Positions 1 through 64,000 of a stretch of 64,000 nucleotides of DNA are shown piece by piece (position 1 is the first letter of the stretch; every line of letters begins with the position of its first letter). The position numbers and the translations under genes were made by a program. The notes beneath the pieces were generated by a model. The model worked only from the letters and a program-made list of their open reading frames with translations. It had not been told where the DNA came from and did no database searches. The DNA is from Xanthostigma xanthostigma (taxonomy: Eukaryota; Arthropoda; Insecta; Raphidioptera; Raphidiidae): assembly GCA_963575645.1 (NCBI GenBank), contig OY754468.1, positions 48,557,665 to 48,621,664 of the forward strand, read 5' to 3'.

Positions 1-472
1 AATGTTCATAAACTCATTTTTAAATAACCTTTCGTCTTTACATATGGAGTATGGAAAAACAGAGGATAATTTTAAATTAGAATTTTCAGTTGGCATATTT
101 TTAAATTTCCATTACTTTATATTCTGATAATTTATTTTACTTGTAAGTTTGGGTCAAAATTTGTACTCCAATTTTGCCCCAATTCAACATTTCCGGTCGA
201 CTTTTTGAATTTCTCATTCGTTTAAAAACAAAATGTTTGCTTAAGCGCGTGAGTGCTAAAATCAATTTAAAATTTTGATTTAGAAGTAATTCGACTTTTT
301 GAAAAAGCTTTTCCTCATAATTGAGACCAGTTAAGTACCTACAATAATTTGTATTCCAAAATCATTAATCTAAAAGGTTAACAAGTCGAGCCATAGTCAC
401 GCGATTATAAATTTTGAAGTGCGCGTCCTAAAAATTAAAATGTATGATCATAAATTCAATTATTTTTTCCAG

Positions 473-570
473 GTATTTGGGAACAGCCTCGAAAGCAAAT
501 TAACGGCTGTAAGTACAGACAGGACTTCACATCTAAAGTTATTAATAGCCAACCAAAAAGATGATACAAG
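473..570 (+). CDS. exon 1 in window of the LOTUS-Tudor gene
   Basis: The acceptor is TTTTTTCCAG (ends 472) and the donor is ACAAG|GTATGT (571). It is 98 nt, opens at a codon start and ends with two bases of an Arg codon, completed by the first base of the next exon. It encodes a linker ending in NQKDDTR. There is no domain in this piece, so it is supported mainly by the matching phase and good splice sites. Confidence 0.65.
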
Positions 571-3500
571 GTATGTATTCTATAGAAAATGTTTTTTTTT
601 TTGAAGTGAAAACTTCTTTAGCGGCGTTGAACACTTTTTTTGCAATGGGTAAAAAATATTAAACTCGCCGTCAGGTCACGTGTCCTGATCGGTCACGTGT
701 GCGTAAGACGGAAACTTTTATTTATACAACGTTAGACATCTAGCGTTGAAATATCGCACATAAAAAATGCTATCTATGATACAAACCATTTTTCACTTCT
801 GCTGGCACTCCCGGAGTACAAACGTTTTTTTTATTTAGAACAAAAGAAAAATAAAATGTACTTCAACGCTAGGGTTGAATATGATTTAGTTCTACTAAAA
901 TATGCAGGAATCTTAAACTAGGCCTTATTCAAAAGTAGATTGTATACATGTGTCGTAGTATTACTAGATGTGGCATTATGTTTAAATCGAACGTAAGCTA
1001 ATCACATGAGATATATTTTTTTTGTACGCATCTCCTATTGTTTTCACTTCATTTTCAAGACGTTTGACAGTTCACTTTAGATCAAAACTCTCTTCAACTA
1101 GTATGTTATAAACAACGATTTACTATGAAATTGGTATAACGCGGCCAATTTTGTTACTTGATTGCACTCATGCGTAATATGTTTGATTTTTAAAATTTGT
1201 AATGAATAATGTTATTGAGATAAAATGTATTATTATCTAAATCATCCATAATTATATTAAGAGTTTTTTGTGGTTCTTATTTGATGACGTGTAATACTAT
1301 ACGAAATTTTTACCAAACGTCATCAAATCAGAACCACAAATAAATCTTAATATATTATTATTAGATAATTATAAATTTTATCTCAATAGCATTATTCATT
1401 ACAAATTTTAAAAATCAATTCTTCAAGGATACACAGAGGTTATATTTAAATCTATTTTTATCAATCAGTTTGTTATGGACAGCCCAGTCTTTAATTTGCT
1501 TTTAGTGATAGATTTTTACTTTTAATTTAGTACGATAATTTTAATTTATTACAAAGTAGCTACTGTTTGCTACAATTGTTAAGAAACACCCATTGTTACA
1601 ACGCTATCAACATAGAAAAATTAGTTAATTCCGGACGGTGACATTGTTTGAAAAAAACAATAAACTAATTTTTCTATGTTGATAGCGTTGTAACAAAGGT
1701 GTTTCTTAACAATTGTAGCAAACAGTAGCTACTCTGTAATATATCATAATAATTACTAACTGTAACTAAACTCATTCAGATAATTTTAATGTTTCTTATA
1801 AAAAAAAACTATTCTGAAGAAAGACTAATATAATAAAAAAATTTGGAAAGGATTTCTTCTCATTTTCATCAATCAATGTTTTGTTATTAAAGTATAATGA
1901 ACACGACACTTCATTTCAGATCAAAAAAACATCAGCCAGGATCCAAAGCTAACGGGAAAGGCCTCTCAATTCCGGAACAAACGATGCAAAAATCAAGACG
2001 TGATTTTTTGCCCGAATTAATCAAAATTAATTTAATCCTACTGATTGGCCAATACCAGGAAGGCATTTGGTGCCGAGATCTTCCGGAATATTACAGGAAG
2101 CATTACGGGAGGTCGTTGGATTTCCAAAAATATGGATTCGTCAATATGTCCGGGATGTGTGCGATGTTGCCGGACGTATTTCATCGCATCAGAGCAGGTC
2201 TGGGAGACTGGAAAGTTTTTGATGCGAGGCTCCCGAAACACACGCTCAAAGTGGAAATTCCACGACCCAAACCGAAAGCCCCTACAGTCGCTCCAAGCAA
2301 AGAGCCGGCCTTTCCACCCGAAGCAATCAGACGCGTAAGTACCCAATATTTTTTACTATTTTTTTTGAAGTGAACACTTCTTTAGCGGCGTTGTACACTT
2401 TTTTGTAATGGGTAAAAAATGTTAAGCTCGCGTCAGGATACGTGACCTGATCGAAAATTCGTAAGACGAAAACTTTTGTGACATGCCCTAAATGAAATCC
2501 ATTGTATTAATGTGCAAGGTATATATTTTTTTTGGGACTTGTCTATGCAATCGAATGGTTTTTAACTACACTATAAGTTGTGTTTTGGCGACATCAGACG
2601 GAATTTCTTGGAAGTTATTAGTTCAAACTTTTCTGCGCTTTGGTCGTTTAACATAGACATGCCCTAAATGAAATCCATTGTACTAATGCGCAAGACATAT
2701 AATATTTTTGAACTGAAAACTTCTTTAGCGGCGTTGTACACTTTTTTTGTAATGGGTAAAAAATGTTAAACTCGCATCAGGACACGTGACCTGATCGAAA
2801 ATTCGTAAGACGTTAATATTCAAGTTTTCACTTCTGCCGGCACTCCCAGAGTGCAACCCGTCTTTTTTTTTATTAAATTGGATTTTGGTTTCCAACGTTC
2901 AATAACTTACACAAATCATCAGTTGGTTACCAACTACTGTAGTAATCTGGCCCTAGTACAAACCCACATATATATTTTAAAATCATAAATTAAAACCCCA
3001 ATTGGTGATTTAATTCGTTGGGGTTTATGGTAGGTGATTATTAGAAACGCCACCATAAGCAATGGTATATCTGGGATTCTAAGATCAAACTATAGATTAG
3101 CTCGCTACTACCAACAGAATTATTCAAGTAGTCTGGGAGAAACTTTAAATGCCGCAAAATGCAAACAAATTTTTATCTATTAAAAAGCATATTCTATGAT
3201 CAGCATGGAAAATTTTGGAGTGGCGAACGAAATAATTATAAATCGTCTTTTTAACTGTTTTTACAGGTTCCACCTAAATACCCGGACTTTGTTTTAAAAA
3301 TGGGAGATGCCATTCCACGGGAAAGAATTTCATACGGAGAAGCGTGGAACTTCATCGAAATTCAAGTCGGTGAAGTTTATGACCCAACGAAATTTTGGAT
3401 CATAAAGCGAGACAAGTATGAAGAAGTAGACTATATGATGGCATCTCTCCAAAATTTTTTGAGGTCACCGGAGGAATATATAATTCCCGAGGAAATGGTA

Positions 3501-6500
3501 CGCGCCGGATTGTATTGTGCGGCCATCGTCCTGGGGGAGTATTGTCGGGCGAAGATAGTAAAGATCGAAGACGACGATACAGTCAGGGTGTTTTGTATTG
3601 ACTTCGGGACGGTGGAGATGGCCGACAGGAAGAGTCTTTGCTTCTTACATCGCAATTATGAGGACATTCCTGCACAGGCCATCAGGGCGAGGCTCGCTGG
3701 CATCAGGCCACACAGGCCGAAGGTTATGTGGCCTACGACTGCGACCCAAAGACTGCTTAGCCTGGTCAAAGAAAAGGTTTTGATATGCTGTGTTCAGGTT
3801 ACTGATACTCTGGTAATTACAAAATATTTTTTATTATCTTCATATGTTCACTATAGGCGGACATTTTTTATTTTAATAATGATTTCGTGTAAAAACACGA
3901 TATTATTGAATTTTGTGACATTTGCGCTAACTTATAGCTCGTTAACTTTTCGAAGACAACTGGAACATTTTTAAATTAACGTAAATTACATATATAAATA
4001 TATTATCAAATGGACCATATACAGCGTTGCCAGTTTTTTTTGCCAAGTCGGGATTTTGGAACTCTTTGAGTGAAAACAGCGGGATTCTTTCGTCGAAAGC
4101 AGGACATAGTAAAAAAACGTATATAATCAGAAGTTTTCAAATACCTATTTATTTTTTATTTGAATTAAAATTACGTTTACGTGACAATAGATAGCAAAAA
4201 TAGCCATAGAAAATGTATTTTAATAAAAATATAATATTTTAAATCAGATTTACCCTATCGTTTAGTTGAGTCTTACTCGTCTTCAGAAGAAAAAAAACAG
4301 AAATCAAAATCAAAAAAGTTTTTCTCATTATAAAAATATGGCGTTTCAAACAATAGTCTGTGGAATGAGTGTTACAAATTGCAACTTACAATAAGAGAAT
4401 AATTATTTATAATAATTACTTATTCATGATATTTCTGTGAAGATTTAACTTCTTTTAAAGTTATCCCCGAGTTATCCCCGAAAAGCGGGACTGAGCCTGT
4501 CCCGCGCGGGACATTTAATTTTGATTTAAAAATCGGGACGTCTGGCAACGCTGACCATATACCTACACTAAGAGTCTGTTACCACTCTTAGTTCATTATT
4601 AAAGACATATTCTGGTTAATGTACAAAAAAAAAAACTATGATTTTTTTGGGTCAATATTCATGAGTGGTCAGGTGACAAAAATTCAGGTGGCCAATTTGA
4701 TAGGATTTACTGTATTAACTGTCATTGTTTATTTACAGAATCATATTGTCGACATCGATATTTACGACACCAACGGCCCCAAAGATCTCAACATCGGCAA
4801 TCTTCTTGTTGCCAGCCATTTGGCAGAGCATTCTTCGACCAAGGTAAATAAAATGGCCAAACATCTTCCCGTTTTACGCAGTGTTTTATTTATAATACAA
4901 AAAAAAAGTGTTTTCTATTCAGAACTTTATAGATCTTTCTTGCTCAAAGAGATAATATTCCGGAAATGTGTACATTTTAGTTTTTACCTAAAAATGTACC
5001 CTCGTTTCAACCCCTTAATCATCAAATATCAATGTAAAACTTGATTGTTTAGAAGGACATACTTTATTCACTTTAAAATTATTAATATTTGAAACATTTT
5101 TGTTTCCGTAATCAATAATCAGTGACAACATTTTTATTTTCCTTTCCAAATATCTAATGCAAAAAATCCCCTTCAGGGTTTAGAATTTCATTGAACTTTT
5201 TTGAATTTATATTAAATGGTAATTGCTTATCATTTCATAATTAATGACTCTATTAAACTAAGAAATTGATTTTACAGCTATCACGGTGGATCAATCCTCG
5301 CCTGGCCCAGGTGTACCTATGTCCAAGTTTCGAAGATGTCGAAACAGGCGTGGCGATGACGTTCAGGCAACTGAACTCATTGTCGATATATGAAACGGAC
5401 ATAATGAAATCCGCCTTTGCCGAGTGGATAAAGGAGGCCAAAGCGAATCGGAAATTCAATGCGATAACATTTTCTAAAAAGATTGGACAAGGTAAGATTC
5501 CAACGATTTTTTTATAATTCATTTCACCAATCATTAATATACGATATTTTTAACAGACTTAAAAAAAAGGAGGTTTTACAATTCGATGTTTTTTACACGC
5601 TTTATATTAACTTCACTTGTAAGTTTGTATGTATGTATGTTTGTAACCTTCGTTTGGACTACAGCAAGTGGTTTATTACTGTAGTATAATATGCCAGCAC
5701 TGTAACTACAGTGTTTAGCCAATAAATTTTTGACAATAAATCGAACTAAAAAGTGGAAAATAAATATAGTTTATGTTATGAACAAAATAGCGTCCAATTA
5801 TTTTTAAATCGGTTTAACACTGGCGGAGCTATCGCGGAGCAAACAAAAAAAATATAGTTTAAAAAAAACTAAAAAACACGTTTTATGTCGAACTAAAAAG
5901 TAAAAAATATTTTTTTTAAAATAATCTTAAAACAATAATGAATAAAAAATATTAGTACTATTTATTCATTATTGTTTTAAGCTTATTTTTAAAAAATATT
6001 TTTTACTTTTTAGTTCGATATAAAGTGTGTTTTTTAGTTTTTTTTAAACTATATTTCTTTTGTATGTTCCGCGATAGGATCCGCCAGTGTTAAACCGATT
6101 TAAAAATAATTGAACGCTATTTTGTTCATAGCGATATAGGATTGGTCCTATATAGCTTTCCTTAAAATCGGTTCAGTTGTTTTTAATTGATGTAGAAAAA
6201 AAAAGCAAAAAATATAATACCTCTTACAAAAATCACTAAATAATGAAAATTTGAGGTCCGTGCCTATAGTTACGAAAACATATTTAGGTTTATTAAATTG
6301 GCGCCAACTTCAAAATTTCATTATTTTCCTCCGATTATTGGCTTCTTTTGAAAGATGTAAATTAAAAAGAAAATATTTATTTCAATAAAATGATTATTTA
6401 TATATTTTATATTTTATTTTCAGGACTGGCACACGGAATTTGGACGAGGGAAACATTTCCAGCTTTGAGGCAACCGAGGAAATTTCTGGGCAGAAAAAAA

Positions 6501-6560
6501 AGCACTGACAATTCCGTAGCACACTTCAAAACGTATTCACATGAGCCAATTTGGTTGTGA
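473..6560 (+). CDS. LOTUS-Tudor domain protein, Tejas/TDRD5-like (3' six exons; 5' end outside window)
   Basis: Six exons join in frame: 473-570, 1920-2334, 3267-3812, 4739-4843, 5278-5491, 6424-6560 (1515 nt, 504 residues plus TGA). Every intron is GT-AG; the phases (2, 0, 0, 0, 1) match across all junctions. Residues about 58-135 resemble a LOTUS/OST-HTH domain (RRDFLPELIK, CRDLPEYYRKHYGRSLDF, YGFVNMSGMCAMLPD). Residues about 199-390 resemble an extended Tudor domain, with core GLYCAAIV, YCRAKIV, VFCIDFGTVEMAD. One LOTUS followed by one C-terminal Tudor is the plan of Drosophila Tejas and the end of vertebrate TDRD5. In those families LOTUS binds Vasa/DDX4 and Tudor binds methyl-arginine of PIWI proteins in germ granules. 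TDRD7/Tapas is the alternative, but it usually has more Tudor repeats. No start codon is assigned, because the first visible exon opens in mid-frame after an acceptor. Confidence 0.85.
598..835 (+). repeat. interspersed repeat A, copy 1 (intron)
   Basis: It begins TTTGAAGTGAAAACTTCTTT and carries AGCGGCGTTG and ATGGGTAAAAAAT. It ends with CACTTCTGCTGGCACTCCCG. The same order of motifs recurs at 2362 and 2703. The GAAGTGAAAACTTC start is itself a small palindrome. The family is not recognised. Confidence 0.7.
1184..1417. repeat. palindromic MITE-like inverted repeat
   Basis: The left arm 1184-1291 and the right arm 1318-1417 are near-perfect reverse complements (GATTTTTAAAATTTGTAATG at the outer left edge). 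They are separated by a ~26-bp loop flanked by GATGACGT/ACGTCATC. It lies in an intron of the LOTUS-Tudor gene. Confidence 0.85.
1555..1733. repeat. palindromic MITE-like inverted repeat
   Basis: The arms are 1555-1627 and 1663-1733, starting AGTAGCTACTGTTTGCTACA. They are nearly identical as reverse complements, with a 35-bp spacer (CCGGACGGTGACATTG). It lies in the same intron as the palindrome at 1184. Confidence 0.85.
1920..2334 (+). CDS. exon 2: LOTUS (OST-HTH) domain
   Basis: The acceptor is CATTTCAG (ends 1919) and the donor is ACGC|GTAAGT (2335). The whole LOTUS winged-helix domain sits in this one exon, followed by a Pro/Lys-rich linker (PRPKPKAP). The apparent ATG at 1897 lies in the intron just before the acceptor and should not be taken as the start. 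Confidence 0.85.
2362..2480 (+). repeat. interspersed repeat A, copy 2 (truncated)
   Basis: It holds the first ~115 bp of repeat A (GAAGTGAACACTTCTTTAGC through CGTAAGACGAAAACTTT) but lacks the closing CACTTCTGCYGGCACTCCC block. It is followed by GACATGCCCTAAATGAAATC, which recurs at 2658 just before copy 3. Confidence 0.7.
2703..2862 (+). repeat. interspersed repeat A, copy 3
   Basis: This is a full short copy, from TTTTGAACTGAAAACTTC to CACTTCTGCCGGCACTCCCA. Copies 2 and 3 sit ~340 bp apart in one intron, each next to a copy of GACATGCCCTAAATGAAATC. This suggests a local duplication. Confidence 0.7.
3267..3812 (+). CDS. exon 3: extended Tudor domain, main part
   Basis: The acceptor is TGTTTTTACAG (ends 3266) and the donor is GATACTCTG|GTAATT (3813). 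It begins in frame with VPPKYPDF, 11 codons before the ATG at 3300. It holds the EIQVGEVYDPTKFWI strand typical of Tudor-SN folds and the Tudor barrel. The open frame running on to 3974 is intron read-through and is not coding. Confidence 0.88.
4022..4553. mobile_element. hAT-type MITE in intron 3
   Basis: The terminal inverted repeats are CAGCGTTGCCAG ... CTGGCAACGCTG. They are flanked by a perfect 8-bp target duplication, ACCATATA (4014-4021 and 4554-4561), diagnostic of hAT-like insertion. It is 532 bp with no coding capacity and contains GCGGGAC-rich subterminal motifs. Confidence 0.9.
4739..4843 (+). CDS. exon 4: Tudor SN-like segment
   Basis: The acceptor is TATTTACAG (ends 4738) and the donor is CCAAG|GTAAAT (4844). 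It is 105 nt in phase 0. It encodes a beta strand VDIDIYDTNG followed by LNIGNLLVASHLAE, the usual 'new residue of the domain, then helix' pattern (NINxxLVxxGLA) that closes an extended Tudor domain. Confidence 0.85.
5278..5491 (+). CDS. exon 5: region after the Tudor domain
   Basis: The acceptor is TTTTACAG (ends 5277) and the donor is GGACAAG|GTAAGA (5492). It is 214 nt in phase 0 and leaves one base of a Gly codon. It encodes WINPRLAQVYLCPSF, then a charged helix (MKSAFAEWIKEAKANRKF). I see no named domain here. Confidence 0.8.
5778..6129. repeat. long palindromic MITE in intron 5
   Basis: Two ~175-bp arms (outer edge ATGAACAAAATAGCGTCCAA) are reverse complements around a centre near 5954. 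The fragment GAACTAAAAAGTAGAAAA at 24058, next to a TTATAGTTTAAAAA run (24015), looks like a decayed relative. Confidence 0.85.
6424..6560 (+). CDS. exon 6: C-terminal exon with stop codon
   Basis: The acceptor is TTTATTTTCAG (ends 6423). The first two bases complete the Gly codon left by the previous exon. It encodes a short basic tail (GLAHGIWTRETFPALRQP, then a Lys-rich stretch) and stops at TGA 6558-6560. Confidence 0.8.
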
Positions 6561-6830
6561 AGCCGCCAATAGCCCGCTCTGATGTGCCGGTCTTCTTTAG
6601 TCTGTTAGTCGTCTCCTCAATTTTGCCGATTCTCAACTTGTACCGCCCTAGGCCCAAACCTCGCGGGCCTAAGCCTAAATGACGGTCATCAACAAAACAC
6701 GAGTGTAACTATGTCAACCATAACTGTAAAACATTTATCTTTATTTATTTATCTGTATTATTTATATATTTATTTATAATGAATTTTTAATTATTTACAT
6801 ATTTAATAAACTATATATTATGTTATTTAA
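6561..6830 (+). terminator. 3' UTR and polyadenylation signal of the LOTUS-Tudor gene
   Basis: After the stop codon comes an AU-rich 3' UTR with overlapping TATTTATTTAT motifs (about 6740-6780). The most likely poly(A) signal is AATAAA at 6805-6810. The cleavage site itself cannot be placed. Confidence 0.55.
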
Positions 6831-6953
6831 AATTATTTTGATTCCATTTTGAAAAATAACTTATTATTTCGTTATTGTCACAAGAACGTAAGTTGCCTAA
6901 ATATAGAAATAATTAATAACAATAGTTTACTAATAGTTGGCAAAACCAAAAGT

Positions 6954-7671
6954 GCACATCCCGCAAGTTTTCCACTGTACATATTATAAGTAATGAAAAA
7001 AAATTGAGAAAAAATATTTAAAGAAACCAATTAAAAAAAATAGAAAAAAATAAAAACAAAATGGAATAGAAAAAAAAATATTACTTGTGTCAGCGGGAAT
7101 CGAACCCGGCGCCTTGCTATGGACCAACGCTTTTAACCGCTCGGCCATTCCGATATCGTAGCTTGCGTTGTTATTGTGGTATAGCAGTGTAGCAGGTATT
7201 CTACGTAATACACTACATATTTTACAATAACAGTAATAGGTATTTTTTGTTTTTTTAAGGTTTTTTATTTTAACTATTAGCTGTCAAAAGTAATAAAATA
7301 AAACTGTTTATAAAAATTAAACTACTGAACACATTTATGTGAATTTAAATAGGATTCTGGTCTGATACTAAACAAAGTGAATAAAATATAACCCAAGGCA
7401 ATCCGACCAAATTGCGATCTCTAGAGTCGTGACGTACATACGTACAGACCAACCGACAAATGTTTTCAATTACAATTTTAATAGTATTTATGAACTCGAA
7501 TTGATTTAAAAATGGTTCTGTTTTATAGATCAGAATCTCCTCTTTTCAAAAAGCTTTGAATGGATTTCGTGTGAAATTAACTTAGATATAACTTCTTATA
7601 TGAACGAAAGTCAGCTCTGACGCACAAAGTGACAATAAAGCACAATATACCGCTAGTTTAGCGGTATGTGC
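6954..7671 (-). mobile_element. tRNA-like-bearing element, copy 1
   Basis: The ends are GCACATCCCGC and (inverted) GCACATACCGC. An inverted copy lies at 15552-16415. Inside at 7087-7155 (minus) is a tRNA-Leu/Ser-like stretch with a box A (TGGCCGAGCGGTTAA) and box B (GGTTCGATTCC). The right end carries a hairpin ACCGCTAGTTTAGCGGT. It may be a SINE-like or a MITE-like family; the ends favour the latter. Confidence 0.65.
7087..7155 (-). pseudogene. tRNA-Leu/Ser-like sequence inside a repeat
   Basis: The minus strand reads as a tRNA-like fold with GAATGGCCGAGCGGTTAAAA and GGGTTCGATTCCCGCTGACA. The 5' acceptor strand no longer pairs with CTGACA, and there is no long variable arm. It is therefore not a working tRNA gene. 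Confidence 0.55.
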
Positions 7672-8922
7672 AAAACTCAAAAAATTCCAGATTCGGGTTT
7701 GAATCCCGACAGTGACATTGTTTAAATAGATTTTTTTTTAATATCGCATTATAATGTCACCAACGCGTGTTTCATAATATAAATACAAACTAATAGCTAT
7801 TTTATTTATATAGTTATGAAAAATGTCCGAAAAAAATTTAGCTATGTCAGAGAAGAGAGACTGTATAGAAATGTAATCCTGTGTTATATTTGGCGATGTG
7901 TCGCACTCAAGTTTCGTAACATCAACGCCAGGTGGCGATAATAAATAATTTCAGCTTCACACCTTAATCATTTTATTTTTCATAATTTTTTATTAACTAA
8001 AAAAAATCGACAGAAACTGATAAATTTCTTGTATTTATTTTTAGATAAACGCTCAAATTTACTTCTAAAGATGTACAACGACACTAAACCTCGATCGGTC
8101 TGTCATCTAACAGAAACAAGACAAACTAAAATTTCCGACCACACTGTTCCATTAGAAATAAACTTCTTCTCTGGCTGTGTGTGAACACCAACAAAAAAAG
8201 ACAGAGCTAGCCCTGCTTCCAACATTTCAAATAAGTAATGTTTTTAATGACTCTTTTTAAAAAGTTTGGCAATGATAAAAGCTCGTTTTTTCTTTAAAAA
8301 AAGCCTAGTATTCCATGAATAAAAGCACAAAAAGTTTATTAAAATGATTATAAAAATGTCGTCAGTAAGTTGACACTTTAATATTTGAAAAGCGTGTCAG
8401 ACATTTCGTGATAAAACATTCACGACAAAAGCAGAATTGTTGACGGTTTTAAATCAAAACTTTTTTGCAATCCTCTATTCAAAAGGACGTTGCATACAAT
8501 CACTTAATCCTGTTTCACGACGAAATAAACTTACATAGAGGTGTGATATATTAACTAGATGGCACTTACGGTAACTTGTTGGGATTCTCGCAATGTCTTT
8601 GATTTTACCTAACCTCAAAAAAGGAAGTGATTCTCAATTAGTGTTGTTATTTTTCTATCTAACCCTCTATCCACCTTCAGAGAAACCCTACCTAAATTTC
8701 ACTGAAGTCGGTTCAAACGTTTTTTATGTACGTTCCGCGATATCTCCGTTTGTTGTGAATCGATTTTATTGATTTGAAAATTATTTTTCGTGCTTGCTTG
8801 TCTGCTTGTTTTGAGCAAGAACCAGTCAGGAAACAGTATCTTGTCACGCGGGCGACATATTACAAACGCCCCAAACAAACATGGCGTCTGTTCTGTTCAG
8901 AGACAATAAACGTGCACTTTTA
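7672..8922. other. no gene recognised
   Basis: This AT-rich stretch has no usable open frame. Near 7693 is a lone box-B-like CGGGTTTGAATCCCG. Nothing else is recognised. Confidence 0.5.
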
Positions 8923-9222
8923 AATAAATAAAATTATCGACCAATTTTTCAGACAATATATTAACAAAAAATATAAATAATACATTAACGTTTCGATCCG
9001 GATTTGGATCATCTTCAGAGCGGATCTAAAAAATATAAAAAATAACTAATATTTAATTTCTAATTCGCTTTATATAAAATTCTTTCAAAATAATTAATTA
9101 GTATCAAAATATCGAAACGTTAATGTATTAATTATATTTTTTGTTAATATATTGTCTGAAAAATTGGTCGATAATTTTATTTATAGAAGAGTTCTAATCA
9201 GACGTTAATCAAAGATTTGAAC
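8923..9222. mobile_element. Penelope/retrozyme-like element with inverted ends, copy A
   Basis: ATTATCGACCAATTTTTCAG occurs at the left (from 8935) and inverted at the right (to ~9175). On each side it leads to CATTAACGTTTCG, so the element is a ~75-bp inverted pair. On the minus strand at 9018-8987 lies CTGAAGA, one T, stem GATCC/GGATC, then GAAACGTT. This is the hammerhead-like motif described in the findings. Related copies lie at 48165, 53636, 56700 and 57850. Confidence 0.65.
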
Positions 9223-9872
9223 GTTCACACTTGTTAACATATACGAACTGTCACAGCGTGCGCAGTAAACCCATCTATAAAACTAGCTTCAAAACAAACA
9301 TCGAGTGAAGCGAAAACGTAAAAGCCGTCACGAAAGTCAGCACGCTTGGAACCTAGCGGCAAAACCAGCCTCGCGTTCAGTACGTTAAATATATAGCCGT
9401 ACTTCCACCATCTGTAGTCTGTACTCATACTCCCACCACATATTTTAAAACTAGTAGTTTAACAGTTTGATCGCCACTGATATAAGATACTTAAAATTAA
9501 ATAGCTTAAATAGCTATTTTTAAAGTCGAGTTTTGTTTTTGTTTTTCAGTTGGTTTAAAAAAAAGTTGAAACACTTTATATATTAAGTTAAAATATATAT
9601 GCAAGTAATTCAATTAAGTTTTCGGTTTAAAAATGAAAAAAATAAACAAATGCTGTGATCAATTATAAGAATGTAATTAAGTTACATTTTGTCAAATGAA
9701 TGTAAATGTAAAAACAAAATAAACAAAACAGAATGGCAGATATAAAAACGCAGAAAATCTCTACGGTAAATAAATCATTACAAAAATTAGTGTTTTTTAG
9801 AAAAAAAATCGTGTTTATTGAAATAGCTTATTCGATAACAAAATAAAATTAATTGGGCAAAATATAATAAGA
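9223..9872. other. no gene recognised
   Basis: Short open frames only (up to 64 codons near 9234-9428, minus), with no domain-like sequence. Confidence 0.5.
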
Positions 9873-10222
9873 CTAGCCCCCCCCTCAGTTTCACCCGTGT
9901 GCAAAAGAACGAATGGGGGGGAGGTACATTAGTACGCCCGTTCATCTTAGTTTACCGAGATGAATGTTGTGTCCAAATTTCATGATGATCGGAGTTACCG
10001 TTAAAAAGTTTTTGTCGGACGGACACATTTTGAGTTATATTTTGCAACATTTTTCATCGATACTACGCTTCTATTGGTCGTAGCGTGATACTATATAGCC
10101 TATAGCCTTCCTCGATAAATGGACTATCCAACAAAAAAAAAATTCAATTCGAACCAGTAGTTCCTGAGATTAGCGCGTTGAAACAAACAAACAAACTCTT
10201 CAGCTTCATGGATTAGTATAGA
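9873..10222 (-). mobile_element. Helitron, non-autonomous, Lep1-like (lacks the tRNA-like block)
   Basis: On the minus strand it starts A|TCTATACTAATCCATGAAGC and ends CTAG|T. The body has GAAGAGTTTGTTTGTTTC, CGCGCTAATCTCAGGAACTA and CCTCGATAAATGGACTATCC-type motifs (as seen on the plus strand). It is a 350-bp short form lacking the tRNA-Lys-like block seen in four relatives here. Confidence 0.85.
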
Positions 10223-10242
10223 TTACTACATTTTGTATTAAG

Positions 10243-10928
10243 AAGGTTGAGTCGTTTTACGAACATATTGAAAAAAATAAAGTTTTTTTAATAGATTTTT
10301 TTATGACAAAATTTTCTGTAAAAAATCCAAAATCATTAGAAGATTTATAAAGTTAAAAATTAAAAAAAAATTTTATATGTAGTCTTATGGAAAATATGTC
10401 AACCTAGCATGCAAACGGTACATTTTAATTTTTTGGAAATAACTAAATAATGTCAGCAGTTCCGAAAACTAATTATGTAAAGCATCGATGTCTTACGCAT
10501 ATTTTAATATTTTTTCCATTTTAATTAGGAGACTTTTAATCAATAAAAAATATTATTAAACCTAAGCACTTTTCGATTATAGACTTTTATTCTTGACAAT
10601 TTTAACTGAATTTTTAACTTTTTAATGATTTAATTTTATTTTTTATTACTTCTAATTTCTTAAGTATTTACTGCAAAAAATATGTAAAATACAGATATTT
10701 ACATAAATTTATTTTTTTAACTTTTGTGCAAAAAATTCAAAAGTTAGTCCATTAAGTAAAATACTGAAATAATTATTTAATATTAAAAAAAAATATTTAT
10801 TTATGCCTTTATAACAATAATTTATTAGTATCATCCACTTATAACCTTTTGTAAAAATTTATTATGGAAAAGTTCCCATTTAGAATTCGACTTACTTTTG
10901 ATTGGGACTGTAACGCATCAACCTCCTT
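10243..10928 (+). mobile_element. MITE family K, copy 1
   Basis: The ends are AAGGTTGAGTCGTT and AACGCATCAACCTCCTT (imperfect inverted repeats). An inverted copy lies at 27199-27851, sharing GCATGCTAGGTTGACATATT (given here in reverse) and GTCCCAATCAAAAGTAAGTC. It is AT-rich and non-coding. Confidence 0.75.
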
Positions 10929-11189
10929 AAAAATTTAAAAATGAAAAGAACTGATATGTTTAACTTCCACTTTCAAAAAACTATTTTCTCAACCCAGCAC
11001 ACAAGTTATTACAGTGAAAATGACTTTAATAAACAGTTGAATACGAACGGGATATTGCGTTATTACAATCTCTTTAATATTTCATAGCCACAGCGATTTG
11101 GAGAGCGACATCTGGGAAATAAGAAGTATTCGCTGATACTTAATAAGCAATTAATATTTATGATTCTTCTGTTTGAATTTAATATTCTT

Positions 11190-11632
11190 GAAAAACAAGA
11201 AACGATAAAATTTGTAGCATACTTTTGCTTTTCTAACCAGACATATTCACCCAGGGGCAATGCAAAATAAAATAAAACGTGTTTTCAATTCCCCGAACAA
11301 AAAAAAATATATTATTTATTCTATTCACTATTAAGGGATCACCTAAATCATTTTGAAAGGGACTTGACACGACACAAAGTTGAATTTTTTTATTCACAAT
11401 TTATAAAATAAAGTCAGTCATATTTATTTTATTTTTTAAAAACAAGAGATTTTTTTTGTGTAAAAATATTTAAATGTTAAAGTAAACTTTCTAATACACT
11501 AATAATCAGTGCCGGATTAAGACTCCTTGATGCCCTAAGCATTTTTTGCTTATGGGCCCCCATCTCTAATATGTTCAGTTTATAAAAAAATTCACATTGA
11601 TAGAAAAAAGTTTAAAAGCATAGATTTTTAAG
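11190..11632 (+). repeat. segmental duplication, copy 1
   Basis: This segment recurs almost base for base at 14078-14521, differing mainly in poly(A) run lengths. It spans the first ~125 bp of the hAT MITE at 11507. Confidence 0.9.
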
Positions 11633-12001
11633 AAAAAAATTGAATTTTACTATCAATACTCTCATTGAAAATTTGGCTCTCTATAAAATCGGACCTTACG
11701 ACATTTTTATACAATTAATAGAAACAAAGTTTCAAAACTTTAAAATTAATAAAATTGACCCTTAAGAAATAATGTTTTTTTCGATTTAATTTTCAAAAAT
11801 AATTTATTATTTATATTTAACTTTTATACTTCTAAAGACATATCAGTCGATCAAATTTTTGAGAACATGACAAAAAGAAAAAAAAATTGTTGACACGGTT
11901 TAGTGAAGTACTTTTAATTTCTGAGATGTGCTTCTTGGTGCCCCCTGAGACGTGATGTCCTAAGCAATTGCTTATTTTGCTTATAGGTTAATCCGGCACT
12001 G
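11507..12001. mobile_element. hAT-type MITE
   Basis: The terminal inverted repeats are CAGTGCCGGATTAA and TTAATCCGGCACTG. They are flanked by a 7/8 matched target duplication, CTAATAAT (11499-11506) and CTAATCAT (12002-12009). It is 495 bp. The subterminal GCCCTAAGCA and TCCTAAGCA motifs are also inverted. Confidence 0.88.
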
Positions 12002-12009
12002 CTAATCAT

Positions 12010-12920
12010 TAGTTTGTAATTGATATTTTGAGGGAGAAATAACAAGTTTTACTTCAAAAAGGCTTGTCGAATTTTTTAAAATATAATAAGAGCAGGAAAG
12101 CTTTGAACAACTTCAATCAAGACAGTAAAAAATAGTAGTTTATATGAAATTTATTGTGTACGTGAAATGTTGAAACGAGGTTAACCAATTTTAACAGTCA
12201 CACGAGTCAAACTATCATTAAGTTCGAGATACACACTACATTTTTTAATGTACTTCCTATAAATAGCTGGTTTTTACTTCATAATAAATAGTTTTTACAG
12301 ATCTATGCGTGTCGATTTACAATTTGGGTTGTTTACTAAAACTACAGATCTACTTTGCCGTCTCTGTTCCTCTTACACTGTTAAACGATAATTGGCAGAA
12401 CGTTTCTGGAAATTACTGTTGGATTGGTTACGCACGCATGAAAAGTAGCTAATTTACGGGTGTTACGTGTATGTGTAAAAAATCTGCCTCTACTGGTATT
12501 CGAACCTCGTTCATTCTGATTGCAAGTCGTGACGTGTTAGCATCTTTGACAACTCTCATATTTTATGCAAGAATTCAGAGAGCACTTGTTTGTTCATTAA
12601 ACACATTAAGTGGTGAAGAGATTTCTCATTTTAATTATAATATTCTAAGTGCACTGCCATCTCGTAATACCTTCCAGTACCAGTTTTCTCAAGTTTCATT
12701 AAATAACCCAACTGCCACGTTTAATGTATTCTTCCTTTGTTTATTTTGTTGTCGTCTCAGTTAACACGCGACGCTTATGTTTAGAGTTTATTCAGCGTGT
12801 ACGGGGTCGACTTGTTCACTAGATAACGCGCCCGGCTTCGCTCGAATAAAAATTCGTGATCTATTATAAAGAGGTAAAAAATAACTCTAATAATTTAGAG
12901 TGATGATGATCCTGTTTAAA
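12010..12920. other. no gene; weak tRNA-like and Helitron tail
   Basis: At 12480-12545 the minus strand has a degenerate tRNA-like stretch (GACTTGCAATCAGAA, GGTTCGAATACC). At 12819-12850 the minus strand shows a Helitron 3' end (AGCCGGGCGCG leading to CTAG|T). The 97-codon open frame here has no recognisable domain. Confidence 0.4.
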
Positions 12921-13225
12921 TGTTGGAAGATTAAAAGGATGAATCCTGGTGGCATAGGATCGATGAACTAAGCAAATACTGAAGGTTTTTTTTTATTGCA
13001 TTTGATTGTCTGACGTTTCGGCAATCTTTATGCCATCTTCGGAGAATCAATGCTGTCTGTTTTCTCAGTATTGTTGTTAGGTATAAAACAGACAGCATTG
13101 ATTCTCCGAAGATGGCATAAAGATTGCCGAAACGTCAGACAATAAAATGCAATAAAAAAAACCTTCAGTATTTGCTTAGTTCATCGATCCTATGCCACCA
13201 GGATTCATCCTTTTAATCTTCCAAC
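12921..13225. repeat. ~141-bp perfect-like inverted repeat with hammerhead-like motifs
   Basis: The arms 12921-13063 and 13085-13225 are almost identical reverse complements with a ~21-bp loop. Each arm contains CCGAAGA, T, stem GGC/GCC, GAAACGTC (plus strand in the right arm, minus in the left). ATAAAGAGGTAAA occurs on both outer sides (about 12866 and 13226), as if a Helitron sequence had been split by the insertion. Confidence 0.85.
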
Positions 13226-13443
13226 ATAAAGAGGTAAAGTTTGCATGTAGGAGATAATCTCCGAAACTACTCATTCGATTTAAAAAAATTTCACCAATAT
13301 TTAGAATGGACCTTCAGAATGGACATAGGCTATATATTATCGTGGTAAAATAGAAGCGCTTTACGTGGTGACCAATTTCGAAACATAAATCGACGAAAAG
13401 ACAGTGGCAATCTACAATTTCGGGCGAAGCCGGGCCACGCCGC
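13226..13443 (+). mobile_element. Helitron 3' part (decayed)
   Basis: It contains AAAGTTTGCATGTAGGAG and TCTCCGAAACTACTCATTCG, then CGGGCGAAGCCGGGCCACGC. The expected terminal CTAG reads CTAT. It parallels the complete copy at 36135-36374. Confidence 0.7.
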
Positions 13444-13598
13444 TATTAATTAACTTGCGTCGATCATTAGCTCGAATTTATGATTAATTGCTCGCGACGC
13501 ATTTTTATAGGTTATGATATTTTATTCCCTCATCGCTAACTTTTCAACCGTTTGTCAAAAAATCTTTAAAAAATTCTTGAATGTTACGTAAGTTCTGG

Positions 13599-13787
13599 TT
13601 TCCTAAGAAACGATACCGTAATATAGCGGCCGTAATATGACACAAAAAAGTGTGGCTATGAAGTAAATGTATATGCGGTTTTATAACATAAAAAAGCGGA
13701 ATACATTTACTTTTATGCACACGTTTTGTGACGTCATTCATCGTTATATTACAGCCGCTATGTTATTTTACTGCTGTCTTAGGAAGC
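13599..13787. mobile_element. small MITE
   Basis: The inverted ends are TTCCTAAGA...TAATATAGCGGC and GCCGCTATGTTA...TCTTAGGAA (~40 bp each, imperfect) around a ~110-bp core. Confidence 0.6.
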
Positions 13788-14029
13788 TACTTTAACTGAA
13801 AAATATTACGATCACAATTCAATAATCAGTTTACGATAAAAACTGCTTAAATCTTAAATTTTTTACAAAGAAAGGATATATTTTTATTATTTTTTAAAAT
13901 AGACCTTTTAAAGTTTATATTATTTATGAAGTTTAGTTTTTTAAAAAAGTTTTAAATGTTTGACGATAATGTTTATAAATTATTTTATGTTTTTAATTTT
14001 GTGACTTTTTACTAGACATTTTTAAGGTC

Positions 14030-14077
14030 CTGAAGAAGCCAAGAATTTCTGCCGAAACGTTGACTATTAAATGATGT
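14030..14077 (+). ncRNA. hammerhead-like motif, degenerate
   Basis: It reads GGTC, CTGAAGA, a poor stem-loop, GAAACGTT, GAC, so the GTC/GAC pair can form the start of stem I. The stem II strands (GCC ... GCC) no longer pair. It is probably the end of a Penelope-type insertion, and it abuts the segmental duplication that starts at 14078. Confidence 0.4.
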
Positions 14078-14521
14078 GAAAAACAAGAAACGATAAAATT
14101 TGTAGCATACTTTTGCTTTTCTAACCAGACATATTCACCCAGGGGCAATGCAAAATAAAATAAAACGTGTTTTCAATTCCCCGAACAAAAAAAAAAATAT
14201 ATTATTTATTCTATTCACTATTAAGGGATCACCTAAATCATTTTGAAAGGGACTTGACACGACACAAAGTTGAATTTTTTTATTCACAATTTATAAAATA
14301 AAGTCAGTCATATTTATTTTATTTTTTAAAAACAAGAGATTTTTTTTGTGTAAAAATATTTAAATGTTAAAGTAAACTTTCTAATACACTAATAATCAGT
14401 GCCGGATTAAGACTCCTTGATGCCCTAAGCATTTTTTGCTTATGGGCCCCCATCTCTAATATGTTCAGTTTATAAAAAAAATTCACATTGATAGAAAAAA
14501 GTTTAAAAGCATAGATTTTTA
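14078..14521 (+). repeat. segmental duplication, copy 2
   Basis: A near-identical copy of 11190-11632. It stops ~125 bp inside the hAT MITE, so that MITE is truncated here. The duplication therefore post-dates the MITE insertion. Confidence 0.9.
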
Positions 14522-15404
14522 GGAATAAAATTTTTGGTGAATAAAAATTGTTTTTATATTAGCCTTGTATCCCGTATAATTTTATCATACCATAATACCA
14601 AGATGTATTTGATTTTGTTAATAAAAACTGCTGTTAATTTGAAAACTCTATAATCTGGGGGAAAAAATAAAAATATTTTATGAAAAACATAGCTACGGAG
14701 CCCTAATTTATGTGTGCCTGACTAGTTTTTAACCGTTTTGTTAGAGGGCGCTAATGAAAATATAATCGATAGCAAAATTTTTTCGCAAAAATTACATACA
14801 TAAATAGCAGATGCGTGTACACAAAATTCGATTACGCGCATGCGCCTATAAGAAGCGTGCTGCGGATATGATAATGAGAACAAACAGAAGGGTTGAATTA
14901 TAAGGTTGCATTAATGGTTAAAGGAATATACAGTGGAAACTCATATATTGTGAGTTTCCTGATAGCTTATCTCTTTATACGTAACTGATATAATTATTCA
15001 GTTTGCGATGCCACATAAGCAGGTTGCGTGCAAACGGTTCGTGTAGACAAGAATTTATGGACGTCCGGAAATTAAATCGGTCCATAATGAAGAAAAATGT
15101 ACTCCCAGAAAAGTTTACTTTATCCATTAGAAAAAAGATTTTCATCAAAACGTTATTTTCCTATATTATTATAACTAGTGTTCCGCCCAGTGTTCCAAAT
15201 GCGACCGTAGTTCATTAAATTTTTAAGTTTAATAATACCGTTCATTGAGAATCTCCGCGGTTTAAAACAATAATAACAAGGCAGTTCAATCCCGCTCCAT
15301 TGCCCGTTAATAGTCTTCAAGAAAGTAAACGTCATTTAATACATTTTTTTTTACATTTTCTAAAATATATGTTTTTTTCAGTGCAACAACATTGGGGCCA
15401 TTCA
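14522..15404. other. no gene recognised; one repeat fragment
   Basis: About 15240-15320 (minus) shares GAGCGGGATTGAA, GCCTTGTTA and AAACCGCG with 18690-18720 (plus), so it is a piece of an unnamed repeat. A small hairpin GGAAACTCA/TGAGTTTCC lies at ~14936-14960. Confidence 0.4.
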
Positions 15405-15550
15405 AGTATTACGTAAGCACCAACGGGGGGACGCTGGGTCTTTGCTTAGCTTATTTTTGATGACATGGGAGACGGGGGGGTCTAGATGGTGATTCTCTGA
15501 TTTTTCGGCAAAATTGTATGAATTATAATATAGCAACCCTACTTGATGTT
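15405..15550 (+). repeat. G-rich repeat unit (TCTAGATGGTGATTCTCTGA)
   Basis: GGGGGGGTCTAGATGGTGAT, then TTCGGCAAAATT, recurs at 16616 and 16824. These are parts of a family with GGGGCCATTCAAGTATTACG at its start. Confidence 0.6.
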
Positions 15551-15551
15551 G

Positions 15552-16415
15552 TACATACCGCTAAATTAGCGGTATGTGCTTTATTATCGTTTTGTGCGTC
15601 AGAGCTGACTTTCGTTCATATAAGAAGTTATATCTAAGTTAATTTCACACGAAATCCATTCAAATTGAAGCTTTTTGAAAAGAGGAGATTCTGATCTATA
15701 AAACAGAACCATTTTTAAATCAATTCGAGTTCATAAATACTATTAAAATTGTAATTGAAAATTACAAACAGCAGTTGTCGGTTGGTCTATAGGTATGTAC
15801 GTCACGACTCTACAGATCGCAATTTGGTCGGATTGCCTTGGGTTATATTTTATTCACTTTGTTTAGTATCAGACCAGAACCTTATTTAAATTCACATAAA
15901 TGTGTTCAGTAGTTTAGTTTTTATAAACAGTTTTATTTTATTATTTTTGACAGATAATAGTTTTTTTTTTTTTTAATATAGGTTTTATTGGCTTTTGTTT
16001 TTAGTAACATTTAGCCACGACAAATATTTATTTATTATTTTAACATTCCTTTCTTATACTTAAGTAATTAGACAGGGACACAATAGAGGGATGGACCAGA
16101 TAATAGTTAAAATATAAAAAAAAAAACTTTAAAAAAATACCTATTACTGTTATTGTAATGTAGTGTATTACGTAGAATAACTGCTCCACTTCTATACCAC
16201 AATAACAACGCAAGCTGGGATATCAGAATGGCCGAGTGGTTAAACGCGTAGTACAGTAATAGCAAGGTGCCGAGTTCGATTCCCGCTGACTCAAGTAATA
16301 TATATTTTTTTTCTATTCCATTTTATTTTTCTATTTTTTTAATTGTTTTTTTTTAAATCTATTTTCTCAATTTTTTTTCATTATAATATGTACAGTGGAA
16401 AAAATGCGGGATGTG
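15552..16415 (+). mobile_element. tRNA-like-bearing element, copy 2
   Basis: An inverted copy of 6954-7671 with a tRNA-Leu/Ser-like block at ~16222-16295 (plus: GAATGGCCGAGTGGTTAAAC, GAGTTCGATTCCCGCTGA). It is longer because a poly(A)-tailed sequence is inserted at 15963-16097. The left end has the hairpin ACCGCTAAATTAGCGGT. Confidence 0.7.
15963..16097 (-). pseudogene. retroposed poly(A) sequence (3' UTR-like)
   Basis: It is flanked by an 11-bp direct repeat, AGATAATAGTT (15952-15962 and 16098-16108), that occurs once in the sister element near 7275. Read on the minus strand the insert ends CCAATAAAACCTATATT followed by ~14 A. This gives a poly(A) signal ~10 nt before a poly(A) tail, the mark of LINE-type retroposition. 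The source transcript is not identified. Confidence 0.7.
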
Positions 16416-16440
16416 CACTTTTGGTTTTGTCAACTATTTT

Positions 16441-17020
16441 GTTTCTGTTACGTTAAAGAAGTACTTTCGTTTGTATGTTTAACTGTTTTGTTAAACGTTT
16501 GTTATTGTAAATAAATAATTTCCACCACGAACTAGTACAGTTTTGTCACAATATTTTACTGGATTCGCCAGAAATAGCCCGGTAATTTAAAACCGTTTAT
16601 AACTAAGGAGAGACAGGGGGGTCTAGATGGTGATTCTCTGATTTTCCGGCAAAATTATATGAATTATGATATGGCAAGCCTTACTTGTTGTTTCGTTTCT
16701 GTTACGTTAAAGAAGTACTTTCGTTTGTGTGTTTAACTAGAACAGTTTTGTTACAATATTTCACTGGATTCGCCGAAAATAGCCTGGTAATTTAAAACCG
16801 TTTATAACTAAGGAGAGACGGGGGGGGGTCTAGATGGTGATTCTCTGATTTTTCGGCAAAATTATATGAATTATGAATGAATATGGCAAGCCTACTTGTT
16901 GTTTCGTTTCTGTTACGTTAAAGAAGTACTTTAGTTTGTGTGTTTAACTAGAACAGTTTTGTTACAATATTTCACTGGATTCGCCAGAAATAGCCCGGTA
17001 ATTTAAAACCGTTTATAATG
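16441..17020 (+). repeat. three tandem copies of a ~210-250-bp unit
   Basis: GTTTCTGTTACGTTAAAGAA starts units at 16441, 16695 and 16906. Each unit runs through TTTCACTGGATTCGCC and TTTAAAACCGTTTATAA. The first two also carry the GGGG-TCTAGATGGTG block. Confidence 0.85.
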
Positions 17021-17467
17021 TGTGTGTATATGTAGCCGAGACCGTGTCTTAAGGCTAAGTGAAAGCAAAGGGAGTATTGCAGATATAGCGGTATGTGCAT
17101 AACTAAGGAGTGTAGTTTGTTTTATGTTACATAAATATTTACCCACAGTGCCGGTTTACATATAAATCCTGGGACGAAGCGTATTAACGTTACGCGACAG
17201 ATAATGTATGCAAACGTTATGTACAGGACGAACATTCGCGGATATACGCTGGGTGCGTGATGGCAGCACCGTCTACCGTCCGCAATTTTACATGCCCTTA
17301 CAACAGTGTGTCAAATGAACATTTTTCAAATAACTGAAATAATAATTAAAGAAAACATTCAATTATTGAAATTTGTATACCCAGTTAAGGAGATTATATA
17401 GGTATAGTTGTTACACTGAAAAAAAAGCATATTGAGTTTAATTATTAGGAAAAATGTATAAAAAAAA
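17021..17467. other. no gene recognised
   Basis: GCGGTATGTGCATAACTAAG (17089) echoes the hairpin end of the tRNA-like-bearing element. Nothing else is recognised. Confidence 0.4.
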
Positions 17468-18070
17468 CTAGCGGTCCCGTCCGGTTTCACACGGGTGTAA
17501 AAGAACGAATGGGGAAGGGAGAAACATGAGTACACACATTCATCTTAGTTTGCCGAGATGAATGTTGTATCCAAATTTCATGATGATCGGAGTTACCGTT
17601 CAAAAGTTTTTATCGAAAAAAAGCAGTATTTATACTTTTTTTAACTAATAAATTTTTTTTTAATTAATTTGATAGAATTAAAATAAATTTAAATGTAAGC
17701 CTTAGAAGAAAGCAATGTAGAAAATAAAAAAAAAAATTAAAATGTATTCGCCCAACGTGGGGCTCGAACCCACGACCCTGATATTGACAGTCGCATGCTC
17801 TACCGATTGAGCCAGCCGGGGTTGTGTACTCAGAACGCTAATATGAGTATATTTAGTTAGTGCATTTCACCTGAATAGAAACTTATTTTTGAGATACATT
17901 TTGCAACATTTTTCATTAATGCTCCGCTCCTAGGTCGCAGCGTGCTATTATATAGCCTATAACCTTCCTCGATAAATAGGCTATCCAACAAAAAAAATTT
18001 TCAATTTGAACCAGTAGTTCCTGAGATTAGCGCGTTCAAACAAACAAACAAACTCTTCAGCTTTATATAA
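17468..18070 (-). mobile_element. Helitron, Lep1-like, with tRNA-Lys-like block
   Basis: The minus strand ends GGGACCGCTAG|T. The 5' side has AAAGCTGAAGAGTTTGTTTG, but the TCTATACTAAT start is replaced by an A/T run. The tRNA-Lys-like block is at 17749-17821 (minus). Confidence 0.8.
17749..17821 (-). pseudogene. tRNA-Lys-like sequence inside a Helitron
   Basis: The minus strand reads CCCCGGCTGGCTCAATCGGT, then GGGTCGTGGGTTCGAGCCCC and ACGTTGGGCG. It matches the tRNA-Lys pattern in D arm, T arm and acceptor. The anticodon loop reads GACTGTCAATA rather than GACTCTTAATC, so it is not a normal tRNA-Lys. Confidence 0.6.
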
Positions 18071-18111
18071 AAAAAAAAAAAAATAAAAAAAAAATAAAAA
18101 AAAAAAAATAA
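18071..18111 (+). repeat. A-rich simple repeat
   Basis: A run of A broken by single T residues, between the Helitron and the LINE fragment. Confidence 0.9.
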
Positions 18112-18645
18112 ACAAACTAAGAATAATAAGTCAATTGAGATTAGCGAACACTAACAAAATTCAAATATATTTTAATAATTCAAAACACACCATAGATTGT
18201 GAGGAAATGTGTCTTAATTGTAATTTGAAGGTGAAAGAAAGTTTGTATCATTTTATGATAGAATGTCCACTCTACAGTATTTATAGAAATCATTATTTTA
18301 AAAAATATTTAGCATCAAATAAATATGACTTAAGTACTCTGCAGAGATTATTAATAGTTAGCACGGCAGAAAAAGGCAACAACATTTATTACTTTACTAT
18401 TAATGCACTAAAACTTAGGGCTTTCCATCTCTGGGAATGATGTTTCAATGCGTTAGATGTAATTTTTTATTTTTTTATTTTTATATTTAGTACTATTAAC
18501 TAGTTTGTTAAAATTATTGTTTTTTGTTTGTAAAAAAAAGAATTCTATTGTATAAGAAAAAAAAAACCAACCCCCCTGTAATGGTGAATTTACCGAAATA
18601 CAGTAATTATATTATTATTATTATTATTATTAGTATAGATATAGT
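18112..18645 (+). mobile_element. 5'-truncated non-LTR retrotransposon (LINE) 3' end
   Basis: The frame opens with LRIISQLRLANTNKIQIYF and continues with a Cys/His motif, CLNCNLKVKESLYHFMIECP. This is the zinc-knuckle-like region after the reverse transcriptase of CR1/Jockey-group LINEs. It stops at 18438-18440 (last residues AFHLWE). A ~170-bp 3' UTR and an (ATT)n tail at 18614-18642 follow, as expected for a truncated insertion. The reverse transcriptase itself is absent. Confidence 0.75.
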
Positions 18646-18719
18646 ATAGTCCACGAAGACTATTAGCGCCGCTAGCGGACAATAGAGCGGGATTGAAGTG
18701 CCTTGTTAAACCGCGAAGC

Positions 18720-19410
18720 TTTTCAACCCCTTCGGACCTGAATTTTATATTTTTGAAGCACAAAATATTTCTTAGGTTGTTGGGCTTATTTAGGGTGTAA
18801 TGAAGGTATCTTCAGGGAAAAACTAGACTTAACATTTACAGAATTTTGGAAAATTCTATGTCCATCAAATTGGTCAACTTCAAGGTCAAAAAAATTTTTT
18901 TTTAACGCGGTAATCACTAATTACTTTTTAAGTATAATTAGTAAAGTTAACGTCATAATATTAAAATAAATATCCACATAAGAAAAATAGTAAATTACAT
19001 CATGAAAATACGTAAGTTATACTAAGTAATACAGAGTCTTTATAGCCCAGAAAAGAATAATAAGGCTAATTTTCAACTTAAAGCCTAGAGAAAGCTGTAA
19101 AGCAATTTTTAAAAATAAAAATATCTTAACTTTCTGGGGAGTTTACATCTATGAGCTTATAACGTTTCTTTACGATTCGAATTTATTGCTAACCAACAAA
19201 AATGAAGTTAAAAACTATAGTACAAGACACAATAATTTGTCTATAAAACATAGAACATCCTTTTACGAAAAATGTGCTATATATAAAGGCAATAAACTAC
19301 ATGAAAAACTTCCTCAAAATTTGAGGAAATGTACAAATATAAATTCTCTAAAAATTACACGCGTTAGAATAGTATTTCCACTGAAATGACCGCCAGAACC
19401 GAAGGGGTTA
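18720..19410. mobile_element. possible element with AACCCCTTCGG ends
   Basis: CAACCCCTTCGGACCTG near 18724 and AGAACCGAAGGGGTT near 19395 are inverted. They enclose the LINE remnant at 19030-19386. The pair could be true ends of one element or chance; the arms are only ~12 bp. Confidence 0.3.
19030..19386 (+). mobile_element. LINE reverse-transcriptase C-terminal fragment
   Basis: Open without a stop after 19029: YRVFIAQKRIIRLIFNLKP, then ILTFWGVYIYELITF, YSTRHNNLSIKHRTSFYEK and KGNKLHEKLPQNLR. These are the usual C-terminal motifs of Jockey/CR1-type reverse transcriptases (QKRxIR, YNTRxxxNL, KLxNxLP). It is a fragment with no start, ended by TGA at 19387. Confidence 0.75.
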
Positions 19411-20326
19411 AAAAAGTTTTGAAAATTATGTAGTATTCAAATTTTATTCACGATCGTAATTTAACAATCGGTGAGAAAATCAACGTTCCATATATCCGTT
19501 AAACAAATCAGTACAGCGCATGCGTCAGTATGTTACGACACACGCTATTCTCCTGGGGGTGACACACAACGTCTCCCTAGTTTATAAGAGCGTCGCGACG
19601 CTCTATTCGAGCTATGCTCAAATTTTACTAATAATGAATTATAACTACCGACCTCATAATTTATGTAGGTTTTTAATTGTATTTACAACGGGACAGTCGC
19701 GCAAAATTAAAATTCACACTTATGATATAATCCAGCCTCTGTTTTTACAGAAAATTACAATTGTGTGTGATATAATAATAATAAAGATTAAATATAATAA
19801 TGAAGTTTTGAATTTAATGTAAAAAGGACACACATAAAAGGTTATAGTAACTAGCGCCGACCTCAAATTTTTTTTTAATTATTTTACTTCTCGAACGCTG
19901 CTCAATTTTTTAAACTTTTTATTTTTTAGTGGATCTTTTCACGTTATTAAGCGCCTTCTTCCTTAATATTTGACAAATAAACTAAAAACTTATTTATGGG
20001 AGCACCCTAAAGATATGATCTACAATTGGTTTACAAATGCTGAAAAATGAAGTAACATATATTTAAAAAAAACTTCTTGATCAAAAACAACTGAACCGAT
20101 TTTAAGAAAAACTACACGGGACCAATCCGTGGGCATTCTAAACAAAATGGTGTCGAAATTTTATAAATCGGTTAACCATTCGAAAAGTTATGGCTAAACA
20201 AACATTAAAAAAAAGAAATGAATTGATTAACTGACAAATTCTTTTTTGGAAGTCGATAGAAAATTTCCTTCCTATAAAACCGATTCGAATAATTTTTGAA
20301 GACGGTAAAAAACCTTTTTGTCGAAA
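19411..20326. other. no gene recognised
   Basis: It contains a perfect 18-bp palindrome AGAGCGTCGCGACGCTCT (19587-19604). Near 20085-20115 is AACTGAACCGATTTTAAG, which resembles (inverted) 6160-6180. Open frames up to 100 codons show no domain. Confidence 0.4.
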
Positions 20327-20925
20327 CGTTAGATATACAGTATGTAAACACGTAAGGTGCACATAGGGAAATTATAACATTGGGAAAAAATGACTGGATC
20401 AGAGTGAGCCTTGAAATCTTGTTTTTCAATTTGACAGATAATAATCTTTTGCAAAATGAATGTGTATACTACCGAAGAAAATATTCTAATGATTACAACA
20501 TAATCGGACTTTTTTTATTAATGGGACATTAAATTTCCAAAAATACTTAAATATGGTGCGAGATCATATATCTCCGCCTATTCGTGTTGAACCTAAAGAC
20601 ATTGGGTCACTGATTTACCAACGCGCATACGTCATACCAGTCAGACAATTTTTGAATGAAATGTTTCCAAACAGATGGAATTGTTTTTTTGTTTTATTTT
20701 TGTACAAAAAAATTAAAATAATTATTTATAAGTGCTTTTTGTTATTAAAAAAGCCAAGTATAATAAAAATAAATCAAAATAAAATAGAAATCCTCAAGAT
20801 TACCACGATAATTTAATAGAAATAACAATTAATGCAGTCATGGCCAACTCTGATCCAAGTATTTTTTCCCAATGCTAATTTCCCTATGTGCACCTTACGC
20901 GTTTACATACTGTATATATAAAAAG
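20289..20925. mobile_element. inverted-repeat element with hammerhead-like end
   Basis: TACAGTATGTAAACACGTAA and GGTGCACATAGGGAAA (20336-20372) are repeated inverted at 20876-20913. The pairing continues inward (TTGGGAAAAAATGACTGGAT / ATCCAAGTATTTTTTCCCAA). Just outside, at 20297-20325, is TTGAAGAC ... GTCGAAACGTT, a degenerate hammerhead-like motif. Confidence 0.65.
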
Positions 20926-21357
20926 AAAAATATCAAAAGTACGTTATTTAATTGATCCATAAGATGCACTCTCCATCCAATCATTCAAGTATCGACTTGT
21001 ACAGAAAGTTTTGCATGGATAGAAAGTTCTTAGATGGGTAGTGCCACAGGACAATGTGGCAGTGTTGCAGAAAGAAAGTAGGTATACAATCGGGACGTAG
21101 TGTCTAATGGAGCAATACACTGCCACGTTTCTACAATTCAAAAGCACATCTTATTGTACAGCGTCACAATTCGCTATTTTCCTACGCCATAACCTGTCCA
21201 AATAGTCGAGAGCTGGCGACGTAGAACCCTAATATCTCATTTTATAACGAATTATTTTTTTACCGGTTTTTTGATAAGAAATCAAAAGTCTGACAGAAAA
21301 ATTCCGATTTTATAAAATTTAAATAAAAAAATAATAATCTCAATTCTATATACCTAA
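20926..21357. other. no gene recognised
   Basis: Nothing recognisable on either strand. Confidence 0.45.
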
Positions 21358-21620
21358 TCTATACTAATATATAAAGCTGAAGAGTTTGTTTGTTTGGTTG
21401 AACGCGCTAATCTCAGGAACTACTGGTTCAAATTGAAAAAAAAAAATGTTGTTGGATAGTACATTTATCGAGGAAGACTATAGGCTATATAAAATCACGC
21501 TACGACCATTAGGAGCGGAGCATTAATGAAAAATGTTGCAAAATGTATCTCAAAAATAAGCTTCTATTCAGGTGAAATGCACTAACTAAATATACTCATA
21601 TTAGCGTTGTGAGTACACAA

Positions 21621-21693
21621 CTCCGGCTGGCTTAATCGGTAGAGTACGCGGCTGTCAATATCAGCGTCGTGGGTTCGAGCCCCGCGTTGGGCG
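21621..21693 (+). pseudogene. tRNA-Lys-like sequence inside a Helitron
   Basis: CTCCGGCTGGCTTAATCGGT, then GTCGTGGGTTCGAGCCCC and GCGTTGGGCG. The anticodon loop is GGCTGTCAATA. It is non-canonical and therefore a passenger of the Helitron. Confidence 0.6.
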
Positions 21694-21776
21694 AATATAT
21701 TTTTTTTTCTATTTTCAACATTGCTTTCTTCTAAGGCTTACATTTAAATTTATTTTAATTTTATTTATTTAATTAA

Positions 21777-21905
21777 ATTACCGAAGGCATTCTAGTCGCT
21801 CACTTAGTAACGTTAGGAACGTTACACTTTTTCGTGCATGCAGCCGGTGTTTCATCCTTTTATTTTGACGTGAATCATCAATTTATAAGACGTTATCACG
21901 TCAAA
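21777..21905 (+). repeat. chimeric insert inside the Helitron
   Basis: The first 34 bases equal 38029-38062 (minisatellite family). From 21811 it continues as a piece of repeat M (GTTACACTTTTTCGTGCATG, GCAGCCGGTGTTTCATC, TATAAGACGTTATCACGTCA). Confidence 0.8.
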
Positions 21906-22092
21906 AAAATATTAGTTAAAAAAAGTATAAATATTGCTTTTTATCGACAAAAACTTTTGAACGGTAACTCCGATCATCATGAAATTTGGAAACAACATTC
22001 ATCTCGGTAAACTAAGGTGAATGTGTGTACTCATGTCCCTCCCTTCCCCATTCGTTCTTTTACACCCGGGTGAAACCGGACGGGACCGCTAG

Positions 22093-22945
22093 TATAATAT
22101 AAAATTCCCGTGTCACAATTTTGGCCGCGCTTATCTCCGAAACCACTGAACAGATTTTAATGAAATTTTGTAAAATGTGTCTTGTTTGGTGCAACTTACG
22201 CTATAGGATAGTTTTTATTAAATAACGGATAAGGCCGCTAATGATACATAAATAAAATACTTGGTAACTAATAGTAATATGGTATTTTATTACAAAAATA
22301 TCAAATCAGCATTGTTTTGTATCATTAGTTACCATAGAGATAAGGAACTTTTCTCTTTCTGAATTGCAGACACTTTCACTACTCTCTCGCGTACTCTAGT
22401 CTAATATCTCTATGGTTACGACATAGATACGAAATAAGTTTATGAATTAAAAATGAAAAATAAAATTTTGAAGGACACAGTAAATGAAAAATCATTGCAT
22501 TACCGCGCGACTTACCAGCACAGATATGTTAGACAAGCTTTTTTTGTAAGTTACGCCTTTGCCATCTTTAGAAAGAATACAGTGCGGCGTACCTTCTGCA
22601 GTTATTTGTTATTCCTGTCGGGACTTTATTACACTCGGTTTGTAGTATTACAGGAACAGGGAAACAAGGAGTATATAAACACGAGTCTTCACATCCCAGT
22701 AGGTGTCATGGAGCAGCTCTAAGCTTGCTCGTCAATTTAAAACTTTCAATGATTTCGTCTGGGTTCAGTGCAGTGCAAACATAACTGTCTTCTAAAAATT
22801 TATAGGAATTTAAATAAAACAGAACTGACACCGCGACTTTTGCAGAACGAAACGTCTGCGCTGGATCTCATTTTTTTTTCTGAATTTATTTATTATTTTC
22901 ATGTTTATCTAAACACAAGCTTTCAGGTGGATTGGGAATGAAATA
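22093..22945. other. 5' remnant of another Helitron-like repeat, then no gene
   Basis: TATAATATAAAATTCCCGTG and TCTCCGAAACCACTGAACAG (22093-22165) resemble the 5' part of a lepidopteran Helitron. The 89-codon open frame at 22453-22722 shows no domain. Confidence 0.4.
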
Positions 22946-23367
22946 CACCGATCCCCGATTTACACGGTAGTTGTTTTACACGTTTTCGCTTTTACACGGT
23001 TTTCCAAATAAGTTTTTTTTTTGTTTTTATCGCACTCTACTAAATGCTACTGTGATTGAACACGTGCGCTGTGTACACATCTCACGGGGAATCCCGAGCT
23101 TATGTGCTGATTTGCTGCACACGCACACTGTGTCTGTATTTCTTCGCATAAAATTAAAGTGTTTCCGTAATATATTACATATTTTAACCTGTCAATGCAT
23201 TTTATTTTTATTTCTGTGTACACCTAAAAATCACAACTGTTAAATAGCAAAATTATGCATTTTCTGCAAGTTTTTCGATTTACACGGTTTTGACTTGAAA
23301 ATTTTTAATTTTCGATTTACACGTTTTTCTCAGGAACGTATCTACCGTGTAAATCGGGGGATAGGTG
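22946..23367. mobile_element. Tc1/mariner (pogo-like) MITE
   Basis: The terminal inverted repeats are CACCGATCCCCGATTTACAC and its counterpart GTGTAAATCGGGGGATAGGTG (last 20 shared). They are flanked by TA on both sides. GATTTACACG-type motifs occur five times inside. It is 422 bp and non-coding. Confidence 0.8.
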
Positions 23368-23618
23368 TAATGAAGAGCAACAACTATTTCTTATTACCAT
23401 TCCAACCCACTAGTGAGGAATGGTACTATAGTTTAGGTCAAAATTCACTTTTCAAAATTTTACAATATTTTTTCGTTTTGAGGTCAACAAAGCAAAAAAC
23501 ATATTTTTGGAAATACTCTGTGCGTCTGCTTGTATGATGGTCTGTTAGTCTGTGAGCACGATACAGGTCAACCGGATGAACGGATTGAATCCAAATTTCG
23601 GGAGGATGTTTGATACGT

Positions 23619-23753
23619 AAATATGAAGAACCCTATTGTTTTTGGTGAAAATCGGCGCATGCGCAAAAGAGATATATAAAAAACAACGTTATAGCATATA
23701 TCTCTTTTGCGCATGCGCCGATTTTCACCAAAAACAATAGGGCTCTTCATATT
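23619..23753. repeat. 57-bp-arm hairpin
   Basis: The arms 23619-23676 and 23696-23753 are almost perfect reverse complements (CTATTGTTTTTGGTGAAAAT, CGGCGCATGCGCAAAAGAGA) with a 19-bp loop. Confidence 0.9.
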
Positions 23754-25232
23754 TATTAATGGTATATTAATGGTACATTTTTCATAACGGTTTATTATAT
23801 TATTTATTTTTTCAAGATAATTTATTAAAAAAATGTTTTTCTAAGCTTTATAGTTTCGGAAATATTTTGAAAATAAAATCAACTGTTCTTTTGTTTTGTA
23901 GATCTGTCAGAAATAAACAATATACTTATTTTATAAAACTAAATTTGAATTTGAAAATTTAAAAAAAAAATACTTTTGATGTCCTTTTGAGACTAAAAAT
24001 TAAGAAAATAAATTATAGTTTAAAAAAACTAAAAAAAAACACGCTTTAATCGCAAACCGAACTAAAAAGTAGAAAAAAACTTATTAACAAAAAAGTAAAA
24101 AATAGCATGAGGTGCTCTCTAGACGCTCGACAATTGAGGCCATAACCGAATTTAGATTGGTATTGAAAGGGTTAAAGTGCAACTTTTAAATTACTTACAT
24201 AATCGCAACTCGATGCTATAGTATATTTGCTCACCTGAAATAAAAAGAAAAATCGTATAAAAATAAACATATATAAACAATTTGAAAGTGTAAATATAAA
24301 ATTGTTCACAGTGGAAAATTTAGTAGGACGATTATTATTACAGTTTCGCACTTTGCTTTTAAAATTTCGAATAAAAACATCGCAAATTACCTGCAGTCAT
24401 AAGCTTTCAGATAAAGTACTTTCCGGCAAATTTAAATTGCGCAAAAAACACGGTTTAGTTTAGAATATTTCCTGTTTGCTCATATAAATGTCTTCTGTAA
24501 CTTTTATAGTATCAAAGTTATAGCGTTTAAAGTTTATTTGTAATTTTTAGAAAACTTTAAAAGCTCATATAACTTCGAAATCAAACGAGGAAGAGTGTGG
24601 AGTCAATTGGAATCAGAATGGCTTTTCTTCTACACGCTTTCTGACAAATTTCGATTTTTATTGAAATTCACATTTTCTTCAAAATAAACTTTGAAAAAAA
24701 AGAACTAATAATTATTTTTTTCAAACTGGCAATCTGGTTCCAATGAGCAAACATTTATCTTTTCTGGTTTAGAAGACGGACTTCCAAATATTTGAATAGT
24801 GCGTAGCTTAGAAGTTTATAATAACAAAAACATTTACACAATTACACATGTTCCATGGTAACTTTAAAAACGTTCTTCGAATTTTATTTTAAAAAAATCA
24901 CATTTATGTGTTCGTTTTTTCGTCTTTAGATTGCAGATTATAGACGCTCAAAAACTGAGGTCATCAGCGTCTGTCTTTCATTTTTGGTGTACCATTTGAT
25001 TACACATTTAATGGTAAAATTATCATAAATTTAAAATCTCTCTTTATTACAAATCTCTTTCAACTTGACATTATCGTAAAATCGTTTAGTTAACTTAAAG
25101 ATGGAGAATAAAGCTATTCAAAATAAAGACTTGATATGTATATCTGATATTTTATTATGAAAAGAACTTCCGTTAACAAACTTATTTCACGTGAGTAGCG
25201 TTTACACCGGCAATCAGCTTCATTCATACAAG
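23754..25232. other. no gene; short recurrent motif
   Basis: AGACGCTCGACAATTGAGG (24120) and TAGACGCTCAAAAACTGAGG (24942) belong to a motif found at five loci of the window. Otherwise there are AT-rich fragments resembling 5860-5900. Confidence 0.4.
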
Positions 25233-25828
25233 TAGTGATGTGTCCACATGAGTCTATATTGGGAGTTGGCTCCGTGCGCTCCGCTCACTAAAAAGAGTCG
25301 CTCAGAGGGAATCGTTCAAAGGAGCGACACTAGACAGTACGCACTTCGCAAGAGTGCAAACTGCAGAGGTGTGAACTGTCATCATGCATGCTCAGAAGTC
25401 ACTTAGCATTGCACAGCACAATACACACACTCAGCTCTGAGCTCATTTTCATATGATTCTGATATTATATTCCTCGCATTGAGGATAAACTATAAAGTAT
25501 AATAAAAGCTTAACAATAATAATGTTTATTGTTACAATATTATATCTCTGTCAACGACGTCAATGTGAATGGTTTAAGTCACTGTAAACAGTGTGTCATT
25601 CAACATTAAACGACTCAGCAAAGATAACTCCGTACGTGCAAAGTTCACTAGTGCCTCTGTGCCCTGTGCTGTATGCGCTCTGCAAATGTGCGAATGCAAT
25701 AGTACAGAATAGCTCAGCACAGAGCAATGGCGCTCGGAGTGAGTCATTCACAAAAAAAAGAGTGACTCGCTCCGCTCCGAGAAAGGAGTCGTTCATTATG
25801 AACGACTCGCTCAGAGACGACATATCAC
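25233..25828 (+). mobile_element. element with TAGTGATGTGTC ends, copy 1
   Basis: The left end is TAGTGATGTGTC, the right end GACGACATATCAC. An inverted copy lies at 36443-37013. The GAGCGGAGCGCACGGAGCC-type and AGAGTGACTCGCTC motifs are GC-richer than the surroundings. The open frames here are repeat-derived. Confidence 0.75.
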
Positions 25829-25989
25829 AACATACAAGACGTTATTATATCCAGGTTAATTTCGAACAAAATTCATTTAAACTGTAGCTTTTTGAAATGG
25901 GGATATTCTGTTCTCTAAAACGAAACGATATTTAAATCAAAACGAGTTCATAATCACAAAATAAAAAAAAATACATGTAGAATTGATAA

Positions 25990-26550
25990 CCTCTTTTTCA
26001 ATGTCCATATTCACCGAACTCTATTAAAGATAGTTGTTACTAATCTTGGAACAAAGTTATTTGTTACTTTCAATTCACCAAGCAAAATATCAGGTAGAAA
26101 AGTTAGTTAAAGAATAAATATACACTGCGCTATACTCCTTATTCTTTTTGTTGAATATTTTGACGTTCACCCAAAAATCCAACCGATAGCGTTAGTGTAA
26201 ACGTCAAATAAAAAGTTTCACAAAATAATTAATGTTTTATCCTAACCCAATTGCACACAAAACTTCCAATAACTTTAATATTTTACAACTATACACTCCA
26301 CAAAAGGTTAATAAGCAACACGTAAATAAATTCACAAGAGCAAACTGTAGATATAATACTCCACGTTTAACGTTAGGTATTATGATCTATGTGGCGGCTG
26401 TTATTATTTTATCAGACGAATAAATATTTATACCTTCGAAGTAAGAGATTTATACCTGCAGTAACCATAACTATGGGTGGTGAATTGAGTTATCTTTATT
26501 TATTCGGAGGAATAGTTACCCGAAGAACAAATGAACAAAGTCGGTTAAAA
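25990..26550 (-). mobile_element. MITE family L, copy 1
   Basis: An inverted counterpart of 28610-29185. They share TAACCCAATTGCACACAAAA, GTAGATATAATACTC and CTATGTGGCGGC. The ends (inverted between copies) are ACCGAACNCTATT and its complement. It is non-coding. Confidence 0.8.
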
Positions 26551-27198
26551 ATACCGTGGTGTCTGCACGCAGCGGGTCTCGGCGATGTAAACAGGTTCAT
26601 ACAAGGCAAAGGACCTTGACGACATTTGTAAAGGGGGGCAGGAGGAAGGGCGGGCGACGTAGTGGCGCGGTGTCACCGTCATCAATCATGCTGTATGCGA
26701 TTTGACATTTCTGATGAGAATGTTTTTTCACATTTTTGTATATTAAGTAAAATCGAGTGTGAAGGTTGATTCTTTCAACTTCTTTATCCCTCTCCATCGG
26801 AGCCGTTATATATTTTACTTTCATGAATCTCATTTCAGTAGCGTTTTTAAACTGAAAATTTCATGCCTGAAGGACGTGCAGTGTATGTATTGTACCTAAA
26901 TTTTACCTGAAATATTTTGTTAAATAATGGCATATTTTTAACACGCGCTTATGTTAGCTTGACCTGTATGTAAAGGGATTTTTTAGTGTAATTTTCACCA
27001 ATTTTAAGAAGTCTGATTAACTTGAAAATTTGCATACGTGTGAAAGGCCGATGACAATACAATAGTTTCATAAAAATAAAATTGAATTCAAAAATTTAGA
27101 AAAAAATTGAATTTGAAAATTTTGAAAAAAATTACTTTTGATGTCGTTTTGAGACTAAAAATTAAGAAAATAAATTATAGTTTAAAAAAAAACGCTTT
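26551..27198. other. no gene recognised
   Basis: GAGACTAAAAATTAAGAAAA (27149) repeats 23987. Open frames show no domain. Confidence 0.4.
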
Positions 27199-27851
27199 AA
27201 GGAGGTTGATGCGTTACAGTCCCAATCAAAAGTAAGTCGAATTCTAAATGGCAGCTTTTCCATAATTTTTTACAAAAGGCTATAAGTCGATAATACCAAT
27301 AAATTATTGTCATAAAGGCATAAATAAATAATTTTTTTTAATATTAATTAATTATTTCAGTATTTTACTTAATGGACTAACTTTTGAATTTTTTGTACAA
27401 AGTTAGGTTAGAACAAATAAATTTATGTAAATATATGTATTTTACATATTTTTTGCAGTAATTAATTAAAAAAAGAAATTGGAAATCATTAAAAAGTTGA
27501 AAATTCAGTTAAAATTGTTAAAATTGTCAAGAATAAAAGTCCATAATCGAAAAGTGCTAAGGTTTAATATTTTTTTTATTGATTGAAAGTCTCCTAATTA
27601 AATTGGAAGAAATATTAAAATATGCATAAGACATCGATGCTTTACATAGTTAGTTTTCGGAACTGCTGACATTATTTGGTTATTTGCAAAAAATTAAAAT
27701 GTACCGTTTGCATGCTAGGTTGACATATTTTCCATAAGACTACATGTAAAAGTTTTTTTTAATTTTTGACTTCATAAATCTCCTAATGATTTTGGGTTGT
27801 TTACAGAAAATTTTGTCATAAAAAAAAATCTATTAAAAAAACTTTATTTCC
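27199..27851 (-). mobile_element. MITE family K, copy 2
   Basis: Starts AAGGAGGTTGATGCGTTACA and is the inverted copy of 10243-10928. The far end is lost at about 27851 (CTTTATTTC). Confidence 0.75.
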
Positions 27852-27967
27852 TTAATAGCAATCATCGCCCGGACTGTATATTAATTTTGCTTACCTGGCA
27901 TTTCTACGAAAAATGTCTACGACTACAAATGGTATAGACTGATTGATTTTCATAGAAAAGCATTGTT

Positions 27968-28165
27968 TTTGACGTGATAACGTCTTATAAATTGATGAAT
28001 CACCAATCTTATAAATTGATGAAACACCGGCTGCATGCACGAAAAAGTGTAACGTTCCTAACGTTCCGCCTGACCCCTGCGTGATTATTAAATATGATAT
28101 TCGAGCGGAATACGTTATCACGTAAAACTATCGTCCGTAAACCGACTTTACAGACAACCAATTTT
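27968..28165 (+). repeat. repeat M, short form
   Basis: Runs from ACGTGATAACGTCTTATAAA through GAAACACCGGCTGCATGCAC, GTGTAACGTTCC and TATGATATTCGAGCGGAATA to GTAAACCGACTTTACAGACA. Both halves contain ACGTGATAACGT or GTTATCACGT. TTATAAATTGATGAA is doubled near its start. Confidence 0.8.
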
Positions 28166-28609
28166 TTTTTTTTAATAATTTGTGACGTTTATAAAATTTC
28201 TACCGATTCTTCAGAATCCAGATATACACATTTTTCAGGGAAAATAAAGCGGAAAAAGAATAGAGTGAATACTTTTAAACCTCTCTTGATAAATTTAGAA
28301 AAGAGATGTAAAGAGATGCTTATATACAAAAAAAAAAACTGTCACTAGAGCTATATTTGACGGAGCTTCCAGCAGCTTTAGCACGTAGTCAGTATTGTTG
28401 TGAGGCTTTGTGTTGTGTTCAAAATAGGCCACTTGTAAGGGTTTAGAAGAAAACCCAACATGCAAGTCAAATGGAAAAATCCTGACTGTATACCGGAAAA
28501 TAACTTTGTGTTATATCCGCATCATCAAGGATGTGGAGATATATTTATTCTTATCAAATATTACGATGCATAAACTTAAAACATAACGTTTTATAGAAAA
28601 ACATTTAAT
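28166..28609. other. no gene recognised
   Basis: AT-rich. The 84-codon open frame at 28094-28348 begins inside repeat M. Confidence 0.4.
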
Positions 28610-29185
28610 GGCCATATTAACCGAACGCTATTCGGCTCATTTATTCTTCAGGTAACTATTCCCCCGAATAAATAGCGATAATTCAATTCACCAAACATAA
28701 TTATGTTTATCGCGTGTATAAATCTATTGTCTTACTTCTAAAGTATAAATATTTATTCGCTTGATAAAATAAAAATGGCCGCCACATAGACCATAATACC
28801 TAACCTATAAACGTAGAGTATTATATCTACAGTTTGCTCTTGTGAATTTAATTGTGTTAATAATTATTAACCTTTTGTGAAGTGTATAGTTGTAAGACAT
28901 TAAAGTTAGCGGAAGTTTTGTGTGCAATTGGGTTAAGATAAAACATTATTATTTTGTGAAACTTTTTTTCTGACGGTTACACTAACGCCATCGGTCGGAT
29001 TTTTGGGTGAACGTCAAAATATTCAATAAAAAGAGCAAGGAGTATAGTGCAGTACATATTTATTCTTTAACTAACTTTTATACCTGATATTTGGCTTGGT
29101 GAATTGAAAGTTAATTTTATTCTAACGAATAAGTTTGTCTCAAGATTAGTAACTTCTATTTTTAATAGTGTTCGGTGAATATGGG
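28610..29185 (+). mobile_element. MITE family L, copy 2
   Basis: AACCGAACGCTATT at the left and AATAGTGTTCGGTG at the right are inverted terminal repeats. It is ~575 bp, non-coding, and inverted relative to 25990-26550. Confidence 0.82.
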
Positions 29186-30341
29186 CATCAGATAAATTGA
29201 AATTTAAAAATGAATATTTAGTTATCTCAACGTTGACAAACTTTTTCATTACATATTTTTTGACAACGGAATATTTTTTTCGAATTTGAAAAACGACGCT
29301 CAAGACGACGCAACAGTACGAAACAAAAGTCACGACCTTGCCTAAATTTCTAGCGTAGGATGACGTGATGAATTAAATAAATGAATACGGAAGATTCAAG
29401 ATTAGTGTCCAAAAGTTCAAACATGGAGTAATTTACGTAAGAAAGGCGGAACGAAGCTGTCGTCCTGGTACCTCCAACATAGGATGAAGTGCAGAAAAAA
29501 AAATTTCCGTTTGTAATCGCGCTTAGAGTTTAATCGAAAAAAAACGCCGTAGTTTTTAGTAATTTTGCGCGTTCGTAAAAAAGAAATGGATAAAAAACAA
29601 TGTCATTTATTACCAACCCTAAAAAAAATCTAAACTTGCAGTTAGGTTAGAACGTGGTCAAATTTGGGGGTGACAACTATTGCGTGACTGTATATATGAA
29701 TGCAGTGCGTGACTACGCGCACGCGCGTAACCACGTATCAACAAACGTGCGTGTATTAGAGCTTAAAATTAGTGGGAGAGACGACGAAAATATTTAATGC
29801 AATATGAGAATTTCTCAAAACTATTGGAGGATCAACTTTTACGAAATCAAAAGTCATTAATAGAGAACCACGTCACGTTTTTTTGTAGCATAAAACAAAG
29901 ATTCAAGTCTCTTAATAATACAATGAAAATATGGCGTATTCATTTAAAAAACGCATGTTAAAATACGACTTTCTATAATTCGCGCCAAAAAATCCAAGTC
30001 ATGTGACCTGACGTCAGTGCTAGGGAGATCACAGGCTTATTGCGTACCGTCGCTATTCTGGATGTAAAAAGTAAATACATTAATGTTTCTATGGAAACAA
30101 ATGACAAGAACGTATAGTAAAATAGTCAGCTGTCAGACAATTGTGACGTCACATTTCGCCGATTTGTTTTAAATTACGCTCTGCGTTAGGTACATCATTT
30201 ATAAGTAAGGTCTTTTCTTGTAGAAAAGCTACATATTTTAAACAAACCTTTCAGTATTGAACGTTCCATATTTTTGCTACTTAAAAATTAACATAAATAT
30301 CGATTCATAATTTTTATACATGTTCTCCATTTTTAAATTAA
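29186..30341. other. no gene recognised
   Basis: Contains a CpG-containing stretch (ACTACGCGCACGCGCGTAAC near 29715) and scattered TE-like words. No supported feature. Confidence 0.4.
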
Positions 30342-30655
30342 CAATAATACTAATAATAATAATAATAATATATTTCGTTACAATTGACAATTAGTTTGTA
30401 ACATGTCGTTTACAATAATTTGTTTACACTATAAAATCATTTAGTCTGTAGAATTCTTTGTTTACCAGTTCATTCCCTAGAACTTCCTTGAAACGAGGCA
30501 GGGGCTCAATGTTCTTTATTTTAGTTGGTAGATTGTTGTATAATTTTAAACAGTTGTAAAGTGCACCTCCCTCAAAGGAAGTTAAGGAATGAGCTGGTAA
30601 ACGAAAATCATTTGCTCCTCTAGTATTCAGATTATGATTCAAGTAGCTTTACAAA
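30342..30655 (-). mobile_element. 5'-truncated LINE 3' end
   Basis: The minus strand encodes LNHNLNTRGANDFRLP, FEGGALYNCLKLYNNLPTK and a stop at 30424. A short 3' UTR and an (ATT)n tail (30344-30371 on the plus strand as TAA) follow. The NTRxxxxFRLP and LYNNLP motifs mark the end of a CR1/Jockey-group reverse transcriptase. Confidence 0.75.
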
Positions 30656-31851
30656 AAAATGTTTTTAATACGACATTTTGACGGGAACAGTCTCAGCTCT
30701 CCGTCTCCAACATTTTAATTTTTGTGTATCGCTGTGTCACTTCCAAGCGAACCGGAAAAAATTGCAAAAGTTTGTTTTAAAAAAATTAAGCAAAAACTTA
30801 TTCAATTGATTTCGTGTTTCCTTCCAGCAATTCTTTTCTCAGCTGAATAGTATGTAGGTCATGTCCTCAACTGAAAACAGGAAACGGGAAAACGAGGACA
30901 CGTCGTTTTCGCGATCCTTCCTAACATCTGTTGCTAACACAGCACTGGAGGCAACCTCAAAATGCGAAACAACTATCAGACTGTCCCGGGACAATACGAT
31001 AAGGTCTTATCTTTGCACTGTTTGCGAATGACATTTGGTTTTATGTTAAGCAAACATCTCGAAAAACCAAAACAGTTTATGTATTTTTTTTTTGAAGTCT
31101 ATCTCCTTTAGCAGCTATTCATTTTAATGTGAAACATCTAATGGCGCGTTAAGTTGGGAGTAAAACCGTGCAATTGGGACGACGTTACGTTTTTCAGTTA
31201 CTAGTATACCGTTAGATGACAGTTTGTAACGCTTGCTGTGTTGAGTTGTAATATGGCTTTTGTCGACGTGGACATCTAACTTTATTAGTGACTAGAATAG
31301 TCACTTAGGTGGAGCTGCTAGTAACTTAAAGTTGCAGTGTTTTAGGAAGTGTCCGTAGAGGCTTTGTAACTTGAAGTGCATTTGGAAAGCTCAAATTTAC
31401 GTCACATCTGCCAGGCGTACCACAACGGTTCAAAATTTTGAACGTACATACCAAAATTAGAGAATTATCACGCAAGTGGTGCAAAGCTCTATGTCAGCTC
31501 TAAAACCCTCCTTGATCAGCTGAGTACATATAAACTTAATTTGATATCCAACCAACAATAGGATTTTCTGATTTTTTTTTTCAATACGGCGCCTCTCAGC
31601 CGCCATTTTGTAATATTTGTGACGCCATATATTCTAGGACACTCGAAAAGTCAAGGCTATTCTAACGATACCTCGTTTGTCTAAATCGGTTCATCCGTTC
31701 CAGCTCTAGATCACAACATCCGGATTTATCCATATACACAGATTGGATAAACACGATACCCTTCCTTGGCGTGTCGCAGTTTTGTAAAAGCGGTTAGGTC
31801 CTCTCCGCGTTTGGGTTACCAAATTTCGTCAAAACCAAAATAAAGCGAAAA
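30656..31851. other. no gene; TE-like fragments
   Basis: GGCGCCTCTCAGCCGCCATT (31590) with the following GATACCTCGTTTG and TCGGTTCATCCGTTCCAGC resembles Helitron-like internal sequence. No coding feature. Confidence 0.4.
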
Positions 31852-32040
31852 AATTGGTTGTCTGTAAAGTCGGTTTACGGACGATAGTTTTACGTGATAA
31901 CGTAATCCGCTCGAATATCATATTTAATAATCACGCACAGGGTCAGGCGGAACGTTACACTTTTTCGTGCATGCAGCCGGTGTTTCATCTTTTTGTATTG
32001 ACGTGATTCATCAATTTATAAGACATTATCACGTCAAAAA
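31852..32040 (-). repeat. repeat M, short form (inverted)
   Basis: Inverted relative to 27968-28165, with the same motif order. Ends GACATTATCACGTCA. Confidence 0.8.
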
Positions 32041-33130
32041 CTGTGAACGTAAAAAAAACTCAATATAATATGGTGGAAGTAACGTTGTGACCCGCTCTCC
32101 CACCACATTGTGATTCCCCGCAACTCTACACAAGAAATTGACGAAACCTATGGACAATGTACAGTTATTATCCGCTACTGAAATCGGATCCCAGATGCAG
32201 AGAAAACGCACATGGAACTCGATACATATAAAATCGTTAAACATTATTACTCTCATTTGTCGATACATTTTTCTTCTTTCGATTCTCTACTTCATTTGTC
32301 TGGAGTTCTGTTTTTGAAACTGTTGCTTTGCGCTTGTTACAAAGCTAATAAAAACAGTTACAGTAGAGCACCGCTAATCCGAACAAGAAATGTTTTCAAT
32401 ACACATGTAGAAGCCATTGATAGTATACTGCGTATATACATTTTACCATTATGACGTCACAACTGTCAAAAACAATTTTAGTGCGTTTGCAGTCACGTGA
32501 TTTTATTTAATATTTTATCAATTTTAAATTGCTTATAATTAATTTAAAAAAAGTTTTTTGAAAGTTTTTCGCATCGATTATCAATATTATTTATAATAAA
32601 GTTTTAAAATACAATAAAAAAATCGATAATTATTTTTTTTTCAAAAGCTTTATTATAATTTCACAAAAAAAATTGTAATTGTAGTACGCCACAAACAATA
32701 AATCAGTGGTCTATTGAATCTAGGTTTATACGGTTAATTCGAAAATCTGCTGATCCAAACAGGGCTCGGTTTCAATTTAGTTCATAACGAGACTACACTG
32801 TACTTGGAAATCAGCAATGGGGTTAATAAATCCACTGAACTGTAGCTAATATAAAACGATCAACTTAACAACCCAATGCGTTTCAGTTCAATCGTAACAC
32901 ACGCTTATTAATAACCGGTTGTAGTGAATTCGGTTATAACTCTTGTCAGATTTATCGTGTACAATTATTACGCCCCCCGCGGACGTTCACAATAAGTGGA
33001 CGCACCACTCGACGGAAGTATTTATCAATTTCAAATACACATCGAAAAAAAAGTTTCTTTAATTTAGGCTGTTTTCAAACATCTCATTTACGCCTACAAG
33101 TAATCAAATATAAATAAAGAAATCTGTGCA
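32041..33130. other. no gene recognised
   Basis: Two overlapping open frames near 32029-32454 show no domain. No other feature. Confidence 0.4.
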
Positions 33131-33200
33131 AGGTCAATGGTTCAGTGGTAGAATATTCGTCTGCCACGCGGGTGTCTCGGGTTCGATTCCCGACAGATGC
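33131..33200 (+). pseudogene. tRNA-Gly(GCC)-like sequence
   Basis: TGGTTCAGTGGTAGAATATT, CTGCCACGCGGG and CGGGTTCGATTCCCG match tRNA-Gly (anticodon GCC). The D, anticodon and T arms can fold. The 5' acceptor strand AGGTCAA does not pair with the 3' strand CAGATGC, so the gene is probably dead or is a SINE head. A tRNAscan-type score would decide. Confidence 0.6.
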
Positions 33201-33307
33201 GCAACGAATGTTATTTTTAGAGTTGAAAATTACACGATTAATTTTTGTTTATAATAATCATATTATTTTATAATTAAAATTTTCGAAAAATTGATCAGAC
33301 AAATTAG

Positions 33308-33861
33308 TAAAAAAACGAGTGTGCTTTAGACCACCCGACTGAAGTAAAACTTCTTCCTGCCATAATTTGTTATTATTCACCCGAAAATTCACAAAAAATG
33401 AACTTTAAAATGAATTTACAATTTTATTCACTTTAAACGTAGACTATTTAATGTACCTATTGAACAAAATATTAATTTATAAAATTGTTCAAGAACGAAA
33501 TGAACAGTCTAATATAAGAAGAAAGAAATATAAACGTAAAGATAATGAAAACAAAAGTAATACATTGCAATTACTAAGCGTAAATCTGTATGAAATATTA
33601 TTTAAAGTAGGTTTACAAAACTTTTTTCTGTTACCCGATAGCACCACTGGCAAGTAAAGTATGTGTCATTCTATTGTTAGTACTGTTTATATTTTCGGCC
33701 ACCTGATGGCACCACTATTCAGTGAAGTATTTGCGATCCTCTTTCTATCTTTACTAACTTATATCTCCGTCTCAACTTCCGTTCGCCTCGCCCGATCACA
33801 CTTCCGTAAATCTCTCGTCACGCATTCACCAGCTTACCAGCGTGCGTAAAGAAGTTTTACT
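33308..33861 (+). mobile_element. repeat B, copy 1
   Basis: Starts GAGTGTGCTTTAGACCACCC, with GAAGTAAAACTTCTT, and ends GCGTGCGTAAAGAAGTTTTA. The start and end share GAAGTAAAACTTCTT and AAGAAGTTTTACTT as inverted words. Related copies are at 39749, 46499 and 63400. The two ~65-codon open frames here are not genes. Confidence 0.7.
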
Positions 33862-35383
33862 TTAACAAATTATTTGAAACATAATCAATTGCAAAAAGAA
33901 CTTCGTTCCAACGATACTTCTCGTTTTTTTACATGAATATAGGTTTATAAAGACACGATATTTGAACGTTAAAACAAGTAGCAGCTGTGCGTCAGTTTTT
34001 ATCAAGCGGTCTCCAACACAGTTACAACATTCGACAGTTGGCTGTACTGATAATCGGTATGGCGGCTGTTGTGACTGTACCTAACAGTGAACCGAGGCTC
34101 ATTAACGCCCTACTTCTTTCACTTGATAGGACGTAATTAAAACACTGCCTGAAGTACTTCAACACACACAACACATTACACGTTATATACCGGATGTTGG
34201 CGCGTTTATTGTTTACTCTAATGATTATATTTTCAATATATTAATTTATTATTAAAATTAGATGGTCGACCTGGATTTTCTCGAGGAGATTCTGTTTCGG
34301 AACGAAATAATCCCGCGTTTAGTCAACGTACACTAATTTAGGTTAGAAATCGCGTACTTAAAATTTTATGCGTTGTTCATTTGTCTTTTTTTCGTAACGT
34401 AATAATTTATTTATTTATGTCCAAGGTCATAGGGTATTTTGCACCATGTAAGAAAAAAATCTAATAATACATATTCTTGATAGATTTCGTAAAAGCAAAC
34501 GAGAAATGTTGATTTCTATTCATAATAATGCACTATAAATTTTATAATTCAATTTTGCGAATTGTATTTTTTAATCTGTTCTTCAAAAGTCTAAAACGCT
34601 GTTCGCCATGTTGGATTCCGGCGTGACGTCACTTCGTCTGTAAACTACGTACGCTTATGCTGTGCTGTGTGTTATTTTGAAGTTATTTCAAGTTACTATC
34701 ACGTTTATACATTTCTATTCCGTATTTTATTGATTTCGTTAAAGCAGAAAGTACTAAATCTACGTTTAATAAATAAATTTTTAAATAAAGTTTTACTAAC
34801 TTGTATACCTACTTACACTGGTGATGTAATAATCACAGCGATCTTAAATGTTTTTAATTGTAGTGTTACTATGGTTACTGTGCACTATCGTTATTGTTTA
34901 CAATCATAGTGACGTCACGAGTCGTTATTGCGCGAAAACTCATAACGATAAACTAAAAGTAATTTTTATGGCACTATTCGGTTATAAAATATTATTATAA
35001 AAATTGTGGTGCTTCTTTTTCCCTTTAGGATTCATTTGAAACACTTTTTAAAAAACAGTGTAATAGCCTATTGCATTAACAAAACATTCGGTTCAGTAAT
35101 TCCTCAAATTATCCGTGACAAACAAACATCGATTTTTTCCTGTTTATTAGTATATAGATTTTAGTTTAAGCATATTTAATATTTGTGAATCAGCCTGTAG
35201 TATGTGAGCAATTAAGATTTGCGAGGTTTCTTCAATTAAAAACAACGTTGCTGCTACATCAATCGAAAATGCTTCGAAACACCTCCAGGATATAATTAAC
35301 ATTTATACAAACTTTGTTAAAATATTATAACAAACTCAAATTCATAATTCTAAAAACACGTGAACCTTTATGGTACAATTAAA
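33862..35383. other. no gene; Helitron 5' end on minus strand
   Basis: At 35158 the minus strand starts A|TCTATATACTAATAAACAGG, a Helitron-type 5' end whose 3' end I cannot place. The rest has no recognised feature. Confidence 0.4.
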
Positions 35384-35386
35384 AAA

Positions 35387-35408
35387 CACACACACACACA
35401 CACACACA
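35387..35408 (+). repeat. (CA)n microsatellite
   Basis: Eleven uninterrupted CA units. Confidence 0.95.
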
Positions 35409-35445
35409 TTTTTATTGATTTTTCTAACAAAAGTATAAAATACTA

Positions 35446-36030
35446 GTGTGACCTGTGCGAATTATTCGCACTAAATAAGTATAATAATTATCACTTTACA
35501 AAATTATTTTTTAAATATGATTAAATATGATATTCAGATCGTTTCTAATTTTGCACACTGCTTATAACGTTCTTCTTTTTGTTGTATTACAATATGAAGC
35601 TCAGATGACAGATCGAAGAAATATTTAATTAAAATTGTCATATAGAGGCGCAAGTAGCAAAAGCGTTGAGCTAAGCCGTCAGATGGCATCATGCAGCATT
35701 GCTGTGACGTTGTTCAGCGTTGCTCGCTGTTTCAAAATTAAAGCCGTCAGATGGCAGCATGCAGTATTGTGTCTGTTGTATTACAATATGAAGGTCAGAT
35801 GACAGATCGAAGTGTTGACGTTGTTTAAAAATTAAAGCCGTCAGATGGCAGACGTTGCGCAGAGTTGCTGTATTTTAATTAATTTACTAAAACAAAAGCA
35901 ATAATATTTTTTTTAGTTGTCGATGTCAGTAGAGCAAGCAATTATCTGTAAAATGATATATAATTTATGTGGAGAAATTGAGAGGTTTTTTCTAAAACGG
36001 GAGGCGTATTAATATATATGATATTCTATA
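35446..36030 (+). mobile_element. element N, copy 1
   Basis: Starts TAGTGTGACCT; an inverted copy lies at 61475-62022. Inside, GCCGTCAGATGGC occurs three times in a ~100-bp imperfect tandem arrangement with TGTATTACAATATGAAG. Confidence 0.78.
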
Positions 36031-36134
36031 TTATTTAAGTAGGCCAGTAAAATGACGTACTCAGTTTCAACTAATTCGAAAGTTAGAAGAACTCGGAGCA
36101 GATAAGGAGACAGTTTTGGCCTGATTTAAAAAAA

Positions 36135-36374
36135 TCTATACTAATATTATAAAGACGTAAAGTTTGCAAGTTTGGATGTAGGAGGTAATCTCCGAAACTA
36201 CTCATCCGATTTCAAAAATGCTTTCACCAATATCTAGAATAGACCTTCAGGATGGACATAGACTATACATTATCGCGTTAAGATAAAAGCGCTTTTCGAG
36301 GCGATCAATTTTGCAACCGACGAAAAAACGATAACAATTTACAAAATTCAAAGAAAGCCGGTCTGGGCCGCTAG
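36135..36374 (+). mobile_element. Helitron, short complete copy
   Basis: A|TCTATACTAATATTATAAAG at the start, CTGGGCCGCTAG|T at the end. Contains ATGTAGGAGGTAATCTCCGA. It is 240 bp, the cleanest small Helitron in the window. Confidence 0.88.
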
Positions 36375-36442
36375 TTAGATATAAAGTGCAGTTTCGGCCG
36401 TTGCGTGAACGAATCCGCGAAGACAAGCTATAGTATTCCAAC

Positions 36443-37013
36443 TAGTGATGTGTCGCTCCTGACTAGTCGGAGCAGAGCGAGTCACTCTTTTTTTTGTGAA
36501 TGACTCACTCCGAGCGCCATTGCTCTGTGCTGGAGCTGTTCTGTACTTTTGCATTCGCACATTTACATCGCGCACACAGCGCAGGCCACAGAGGCACTAG
36601 TGAATTTTGCACGCACAGAGTTATCTTTGCCGAGTCATTCAATGTCGAATGACACACTGTAAGTGTAATAGTACTAATCTTACAGTGACTTAAACCATTC
36701 ACATTGACGTCGTTGACAAAGTTATAATATTGTAACAATAAACATTATTATTGTTAAGCTTTTATTATACTTTATAGTTTATCCGAAATGCGAATAATAT
36801 AAGATCAGTATCCTATTAAAATGAGCTCAGAGCTGAGTGTGTATTGTGCTGTGCAATGCTACGTGACTCCTGAGCATGTATGATGACAGTTCACACCTCT
36901 GCAGTCTGCACTCTTGTGTAGTGCGTACTGTCTAGTGTCGCTCCTTTGCGACTCTTTTTAGTGAGCGGAGCGCACGGAGCCAGCTCCCAATAAAGAGTCA
37001 TGTGGACACATAA
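36443..37013 (-). mobile_element. element with TAGTGATGTGTC ends, copy 2
   Basis: TAGTGATGTGTC at the left, GTGGACACATA at the right. Inverted relative to 25233-25828 over its whole length. Confidence 0.75.
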
Positions 37014-37534
37014 ACTAATTTCAACAGTATGAACCAATTTGAGCGGATATGTGAACGAGTGGTGTTATAAAAGCATTCATGTATTGTGTTTAAAGCGAAA
37101 CGCTTTTCTCGTAGGTATAAACAACGTCCTCTGTCTGCAAGATAGGGCGTGGCGCACGGCGTCGGGACGGTTATAGCGTCTCACAACAAATGTGTGGGAG
37201 ATTCAGGCGACGCAATTACAACAAACCTTCACTTTAAATTAGCAATTACGACACTTTCGCATCTCCTAACATTCGTACAAAGCCACTTCACTGATTCAGT
37301 GGTGGATGCTAGAAACAAAACCCTTCGTGGGTATTTAACCATGGCAAAAACTTAACTATTCGCTATTATAATGGAACTTGAAACTAACTTCGTACCTATT
37401 GTAGCCGATGCCTAACTACGCTTTGTATGAAATGAGTTATATGTATAGAGGTCAAAAGGACGTTGGGTCGAATAGTACGGTCCTTGAAAAGTTATACTTC
37501 TTTTGGCGCGTAATAAAAAAAAAAGTAGTATTTA
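37014..37534. other. no gene recognised
   Basis: A 68-codon open frame at 37149-37355 has no known domain and no splice or promoter support. Confidence 0.4.
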
Positions 37535-38190
37535 AACGAGTGACTGTAAATTACAATTTTGGGTGACAAAAATAATCAATTTGGGTTACTGTATTACTAA
37601 GTGAGCGACTGACTGCGCGTGACGAGAAAATAATACTTGGGTGACTAAAATACTAAGTGGGCAACTAAATTACTAAGTGAGCGACTAAATTACTAAGTTG
37701 TTAATAGTTAATTGTTTGAATAGAACTGCGTTTTCAAAAAAATATATATTTAATTGACTGTCAATGAAATATACATTTTTTAGAAAGCGCAGTCTATTCA
37801 AACAATTAGCTATTTAGATTCGCATACCCGTTTATCGTTCACCCCGGAATTGTTTTTTTAAAAACTCCACCTTTGCCCCATCGCGTTTCACTGCGAGACA
37901 ATTCGCATACCCCTTTATCAAAAAAAGCGGTGGTTTTCAATCTTCATGAAAATGTGAGTTTTAAGTTGTAGTCTCAAAGTGAAAAAAAAAAATAAAAAGT
38001 AAAAACAAAAGAAGATATCTGCTTCAAAATTACCGAAGGCATTCTAGTCGCTCACTTAGTAATTTAGTCGCTCACTTACTGATTTAGTCGCTCACTTAGT
38101 AATTTAGTCACTCACTTAGTAATTTAGTCACCCAACTATTATTTTAATATCTCATGTTAACAGTATCTCATCATCAGTCACCAAATTTTT
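37535..38190. repeat. inverted pair of ~20-bp minisatellites
   Basis: Units like AGTGAGCGACTAAATTACTA (about 37535-37700) face inverted units GTCGCTCACTTAGTAATTTA (38048-38140). Between them a shorter inverted pair (TAGTTAATTGTTTGAATAGA / TCTATTCAAACAATTAGCTA) encloses ~45 bp. Probably the ends of a TIR element. Confidence 0.75.
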
Positions 38191-39748
38191 TTTTATTCGA
38201 CCGTTTTATAATTCCCCTAAAATTAATAGGACGACGCTTAAACCATACGCGTTGGATAGTTTGTTAAGTATATTGTTTTTAAGCATGTTCACCAAAAATT
38301 CGACTGATGGCGCAGCGATCGAAATTGTAAAATAGTGAATACGACAGATGTCAGATGAAATTTTATTTCAATACGAAAAAAAATGTGCATACATATACAT
38401 TGCATACATTAGTGAATATAATTATTATCCTATTCTATAATGTTTAATATCAATAATAAAGACGAATCAATTTGTAATAGTGTTTGTTTATTTATTAATT
38501 ATCCACTTTTCCTTAAGTCATCTTTATTATAATTAGAGATAACAGGTTACTTCAGTCTTTTTATTACTTTATTTCAATAAATTACTTGTATATAAATAAA
38601 AAAAAGTTTCTAATCACACGAAAGAACTATATATCTTCGATCACGCACCCACTTTTTTCTAGCTGCCAATGTAATTTCATTTTACCAAAATATTCCTTAA
38701 AATAAAGATAAGGAAGTCTAAAATCTAAATGCAATTCAATAATTATCAAAAGAAATAAATCGGTTGTGTTAAAAAACGATTATTATAAACGCGTTGGGCA
38801 CAAATAGGTCGATCGATGTATCAAAGTTGGAAATGAGTGGTTTTGTGGCTAGCTTAAGCCAAACGGTAAGCTTGGAGGGATTCCAAGGGCAGACCACACG
38901 AAGTAACTGGAATATCTTATTGAATTAATTTGTTGTATACACTTCAATGCATTTCGACTATTATTTTAGTGATATACAACAATTAGTATAGAATACTATG
39001 TATATTATTTGTCAGTATTTATTACTGACAATAATTAATACTTACTTTTCTTTATTGTTCTACCAGGTATTCTATATCCACAATAGGGTTATTGACAAAA
39101 TTTCAAAAAGTATTTAAAATTAAAGAATAAAGGTATATGTACCCGTAAAAAATATTTTTTCTCATAAATATAACAGATTTGACTCATTATTAGTTGTTTT
39201 TTTTATTTTGACTTTAAATTCTGCGCCAAAACGTCAATTGACCTTGACAGCCATGCTCACTGATTGCCTACGTCACAGTAGGCAATCAGTAAACACTAAG
39301 CAAGCGGGTACAACGTGACATATGGCATTATAACCAACAAAGTGTTGCATTTAATATGATTGACAGAGTACAATGAATACACCACAGAACGCGCAGAACA
39401 GAGATAACGAATACACATGGCAGTCAGTGGCACACAGCTACCGGCCATGTTGACTGATTAATGATGTCACGCGCTGTGATTGGTGTTTGAAATCACGTGA
39501 CACATAGGTTAAAAATCGTGATTTTATTTATTTATTTTAATATATTTAACGCACTTATTTAATAAAAATAATTATTTCAAACGATATTTTAGACCATAGA
39601 CTTTCATTATAACACAGTTTTATATTTAATTTTAATCACTGTCGATAACCCTATTTAATTAGACTCCTTCACTACATACAACTAAATATTGTTTTTTATT
39701 AACAATACATACAAAATTATACTTAAAAAATGCAGCCGACAAGAACGA
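38191..39748. other. no gene; one hairpin
   Basis: ACTGATTGCCTAC and GTAGGCAATCAGT form a perfect 13-bp hairpin at 39259-39290. No other feature. Confidence 0.5.
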
Positions 39749-40182
39749 AAAAAAAACAAGTGTGCTTTAGAGTTTAGACCACACGACTGAAGTAAAACTT
39801 CTTTAGCTACATCTATATGCATGTATATATGTTTATATATGTATAATATATACGTGTATTATATACATATGTATATAAAATTGTTCAAGAACGAAATGAA
39901 ATTACGAAATAATCAAGAAATCACCGCCAGCAAACTCGCAAACGAACTACTGACTGGGATAATATTTCATGCACTGGCTATGTGAGGAAGAGAGAAAGAA
40001 AATGTGCGCGCGCACTGCTCTCTCTTGCTTTTACAGTGTGATACAGACAATAGGCCTGCACTGTGTCTTAGATATACGAAACGTAACTGGCTATGATCAC
40101 ACTTTTCGTAAGGCTCTCGTGACGCATTCACCAGCTTACTCTCCAAGTCAAGCGTGCGTAAAGAAGTTTTACTTCAAAAACG
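39749..40182 (+). mobile_element. repeat B, copy 2
   Basis: CAAGTGTGCTTTAGAG through GAAGTAAAACTTCTTTAGC to CAAGCGTGCGTAAAGAAGTT. The middle is replaced by an (ATATGT)-rich stretch. It shares AATTGTTCAAGAACGAAATG with copy 1 (33483). Confidence 0.7.
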
Positions 40183-40602
40183 GATAACAATGACGTTCTT
40201 AAATCTAGCTAAAAGTCGTATTAGAAATCGTGCATCAATATTAGTATTTTTTCGTCGCTCTATAAACACATAGCCTCGAAGTATAAAATATGAGCGCGAC
40301 GAACAGATTTGTCAAAAAGCAAACGGACGCCGCTGAAAACAAACTCATTGTTTTGTGGCATTGTTAGTTAAACGCAGAGATCGTCACAAGATCTACATAA
40401 AATAGTAATTATTTTAAATAACTGAGCAACTAAATGTTTACTTTTAAAATTAACTTGAAATGTTGCTAATAAAACCGAAAGTATTCAAGGTCTTATTTAT
40501 GCTCATTCTTAAACGGTAAAGCCGTTGCGGGAGACATTATAAAAACGTTTCAACTGGAATTACTGTAATAACGCAATCACAATTTATTGAATTATACTTA
40601 AA
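40183..40602. other. no gene recognised
   Basis: Nothing recognisable. Confidence 0.4.
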
Positions 40603-41113
40603 GGTGGCACTTCACATGGCTATTTGTGTTCGCTATTGGGTGTTTGTTGTATTTGGCAAAATATATGACGTTCAAGGCAAACATGCAAATAGAGGCAAAT
40701 ACGACCATCCACACATAACAGTCAAATAACAAACACACAAACATTTGGCCGCAAAACACAAGGTTCAAAATTCCAGGAATTTTAGCACTGTTTCATTGTC
40801 CCAATTCATTTTCAATAGTAATTGTTCCAGTTCTCGCTCACAGCACAGACACAAAAATACTGCACGTCTGTACAGGTTCACGGCGCGTGCGCTTCTGAAT
40901 ATGGCCATTGTGTGTACGGTTTATTTGCGTATTTGCCTCCTTTGATGTACCACGAAAAACCGACAAGCGCACGGTTACGCGTATTTGGTATTGGTCTTAC
41001 TTGTCAAATAGGCAAATAAGGCCAACACTTTGTCAAATAGACTGTCCACACATAGTAATTTTTTGCCAAATATGCCAAATAGACAAATACAAATAGCCAT
41101 GTGAAGTGCCGGC
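40603..41113. mobile_element. MITE with GGTGGCACTTCACATGGC ends
   Basis: GGTGGCACTTCACATGGCTA and TAGCCATGTGAAGTGCCGGC are ~25-bp inverted ends. Subterminal CAAATA/TATTTG words are frequent (target-like motifs for a transposase). The superfamily and target duplication are unclear. Confidence 0.78.
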
Positions 41114-41127
41114 ATAAAATATAACAC

Positions 41128-41200
41128 CGAGCGATGTAACGTAGTCGTGAGAACACTAGACTCGCATTACCGGGTTCAAATCCCGGTGGGGGGCAGATGT
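41128..41200 (+). pseudogene. tRNA-like fragment (SINE-type)
   Basis: GTAGTCGTGAGAACACTAGA, CTCGCATTACC and CGGGTTCAAATCCCGG give boxes A and B. The acceptor does not pair convincingly. Confidence 0.45.
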
Positions 41201-41859
41201 GGCTGAGACTTTTTCAAGCTGTTCCTCGCCGAGAAACAGTAATAGTATAGGTAGATCATATACATAAGACTTCAAATCGGTTTAAATTTTTATTTCGAAA
41301 TATATTTAAGAGAAAATAGTTTTTAGGTTCTGACAGGCGGATTAGTAAGCTTTTTAACTATGCCAAATTTAAATTTGGGACATCTTTGTTTACTCCAGAG
41401 AAATTCAGCAGTAACAGACATGCGGACGGACAGACAAACGTGTGACTCTATTTTAATAGTTTAGAAGTTATGAAAGTTTAAAATGTTCAAAAATTAACGA
41501 CTCACTTCTCAACTATAATCGAGACTCACAAATGCGAAAGATGTAACGGAATGTATTTTTGAAATGACATATCATATTGGCGTGCCTCAAGTTATGCAAT
41601 TATAACGCAAATTTGTTGTTAATTAGTTTGTTACGTCTTGTAACGACATCTCTCGTGTAGTTATTAAACTAATGTGAAGACACGTGACACATATTATTGC
41701 ATAATTCGTATCAATGCAATTGTTCGCCTAGCAGTTATATACCTAAGTATAATAGGGTACTTCCTTTCAACCCAAATGACCTGTTTATTGGACGTTTATA
41801 ATATACCATTTCTCCCTCTCTCTTTCTCTCTCCGTCTATACTTAGGTTGTTTTTTTTGA
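41201..41859. other. no gene recognised
   Basis: GACATGCGGACGGACAGACA (41418) is a typical TE-internal word. No gene. Confidence 0.4.
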
Positions 41860-42235
41860 CGTGATAACGTCTTATAAATTGATGAAACACCGGCTGCCTG
41901 CACGAAAAAGTGTAACGTTCCGAAAAGTGTAACGTTCCGCCTGAGCGTGCAAGCGATAACGTCTTATAAATTGATGAAACACCGGCTGCCTGCACGAAAA
42001 AGTGTAACGTTCCGAAAAGTGTAACGTTCCGCCTGAGCGTGCAAGCGATAACGTCTTATAAATTGTTGAAACACCGGCTGCATGCACGAAAAAGTGTAAC
42101 GTTCCGAAAAGTGTAACGTTCCGCCTGAGCGTGCAAGCGATAACGTCTTATAAATTGATGAAACACCGGCTGCATGCACGAAAAAGTGTAACGTTCCGCC
42201 TGAGCGTGCAAGCGAGAGCGCGATATAAGCGATAG
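41860..42235 (+). repeat. 92-bp tandem array derived from repeat M
   Basis: GATAACGTCTTATAAATTG starts units at 41863, 41955, 42047 and 42139, an exact 92-bp period. Units 1-3 hold a doubled AGTGTAACGTTCCG. The ~70-96-codon open frames read on the minus strand simply translate the repeat. Confidence 0.93.
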
Positions 42236-42344
42236 AGAGGCACGATCTGCCCAAGCGTCGGCTTGTACGAAGCTCCGCCCACCTAGACGGATGTCATTAT
42301 CTGTAGCATGACGTGTTGAATACGAGACAATGTGTTTTGTGTTT

Positions 42345-42585
42345 ATTGACGTGATAACGTCTTATAAATTGATGAAACACCAGCTGCACGCACGAAAAAG
42401 TGTAACGTTCCGCCTGACCCTGTGCGTGCAAGCGAGAACGCAGTATAAGCGATAGAGAGTCGGTAAAAATATAGTTTGAGAGCTACTAAAATTTAGGTTA
42501 TGTATTATTAAATATGATATTCGAGCGGAATACGCTATCACGTAAAACTATCGTCCGTAAACCGACTTTACAGACAACCAATTTT
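42345..42585 (+). repeat. repeat M, long form
   Basis: A fifth, separate start (GACGTGATAACGTCTTATAA) with the full tail to CCGACTTTACAGACAACC. Contains AGCTACTAAAATTTAGGTTA, which is shared with 57130-57150. Confidence 0.8.
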
Positions 42586-43445
42586 TTTCTTATGCTAAGC
42601 AAAAACATGTCAATCCACTCTAATATTTGAATAACATGAAGGAATGGTTAAGGCGCAATAATTTATTAAAGCTATTGTGCAATTTAAACGATATGTGACG
42701 TCATTAATAAGTATAATAATAATTAGTGACGTTAATTTTTAACAAACGTCATTTAAATAACAAGCAACTTTAATAAATTATTTAAATCGGTATTAGTTAT
42801 ACTGCCAAAGGAAAAGATTTGTTTGATTTTAAAATAAAAATCTAATTCAACGTTCAATAAAAAAGTTTTCAAAAACCAACATGCCAAAAAAATGATATTG
42901 ATCTGATAAATTATATACCGTTGAAATACAAGGCTGCGTTTGTTTTACCCGATTTGTGCCGATTTACGCCGAAGTGAATAAAACCGACGCGTCGCAATAA
43001 ACCCTGCAACCATTTATTGTTTTTTTAAGACAACATTACATAAACTGTTTTTATAGGTTAAGCTTTCAGTGTGATTACATTGTGATCGTATTGTCTGTAC
43101 CAATTTACTGGAGAAAATTTGTGAACCCGACGCCACAGATGTTCCAATATCTACCCTTTCAACATAATTGCTTGTTTCATAAATTTTTGGATTTTGTCGT
43201 TAACCGTCAACATCAATTTTCAATCCTGCCAAAACGTATTGTTAGTGTTGGAAAGTTAGTTTTGCTGTGTCACAAATTGTTACAAACTAATCTACGTATA
43301 TTATACAGGCCCGGTATAATAAAGGACGAAATGATTATTTATTAAGACAACGAAGAAAAAAATAAAGTATCATACTCGTTTCAAAATCATTTTTTTAATG
43401 AAACATTTCAGTAAATTTGCGAGAAATATTTTTAATACGATAGAC
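42586..43445. other. no gene recognised
   Basis: An 87-codon open frame (43082-43345) without domain features. Confidence 0.4.
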
Positions 43446-43725
43446 CATAGTTTCTCAACCTTTTTACATCCGCGGACCATCAAAAAATCCAAAAATGTTT
43501 TGCGGACCATTACCACTGGAATAAAATAATAAGCATTTATATAATTGCTTTTTTATTCAAAACAATTAATTTTGCAACACCGTATGCTGATATAACAATA
43601 CTTAAGTATATTAAAACAGCAACAAAAAATATAGTTTAAAAATTCGTAAAATACAATATTCGCGGACCACCCAAAAACCTCCGCGGACAACCAGTGGTCC
43701 GAGGACCACCGGTTGAGAAACTATG
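43446..43725. mobile_element. hAT-type MITE
   Basis: CATAGTTTCTCAACC ... GGTTGAGAAACTATG, flanked by CGATAGAC and CGATAGAG (7/8 match). GCGGACCA repeats inside. Same TIR type as 59034-59427 (YTCAACC). Confidence 0.85.
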
Positions 43726-45564
43726 CGATAGAGCAATGAAGCATTTAATGTCTGCGGCCTCTAAAGAAACTAAAAAATAAACATTACCAAAATAATAGTT
43801 ATCAAATCGACAAAGTTTCTCTATTTCATCTAATTTTAATATCATCAGAAGTGTATATTTTGTAGTCGTCCTTTTTCCATGAAACCAAAGTCAACTTAAA
43901 GGTAGCAAATGTTCTCACCTGTAGAGATTGCTAAAGTTCGAAAAAATCGAAAATCAAAGAATGCTTCTTTTCGAGAAAATTTTGTGATTTTCCTAATTGC
44001 ACTTACACACAAATATAACTTTGTCTTTTATATTTTGCGGTACTATTTCTTCAAATCTGTCGCCCCCTAAAATCTGCCGCCCTAGGTCTTGGTCTACTCG
44101 GCCTGTTGGTAAATATTACAAATAAAATATTATTTAAATCCTTCCCTCTAAGTTTGGGTAGCAGCTCAGCCATTCGCAACAATTTACAGAAAAAGCTCCT
44201 GTAATTTTTTTTTCATATTACTTAGTATTGATGAAAAATAATCCGCCATCTTATGATGTCCGCCATTTTGAATTTATAATGACGTAACATAGCCTATGTC
44301 GAAGTTACCTGACTTACATCCATATGCAAAATTTCAAAGCTCTAGCTTACCAAGAAGTGATCAACATATTGATTACAAAATTTTTCCCGGGATACAACAA
44401 TAACAACAGAATGTTACTAGAAGAGCTGTAAAAACAATTGAAAAAGAAAACAGAAACGAATTTCAATAAACAACTGAAAACTTCTCATTAAGTACATTCT
44501 AAAACACAAGTTTAAGGAAATTTATGTGCCAATTCACGAACACTTGTTGATTAAAATCTCGATAAAATTGTGGAAGTAAAGAAAGAGATGGTGACATAAA
44601 AGACATGACGGTAAAACAAATGAACTTATATGTATGTATGCAAGTCGAAAATGGAAAACGTTTATGTGCACAGAGCGAGTGGTTCAAAAGAATTTGCCGG
44701 AAAAATGTAAAAAACAAGTTTATAAAACGAGACTACTGGACTCATAATACTTTTCTTACTTTTCAATTTGCTTGTTATCCTACGAAGAATGGGTCGAAGA
44801 AGAAATAGACTGTAGATTATAGACGCTCGACAGCACAGCGCCTGTTGGGACAAAGAAATAATCCAATGCTGCGCGATATAGGACGAAAATCTATTTTTGC
44901 GTCAATGCATCGACACTAGTTGCTTTTGTATCGGAGTTAACCTTACTAATACAATGTAGGTACACATGAAAAGAGTAGGTACATTATTGGTTTTACTTTG
45001 TAGAGCGTTAAGTGTGAGTTAAGCCAAAATCCCAGTTCAACGTATTACGTTTACGTCTTGGCGCGTTAAGAAAGTACCTACATATACGCTGTAAAAGGTC
45101 CGACCAGAAATTCCTCCAAGTTTCAATTTTGACCAGCGTCTAAAAGTAGTGAAAATTGTACAAAAAATATTTGTAAAAGAATATCGTTTCAATGAGGATG
45201 GGCACTGCCAAACTTTGTCGCGAGAGGCGCCAGCTATATAGCTGGCGCCTCTCGGCATAGTACTGTTAAACAAAAGTTTATTTAAAATAATAAATAAATC
45301 ATTGATAATGCCGATGTGTTGTGTATATCAATGTTTAAATTATAAAGGTTTTGTATTTCCAAAAGATTTGGAACTGAAAAAGAAGGGAAAAAGAGCATCT
45401 TCCTATAAAAACCAATCATAGCTTAGGTAGCTATATACCTGCTGCCATCTATATCACGTTTCTCATGTGTACATCTCCATTGATCAGATTTTTAAATAAG
45501 ATCCATTTAAAATCTTGCTACGCTTTTTTATGAAGAAGTATGTTAAAACTGCAATCGAACACAA
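43726..45564. other. no gene; perfect 34-bp palindrome
   Basis: Apart from the palindrome at 45221 and a TAGACGCTCGACAGC motif at 44819, nothing is recognised. Open frames of 63-82 codons overlap on both strands and look random. Confidence 0.4.
45221..45254. repeat. perfect 34-bp palindrome
   Basis: CGAGAGGCGCCAGCTAT followed by its exact reverse complement, with no loop. GC-rich against an AT-rich background. Confidence 0.95.
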
Positions 45565-45806
45565 GCTTAGTAGATCGAAGGTTGTCTCTTTCCGTTGAAT
45601 AGTAGCCTGAAGATGACGTCATCCGGCAGACTTGATGATTGCGACGCAAAGATACTTTAATGGCAGTATGAATATTTGGTTTTTTGATTTCTTTGACAAT
45701 ATTTTGTTTGTACCTGCCATAAAAATGTATATTGCCTATTGTCCGCCGAATGACGTCATCCCCCAACTACTATCCAACGGAACGAGACAACCTCTGCTCT
45801 ACTAAC
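45565..45806. mobile_element. MITE with ~62-bp inverted ends
   Basis: CTTAGTAGATCGAAGGTTGT ... GATGACGTCAT on the left and ATGACGTCATC ... ACAACCTCTGCTCTACTAAC on the right. The ends are imperfect but collinear. Each contains a TGACGTCA (CRE-like) palindrome. Confidence 0.8.
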
Positions 45807-46498
45807 CTTGAATCGAACTATTTTTAATAAATTTAAATTCGTATCAGCGATTTCAAAATTCAATATATGTATGAATTTTGATAACAATAAAAAAAACGTC
45901 TTCAAATTGTGGCTACGTTCTCGATGCGTCGCTCGTGTATTTAAATACGATTCGGTTGAGACGTGTGGCAGTTCTAAATCGAGCACACTAACACACTTGT
46001 ACAAACAAAGTTGCCGATGAGCTTTTGACAACGAGCCAAATGTAATACGCTTCAAGGAAGCTCAACAGACGATGCCAAAATAGAAAAACATAGACGTGTT
46101 GTCTCCGTGTCTACTTATTAAAGCGTTAATGTGTCAGTTTTCTCACTTCAATGCGGTGATTATCAAACGGTGGTCCTTGAAACGATGTAAGCCTTGAAGA
46201 TATAGATTGGAATTTGCGCAATTTAATATTTATTTAAATAAAGATTGTAAAGGTCAATAACTAATATACATAATTACACACAGATTTACAAGCAAAATGG
46301 TCTAGCAAACTCATTATTTTTGATCAAATTTTTGAAAGATAAAAATGGTTACTATAAGTCATCCTTAGAAAATAGACATATCCTATCGCGAACTTTTCTG
46401 ATGATTTTTTTACGATCTACGTTTCTCTAGTACATTAATTTGATGTATCTCGTATGGTTTAGTAAAAGTGTAAGCCCTAAAAACATTTAAAATAGTAA
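45807..46498. other. no gene recognised
   Basis: No domain-bearing frame and no repeat that I recognise. Confidence 0.4.
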
Positions 46499-47131
46499 AA
46501 AAAGCGAGTGTGCTTTAGACCACACGACTGAAGTAAAATTTCTTCCTGCCATAATTATTTTAAAGATATTTATTAAGAATAATGCGTAAATTTGCTCATG
46601 TTAAATTTATAAACGAACAATGATAAGCAGTCGGTTTTTTCTCAAAGTTTATCGAACACAATATAACCTCACTCTTGCACATATCTACAAAAACGAAATA
46701 TTTAAAATATAATTGTTGATTAATTAATAGGCAAAATATTTATATTTATTAACATAATTTATAATACTCTTAAAAGGATTTATTAACTAACCTACATTAT
46801 TCCCGTTACAAAATTCGATGAAATGTATTTTTGATACAAAAAACAGTTGTTTTCATTTTAAACGTCAAATAGTTGTATTAATGCTCCGTCTTTGTCGCAC
46901 TCACTAACTTATATCTCCCTCTCAACTTAATGCTCCGTCGTTGTCGCACTCACTAACATATCTCCCTCTCAATTCCGTTCGCCTCGAACGATCACGCACC
47001 GTCGCGATGATGCACTTCCGTAAACGATTTCGTCAGGCATCGCGATGATGCACTCCAGTAAACGATTTCGTCAGGCATTTACCAGCTTACTCCCGAAGTC
47101 AAGCGTGCCTAAAGAAGTTTTACTTAAAAAA
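46499..47131 (+). mobile_element. repeat B, copy 3
   Basis: GCGAGTGTGCTTTAGACCAC to AGCGTGCCTAAAGAAGTTTT. AATGCTCCGTC-TTGTCGCACTCACTAAC is tandemly doubled (46880 and 46929), as is CGCGATGATGCACT (47011 and 47040). Confidence 0.72.
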
Positions 47132-48164
47132 ACTTCTAGAAGATATTTTTTAAATGATGGTGAAAACCGCATCAAAATACATTGTGTAGTAGTTTAGAAG
47201 AACCAAGCAAACAACCAGACAGACGTGGATAGCTCCTTTGTTTTATAGTATTTAGAGATGTCATAATTCGTACACAATAATTATTTTTACGTTCCAGAAA
47301 CATAAATTACGATTTTACATAGCAGCTGTAGCTTTTCACAAGCTCAAATTACTGAGAAAACGATTTCAAATGATGCAACGTGTATTTATTTTGAAATAGG
47401 ACGCCCATGTGTAGTGTGAACAACAAAGGTATATATAATAATGTAGTAGGTATGTAACAGTATGTTCATAGCAAAGACCGAGATAGCTGGAGTAGGGAAG
47501 GATACCTCATTATCTGTAGTCACGTGTGAATGGGACAGGAACGCGAGGGAGGAATGGGACAAGTCAACTGATAAATGATCACTTGGAAGCGTTGCCAGAT
47601 TTTCAATAACTTAAAAAAGATTGCACATAAGAAAATCTTCAATTTAACTGGACATTGTTTATCGATAATATATTTTTTCACATTTTTTTATCAGATTGGC
47701 CACAATCTATGTACCAATAATCCGAACTAGATAATCGATATTTTATTGAAGGAGTGCGCAAACTAAACAAGTCTCAAAAATCTTAGAAAAATCTTAGGGA
47801 AGAAGAACGGTCTCAAATCTGTCGTAGGTGAGTGAAAAAAGTTTTTGTACCACTTGTGATATTACCGAAGTAAAATTCTTTTACTTCGCTCTTAAAGACT
47901 TGTTACTTACACTGCATTACTACGAGCTGTTACTGTTTTTCTGTAACCATTCTCAATTTTTAAAAGTATATTTAAAAAATCGATTTTTGCATTTTTTCAA
48001 GGCATACTCCTTTAAAAAAATGCGATTTTTTACGAAAACCGAAATCTGTCGGAACTTTTGCAAAATCAGCATGCTTACAAAAAAAAAATACACTGAATCC
48101 AATGATCACAAACAAAACGTCTGAATGAAATTCGAGAAATTAGTGAACAGCTTAAATAAAAAAC
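47132..48164. other. no gene recognised
   Basis: A 98-codon open frame (47828-48124) is Phe/Lys-rich, AT-driven and without domain signal. Confidence 0.4.
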
Positions 48165-48370
48165 GATACAATAAATAAAATTATCGACCAATTTTTCAGA
48201 CAATATATTAACAAAAAATATAAAATTAATACATTAACGTTTCTATCCGGATTTGGATCTTCTTCAGAATTGATCTCAATAATATAAAAATAATTAATAT
48301 TTAAAATCTAATTCGCTTTTTATAGAATCTTTCAAAATTATTTATGATTATCAAATTTAAAAAACGATAC
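48165..48370. mobile_element. Penelope/retrozyme-like element, copy B
   Basis: AATTATCGACCAATTTTTCA to ACATTAACGTTTC. On the minus strand near 48265-48238: CTGAAGA, A, stem GATCC/GGAT, AGAAACGTT. The hammerhead-like core is kept, but stem II is one base pair shorter than in copy A. Confidence 0.6.
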
Positions 48371-48837
48371 CGTCAAAACTGACGCAAACTAAAAAATATT
48401 TGCGACCGTTGTGTGTAATCGCATTTTTTTGACGGAATTCTTTGAAAATATACCATTTCAAGTTTGTGCGAGATTCGAAGACGCTCGACATCAATTCAAC
48501 AGCGGCTTATAGTTAATGTTGCATAACAAACTCGTGTTTGTTTGGAGGAATTACTGCCTCCCACTGTTCACGCAAACAGAGGTACGTTGTCGTTTCTGCG
48601 CTCATTCAAATAACAAGCTCGGCATGACCCGAAGTTTAGGGACACATTTATATTAGTAGTATAGCTGAGAGCATCGAGATATTCATAGTAAGACTACGTA
48701 TAGGAACTAACACAGAGGAACGGAAGCAATGAAGTAGATGTTGCTCTAGCTAGCTCTAGTATACATCGTTTATGCAAACACACTATCGTCTATGTACGTC
48801 TGTACAGCACTGTGCAAAAAAAACTTGACGAGTTCCT
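48371..48837. other. no gene recognised
   Basis: Carries AGACGCTCGACATCAATT (48480), one of five loci with this motif. Confidence 0.4.
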
Positions 48838-49524
48838 TCTCGGTTACGCACATTCATCTTAGATTACCGAGATGAATGTTGTGACCAAACTTCATAGTGA
48901 TCGGCGTTCGTGTTCAAAAGTTTTTGTCGTTAAAAAGCTTATACTTTTTTTAAGTAACAAATTTCTTTTAATATAATAAATATTTAATTGAAAACACTGT
49001 ACGAAAATTATTTTTATATAGGTGGCTATAGTTGTAACAGTTTTCAAATGAGCTATTAATTAGATTTATTTAAATTTAATTAGTCGTTAAAAAATTTAAA
49101 AAGATTGAAATGTAAGCTTTAGAAAAAAGCAATGTAGAAAATAAAAAAAAAACATATTCGCCGACGTGGGGCTTGAACCCTAAACCCTGGCTATAAGAGT
49201 CTTACACTCCACCAACTGAGCTATCCGGGCTTGTACTCTTGACGCGCAAATATTGCAATATTTAGTTAAGGCATTTCACCTGATAATATTTGTCGGGCGG
49301 ACTAATTTTGAGATACATCTTGCAACATTTTTCATTTATGTTCCGCTTCAATTGGTCGTAGCGTAATATTATATAGCCTATAGCCTTCCTCGATAAATGA
49401 GCTATCCAACAAAAAAATTTTTTTTCAATTCGAACCAGTAGTTTCTGAGATTAGCGCGTTCAAACAAACAAACAAACAAACTCTTCAGCTTTATATATTA
49501 ATTAATATAGAATATAGATATAGA
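48838..49524 (-). mobile_element. Helitron, Lep1-like, 3' truncated, with tRNA-Lys(CTT)-like block
   Basis: The minus strand starts A|TCTATATCTATATTC and has AAAGCTGAAGAGTTTGTTTG. The 3' CTAG end is missing. The tRNA-Lys-like block is at 49159-49230. Confidence 0.75.
49159..49230 (-). pseudogene. tRNA-Lys(CTT)-like sequence inside a Helitron
   Basis: GCCCGGATAGCTCAGTTGGT, then AAGACTCTTATAG (CTT anticodon kept), GGTTCAAGCCCCACGTC. It is the closest of the four copies to a true tRNA-Lys, which suggests the source tRNA. Acceptor and T-stem errors make function unlikely. Confidence 0.65.
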
Positions 49525-50354
49525 TTTCCGTTATCCAGTAGTGTAACCAAGGAGATAGTAAGGTGTTTAACGGAAGACTTGACTATGTTCGTAAACTGGG
49601 TTTGTGACATTAACAGTTGTTCTGGAATGTTCCGGCTTCCTGGAGAACTGCATGGTCGCATAACGTTCTGCAAATGATTCTGCAAACACAATACAGGGAC
49701 AACATCTGTGTACACAAGGTATAAAATTACTTATGTTGCATTTTCGCTTTCTAATATTCCTGTGAGTTTAATCAGTATATAAACGCGTTTTTGAAAATAA
49801 TTCTGCATTGAAAAGCATGATGACACTATAAAAGAATCAAAGAATTAAATGGTTTTAGAAAAAAATATATGTTCAAAAAATTCAAAAAATCATTGAGATT
49901 AAAAAATAAAAGTATAAAACACTGCAATCAGCCATGTTGACTAAAGCACCGAATGACGTCACGCCTATGTAAATCAAAGAGAGTACAAACACTTGAAGTA
50001 AATAATCATCATGTCTCTTGATTTTTTGTTGCGATCATTCACTTCTGCATCATTTAATTAGTTGATTTGTTGTTTTTTATAACCCTTATGTCATAGGTTA
50101 TTTTTGAGGTTAGTTACAAACTCGTTAACATATATTCCGTCAACTATAACAAAATACAAGCGGTCGATTATAGGTCACCTTACCCTATAGTGCCGTAACT
50201 ACCTATTTGTACGCACGACTGTTTAATAACAGATTGTTTAATAACCTTATATATAACCGAAACAAAATATATTATAACCACGTGACTACAGCGTACTTAA
50301 CGAAGTAGTAAATAACGTAGCATGTGTGTACCGCTCTCCCGTCTCTTGCAAATT
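49525..50354. other. no gene recognised
   Basis: Nothing recognisable. Confidence 0.4.
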
Positions 50355-50621
50355 AGGCCACTCAAAGAAGCAAAAATAGGGGAAATAATTCGTGTAAAAG
50401 CGATTTTTGGCATAGTTGTAGGGGATGGTGTCTGAAGCAACATACTCAAAGTACTGATGGATGGGGGTGGAGCTAAGGGGTAGGGGGTGGCGTTAAGGTC
50501 CCCTTTTAAAGTTTTTCTTATATATCTCGTAAACGGTGGCTCATAACAAAAAAATTTTTTTACTCAAGCAATCTACATAAAATTCTCTACAAAAAAGGTC
50601 CTGTACACTTTTTCGGTGGGA

Positions 50622-51957
50622 TCAATATTGAATGACCCGTGAAGGAAAGAAGATGGTCAATAATAAAATAAAGATACAGTTCTTTGAGTAGGTATGGCAT
50701 GTATTAAAAAAATTCCAATTATCTTCTAAATCTAACATAATATCATCATCAACATCATCGACGACGGTGTTTTCGATTGGGGCTCCGTTAGTGCATGAGC
50801 TGGAGCATACCCCGCAAACACTGGAGCGGGCAATTCCTGCTTTCCGGCAGCCGCATCGCACCCCACACCCAGTTCTACATCGGCAAAATATGCTGTTGAG
50901 TATGGAGTCAGGTGCCACAGGATCGTTTGTTGTCACCGACTTTAATGCCATCGTCTCTTCTGGCCCAGCCCCATTGAGTAGGTGGTAGGGGCTTGCTGAG
51001 CCATTGTTGTATCTGTAAAAGATGATATAAGATCAACGTAAGTATTTAGCTCAAATATATATTTAATATATATTTGACAACTTCTGTGGTTAATGATACC
51101 TGTAGGTACACTCTCAACGAGTACTGCTTCGAAGCTTCTCTGGTAGGACGAAGAGTGGCCTGATCTGATTTCGGATTCATTGATGCTCTCAAAAAAGCTG
51201 AGTATCGTAATTTATTTAGATTTTGTTCCTGGTTAGACGCTTTGTAAATGGCCAGAAACAGTTTCTCGCCGGCCTGTTCAATACTCTCAGGTGATGTTGA
51301 AGGCTCATTAAAAATGTCTGAGATTTTTTGGGTCAGGTCTGGTTTATCCGTGAACATCTTAGCAATTCCCACTTTGCTCTTTCCATGGATTGCAGTGGTG
51401 GTGTCGCATCCGGAGAAGCTGTGGAGAAGGAGAATTGTCTTGGCAAGTGGAAACTGTTGAAGTTGTCGCACTGAAAACAATTTGGTTTCCACCTTTCCAC
51501 GCCCTGGTTTCATAAAGAACACGTTAATATTTGGTGGAGCCAATCCCATGAGGAGGACTATCAAGTCGACATTTTCCCCAACTATTACAACAGTTGGATG
51601 GATGGCAGCCTTATCCAACCCGCATCTGACAATAGTACCATCAGCATCTCCTGTTGCAACAGTTGTTTCAATCCCTGCTGCTGTCATTTTCTCGGTGAGG
51701 AACTGAATCAGCCTCGTTTTATTTTTTTCGTTGTCGAGGAAATGCTCCTGTTTAACAGTGATGATCGTATTTTCGTTACAGTTAATATCAACCGACGTTT
51801 TAGTCAGACCTCGTCGTTTCTGCTCTGCTCGTTTAGTGCTGTTGACATCACTGTAACCATCAAAAACCACCATACAGTTTGGACCGTAATGTTTCTGGAC
51901 GTAGGTAATGTTTTGATGGCAAATCGTAAAAACGTTGGAGGACGGGTTCCATTTCAT
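50622..51957 (-). pseudogene. FEN1/XPG-like nuclease with C-terminal CXC domain (damaged)
   Basis: Exon 51957-51100 encodes 286 residues: YVQKHYGPNCMVVFDGYSD, TVKQEHFLDNEKNK, ATGDADGTIVRC, VVIVGENVDLIVLLM, FSGCDTTTAIHGKSKVGIAK and PTREASKQYSLRVYLQ. An 87-bp intron (51099-51013, GT-AG) leads to QQWLSKPLPPTQWGWARRDD. A +1 frame change near 50951 then gives ALKSVTTNDPVAPDSILNS and a Cys-rich CRCRTGCGVRCGCRKAG ... CGVC. The acidic clusters line up with FEN1/XPG active sites. The same order occurs in an uncharacterised invertebrate protein family I recall. Against function: the frameshift, the missing N-terminus, a lost Cys in the CXC unit and Asp-to-Asn in GENVD (family GDDTD). Confidence 0.72.
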
Positions 51958-52000
51958 ACTCCACGTGTGCGTCGTGATTGGTTGGCGGTGACCTTGCCGC

Positions 52001-52688
52001 CAGTGAGAGATGATACAAAATACTAGGAACAGTTATTTTGGAACGGTTTCGAACGAGGAACAGATTGGAACAGTTGTCAGTATAATAAAATACCTGTTCC
52101 GGGCTGTTCCAATGCTTCGACTGTTCCGAATAACATAATGGGCGTTCTTCTGCATAAAATAAACATTCTCCGTTCCCGTTGTCAATTATTATTGTACCTA
52201 CTTTGCAAACTGCAACAGTTATGCTCTTCACCTACGCCTAGCGTACATTGTACGTAAAGTCGATTTTAGTATCACACCATCACATTAACATGCGTCGCAA
52301 AGTTTCAGACAAAACTGGACGGCTTATTAATTTGATATTACATACGCGAATAATATTGAACTGTGGTGAAATAATATTATTTGATTTTGTGATAGTATAA
52401 GCATTCTGCAGAACAACTGTTACTTACATTCTGTAAAAGTATATTTTTAATAATTAGGTACCTTAAATTATTAAACTTGAATAATAGAATTAATTCACGA
52501 AAAAATACAAATCATACACATTTCATAATTTGAAATTTTTATAAGTTGCATGTTACTAGCTATTCCGAGAATGTCAAGGTTCCAACGTTGGAACTGTTAA
52601 AAAGTAACAGGTTTTTGGAACTGTTCCGTAAGCGGAACAGGAACGGAACGGAACTGTTATTAAAAAATAACAGTTTGTACCACCTCTG
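52001..52688. mobile_element. MITE nested in the nuclease element
   Basis: CAGTGAGAGATGATACAAAA at the left and (inverted) CAGAGGTGGTACAAACTG at the right. Both are followed by GTTATTTT and GGAAC-rich repeats. It sits just upstream of the nuclease frame and probably removed its 5' part. There is no clear target duplication. Confidence 0.55.
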
Positions 52689-53145
52689 GCGCCAGTCCCT
52701 TGCACCCGACGACGCTACAGAAACGTGCCGTGTGCGCCAGCAGTTTGAACCAATACGTAAAAACACGAGAATTGAGCATAATTAACTTTTCTTCTTTGAT
52801 ATCTCGTTAAATATTAATCCCAGCGAAAAAGTGTACAGGACCTTTTTTGTAGAGAATTTTATGTAGATTGCTTGAGTAAAATTTTTTGTTTTGAGCCACC
52901 GTTTACGAGATAAATAAGAAAAACTTTAAAAGGGGACCTTAACGCCACCCCCCACCCCTTAGCTCCACCCCCATCCATCAGTACTTTGAGTATGTTGCTT
53001 CAGACACCCTCCCCTACAACTATGCCAAAAATCGCTTTTACACGAATTATTTCCCCTATTTGGCAGTTTTTGGTCTTCGTTGATTGAACTAAATGGCCTG
53101 TTTTGATTCTTAATAATCTTGGTCTTTAATAGAAGTTCGTAAGTT

Positions 53146-53272
53146 ATTATTAATAAGAATCGCAGGATTGTGGACAATTAATTGTACTTGAAAAAGTCTA
53201 AATTTATAGACGAAACGTCGTACACTGAATAAAGAACTTTTTGTCCACAATCCTGCGATTCTTATTAATAAT
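53146..53272 (+). mobile_element. retrozyme-like inverted repeat with hammerhead-like core
   Basis: The 32-bp arms 53146-53177 and 53241-53272 (AATAAGAATCGCAGGATTGT) enclose TGTAC, TTGAAAA, A, stem GTCT/AGAC, GAAACGTC, GTACA. Stem I (TGTAC/GTACA) and stem II are perfect, but the core is TTGAAAA instead of CTGANGA. Confidence 0.65.
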
Positions 53273-53635
53273 TGTCGCGATGGACACGATTTCTAATATA
53301 TATTCGTTAGTTATGATTAACCACGGGATAAATTTGATTATTTTGGTATGTTTTTTACCTTGTTAACAAACAATTGAATACTTTCATAAGTTAATAAAAT
53401 AAATTAATTAATTAAAACAACGGTTTTATTTTGCTCCTAATAGAAGAAAATAATTTTGGTGAGATTGTCAACATTTCTAAAAAGAAAATCTAGGCACTCA
53501 TAAAATATTACTGTTCCTGATTTTTTTGAGCGCCCAATGATTTTCTTTTTACAAATGTTGAAAATTATTTTGACCAAAATTATTATCTACTTTTTAAAAC
53601 AAAAAAAAAACATTGTTTAAAAACAAATGTTTAAT
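53273..53635. other. no gene recognised
   Basis: TGGACACGATTTCTAATATA (53281) recurs (TGGACACGATATCTAATATA) at 60181, as flank of the same family. Confidence 0.45.
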
Positions 53636-53735
53636 AAATAAAATTATCGACCAATTTTTCAGACAAAATTGGTCGATAATTTTATTTATTGAAGAGTTCT
53701 AATCAGACGTTAATCAAAGATTTAAAAACAAATGT
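53636..53735. repeat. collapsed inverted ends of the Penelope-like element, copy C
   Basis: AATTATCGACCAATTTTTCA is followed almost at once by AAATTGGTCGATAATTTTAT, so the two inverted ends meet with a TCAGAC junction and no body. GAAGAGTTCTAATCAGACGT follows. Confidence 0.85.
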
Positions 53736-54384
53736 ATATATTTTATTAACTCTGATCTCAGGGCTTCAAAAAACCATCCACTTTAGCAGTGAAAAAATTT
53801 CAAAATAAGCTTTTTTTCTGCATTCATAAAAATATAGCAAAAAAAAAATATAACAAACTTTTGTGTACGCCGCAAGCGATTGGGAAACGGTTTAACACTT
53901 ACGCCATTACACACCCCTTCAAAGTTTACAATTTCAAATTCAAAAAGCAAAACAGTACATGGACAGCCCTCGCGGGAATATGTTTTAAGACTAATAATAT
54001 CCTTTTTTCATAAAAATAGATCACAGTGTAGTTATGCAAATTATTTTAGAATTTATTAAAATTAGTAATGTCCAATATTCACGGAAATACGAACGAAAAA
54101 AGTATTTTTAATAATAAGTTTGTAGAAGTTTTCCCGTTTCAGTTTGGTAAAATCTGCGTTTTAGTAATTTAGTAATGAAACATAATCCCATTCTACACCC
54201 CAGTTGTCTGCGCATAGAGGAAGCAAGTAACCAATTATCGTGTTGAAGTTGGTAATAATAATAATAATAATAATCCCTACAAATGTATGTCGACGACGGT
54301 ACATTTAAGCGCAATGCCTGTGATCAAACACAAAAGAACACTGTTTTATACAGGATGTCACAAAAAATTCACCTTTAAATCATA
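53736..54384. other. no gene; (TAA)n
   Basis: A (TAA)n run at 54251-54274 and a 74-codon AT-driven open frame. Nothing else. Confidence 0.45.
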
Positions 54385-55004
54385 TCTATACTATATCTAT
54401 AATATATAAAGCTAAAGAGTTTGTTTGTTTGTTTTAACGCGCTAATCTCAGGAACTACTGGTTCAAATTGAAAAATTTTTTTTGTTGGATAGCCCATTTA
54501 TCGAGGAAGGCTATAGGCTATATAAAATCAGGCTTCGACCATTAGGAGCGGAACATTAATGACAAAAGTTGCAAAATGTGTCTCAAAAATAAGCTTCTAT
54601 TCAGGTGAAATGCACTAACTAAATATACTCATATTAGCGTTGTAAGAATACAGCGCCGGCTAGCTCAATAAGTAGAGCACACGACTGTCAATATCAGGGT
54701 CGTGGGTTCGAGCCCTATGTTGGACAAATACATTTTTATTTTGTTTTCTATTTTCTACATTGCTTTCTTCTAAGGCTTACATTTATTTTAATTTTATTTA
54801 ATTAATTAAAAAAAAATTATTAGTTAAAAAAAGTATAAATACTGCTTTTTATCGACAAAAACTTTTGAACGGTAACTCCGATCATCATGAAATTTGGACG
54901 CAACATTCATCTCGGTAAACTAAGATGAATGTGTGTAGGCACTCATGTTCCTCCCTTCTCCATTCGTTCTTTCACACCCGGGTGAAACCGGGCGGGACCT
55001 CTAG
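54385..55004 (+). mobile_element. Helitron, Lep1-like, full length with tRNA-Lys-like block
   Basis: A|TCTATACTATATCTATAATA at the start and GGCGGGACCTCTAG|T at the end. The tRNA-Lys-like block is at 54653-54725. Confidence 0.87.
54653..54725 (+). pseudogene. tRNA-Lys-like sequence inside a Helitron
   Basis: GCGCCGGCTAGCTCAATAAG, CACGACTGTCAATATCAGGG, CGTGGGTTCGAGCCC. It has the same GACTGTCAATA anticodon loop as the copy at 17749, so the change was fixed in the Helitron lineage before it spread. Confidence 0.6.
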
Positions 55005-55006
55005 TA

Positions 55007-55235
55007 TTTAAAAATTTACTAGACGAATCATTGTCTATCTACTCTATGTGCGGTGAGTGAAAGCAACAAAGCGTATCGAAAATATATCTATCTATATTCG
55101 TTTAAAGCTATTAGTTCAGAAGCAAATCTGGTAAAATTTGCTCAAAGCTATTAGTTCAGACGCCGGGCCGCAAACTAAATACATTTTGCAGAATTATATT
55201 TATCGCACGCGGGTGAAACCGGGACGGACCGCTAG
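55007..55235 (+). mobile_element. second Helitron tail
   Basis: Ends GGTGAAACCGGGACGGACCG, then CTAG|T, directly downstream of the previous Helitron. AAAGCTATTAGTTCAGA is tandemly repeated (55105 and 55145). Confidence 0.65.
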
Positions 55236-56590
55236 TTCCTAATAAAATAAAAAAACAGGCTTTCACTGACGATTTTGCAAGTTGCAACTTAACAGATTTA
55301 ATGATTCGTTGAAACAAAATGGCAGCTCTAATTTCATCTGGCGTCTGCAGCTTTTCTGTACAAACTACACTATTTGTATGTACGTACTATTTACTAAGTA
55401 CTCTTTACAAATATGTCATATGGTTGACAGAAATAAGTACAGACTTAAAGATAGAGCGAACAGGTGTTACATATGTGTTGAGACAACGCGTTATCAAATA
55501 CCCTAAACATGAATAAAATAACTCCCTAACTACGATAGTAACCTTAACTGTAATGTAGTTTATTCAAATAGTTCATCAATTCATTTGAAAATGTTTAAAC
55601 AGCTTATTCTAAAAAATGTTTTTTTTTTGAGAAATAAAAATGTTGAAATTACAATTCTTTCAATAGCATACCTACGTTATTCTGATTATTATATTTGTAT
55701 GCGTTAGTGTCACAGTAACTTTCGTCTCGCAGTGTTTCGCCTAAATCCCGAGTCAGGATTCAAGGTCAACCGGGAAAGGGTTGATAAAAGTGTAGGTACG
55801 GGTTGCCGAGTAGCCACGTTAGCGTCTGTGTTATTTGTCGACGGGTTATGTAGTAAGTATATAATATGTGGTGAAGTCCTTTAGCTTCACAGACCGAAGT
55901 GAAGCATTAAATGACAGTACACTTCAGCTGGAAGACTAGCGCTGAGTACACAGAAATGCATTCGCCGTTTGAACATCCTTCCGTTCAGCGCCTCAACCGC
56001 GCTCCAAATACATCAAATACTCGTTTTCATGCTAAATGCGCTTTACTAGACTATATTACAAATATTCCAAATGCCATGTAGAAGATAATAAAACGGAATA
56101 AAAAAAGAGTTTATTGTCGAATTGAAATTCACTTCTTATTAGAACAACAGTTTAAAAAATAAAGAAAATAATTTCCATTAAAATCAATGTAGGCGTTGTA
56201 TAAAATCAAAATTTGTAAATGTGAGTTTTTACATACTTGTAAATCGCACTCTTAAACCCCGTTCTCCCACTATATTATTACCGGTTCTTCCACCATATTC
56301 GAGTCGACACGATTTTTTTATTTAAACAAAACAGACATTATTATCACTAGAAAAAAAGATTTAGCATAAAAAATGAGGAATAGAAAGATTCATGAGATAA
56401 AATCTATCAATAAAAATGAAAATAATATAGAAAAATTTATATTTACACAAACTACAAAGAAGTTGACGGAAAACTATTTTATAGCTCTAACAATAATTGA
56501 GTGTATCATATTATAAGCACTAAATTGAGAGAGTAGACTGTACAACTATTTTTCGTTTAATAAGAAAGGATGAATTATTTCGGAGAAGGC
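55236..56590. other. no gene recognised
   Basis: Overlapping 65- and 74-codon open frames (55282-55516) without domain features. Nothing else. Confidence 0.4.
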
Positions 56591-56607
56591 TATAAATGAT
56601 TTCTAAT

Positions 56608-56670
56608 GGTATATGCTGCCGACGTTTCGGAAAATATATTTTCTTCCTCAGGGCTTACATATTATATACC
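56608..56670 (-). ncRNA. hammerhead ribozyme candidate (Penelope/retrozyme type)
   Basis: Minus strand in order: GGTATATAATATGTAAGCC (stem I 5' side), CTGAGGA (core), a stem II hairpin GAAAA-TATA-TTTTC with an A/C mismatch at its base, GAAA, CGTC (minimal stem III and cleavage position), GGCAGCATATACC (stem I 3' side). GCC/GGC and GGTATA/TATACC pair as stem I with an internal loop. The conserved CUGANGA and GAAA boxes are intact. Cleavage is expected after the C of CGTC if it is active. This is a prediction from pairing only. Confidence 0.6.
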
Positions 56671-56699
56671 TATTATTTTTCGTTTGTTATTTGTAAATA

Positions 56700-56880
56700 T
56701 CTTGAAAATATTATTAGTAATCAAATCTTTGATTAACGTCTGATTCCTCTTCAATAAATAAAATTATCGACCAATTTTTCAGACAATATTTTAACAAATT
56801 ATGTGTTTATAATTATTCAATTAATTAACATTTCGATCCGGATTTAGACCTTCTTCGGAATAACAATTAAGCTAAAAAAT
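56700..56880. mobile_element. Penelope/retrozyme-like element, copy D
   Basis: AAATCTTTGATTAACGTCTG, AATTATCGACCAATTTTTCA, then ACATTTCGATCCGGATTTAG. The hammerhead-like core on the minus strand is decayed (CCGAAGA, GAAATG). Confidence 0.65.
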
Positions 56881-57044
56881 AAAAAAAATAAAAATGATTA
56901 GTCAATATTTTTGATGAAACGTAAACAATAAAAAGAAAAGAATTATACCTATGTGTCCGCATTCCCGTTATTCATAATTATTTAAATTAGTAATTAGTTT
57001 AATACTTGACGAGATATCAATTTTTTGAGCTATAAAATCGTTCA

Positions 57045-57490
57045 AAAAAATTGGTTGTCTGTAAAGTCGGTTTACGGACGATAGTTTTACGTGATAACGT
57101 ATTCCGTTCGAATATCATATTTAATAATACATAACCTAAATTTTAGTAGCTGTCAAACTATATTTTTACCGACTAATAATTTTATCAACCAAAGCAAAAT
57201 ACATATTTTTAAGCAATTATAAAAGACATTTAAAATATATATATTATATATTTGTTAACAAACCGTATAATTTATCTAGGCCATCTGTCAGATGTAGCTT
57301 TCGCTGGAACAGCCGAAAAAAATGTTGAACGCACACTACTCTCTGACGTCACGCGAGAACAGGGAGAAATGCGGCTTGGGCCGATCGTGCATCTCTATCG
57401 CTTATATTGCGCTCTCGCTTGCGGAACGTTACTCTTTTTCGTGTGTGCTGGCGGTGTTTCATCAATTTATAAGACGTTATCACGTCAAAA
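57045..57490 (-). repeat. repeat M, long form
   Basis: TTGGTTGTCTGTAAAGTCGG at the left, ATAAGACGTTATCACGTCAA at the right. Its ~250-bp middle (AACCTAAATTTTAGTAGCTG, GGGCCGATCGTGCATCTCTA) is partly shared with 42200-42500. The ~90-107-codon open frames are repeat sequence. Confidence 0.78.
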
Positions 57491-57849
57491 ACTTTTTCAA
57501 AATGATTACTCTCTTAAAGCTTAAAGAAAAAAATTCGGCGATTCGATCAACAAAAAATGACATTCTTATAAGAATTCTGTATGATTTCTTAGCTGCAATA
57601 AATTTGTTAATTATATTTATGTGGTTTGTCGGACAGTCGATATAGGAAACAGCGCATGTATGAAAGCTCTCTATCCACAGGTGGCTTTTTTCTGTCTCCG
57701 CGCGCGAATTCTAAGCACAGAATAAAGTTCCTTAACAATGTAAAGATTACCAAACGTCTGCGCGTTGAAGTGGCAACTTCAGTTGCGTTAAAGGCACGAT
57801 CGTAAAAAATAAACCGCTGGATCGATTTTGATGAAACTTAATACACTAT

Positions 57850-57935
57850 CCAAATCTTTGATTAACGTCTGATTAGAACTCTTCAATAAATAAAATTATC
57901 GACCAATTTTTCAGACAATATATAACACCCTATCT
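57850..57935 (+). repeat. Penelope-like terminal repeat, copy E (solo)
   Basis: AAATCTTTGATTAACGTCTG to TTTTTCAGACAATATAT with no body. The same terminal block as copies C and D. Confidence 0.75.
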
Positions 57936-58190
57936 ATTGGTACGCAAACATTTAAAAATATTTAATTAATTAATTAAGATAATATTGTTTATCAAATTTT
58001 CATTATTATATTATTATGTTGACTGTTGATAATGAAATAACAGGATTTAAGTTCTGGATATGCAATGATATATTATAGAATATAGACAATAGATTTGCAC
58101 CTTTACGAGTTAAAAAAAGTATAAATTATATAAATTTTATTTTTGAAGTGAAACTTTCTTTTTGATTTATAATTTTCTTTTTATAATATA

Positions 58191-58737
58191 CTAGCGACCC
58201 GGCCCTACCTGGGTGTACAACTGTTCTTTTTATATATGTATAATACGCGCCACGAATCTAAAAGGCTCGGAAGTTCAACACCGTAAAGAGCAATATGATA
58301 GAAGAGAAACTACCGTATGAGATGCTAGCGAACTCTAGCGAGCCAGAATCATACTGGTCAGCTGTGACGCACGCTACGCATTGGTTTGCATCTAGACTAT
58401 AATACGCGCCACGAATCTAAAACGCTCGGAAGTTAGATGCAAATGCGGGATTGCGCTTGTACAGTCTGTTGAAAAACTACAAACTCGCAACCCAACAAAA
58501 CTAAAATAACAATAACAACTTGACAATAGCGCACTCGACTGTACTTTACAGCAGGAAAGCTACAAGTGACAAAGGCAACGAGCGATCACGGCCAATCACC
58601 GACGAGCGCACGTTCCGTGCAGTAAGCTGGGAGGTGGTGGGAGTATCAACGGCTCTAAAATGTGCCTTTGCGACGCTGTTTGTGACTAACTTCCGAAACT
58701 TTTAAATCCGTGGCGCGTATTATATATTGTATATAGA
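58191..58737 (-). mobile_element. Helitron (minus) with nested inverted repeat
   Basis: The minus strand starts A|TCTATATACAATATATAATA and ends GGGTCGCTAG|T. Inside, TAATACGCGCCACGAATCTA (58241) and its inverted partner at ~58687-58722 form a 35-bp TIR, with a third direct copy at 58402. This is either a nested MITE or a Helitron-internal repeat. Confidence 0.7.
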
Positions 58738-59033
58738 TATGTTTTGTGTTATCGGAAAATTCTGCAAAATTAAAGACGTGTCTATGAAAACACTATAGCG
58801 CAGAAATGTTTGAACTAACAGCATTGAGCAAATTCTACCTGATGTCGCTACATGGCACAAAAACAGAGTTTTTTTGACAAAACAGTCATTTTTGTACAAA
58901 TTATATACAGAAACCTTCCTCGTTTATCGCTCTTTCTATTAGTGAAACCCGTATGAAAATCCGTTCGGTAGCTAATCAAATTTTAGTTACACTTCTGAAC
59001 CGTCAGATGGCAAAACGAACTATGCACGTAGAG

Positions 59034-59427
59034 CAGTGTTTTTCAACCTTTTTCATGATGCGACCCCCCTGGTATGAAAAAATATTTCGCGACCCACCTG
59101 GTATGAAAAAATATTTCGCGACCCCCCGACCCACCGCTTTTTTATCATGTATGTATGTGTATGTTACAGTGTTACAAATATTCATTCCATGCGACGTTTT
59201 TATACGTCTCCATAATTAGGATTCGGATATAAGTACATAATATAGTACGTAAAACACATTATTTTACAAATTATTACATACCTACATCGAATACGTCGCC
59301 AATTGATAACTAACTAACGCAATTTACGCACATAGGTATTAATAAAATTCTCTCGACCTCTGGCGACCCCCCTACAGAAGCTTCGCGACCCCCCAGGGGG
59401 TCGCGACCCACAGGTTGAAAAACACTG
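59034..59427. mobile_element. hAT-type MITE with perfect target duplication
   Basis: CAGTGTTTTTCAACC ... GGTTGAAAAACACTG, flanked by ACGTAGAG at 59026-59033 and 59428-59435. CGCGACCC and the tandem CTGGTATGAAAAAATATTTC repeats lie inside. Confidence 0.93.
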
Positions 59428-59435
59428 ACGTAGAG

Positions 59436-60090
59436 AATAGAACGCCTGGTTCTTATCAAAACTGGTATTGGCGCGAGCAAATTCGCAGGTAAATGCTAGT
59501 AAAATCATAAAATGCAACGGACTTTCAAAGTGTAATAGTGTATGCAAATCTTGTAAGTTATATGATACGTTTGATAGGTATAATTTTTGAAATATGCAAC
59601 TGACGTAAGGAGTCCTTAATGTTCGTCCATAATTTTGAAAGTCACGTAAGAAATGTCCACTAAACTTATTACTCAAAAACCAAGTCTGATTTAGTGTTTG
59701 ATAATGGTAGTTCCCTTTACGGCGCGGTTAAACTAGAAGTTTTCATTGCAATGGAGAACTGTAAAACTTTCCAGACAATTTTATAAAGCTCAAATAGAAC
59801 AAGTTATGCAATATGAACGAGGAAAGCTCCATACTGGAACTTAACTATAAATGAGTTATGTAATAACTATTAAAAATGATACTATTAACGTTTTATGGGA
59901 ACACTCTGATATTATACGAATATTGGAATATGCAGTTGAGTTCATTTTATACACGGAAACATATTTGTAATTAAAGGATGAAACGATTAGCTTTGGACTT
60001 TTTCGGATAAGCTCACGTAATCGTCTCGTAATATAATTTAAAATAAATTATAATAAAATTAATACACAATTTAAAATATTTATTTTGAAT
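59436..60090. other. no gene recognised
   Basis: Nothing recognisable. Confidence 0.4.
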
Positions 60091-60168
60091 AATAAGAAAA
60101 AATTCGCAGGTTTGTGGACAAAAGTTATATTTATAATTGTCCACAAACCTGCGAATTTTTTCTTATTA
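60091..60168. repeat. 31-bp-arm hairpin related to 53146
   Basis: AATTCGCAGGTTTGTGGACA and its reverse complement with a 16-bp loop. It is followed by TGGACACGATATCTAATATA as at 53281. This is the same retrozyme-like family with the ribozyme-bearing core deleted. Confidence 0.85.
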
Positions 60169-60707
60169 ACTGTTATCGATGGACACGATATCTAATATAT
60201 TTATTTTGAATGTTTTATTATAAAATTGTTGTTAACAAGATATCTTAGAATGTACACACAGAAAATTTCTGATATCTTAATGTGGTTGGGATTGACAAAG
60301 TGAAAAATAATCAATTAAACGACACATACAAAAAGAAATTTGGATCGGTAGATCACCAAGTACTCCAGATTCTCCCTGATGTGATTTAAAAGAAATATTT
60401 CAGCACTTTTTCACAGCTTATTTTTAATACATTCTATTTCAACCTTTTAAAACCTACTGCCTTTTTTCAGACAAAAAAACATATTTTGTTTCTTTATTTC
60501 ACGGCGTCGTTCAACATGCCAAAACCAAAATTGACACGCGCCGTGACAAAACAAATAGACAAGTACAGTAAATACCCAATTCTAATTATTACCTCTAAAC
60601 TACGTACAATATAATATAAAAGTTTTGAATCGTTACAAGGAGACTGTATACTTATTATAGACGCTAGACATTTGAGGTCACTAGGGAGTTATGATAAAAA
60701 TTTTCTG
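60169..60707. other. no gene recognised
   Basis: ATTATAGACGCTAGACATTT (60654) is another copy of the recurrent 25-bp motif. Confidence 0.4.
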
Positions 60708-61135
60708 TTAAGAGTATTTGTCCCTGCAAATACCCCCTGCACCCTTCATCTCAAATCTTTTCCCCTCGCCTAAAAACGGTTCGCGCTCTCCCGACGCTAT
60801 TTTTAAAGCTAGAGGGTTCCGGTAATCGCCAAATGAAAGACAAAGAATCAGACTACAGATCCTTCAGGCGAATTTTTGAAAAACAGTTTCGCCTACGTGT
60901 GAAATATTACGTAACTTATTATTTTTTTCAAAAGGTTGTAAGTTTTTTCAGGAATTTTTTTTCAAAAAATTCGCCTGAAGGATCTGTAGTCTGATTCTTT
61001 GTCTTTCATTTGGCGTTTATCAGAACCCTCTAGCTTTAAAAATAGCGTCGGGAGAGCGCGAACCGTTTTTAGGCGAGGGGAAAAGATTTGAGATGAAGGG
61101 TGCAAGGGGTATTTGCAGGGACGAATACTCTTAAC
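60708..61135. repeat. large inverted repeat, ~172-bp arms
   Basis: The arms 60708-60880 and 60961-61135 are highly similar (GTCCCTGCAAATACCCC, CTCGCCTAAAAACGGTTCGC, CCTTCAGGCGAATTTTT) with an 80-bp spacer. The 83-codon open frame on the minus strand is within it and has no domain. Confidence 0.92.
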
Positions 61136-61474
61136 TAAGTTTTTGTTCAAAAATAATAATTCTGCGGAAATGCAAATCAAAAATAAAATTGAGAAAATGA
61201 GAGCTATTTTCAAAATGTTCCAAATCCGAGAAACATTTTACAGAGTAATATTTCCACGATTTGAGTATGTGAAAGCGCACTCATAGTGATGAAACATACA
61301 TCGTTCTCTCCGTTTCAATGAGGTGAAGTGCACAATATATGTTTCATCAGGATGTGTAGGTACGAATTAGAGGTTAAATCGGTTCAGGAAAAATCCAGGC
61401 CGAAAGAACCTCAATAACTTAAAAATGTTATGAATTACAATCGAATTTCGGCCATCGGTCGACCACTAGTGTAT
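61136..61474. other. no gene recognised
   Basis: Nothing recognisable. Confidence 0.4.
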
Positions 61475-62022
61475 ACCATATATATTAATACGCTAAGATT
61501 AAAGATGTTTGCCTCCCTTTTTAGAAAAAACCTCACAATTTCTCCACATAAATTATATATCATTTTACAGATAATTGCTTGCTCTACTGACATCGACAAC
61601 TAAACAATTAATTATTATTGCTTTTGTTTTTGTAAATTACTTAAAATACAGCAACGCTGAACAACGTCTGCCATCTGACGGCTTTAATTTTGAAACAACG
61701 TCAACACTTCGATCTGTCATCTGACCTTCATATTGTAATACAACAGACACAATACTGCATACTGCCATCTGACGGCTTTATTTTTGAAACAGCGAGCAAC
61801 GCTGAACAACGTCACAGCAATGCTGCAAGATGCCATCTGACGGCTTAGCTCAACGCTTTTGCTACTTGCGCCTCTATATGACAATTTTAGTAAAATATTT
61901 CTTCGATCTGTCATCCGAGCTTCATATTGTAGTACAACAAAAAGAAGAACGTTATAAGCAGTGTGCAAAATTAGAAACGAATTGAATACCTGCAATCATA
62001 TTTAAAAAAAGGTCACACTAGT
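61475..62022 (-). mobile_element. element N, copy 2
   Basis: Ends GGTCACACTAGT. It is inverted relative to 35446-36030, with GCCATCTGACGGC three times. The 92-codon minus-strand open frame is repeat sequence. Confidence 0.78.
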
Positions 62023-63399
62023 ATATATATATATATATTTATGATACGAGTTATTATCAAAACTTACTACTTTCCGCTTCATTTATACGCTGTGAGCACG
62101 AAGGAAAAACTTGTTTTAAATAAACAAATAAAATATCAAAATGAAATTTAATAAACTTAAACGTTAAATTTTAATTTAAAACGATTCGTGTCGACTAACG
62201 CACACTACGATGTTTAATCAAAAACACAAACAAAAGAGCGTTTGTTCAGTGACGTAGTGCGGTTCGTCGTCCCCGCTCCCCCTCGCGTTGTTTCAATAGT
62301 ACATACTATTACCGCAGTGGCATGAAAGTAGTACTTTATATTTCTGGAAGGTAAATATAGCTATTATGTACGAGTTGTGACATTATGTAAAAACAAGGAA
62401 CAAGCGTCTGCGAAGTTTAATAGTCAAAAAAAGCCATGTAAAGGGTGGTATTAAGGGGTTGAAAAAAATTTTCGGGCATAAAAATACCGAAAAAATTCTT
62501 CGAGTCGTTTCAAATTTGAAATTTAACACTTTAGGAATCATTAAAATGTACTGCTAAAATTTAAAAAAAATCGGCCCGACAGGACCGGACTTACAAATTT
62601 TATGAAATACTAATATAGATTTACATACTGAAGGGTGTATATAATTTGGTACAAATGTTGAATTGATATGTAGTATTGAAATTAAGTAAAACAATGTTGT
62701 TTTAAGGGGTTTATTAAGGGGTAATTTTTTTTATTTTGTCCAAAAACAAAGTTAAGTTCATATAACAGAGCCACACTGCCTATAAAAGCAAATACGCTAT
62801 ATTGTGGGCAGGGTTTGGCACTGCGACCCGGAGTTTTTTTTTAACATTCTAATTAAAAAACAATATTTTTAGGTAATTTTCCAATAAATACTAAATAACG
62901 ATTATTGTTATCCCACCCCTGCTTTAAGTAGCGAAGGTCTTGTATGACAAGCAGTGCCCTTAACTGTGTCAGTAAGTACTGCAGTGCGATGATACCATAT
63001 ACTAAGTACATTGTAGACTCACAACGTCAATGGAACGATAATTGACCGGTTGCAGATGAAACGATTCTGCTACCATCTATTTGTGAAAAACTAAACTTGT
63101 CAGAAAAAAGTTGTTGGCCTGCATTTGTTCAGAATGTCTCTGATTGATCGCCTACGAACAATAAAAATTCTGAGAAGAAAAGTTATTAAATATTTTTTAT
63201 CTTTTGTACAGTTAATGAGATATTAATTAATTAATTATTACCAATAAGCTAAGCGGAATACAATATTAATACAATACACCTAATTTCCCTTCGTTGACAG
63301 CGAAAAAAAAAACGTCACGGAAAATATTTACGGGGCTACCTGTTTCAAAATGTCGGCCATTAAAGTCAAAGCGCGTATTTAAGTTAGGCTGAGCTCACT
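62023..63399. other. no gene recognised
   Basis: A (TA)n run at 62023-62037. GTAAAGGGTGGTATTAAGGG and ATCGGCCCGACAGGACCGGA (62438-62590) look TE-internal. No coding feature. Confidence 0.4.
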
Positions 63400-63715
63400 C
63401 CAAAGACTTTATTTTAAAAAAATCAAAGCGCACCTCTCTCTCTTGCCCCTACAGTAATATACGAATACAAAACGTAACTCTCTCTCTTTCTATCATCACT
63501 AACTTATATCTCCCTCTCAACTTCCAATATACGAAACGTAACTCTCTCTCTTACTATCTTCACTAACTTATATCTCCCTCTCAACTACCGTTCGCCTCGA
63601 ACGATCACGCACCGTTCGCCTCGTCCGATGACGCACTTCCGTAAACGCTTTCGTCAGGCATTTACCAGCTTGTTACCAAGCGTGCCTAAAGAAGTATTAC
63701 TTCAAAAAGTCAGGT
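63400..63715 (+). mobile_element. repeat B, copy 4 (3' part)
   Basis: CACTAACTTATATCTCCCTC (tandem at 63497 and 63560), CGCACTTCCGTAAACGCTTT and AGCGTGCCTAAAGAAGTATT. The 5' GAGTGTGCTTTAGACCAC part is absent. Confidence 0.7.
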
Positions 63716-64000
63716 GTATATGTTGGTGAGAAAGACTAGGGCCACGCCTTTTTGACGTTGAATGAAGACTCTATAATTCCATATTCTCTTGTTACACCGA
63801 ATCCGCAAACAATGTTAGTTAAATAATACAGATGACAGACGCTGACGCTTTCCTTTAAAACCGGCCCCGTCCTTTGATACTGATTTCAAATGCTCACAAC
63901 ACAACGAAACGAACCGGGTAGGGGTACCGCGTCGACCACTTTTATGTTGGTATCACTGGACTGGACTGTGTTCTGACCACACACGTACACAATCACACAC

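Follow-up and report, generated by a model that had tools for sequence, protein, structure and literature searches.

A probable AcademX-type deletion derivative with a FEN1/XPG-like nuclease remnant in Xanthostigma xanthostigma

The window element and its copies in the genome

The window analysed here is a stretch of 64,000 nucleotides from the genome of Xanthostigma xanthostigma. It contains an element of 2,738 bp (50354-53091), delimited by its termini and target duplication, with 5'-TAG termini and the trinucleotide AAT on both sides. A preliminary description based on the window alone had placed the limits at 50355-53098, which is close, although the termini and the AAT duplication now give slightly different positions. 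The features of the element are as follows; L039 is a full-length relative elsewhere in the genome.

50351..50353, no strand: target site duplication AAT, left (comparison of ends and target duplications)
50354..50640, plus strand: terminal inverted repeat on the side of the gene's 3' end, starting 5'-TAGGCCACTC (inverted-repeat alignment)
50787..50885, minus strand: CXC-like Cys cluster, one Cys changed to Arg (CGC; TGC in L039) (frames and comparison with L039)
50944..50945, minus strand: point at which two nucleotides present in L039 are missing, so that nuclease and Cys cluster are out of frame with each other
51013..51099, minus strand: 87-nt GT..AG intron-like stretch, without counterpart in L039
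51097..51957, minus strand: remnant of a FEN1/XPG-like nuclease (287 codons counted from Met) that has lost the strand with the first catalytic Asp
51571..51573, minus strand: AAT (Asn) codon at the equivalent of FEN1 D179; GAT (Asp) in L039
51960..52709, no strand: filler of about 750 bp, unrelated to L039 and common to the derivative copies, replacing L039 1478-5208
52710..53091, minus strand: 5' end of the element and second inverted repeat, starting 5'-TAGTTCAATC
53092..53094, no strand: target site duplication AAT, right (comparison of ends and target duplications)

Read inward, the ends of the element begin 5'-TAGGCCACTC and 5'-TAGTTCAATC. They align as one gapped pair of 256 columns at 96.1% identity, in agreement with the inverted ends of about 255 bp seen earlier, and include the arm pairs 50374-50557/52878-53061 (184 nt, 97%) and 50548-50635/52804-52891 (88 nt, 91%). 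Between them, a minus-strand frame of 328 codons (51046-52032, stop to stop) has the motifs GDADG, GENVD and GCDTTTAIHGKSK; the three motifs are thus present as first quoted (GDADG, ENVD and GCDTTTAIHGKSK), and the gene lies inside the terminal inverted repeats (TIRs) both here and in the full-length relatives. The Cys cluster was originally assigned to the same gene as the nuclease. In the window copy it occupies a separate frame (50622-51032), and the two domains do not form one open frame because the 87-nt GT..AG stretch and the 2-nt deletion intervene. Two short repeats lie to the right of the element. One, immediately adjacent (53146-53272), has 32-nt perfect inverted arms, and locus L015 is inserted in a relative of this repeat; the other (53625-53698) is an inverted repeat of 34 nt at 91% with a 6-nt loop. 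The pattern (TTAGG)6 was also sought and gave no match.

Copies were sought in the whole genome (623 Mb, 28 contigs). Longer copies (L039, L040 and L063) are present, and a nuclease match lay within 3 kb of the inverted end in all 40 scored copies from 135 candidate end matches. Matches to the nuclease with an identity of 86% or higher mark 66 distinct places in the genome, L039 among them, with more distant families besides; this count derives from 70 nuclease matches entered, with a few fragments adjoining listed places and those below 86% omitted. Ends were checked at 31 loci (L009-L039), and 28 were counted after exclusion of L011, L014 and L038, where one end only was present. An exact 3-bp target site duplication (TSD) flanks 24 of these 28 loci, whereas shuffled pairings of the ends yield 2.85 on average; L015 has a 4-bp TSD (TATA), and none was found at L010, L018 and L039. 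When the element and one TATA are removed from L015, the sequence aligns unbroken across the joint to the window repeat 53185-53273 (76 of 90 positions), so that an empty site is seen independently. The units have transposed with target duplications of 3 bp and, once, 4 bp.

Full-length relatives, nuclease domain and classification

Locus L039 contains a 1,449-codon frame between 275-nt arms at 98% identity, in an element of about 5.6 kb whose nuclease is 93% identical to that of the window in the genome search. It is imperfect, with a 3' terminus of CGG instead of TAG and no TSD. By eye, about 50 bp are directly repeated in its two flanks (about 1040-1090 and after 6722) in place of a 3-bp duplication. 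Locus L040 (about 7.1 kb, TSD GAG, 5'-TAG termini) has a 1,463-codon frame, arms of 446 columns at 96.6% and, in another frame of 131 codons, what is likely an additional 5' exon. Similarly, L063 (about 6.8 kb, TSD CAT, 5'-TAG termini) has a 1,521-codon frame and arms of 1,054 columns at 98.4%. The inverted repeat of L063 (5538-5822 versus 567-851) enters the 3' end of its frame, which ends at 5621, so that the coding end is doubled, inverted, at the 5' side. In L041, two frames of 911 and 538 codons lie between long inverted repeats. In all four elements, the large frame has the nuclease and Cys cluster at its C-terminal end. The encoded proteins share a layout of N-terminal C..C motifs, a middle part, the nuclease and then a Cys-rich, CXC-like tail. 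The window frame, first read as a gene, is not an intact one but the tail of a frame of about 1,450 codons in a deletion derivative.

The middle part of L063 (residues 542-788) weakly matches Pfam DUF6589 (PF20231) at 24.6 bits against a cut-off of 27 in the protein scan; in the genome search DUF6589 was above cut-off at L063, with neighbours at 28. The Pfam protein scan gave no DUF6589 match in L039, L040 or L041 at E values up to 1, and a literature search found no paper on DUF6589. The family protein alignment contains conserved D, D and E candidates of the transposase, and we infer that the middle part with the weak DUF6589 match is a DDE-type catalytic core.

The family nuclease is, at the level of sequence profiles, related to the FEN1-family nucleases. 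A comparison of ten element sequences, cut back to the domain, with eight FEN1-family sequences (FEN1/EXO1/GEN1/XPG) gave a probability of 83.7%, an E value of 8e-6 and a score of 46.2 over 217 columns, in support of the FEN1/XPG-like domain proposed at the outset. Sixty column shuffles scored at most 21.8 and the transposase middle, as a negative control, 18.1; when single element sequences were dropped, the probability was still 78-84%. It was 8.6% with FEN1 alone, without EXO1, GEN1 and XPG, and 84.1% with EXO1, GEN1, XPG and human FEN1. A first comparison with fewer sequences had given a probability of 4.3% and a score of 28.0, against a maximum of 19.7 in 10 shuffles and 19.3 on reversal. 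The D of VIDGG, the D of VVFDGY, both D of DAD, both D of EDVD and the D of GCD align to the catalytic acids of FEN1 (D34, D86, E158, E160, D179, D181 and D233 in FEN1 numbering). Six of these positions are acidic in 10/10 sequences and the D179-equivalent in 9/10 (Asn in L047).

Other searches were negative within their scope. Pfam protein scans found no XPG, CXC or transposase model over cut-off in the family, and single-sequence searches with the window frame (Pfam, PDB, phage records) returned nothing relevant. An hmmsearch of PDB sequences with the ten-sequence profile did not recover FEN1. No relative was found in virus and prokaryote contigs; human FEN1 was likewise unmatched there, so the reach of the contig scan is limited. 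AlphaFold, run on the window fragment alone and with no alignment, gave a mean pLDDT of 35.

In L039, the tail has nine Cys in the arrangement C-x-C-x3-C-x3-C-x-C-x6-C-x3-C-x2-C-x(3,4)-C, as read from the alignment, a spacing slightly unlike that of the Tesmin consensus. The Tesmin/TSO1 label given to the window's Cys motif fits in its Cys spacing only; the Pfam CXC model matched none of the element proteins, with E values up to 10 covered for the window frame and L063, and thus the cluster is named CXC-like only.

The window element (50354-53091) is best read as a DNA transposon copy that has lost internal sequence and autonomy, most likely belongs to the AcademX lineage (Academ superfamily) and was mobilised in trans; we give this reading a probability of about 0.8. 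The elements are probably AcademX members, placed by TSD, TIRs and nuclease, that is, by described features of the group and not by transposase sequence. The nuclease of AcademX is of the XPG type. A literature search for Academ together with XPG found no paper. Academ is listed as a superfamily in several reports (PMC9587614, PMC9783078, PMC5753468, PMC9143410, PMC9004415), and a further one gives TSDs of 3 or 4 bp for AcademX and 9 or 10 bp for AcademH and links this to nuclease and helicase (PMC10045372). It is rather unlikely that elements of the same anatomy constitute a superfamily separate from Academ, with an independently carried FEN1-like nuclease. Such a reading would accommodate the sub-threshold DUF6589 match and the lack of any Pfam transposase match. 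However, AcademX is described as pairing an encoded nuclease with a TSD of 3 or 4 bp (PMC10045372), and the length of L039 is near the 5,565 bp that curated bivalve Academ elements average (PMC10294476).

Losses and decay in the derivative lineage

Compared with L039, the window copy has kept 392 columns at the 5' side, followed by the filler, the nuclease part, the 87-nt GT..AG stretch and the 3' end. About 3.7 kb has been lost, comprising roughly the first 1,060 codons and including the strand with the first catalytic Asp. At the D179-equivalent, 33/33 distinct derivative copies have Asn and L039 has GAT, which makes ENVD a changed EDVD. The motif had been listed among the acidic signature motifs of flap nucleases; it is the D-to-N form, in a domain from which the first catalytic Asp is deleted as well. 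The window copy keeps five of the seven catalytic acids. Further, one CXC Cys (TGC in L039) is Arg (CGC) in the compared derivative copies covering that site, and the 2-nt deletion before the Cys cluster is present in 15 of the 30 loci L009-L038 (the window included) and absent in 14, with L026 uncovered.

The 87-nt GT..AG stretch occurs in 38/38 derivative locus records (33 distinct places). It is missing from L039 (96% identical at the DNA level), L040, L041 and L063, and the frame of the distant L043 breaks, by eye, at the same codon. This distribution suggests precise intron loss or recurrent gain inside one transposon family.

Among the 33 derivative copies, the ratio of nonsynonymous to synonymous variants is 43:15 for singletons, 23:8 for variants in two to four copies and 5:3 for those in at least five, with a neutral expectation of 2.68. 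The corresponding dN/dS values are about 1.07, 1.07 and 0.62, the last based on eight variants. The majority state of the derivative differs from L039 by 14 nonsynonymous and 11 synonymous changes (dN/dS 0.47, both branches together). Thus, the nuclease of the window lineage is without two of its seven catalytic acids, and its evolution is neutral. Between distant families the nuclease is under constraint: L041 and L063 give a dN/dS of 0.25, and in the other six of seven distant pairs dS is saturated, with pN of 0.26-0.45. Near copies within a family are, by contrast, almost neutral, with dN/dS of 0.84-0.85, and L044 and L045 differ by two nonsynonymous and no synonymous changes. Stops at the same codon are common to L018/L019/L025, to L020/L024 and to L021/L030; broken copies have thus multiplied, which argues for movement in trans.

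These data also bear on the proposal that the nuclease-Cys fragment of the derivative works, for example as a dominant-negative repressor of the full-length element, for which the KP type of P-element repressors is a parallel. The 14 loci without the 2-nt deletion, whose exon 2, where readable, is open through the Cys cluster except in L035, speak for such a role, as does an in-frame Met ahead of the fragment. The copies vary neutrally, however, at a dN/dS that would still be compatible with a brief repressor role, and both the shared stops and the Arg at one CXC Cys count against function, which makes a working fragment improbable. The notion that a host FEN1-like gene was captured as cargo between the inverted ends can practically be set aside, for although the window by itself has a nuclease-like frame enclosed by TIRs, L039, L040 and L063 have the domain as an uninterrupted part of the large frame, which refutes capture, and the seven genome stretches matched by Pfam XPG_I coincide with no listed element copy. 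Thus, where the domain was at first offered as either transposition machinery or cargo, the former stands, as the C-terminal part of a single large protein.

The filler was found with derivative copies in all 40 scored matches (153 candidates), by eye against the copy list; a dispersed repeat was considered and rejected on this account. Part of it (52003-52690) has, by eye, hAT-like ends (CAGTG.../...CTCTG). A hAT reading of these ends is unsupported, as no matching 8-bp duplication was seen by eye. The filler may be a nested element carried by the derivative.

A possible mechanism and comparison with known systems

On the reading of the window element as an AcademX-type derivative mobilised in trans, full-length elements would make one protein of about 1,450-1,520 residues, in which a FEN1-like domain accompanies a probable DDE-type core. 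The 3' ends would be cut by the core and joined by it to the target DNA with a stagger of 3 bp, and the flap nuclease might act at the joints, where it would cut or trim the 5' strand that is not transferred. A similar role is assumed for host FEN1 after retroviral integration. The derivative would have contributed the ends only, as the cis part, its copies being mobilised by the proteins of full-length elements. On a bolder and rather unlikely reading, the elements carry a transposase-fused flap endonuclease because their 5' strands stay attached at strand transfer, and the domain removes the resulting 5' flaps or makes the second-strand cut. If this is true, the dead-nuclease derivative would show that flap activity acts in trans, on every copy that has the ends.

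The element is ordinary as such; the fusion of transposase and flap nuclease is its moderately interesting aspect. One genome holds a transposase-FEN1-like fusion with catalytic residues complete in most lineages beside a multiplying derivative with a dead nuclease. The role of a flap nuclease for a DDE-type transposon, and whether it is a cis requirement, thereby become testable. A caution also follows: a nuclease-like frame enclosed by TIRs can be what is left of a larger one.

In comparison with AcademX, as described in the reports cited above, the elements have in common the TIRs, the TSD of 3 or 4 bp, the encoded nuclease and, for L039, a length near 5.6 kb. A further likeness is that no Pfam helicase model was matched in L039, L040, L041 or L063. 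They differ in that L040 and L063 are longer, that the TIRs of L063 reach about 1 kb and that the window copy is a deletion derivative only. The tail of L039 shares its nine-Cys arrangement with Tesmin/TSO1-like CXC domains, whereas the window copy has eight Cys, one position being Arg. Relative to the Rad2 nucleases (FEN1/EXO1/GEN1/XPG), the element has DAD for E-x-E and GCDTT for G[ST]DY, and its nuclease is fused behind a large transposase and lies beyond a Pfam XPG_I or PDB sequence search. With these nucleases it nevertheless shares the seven acidic positions, in order and register, and the segment after GCD aligns to the GIG helix-hairpin of FEN1.
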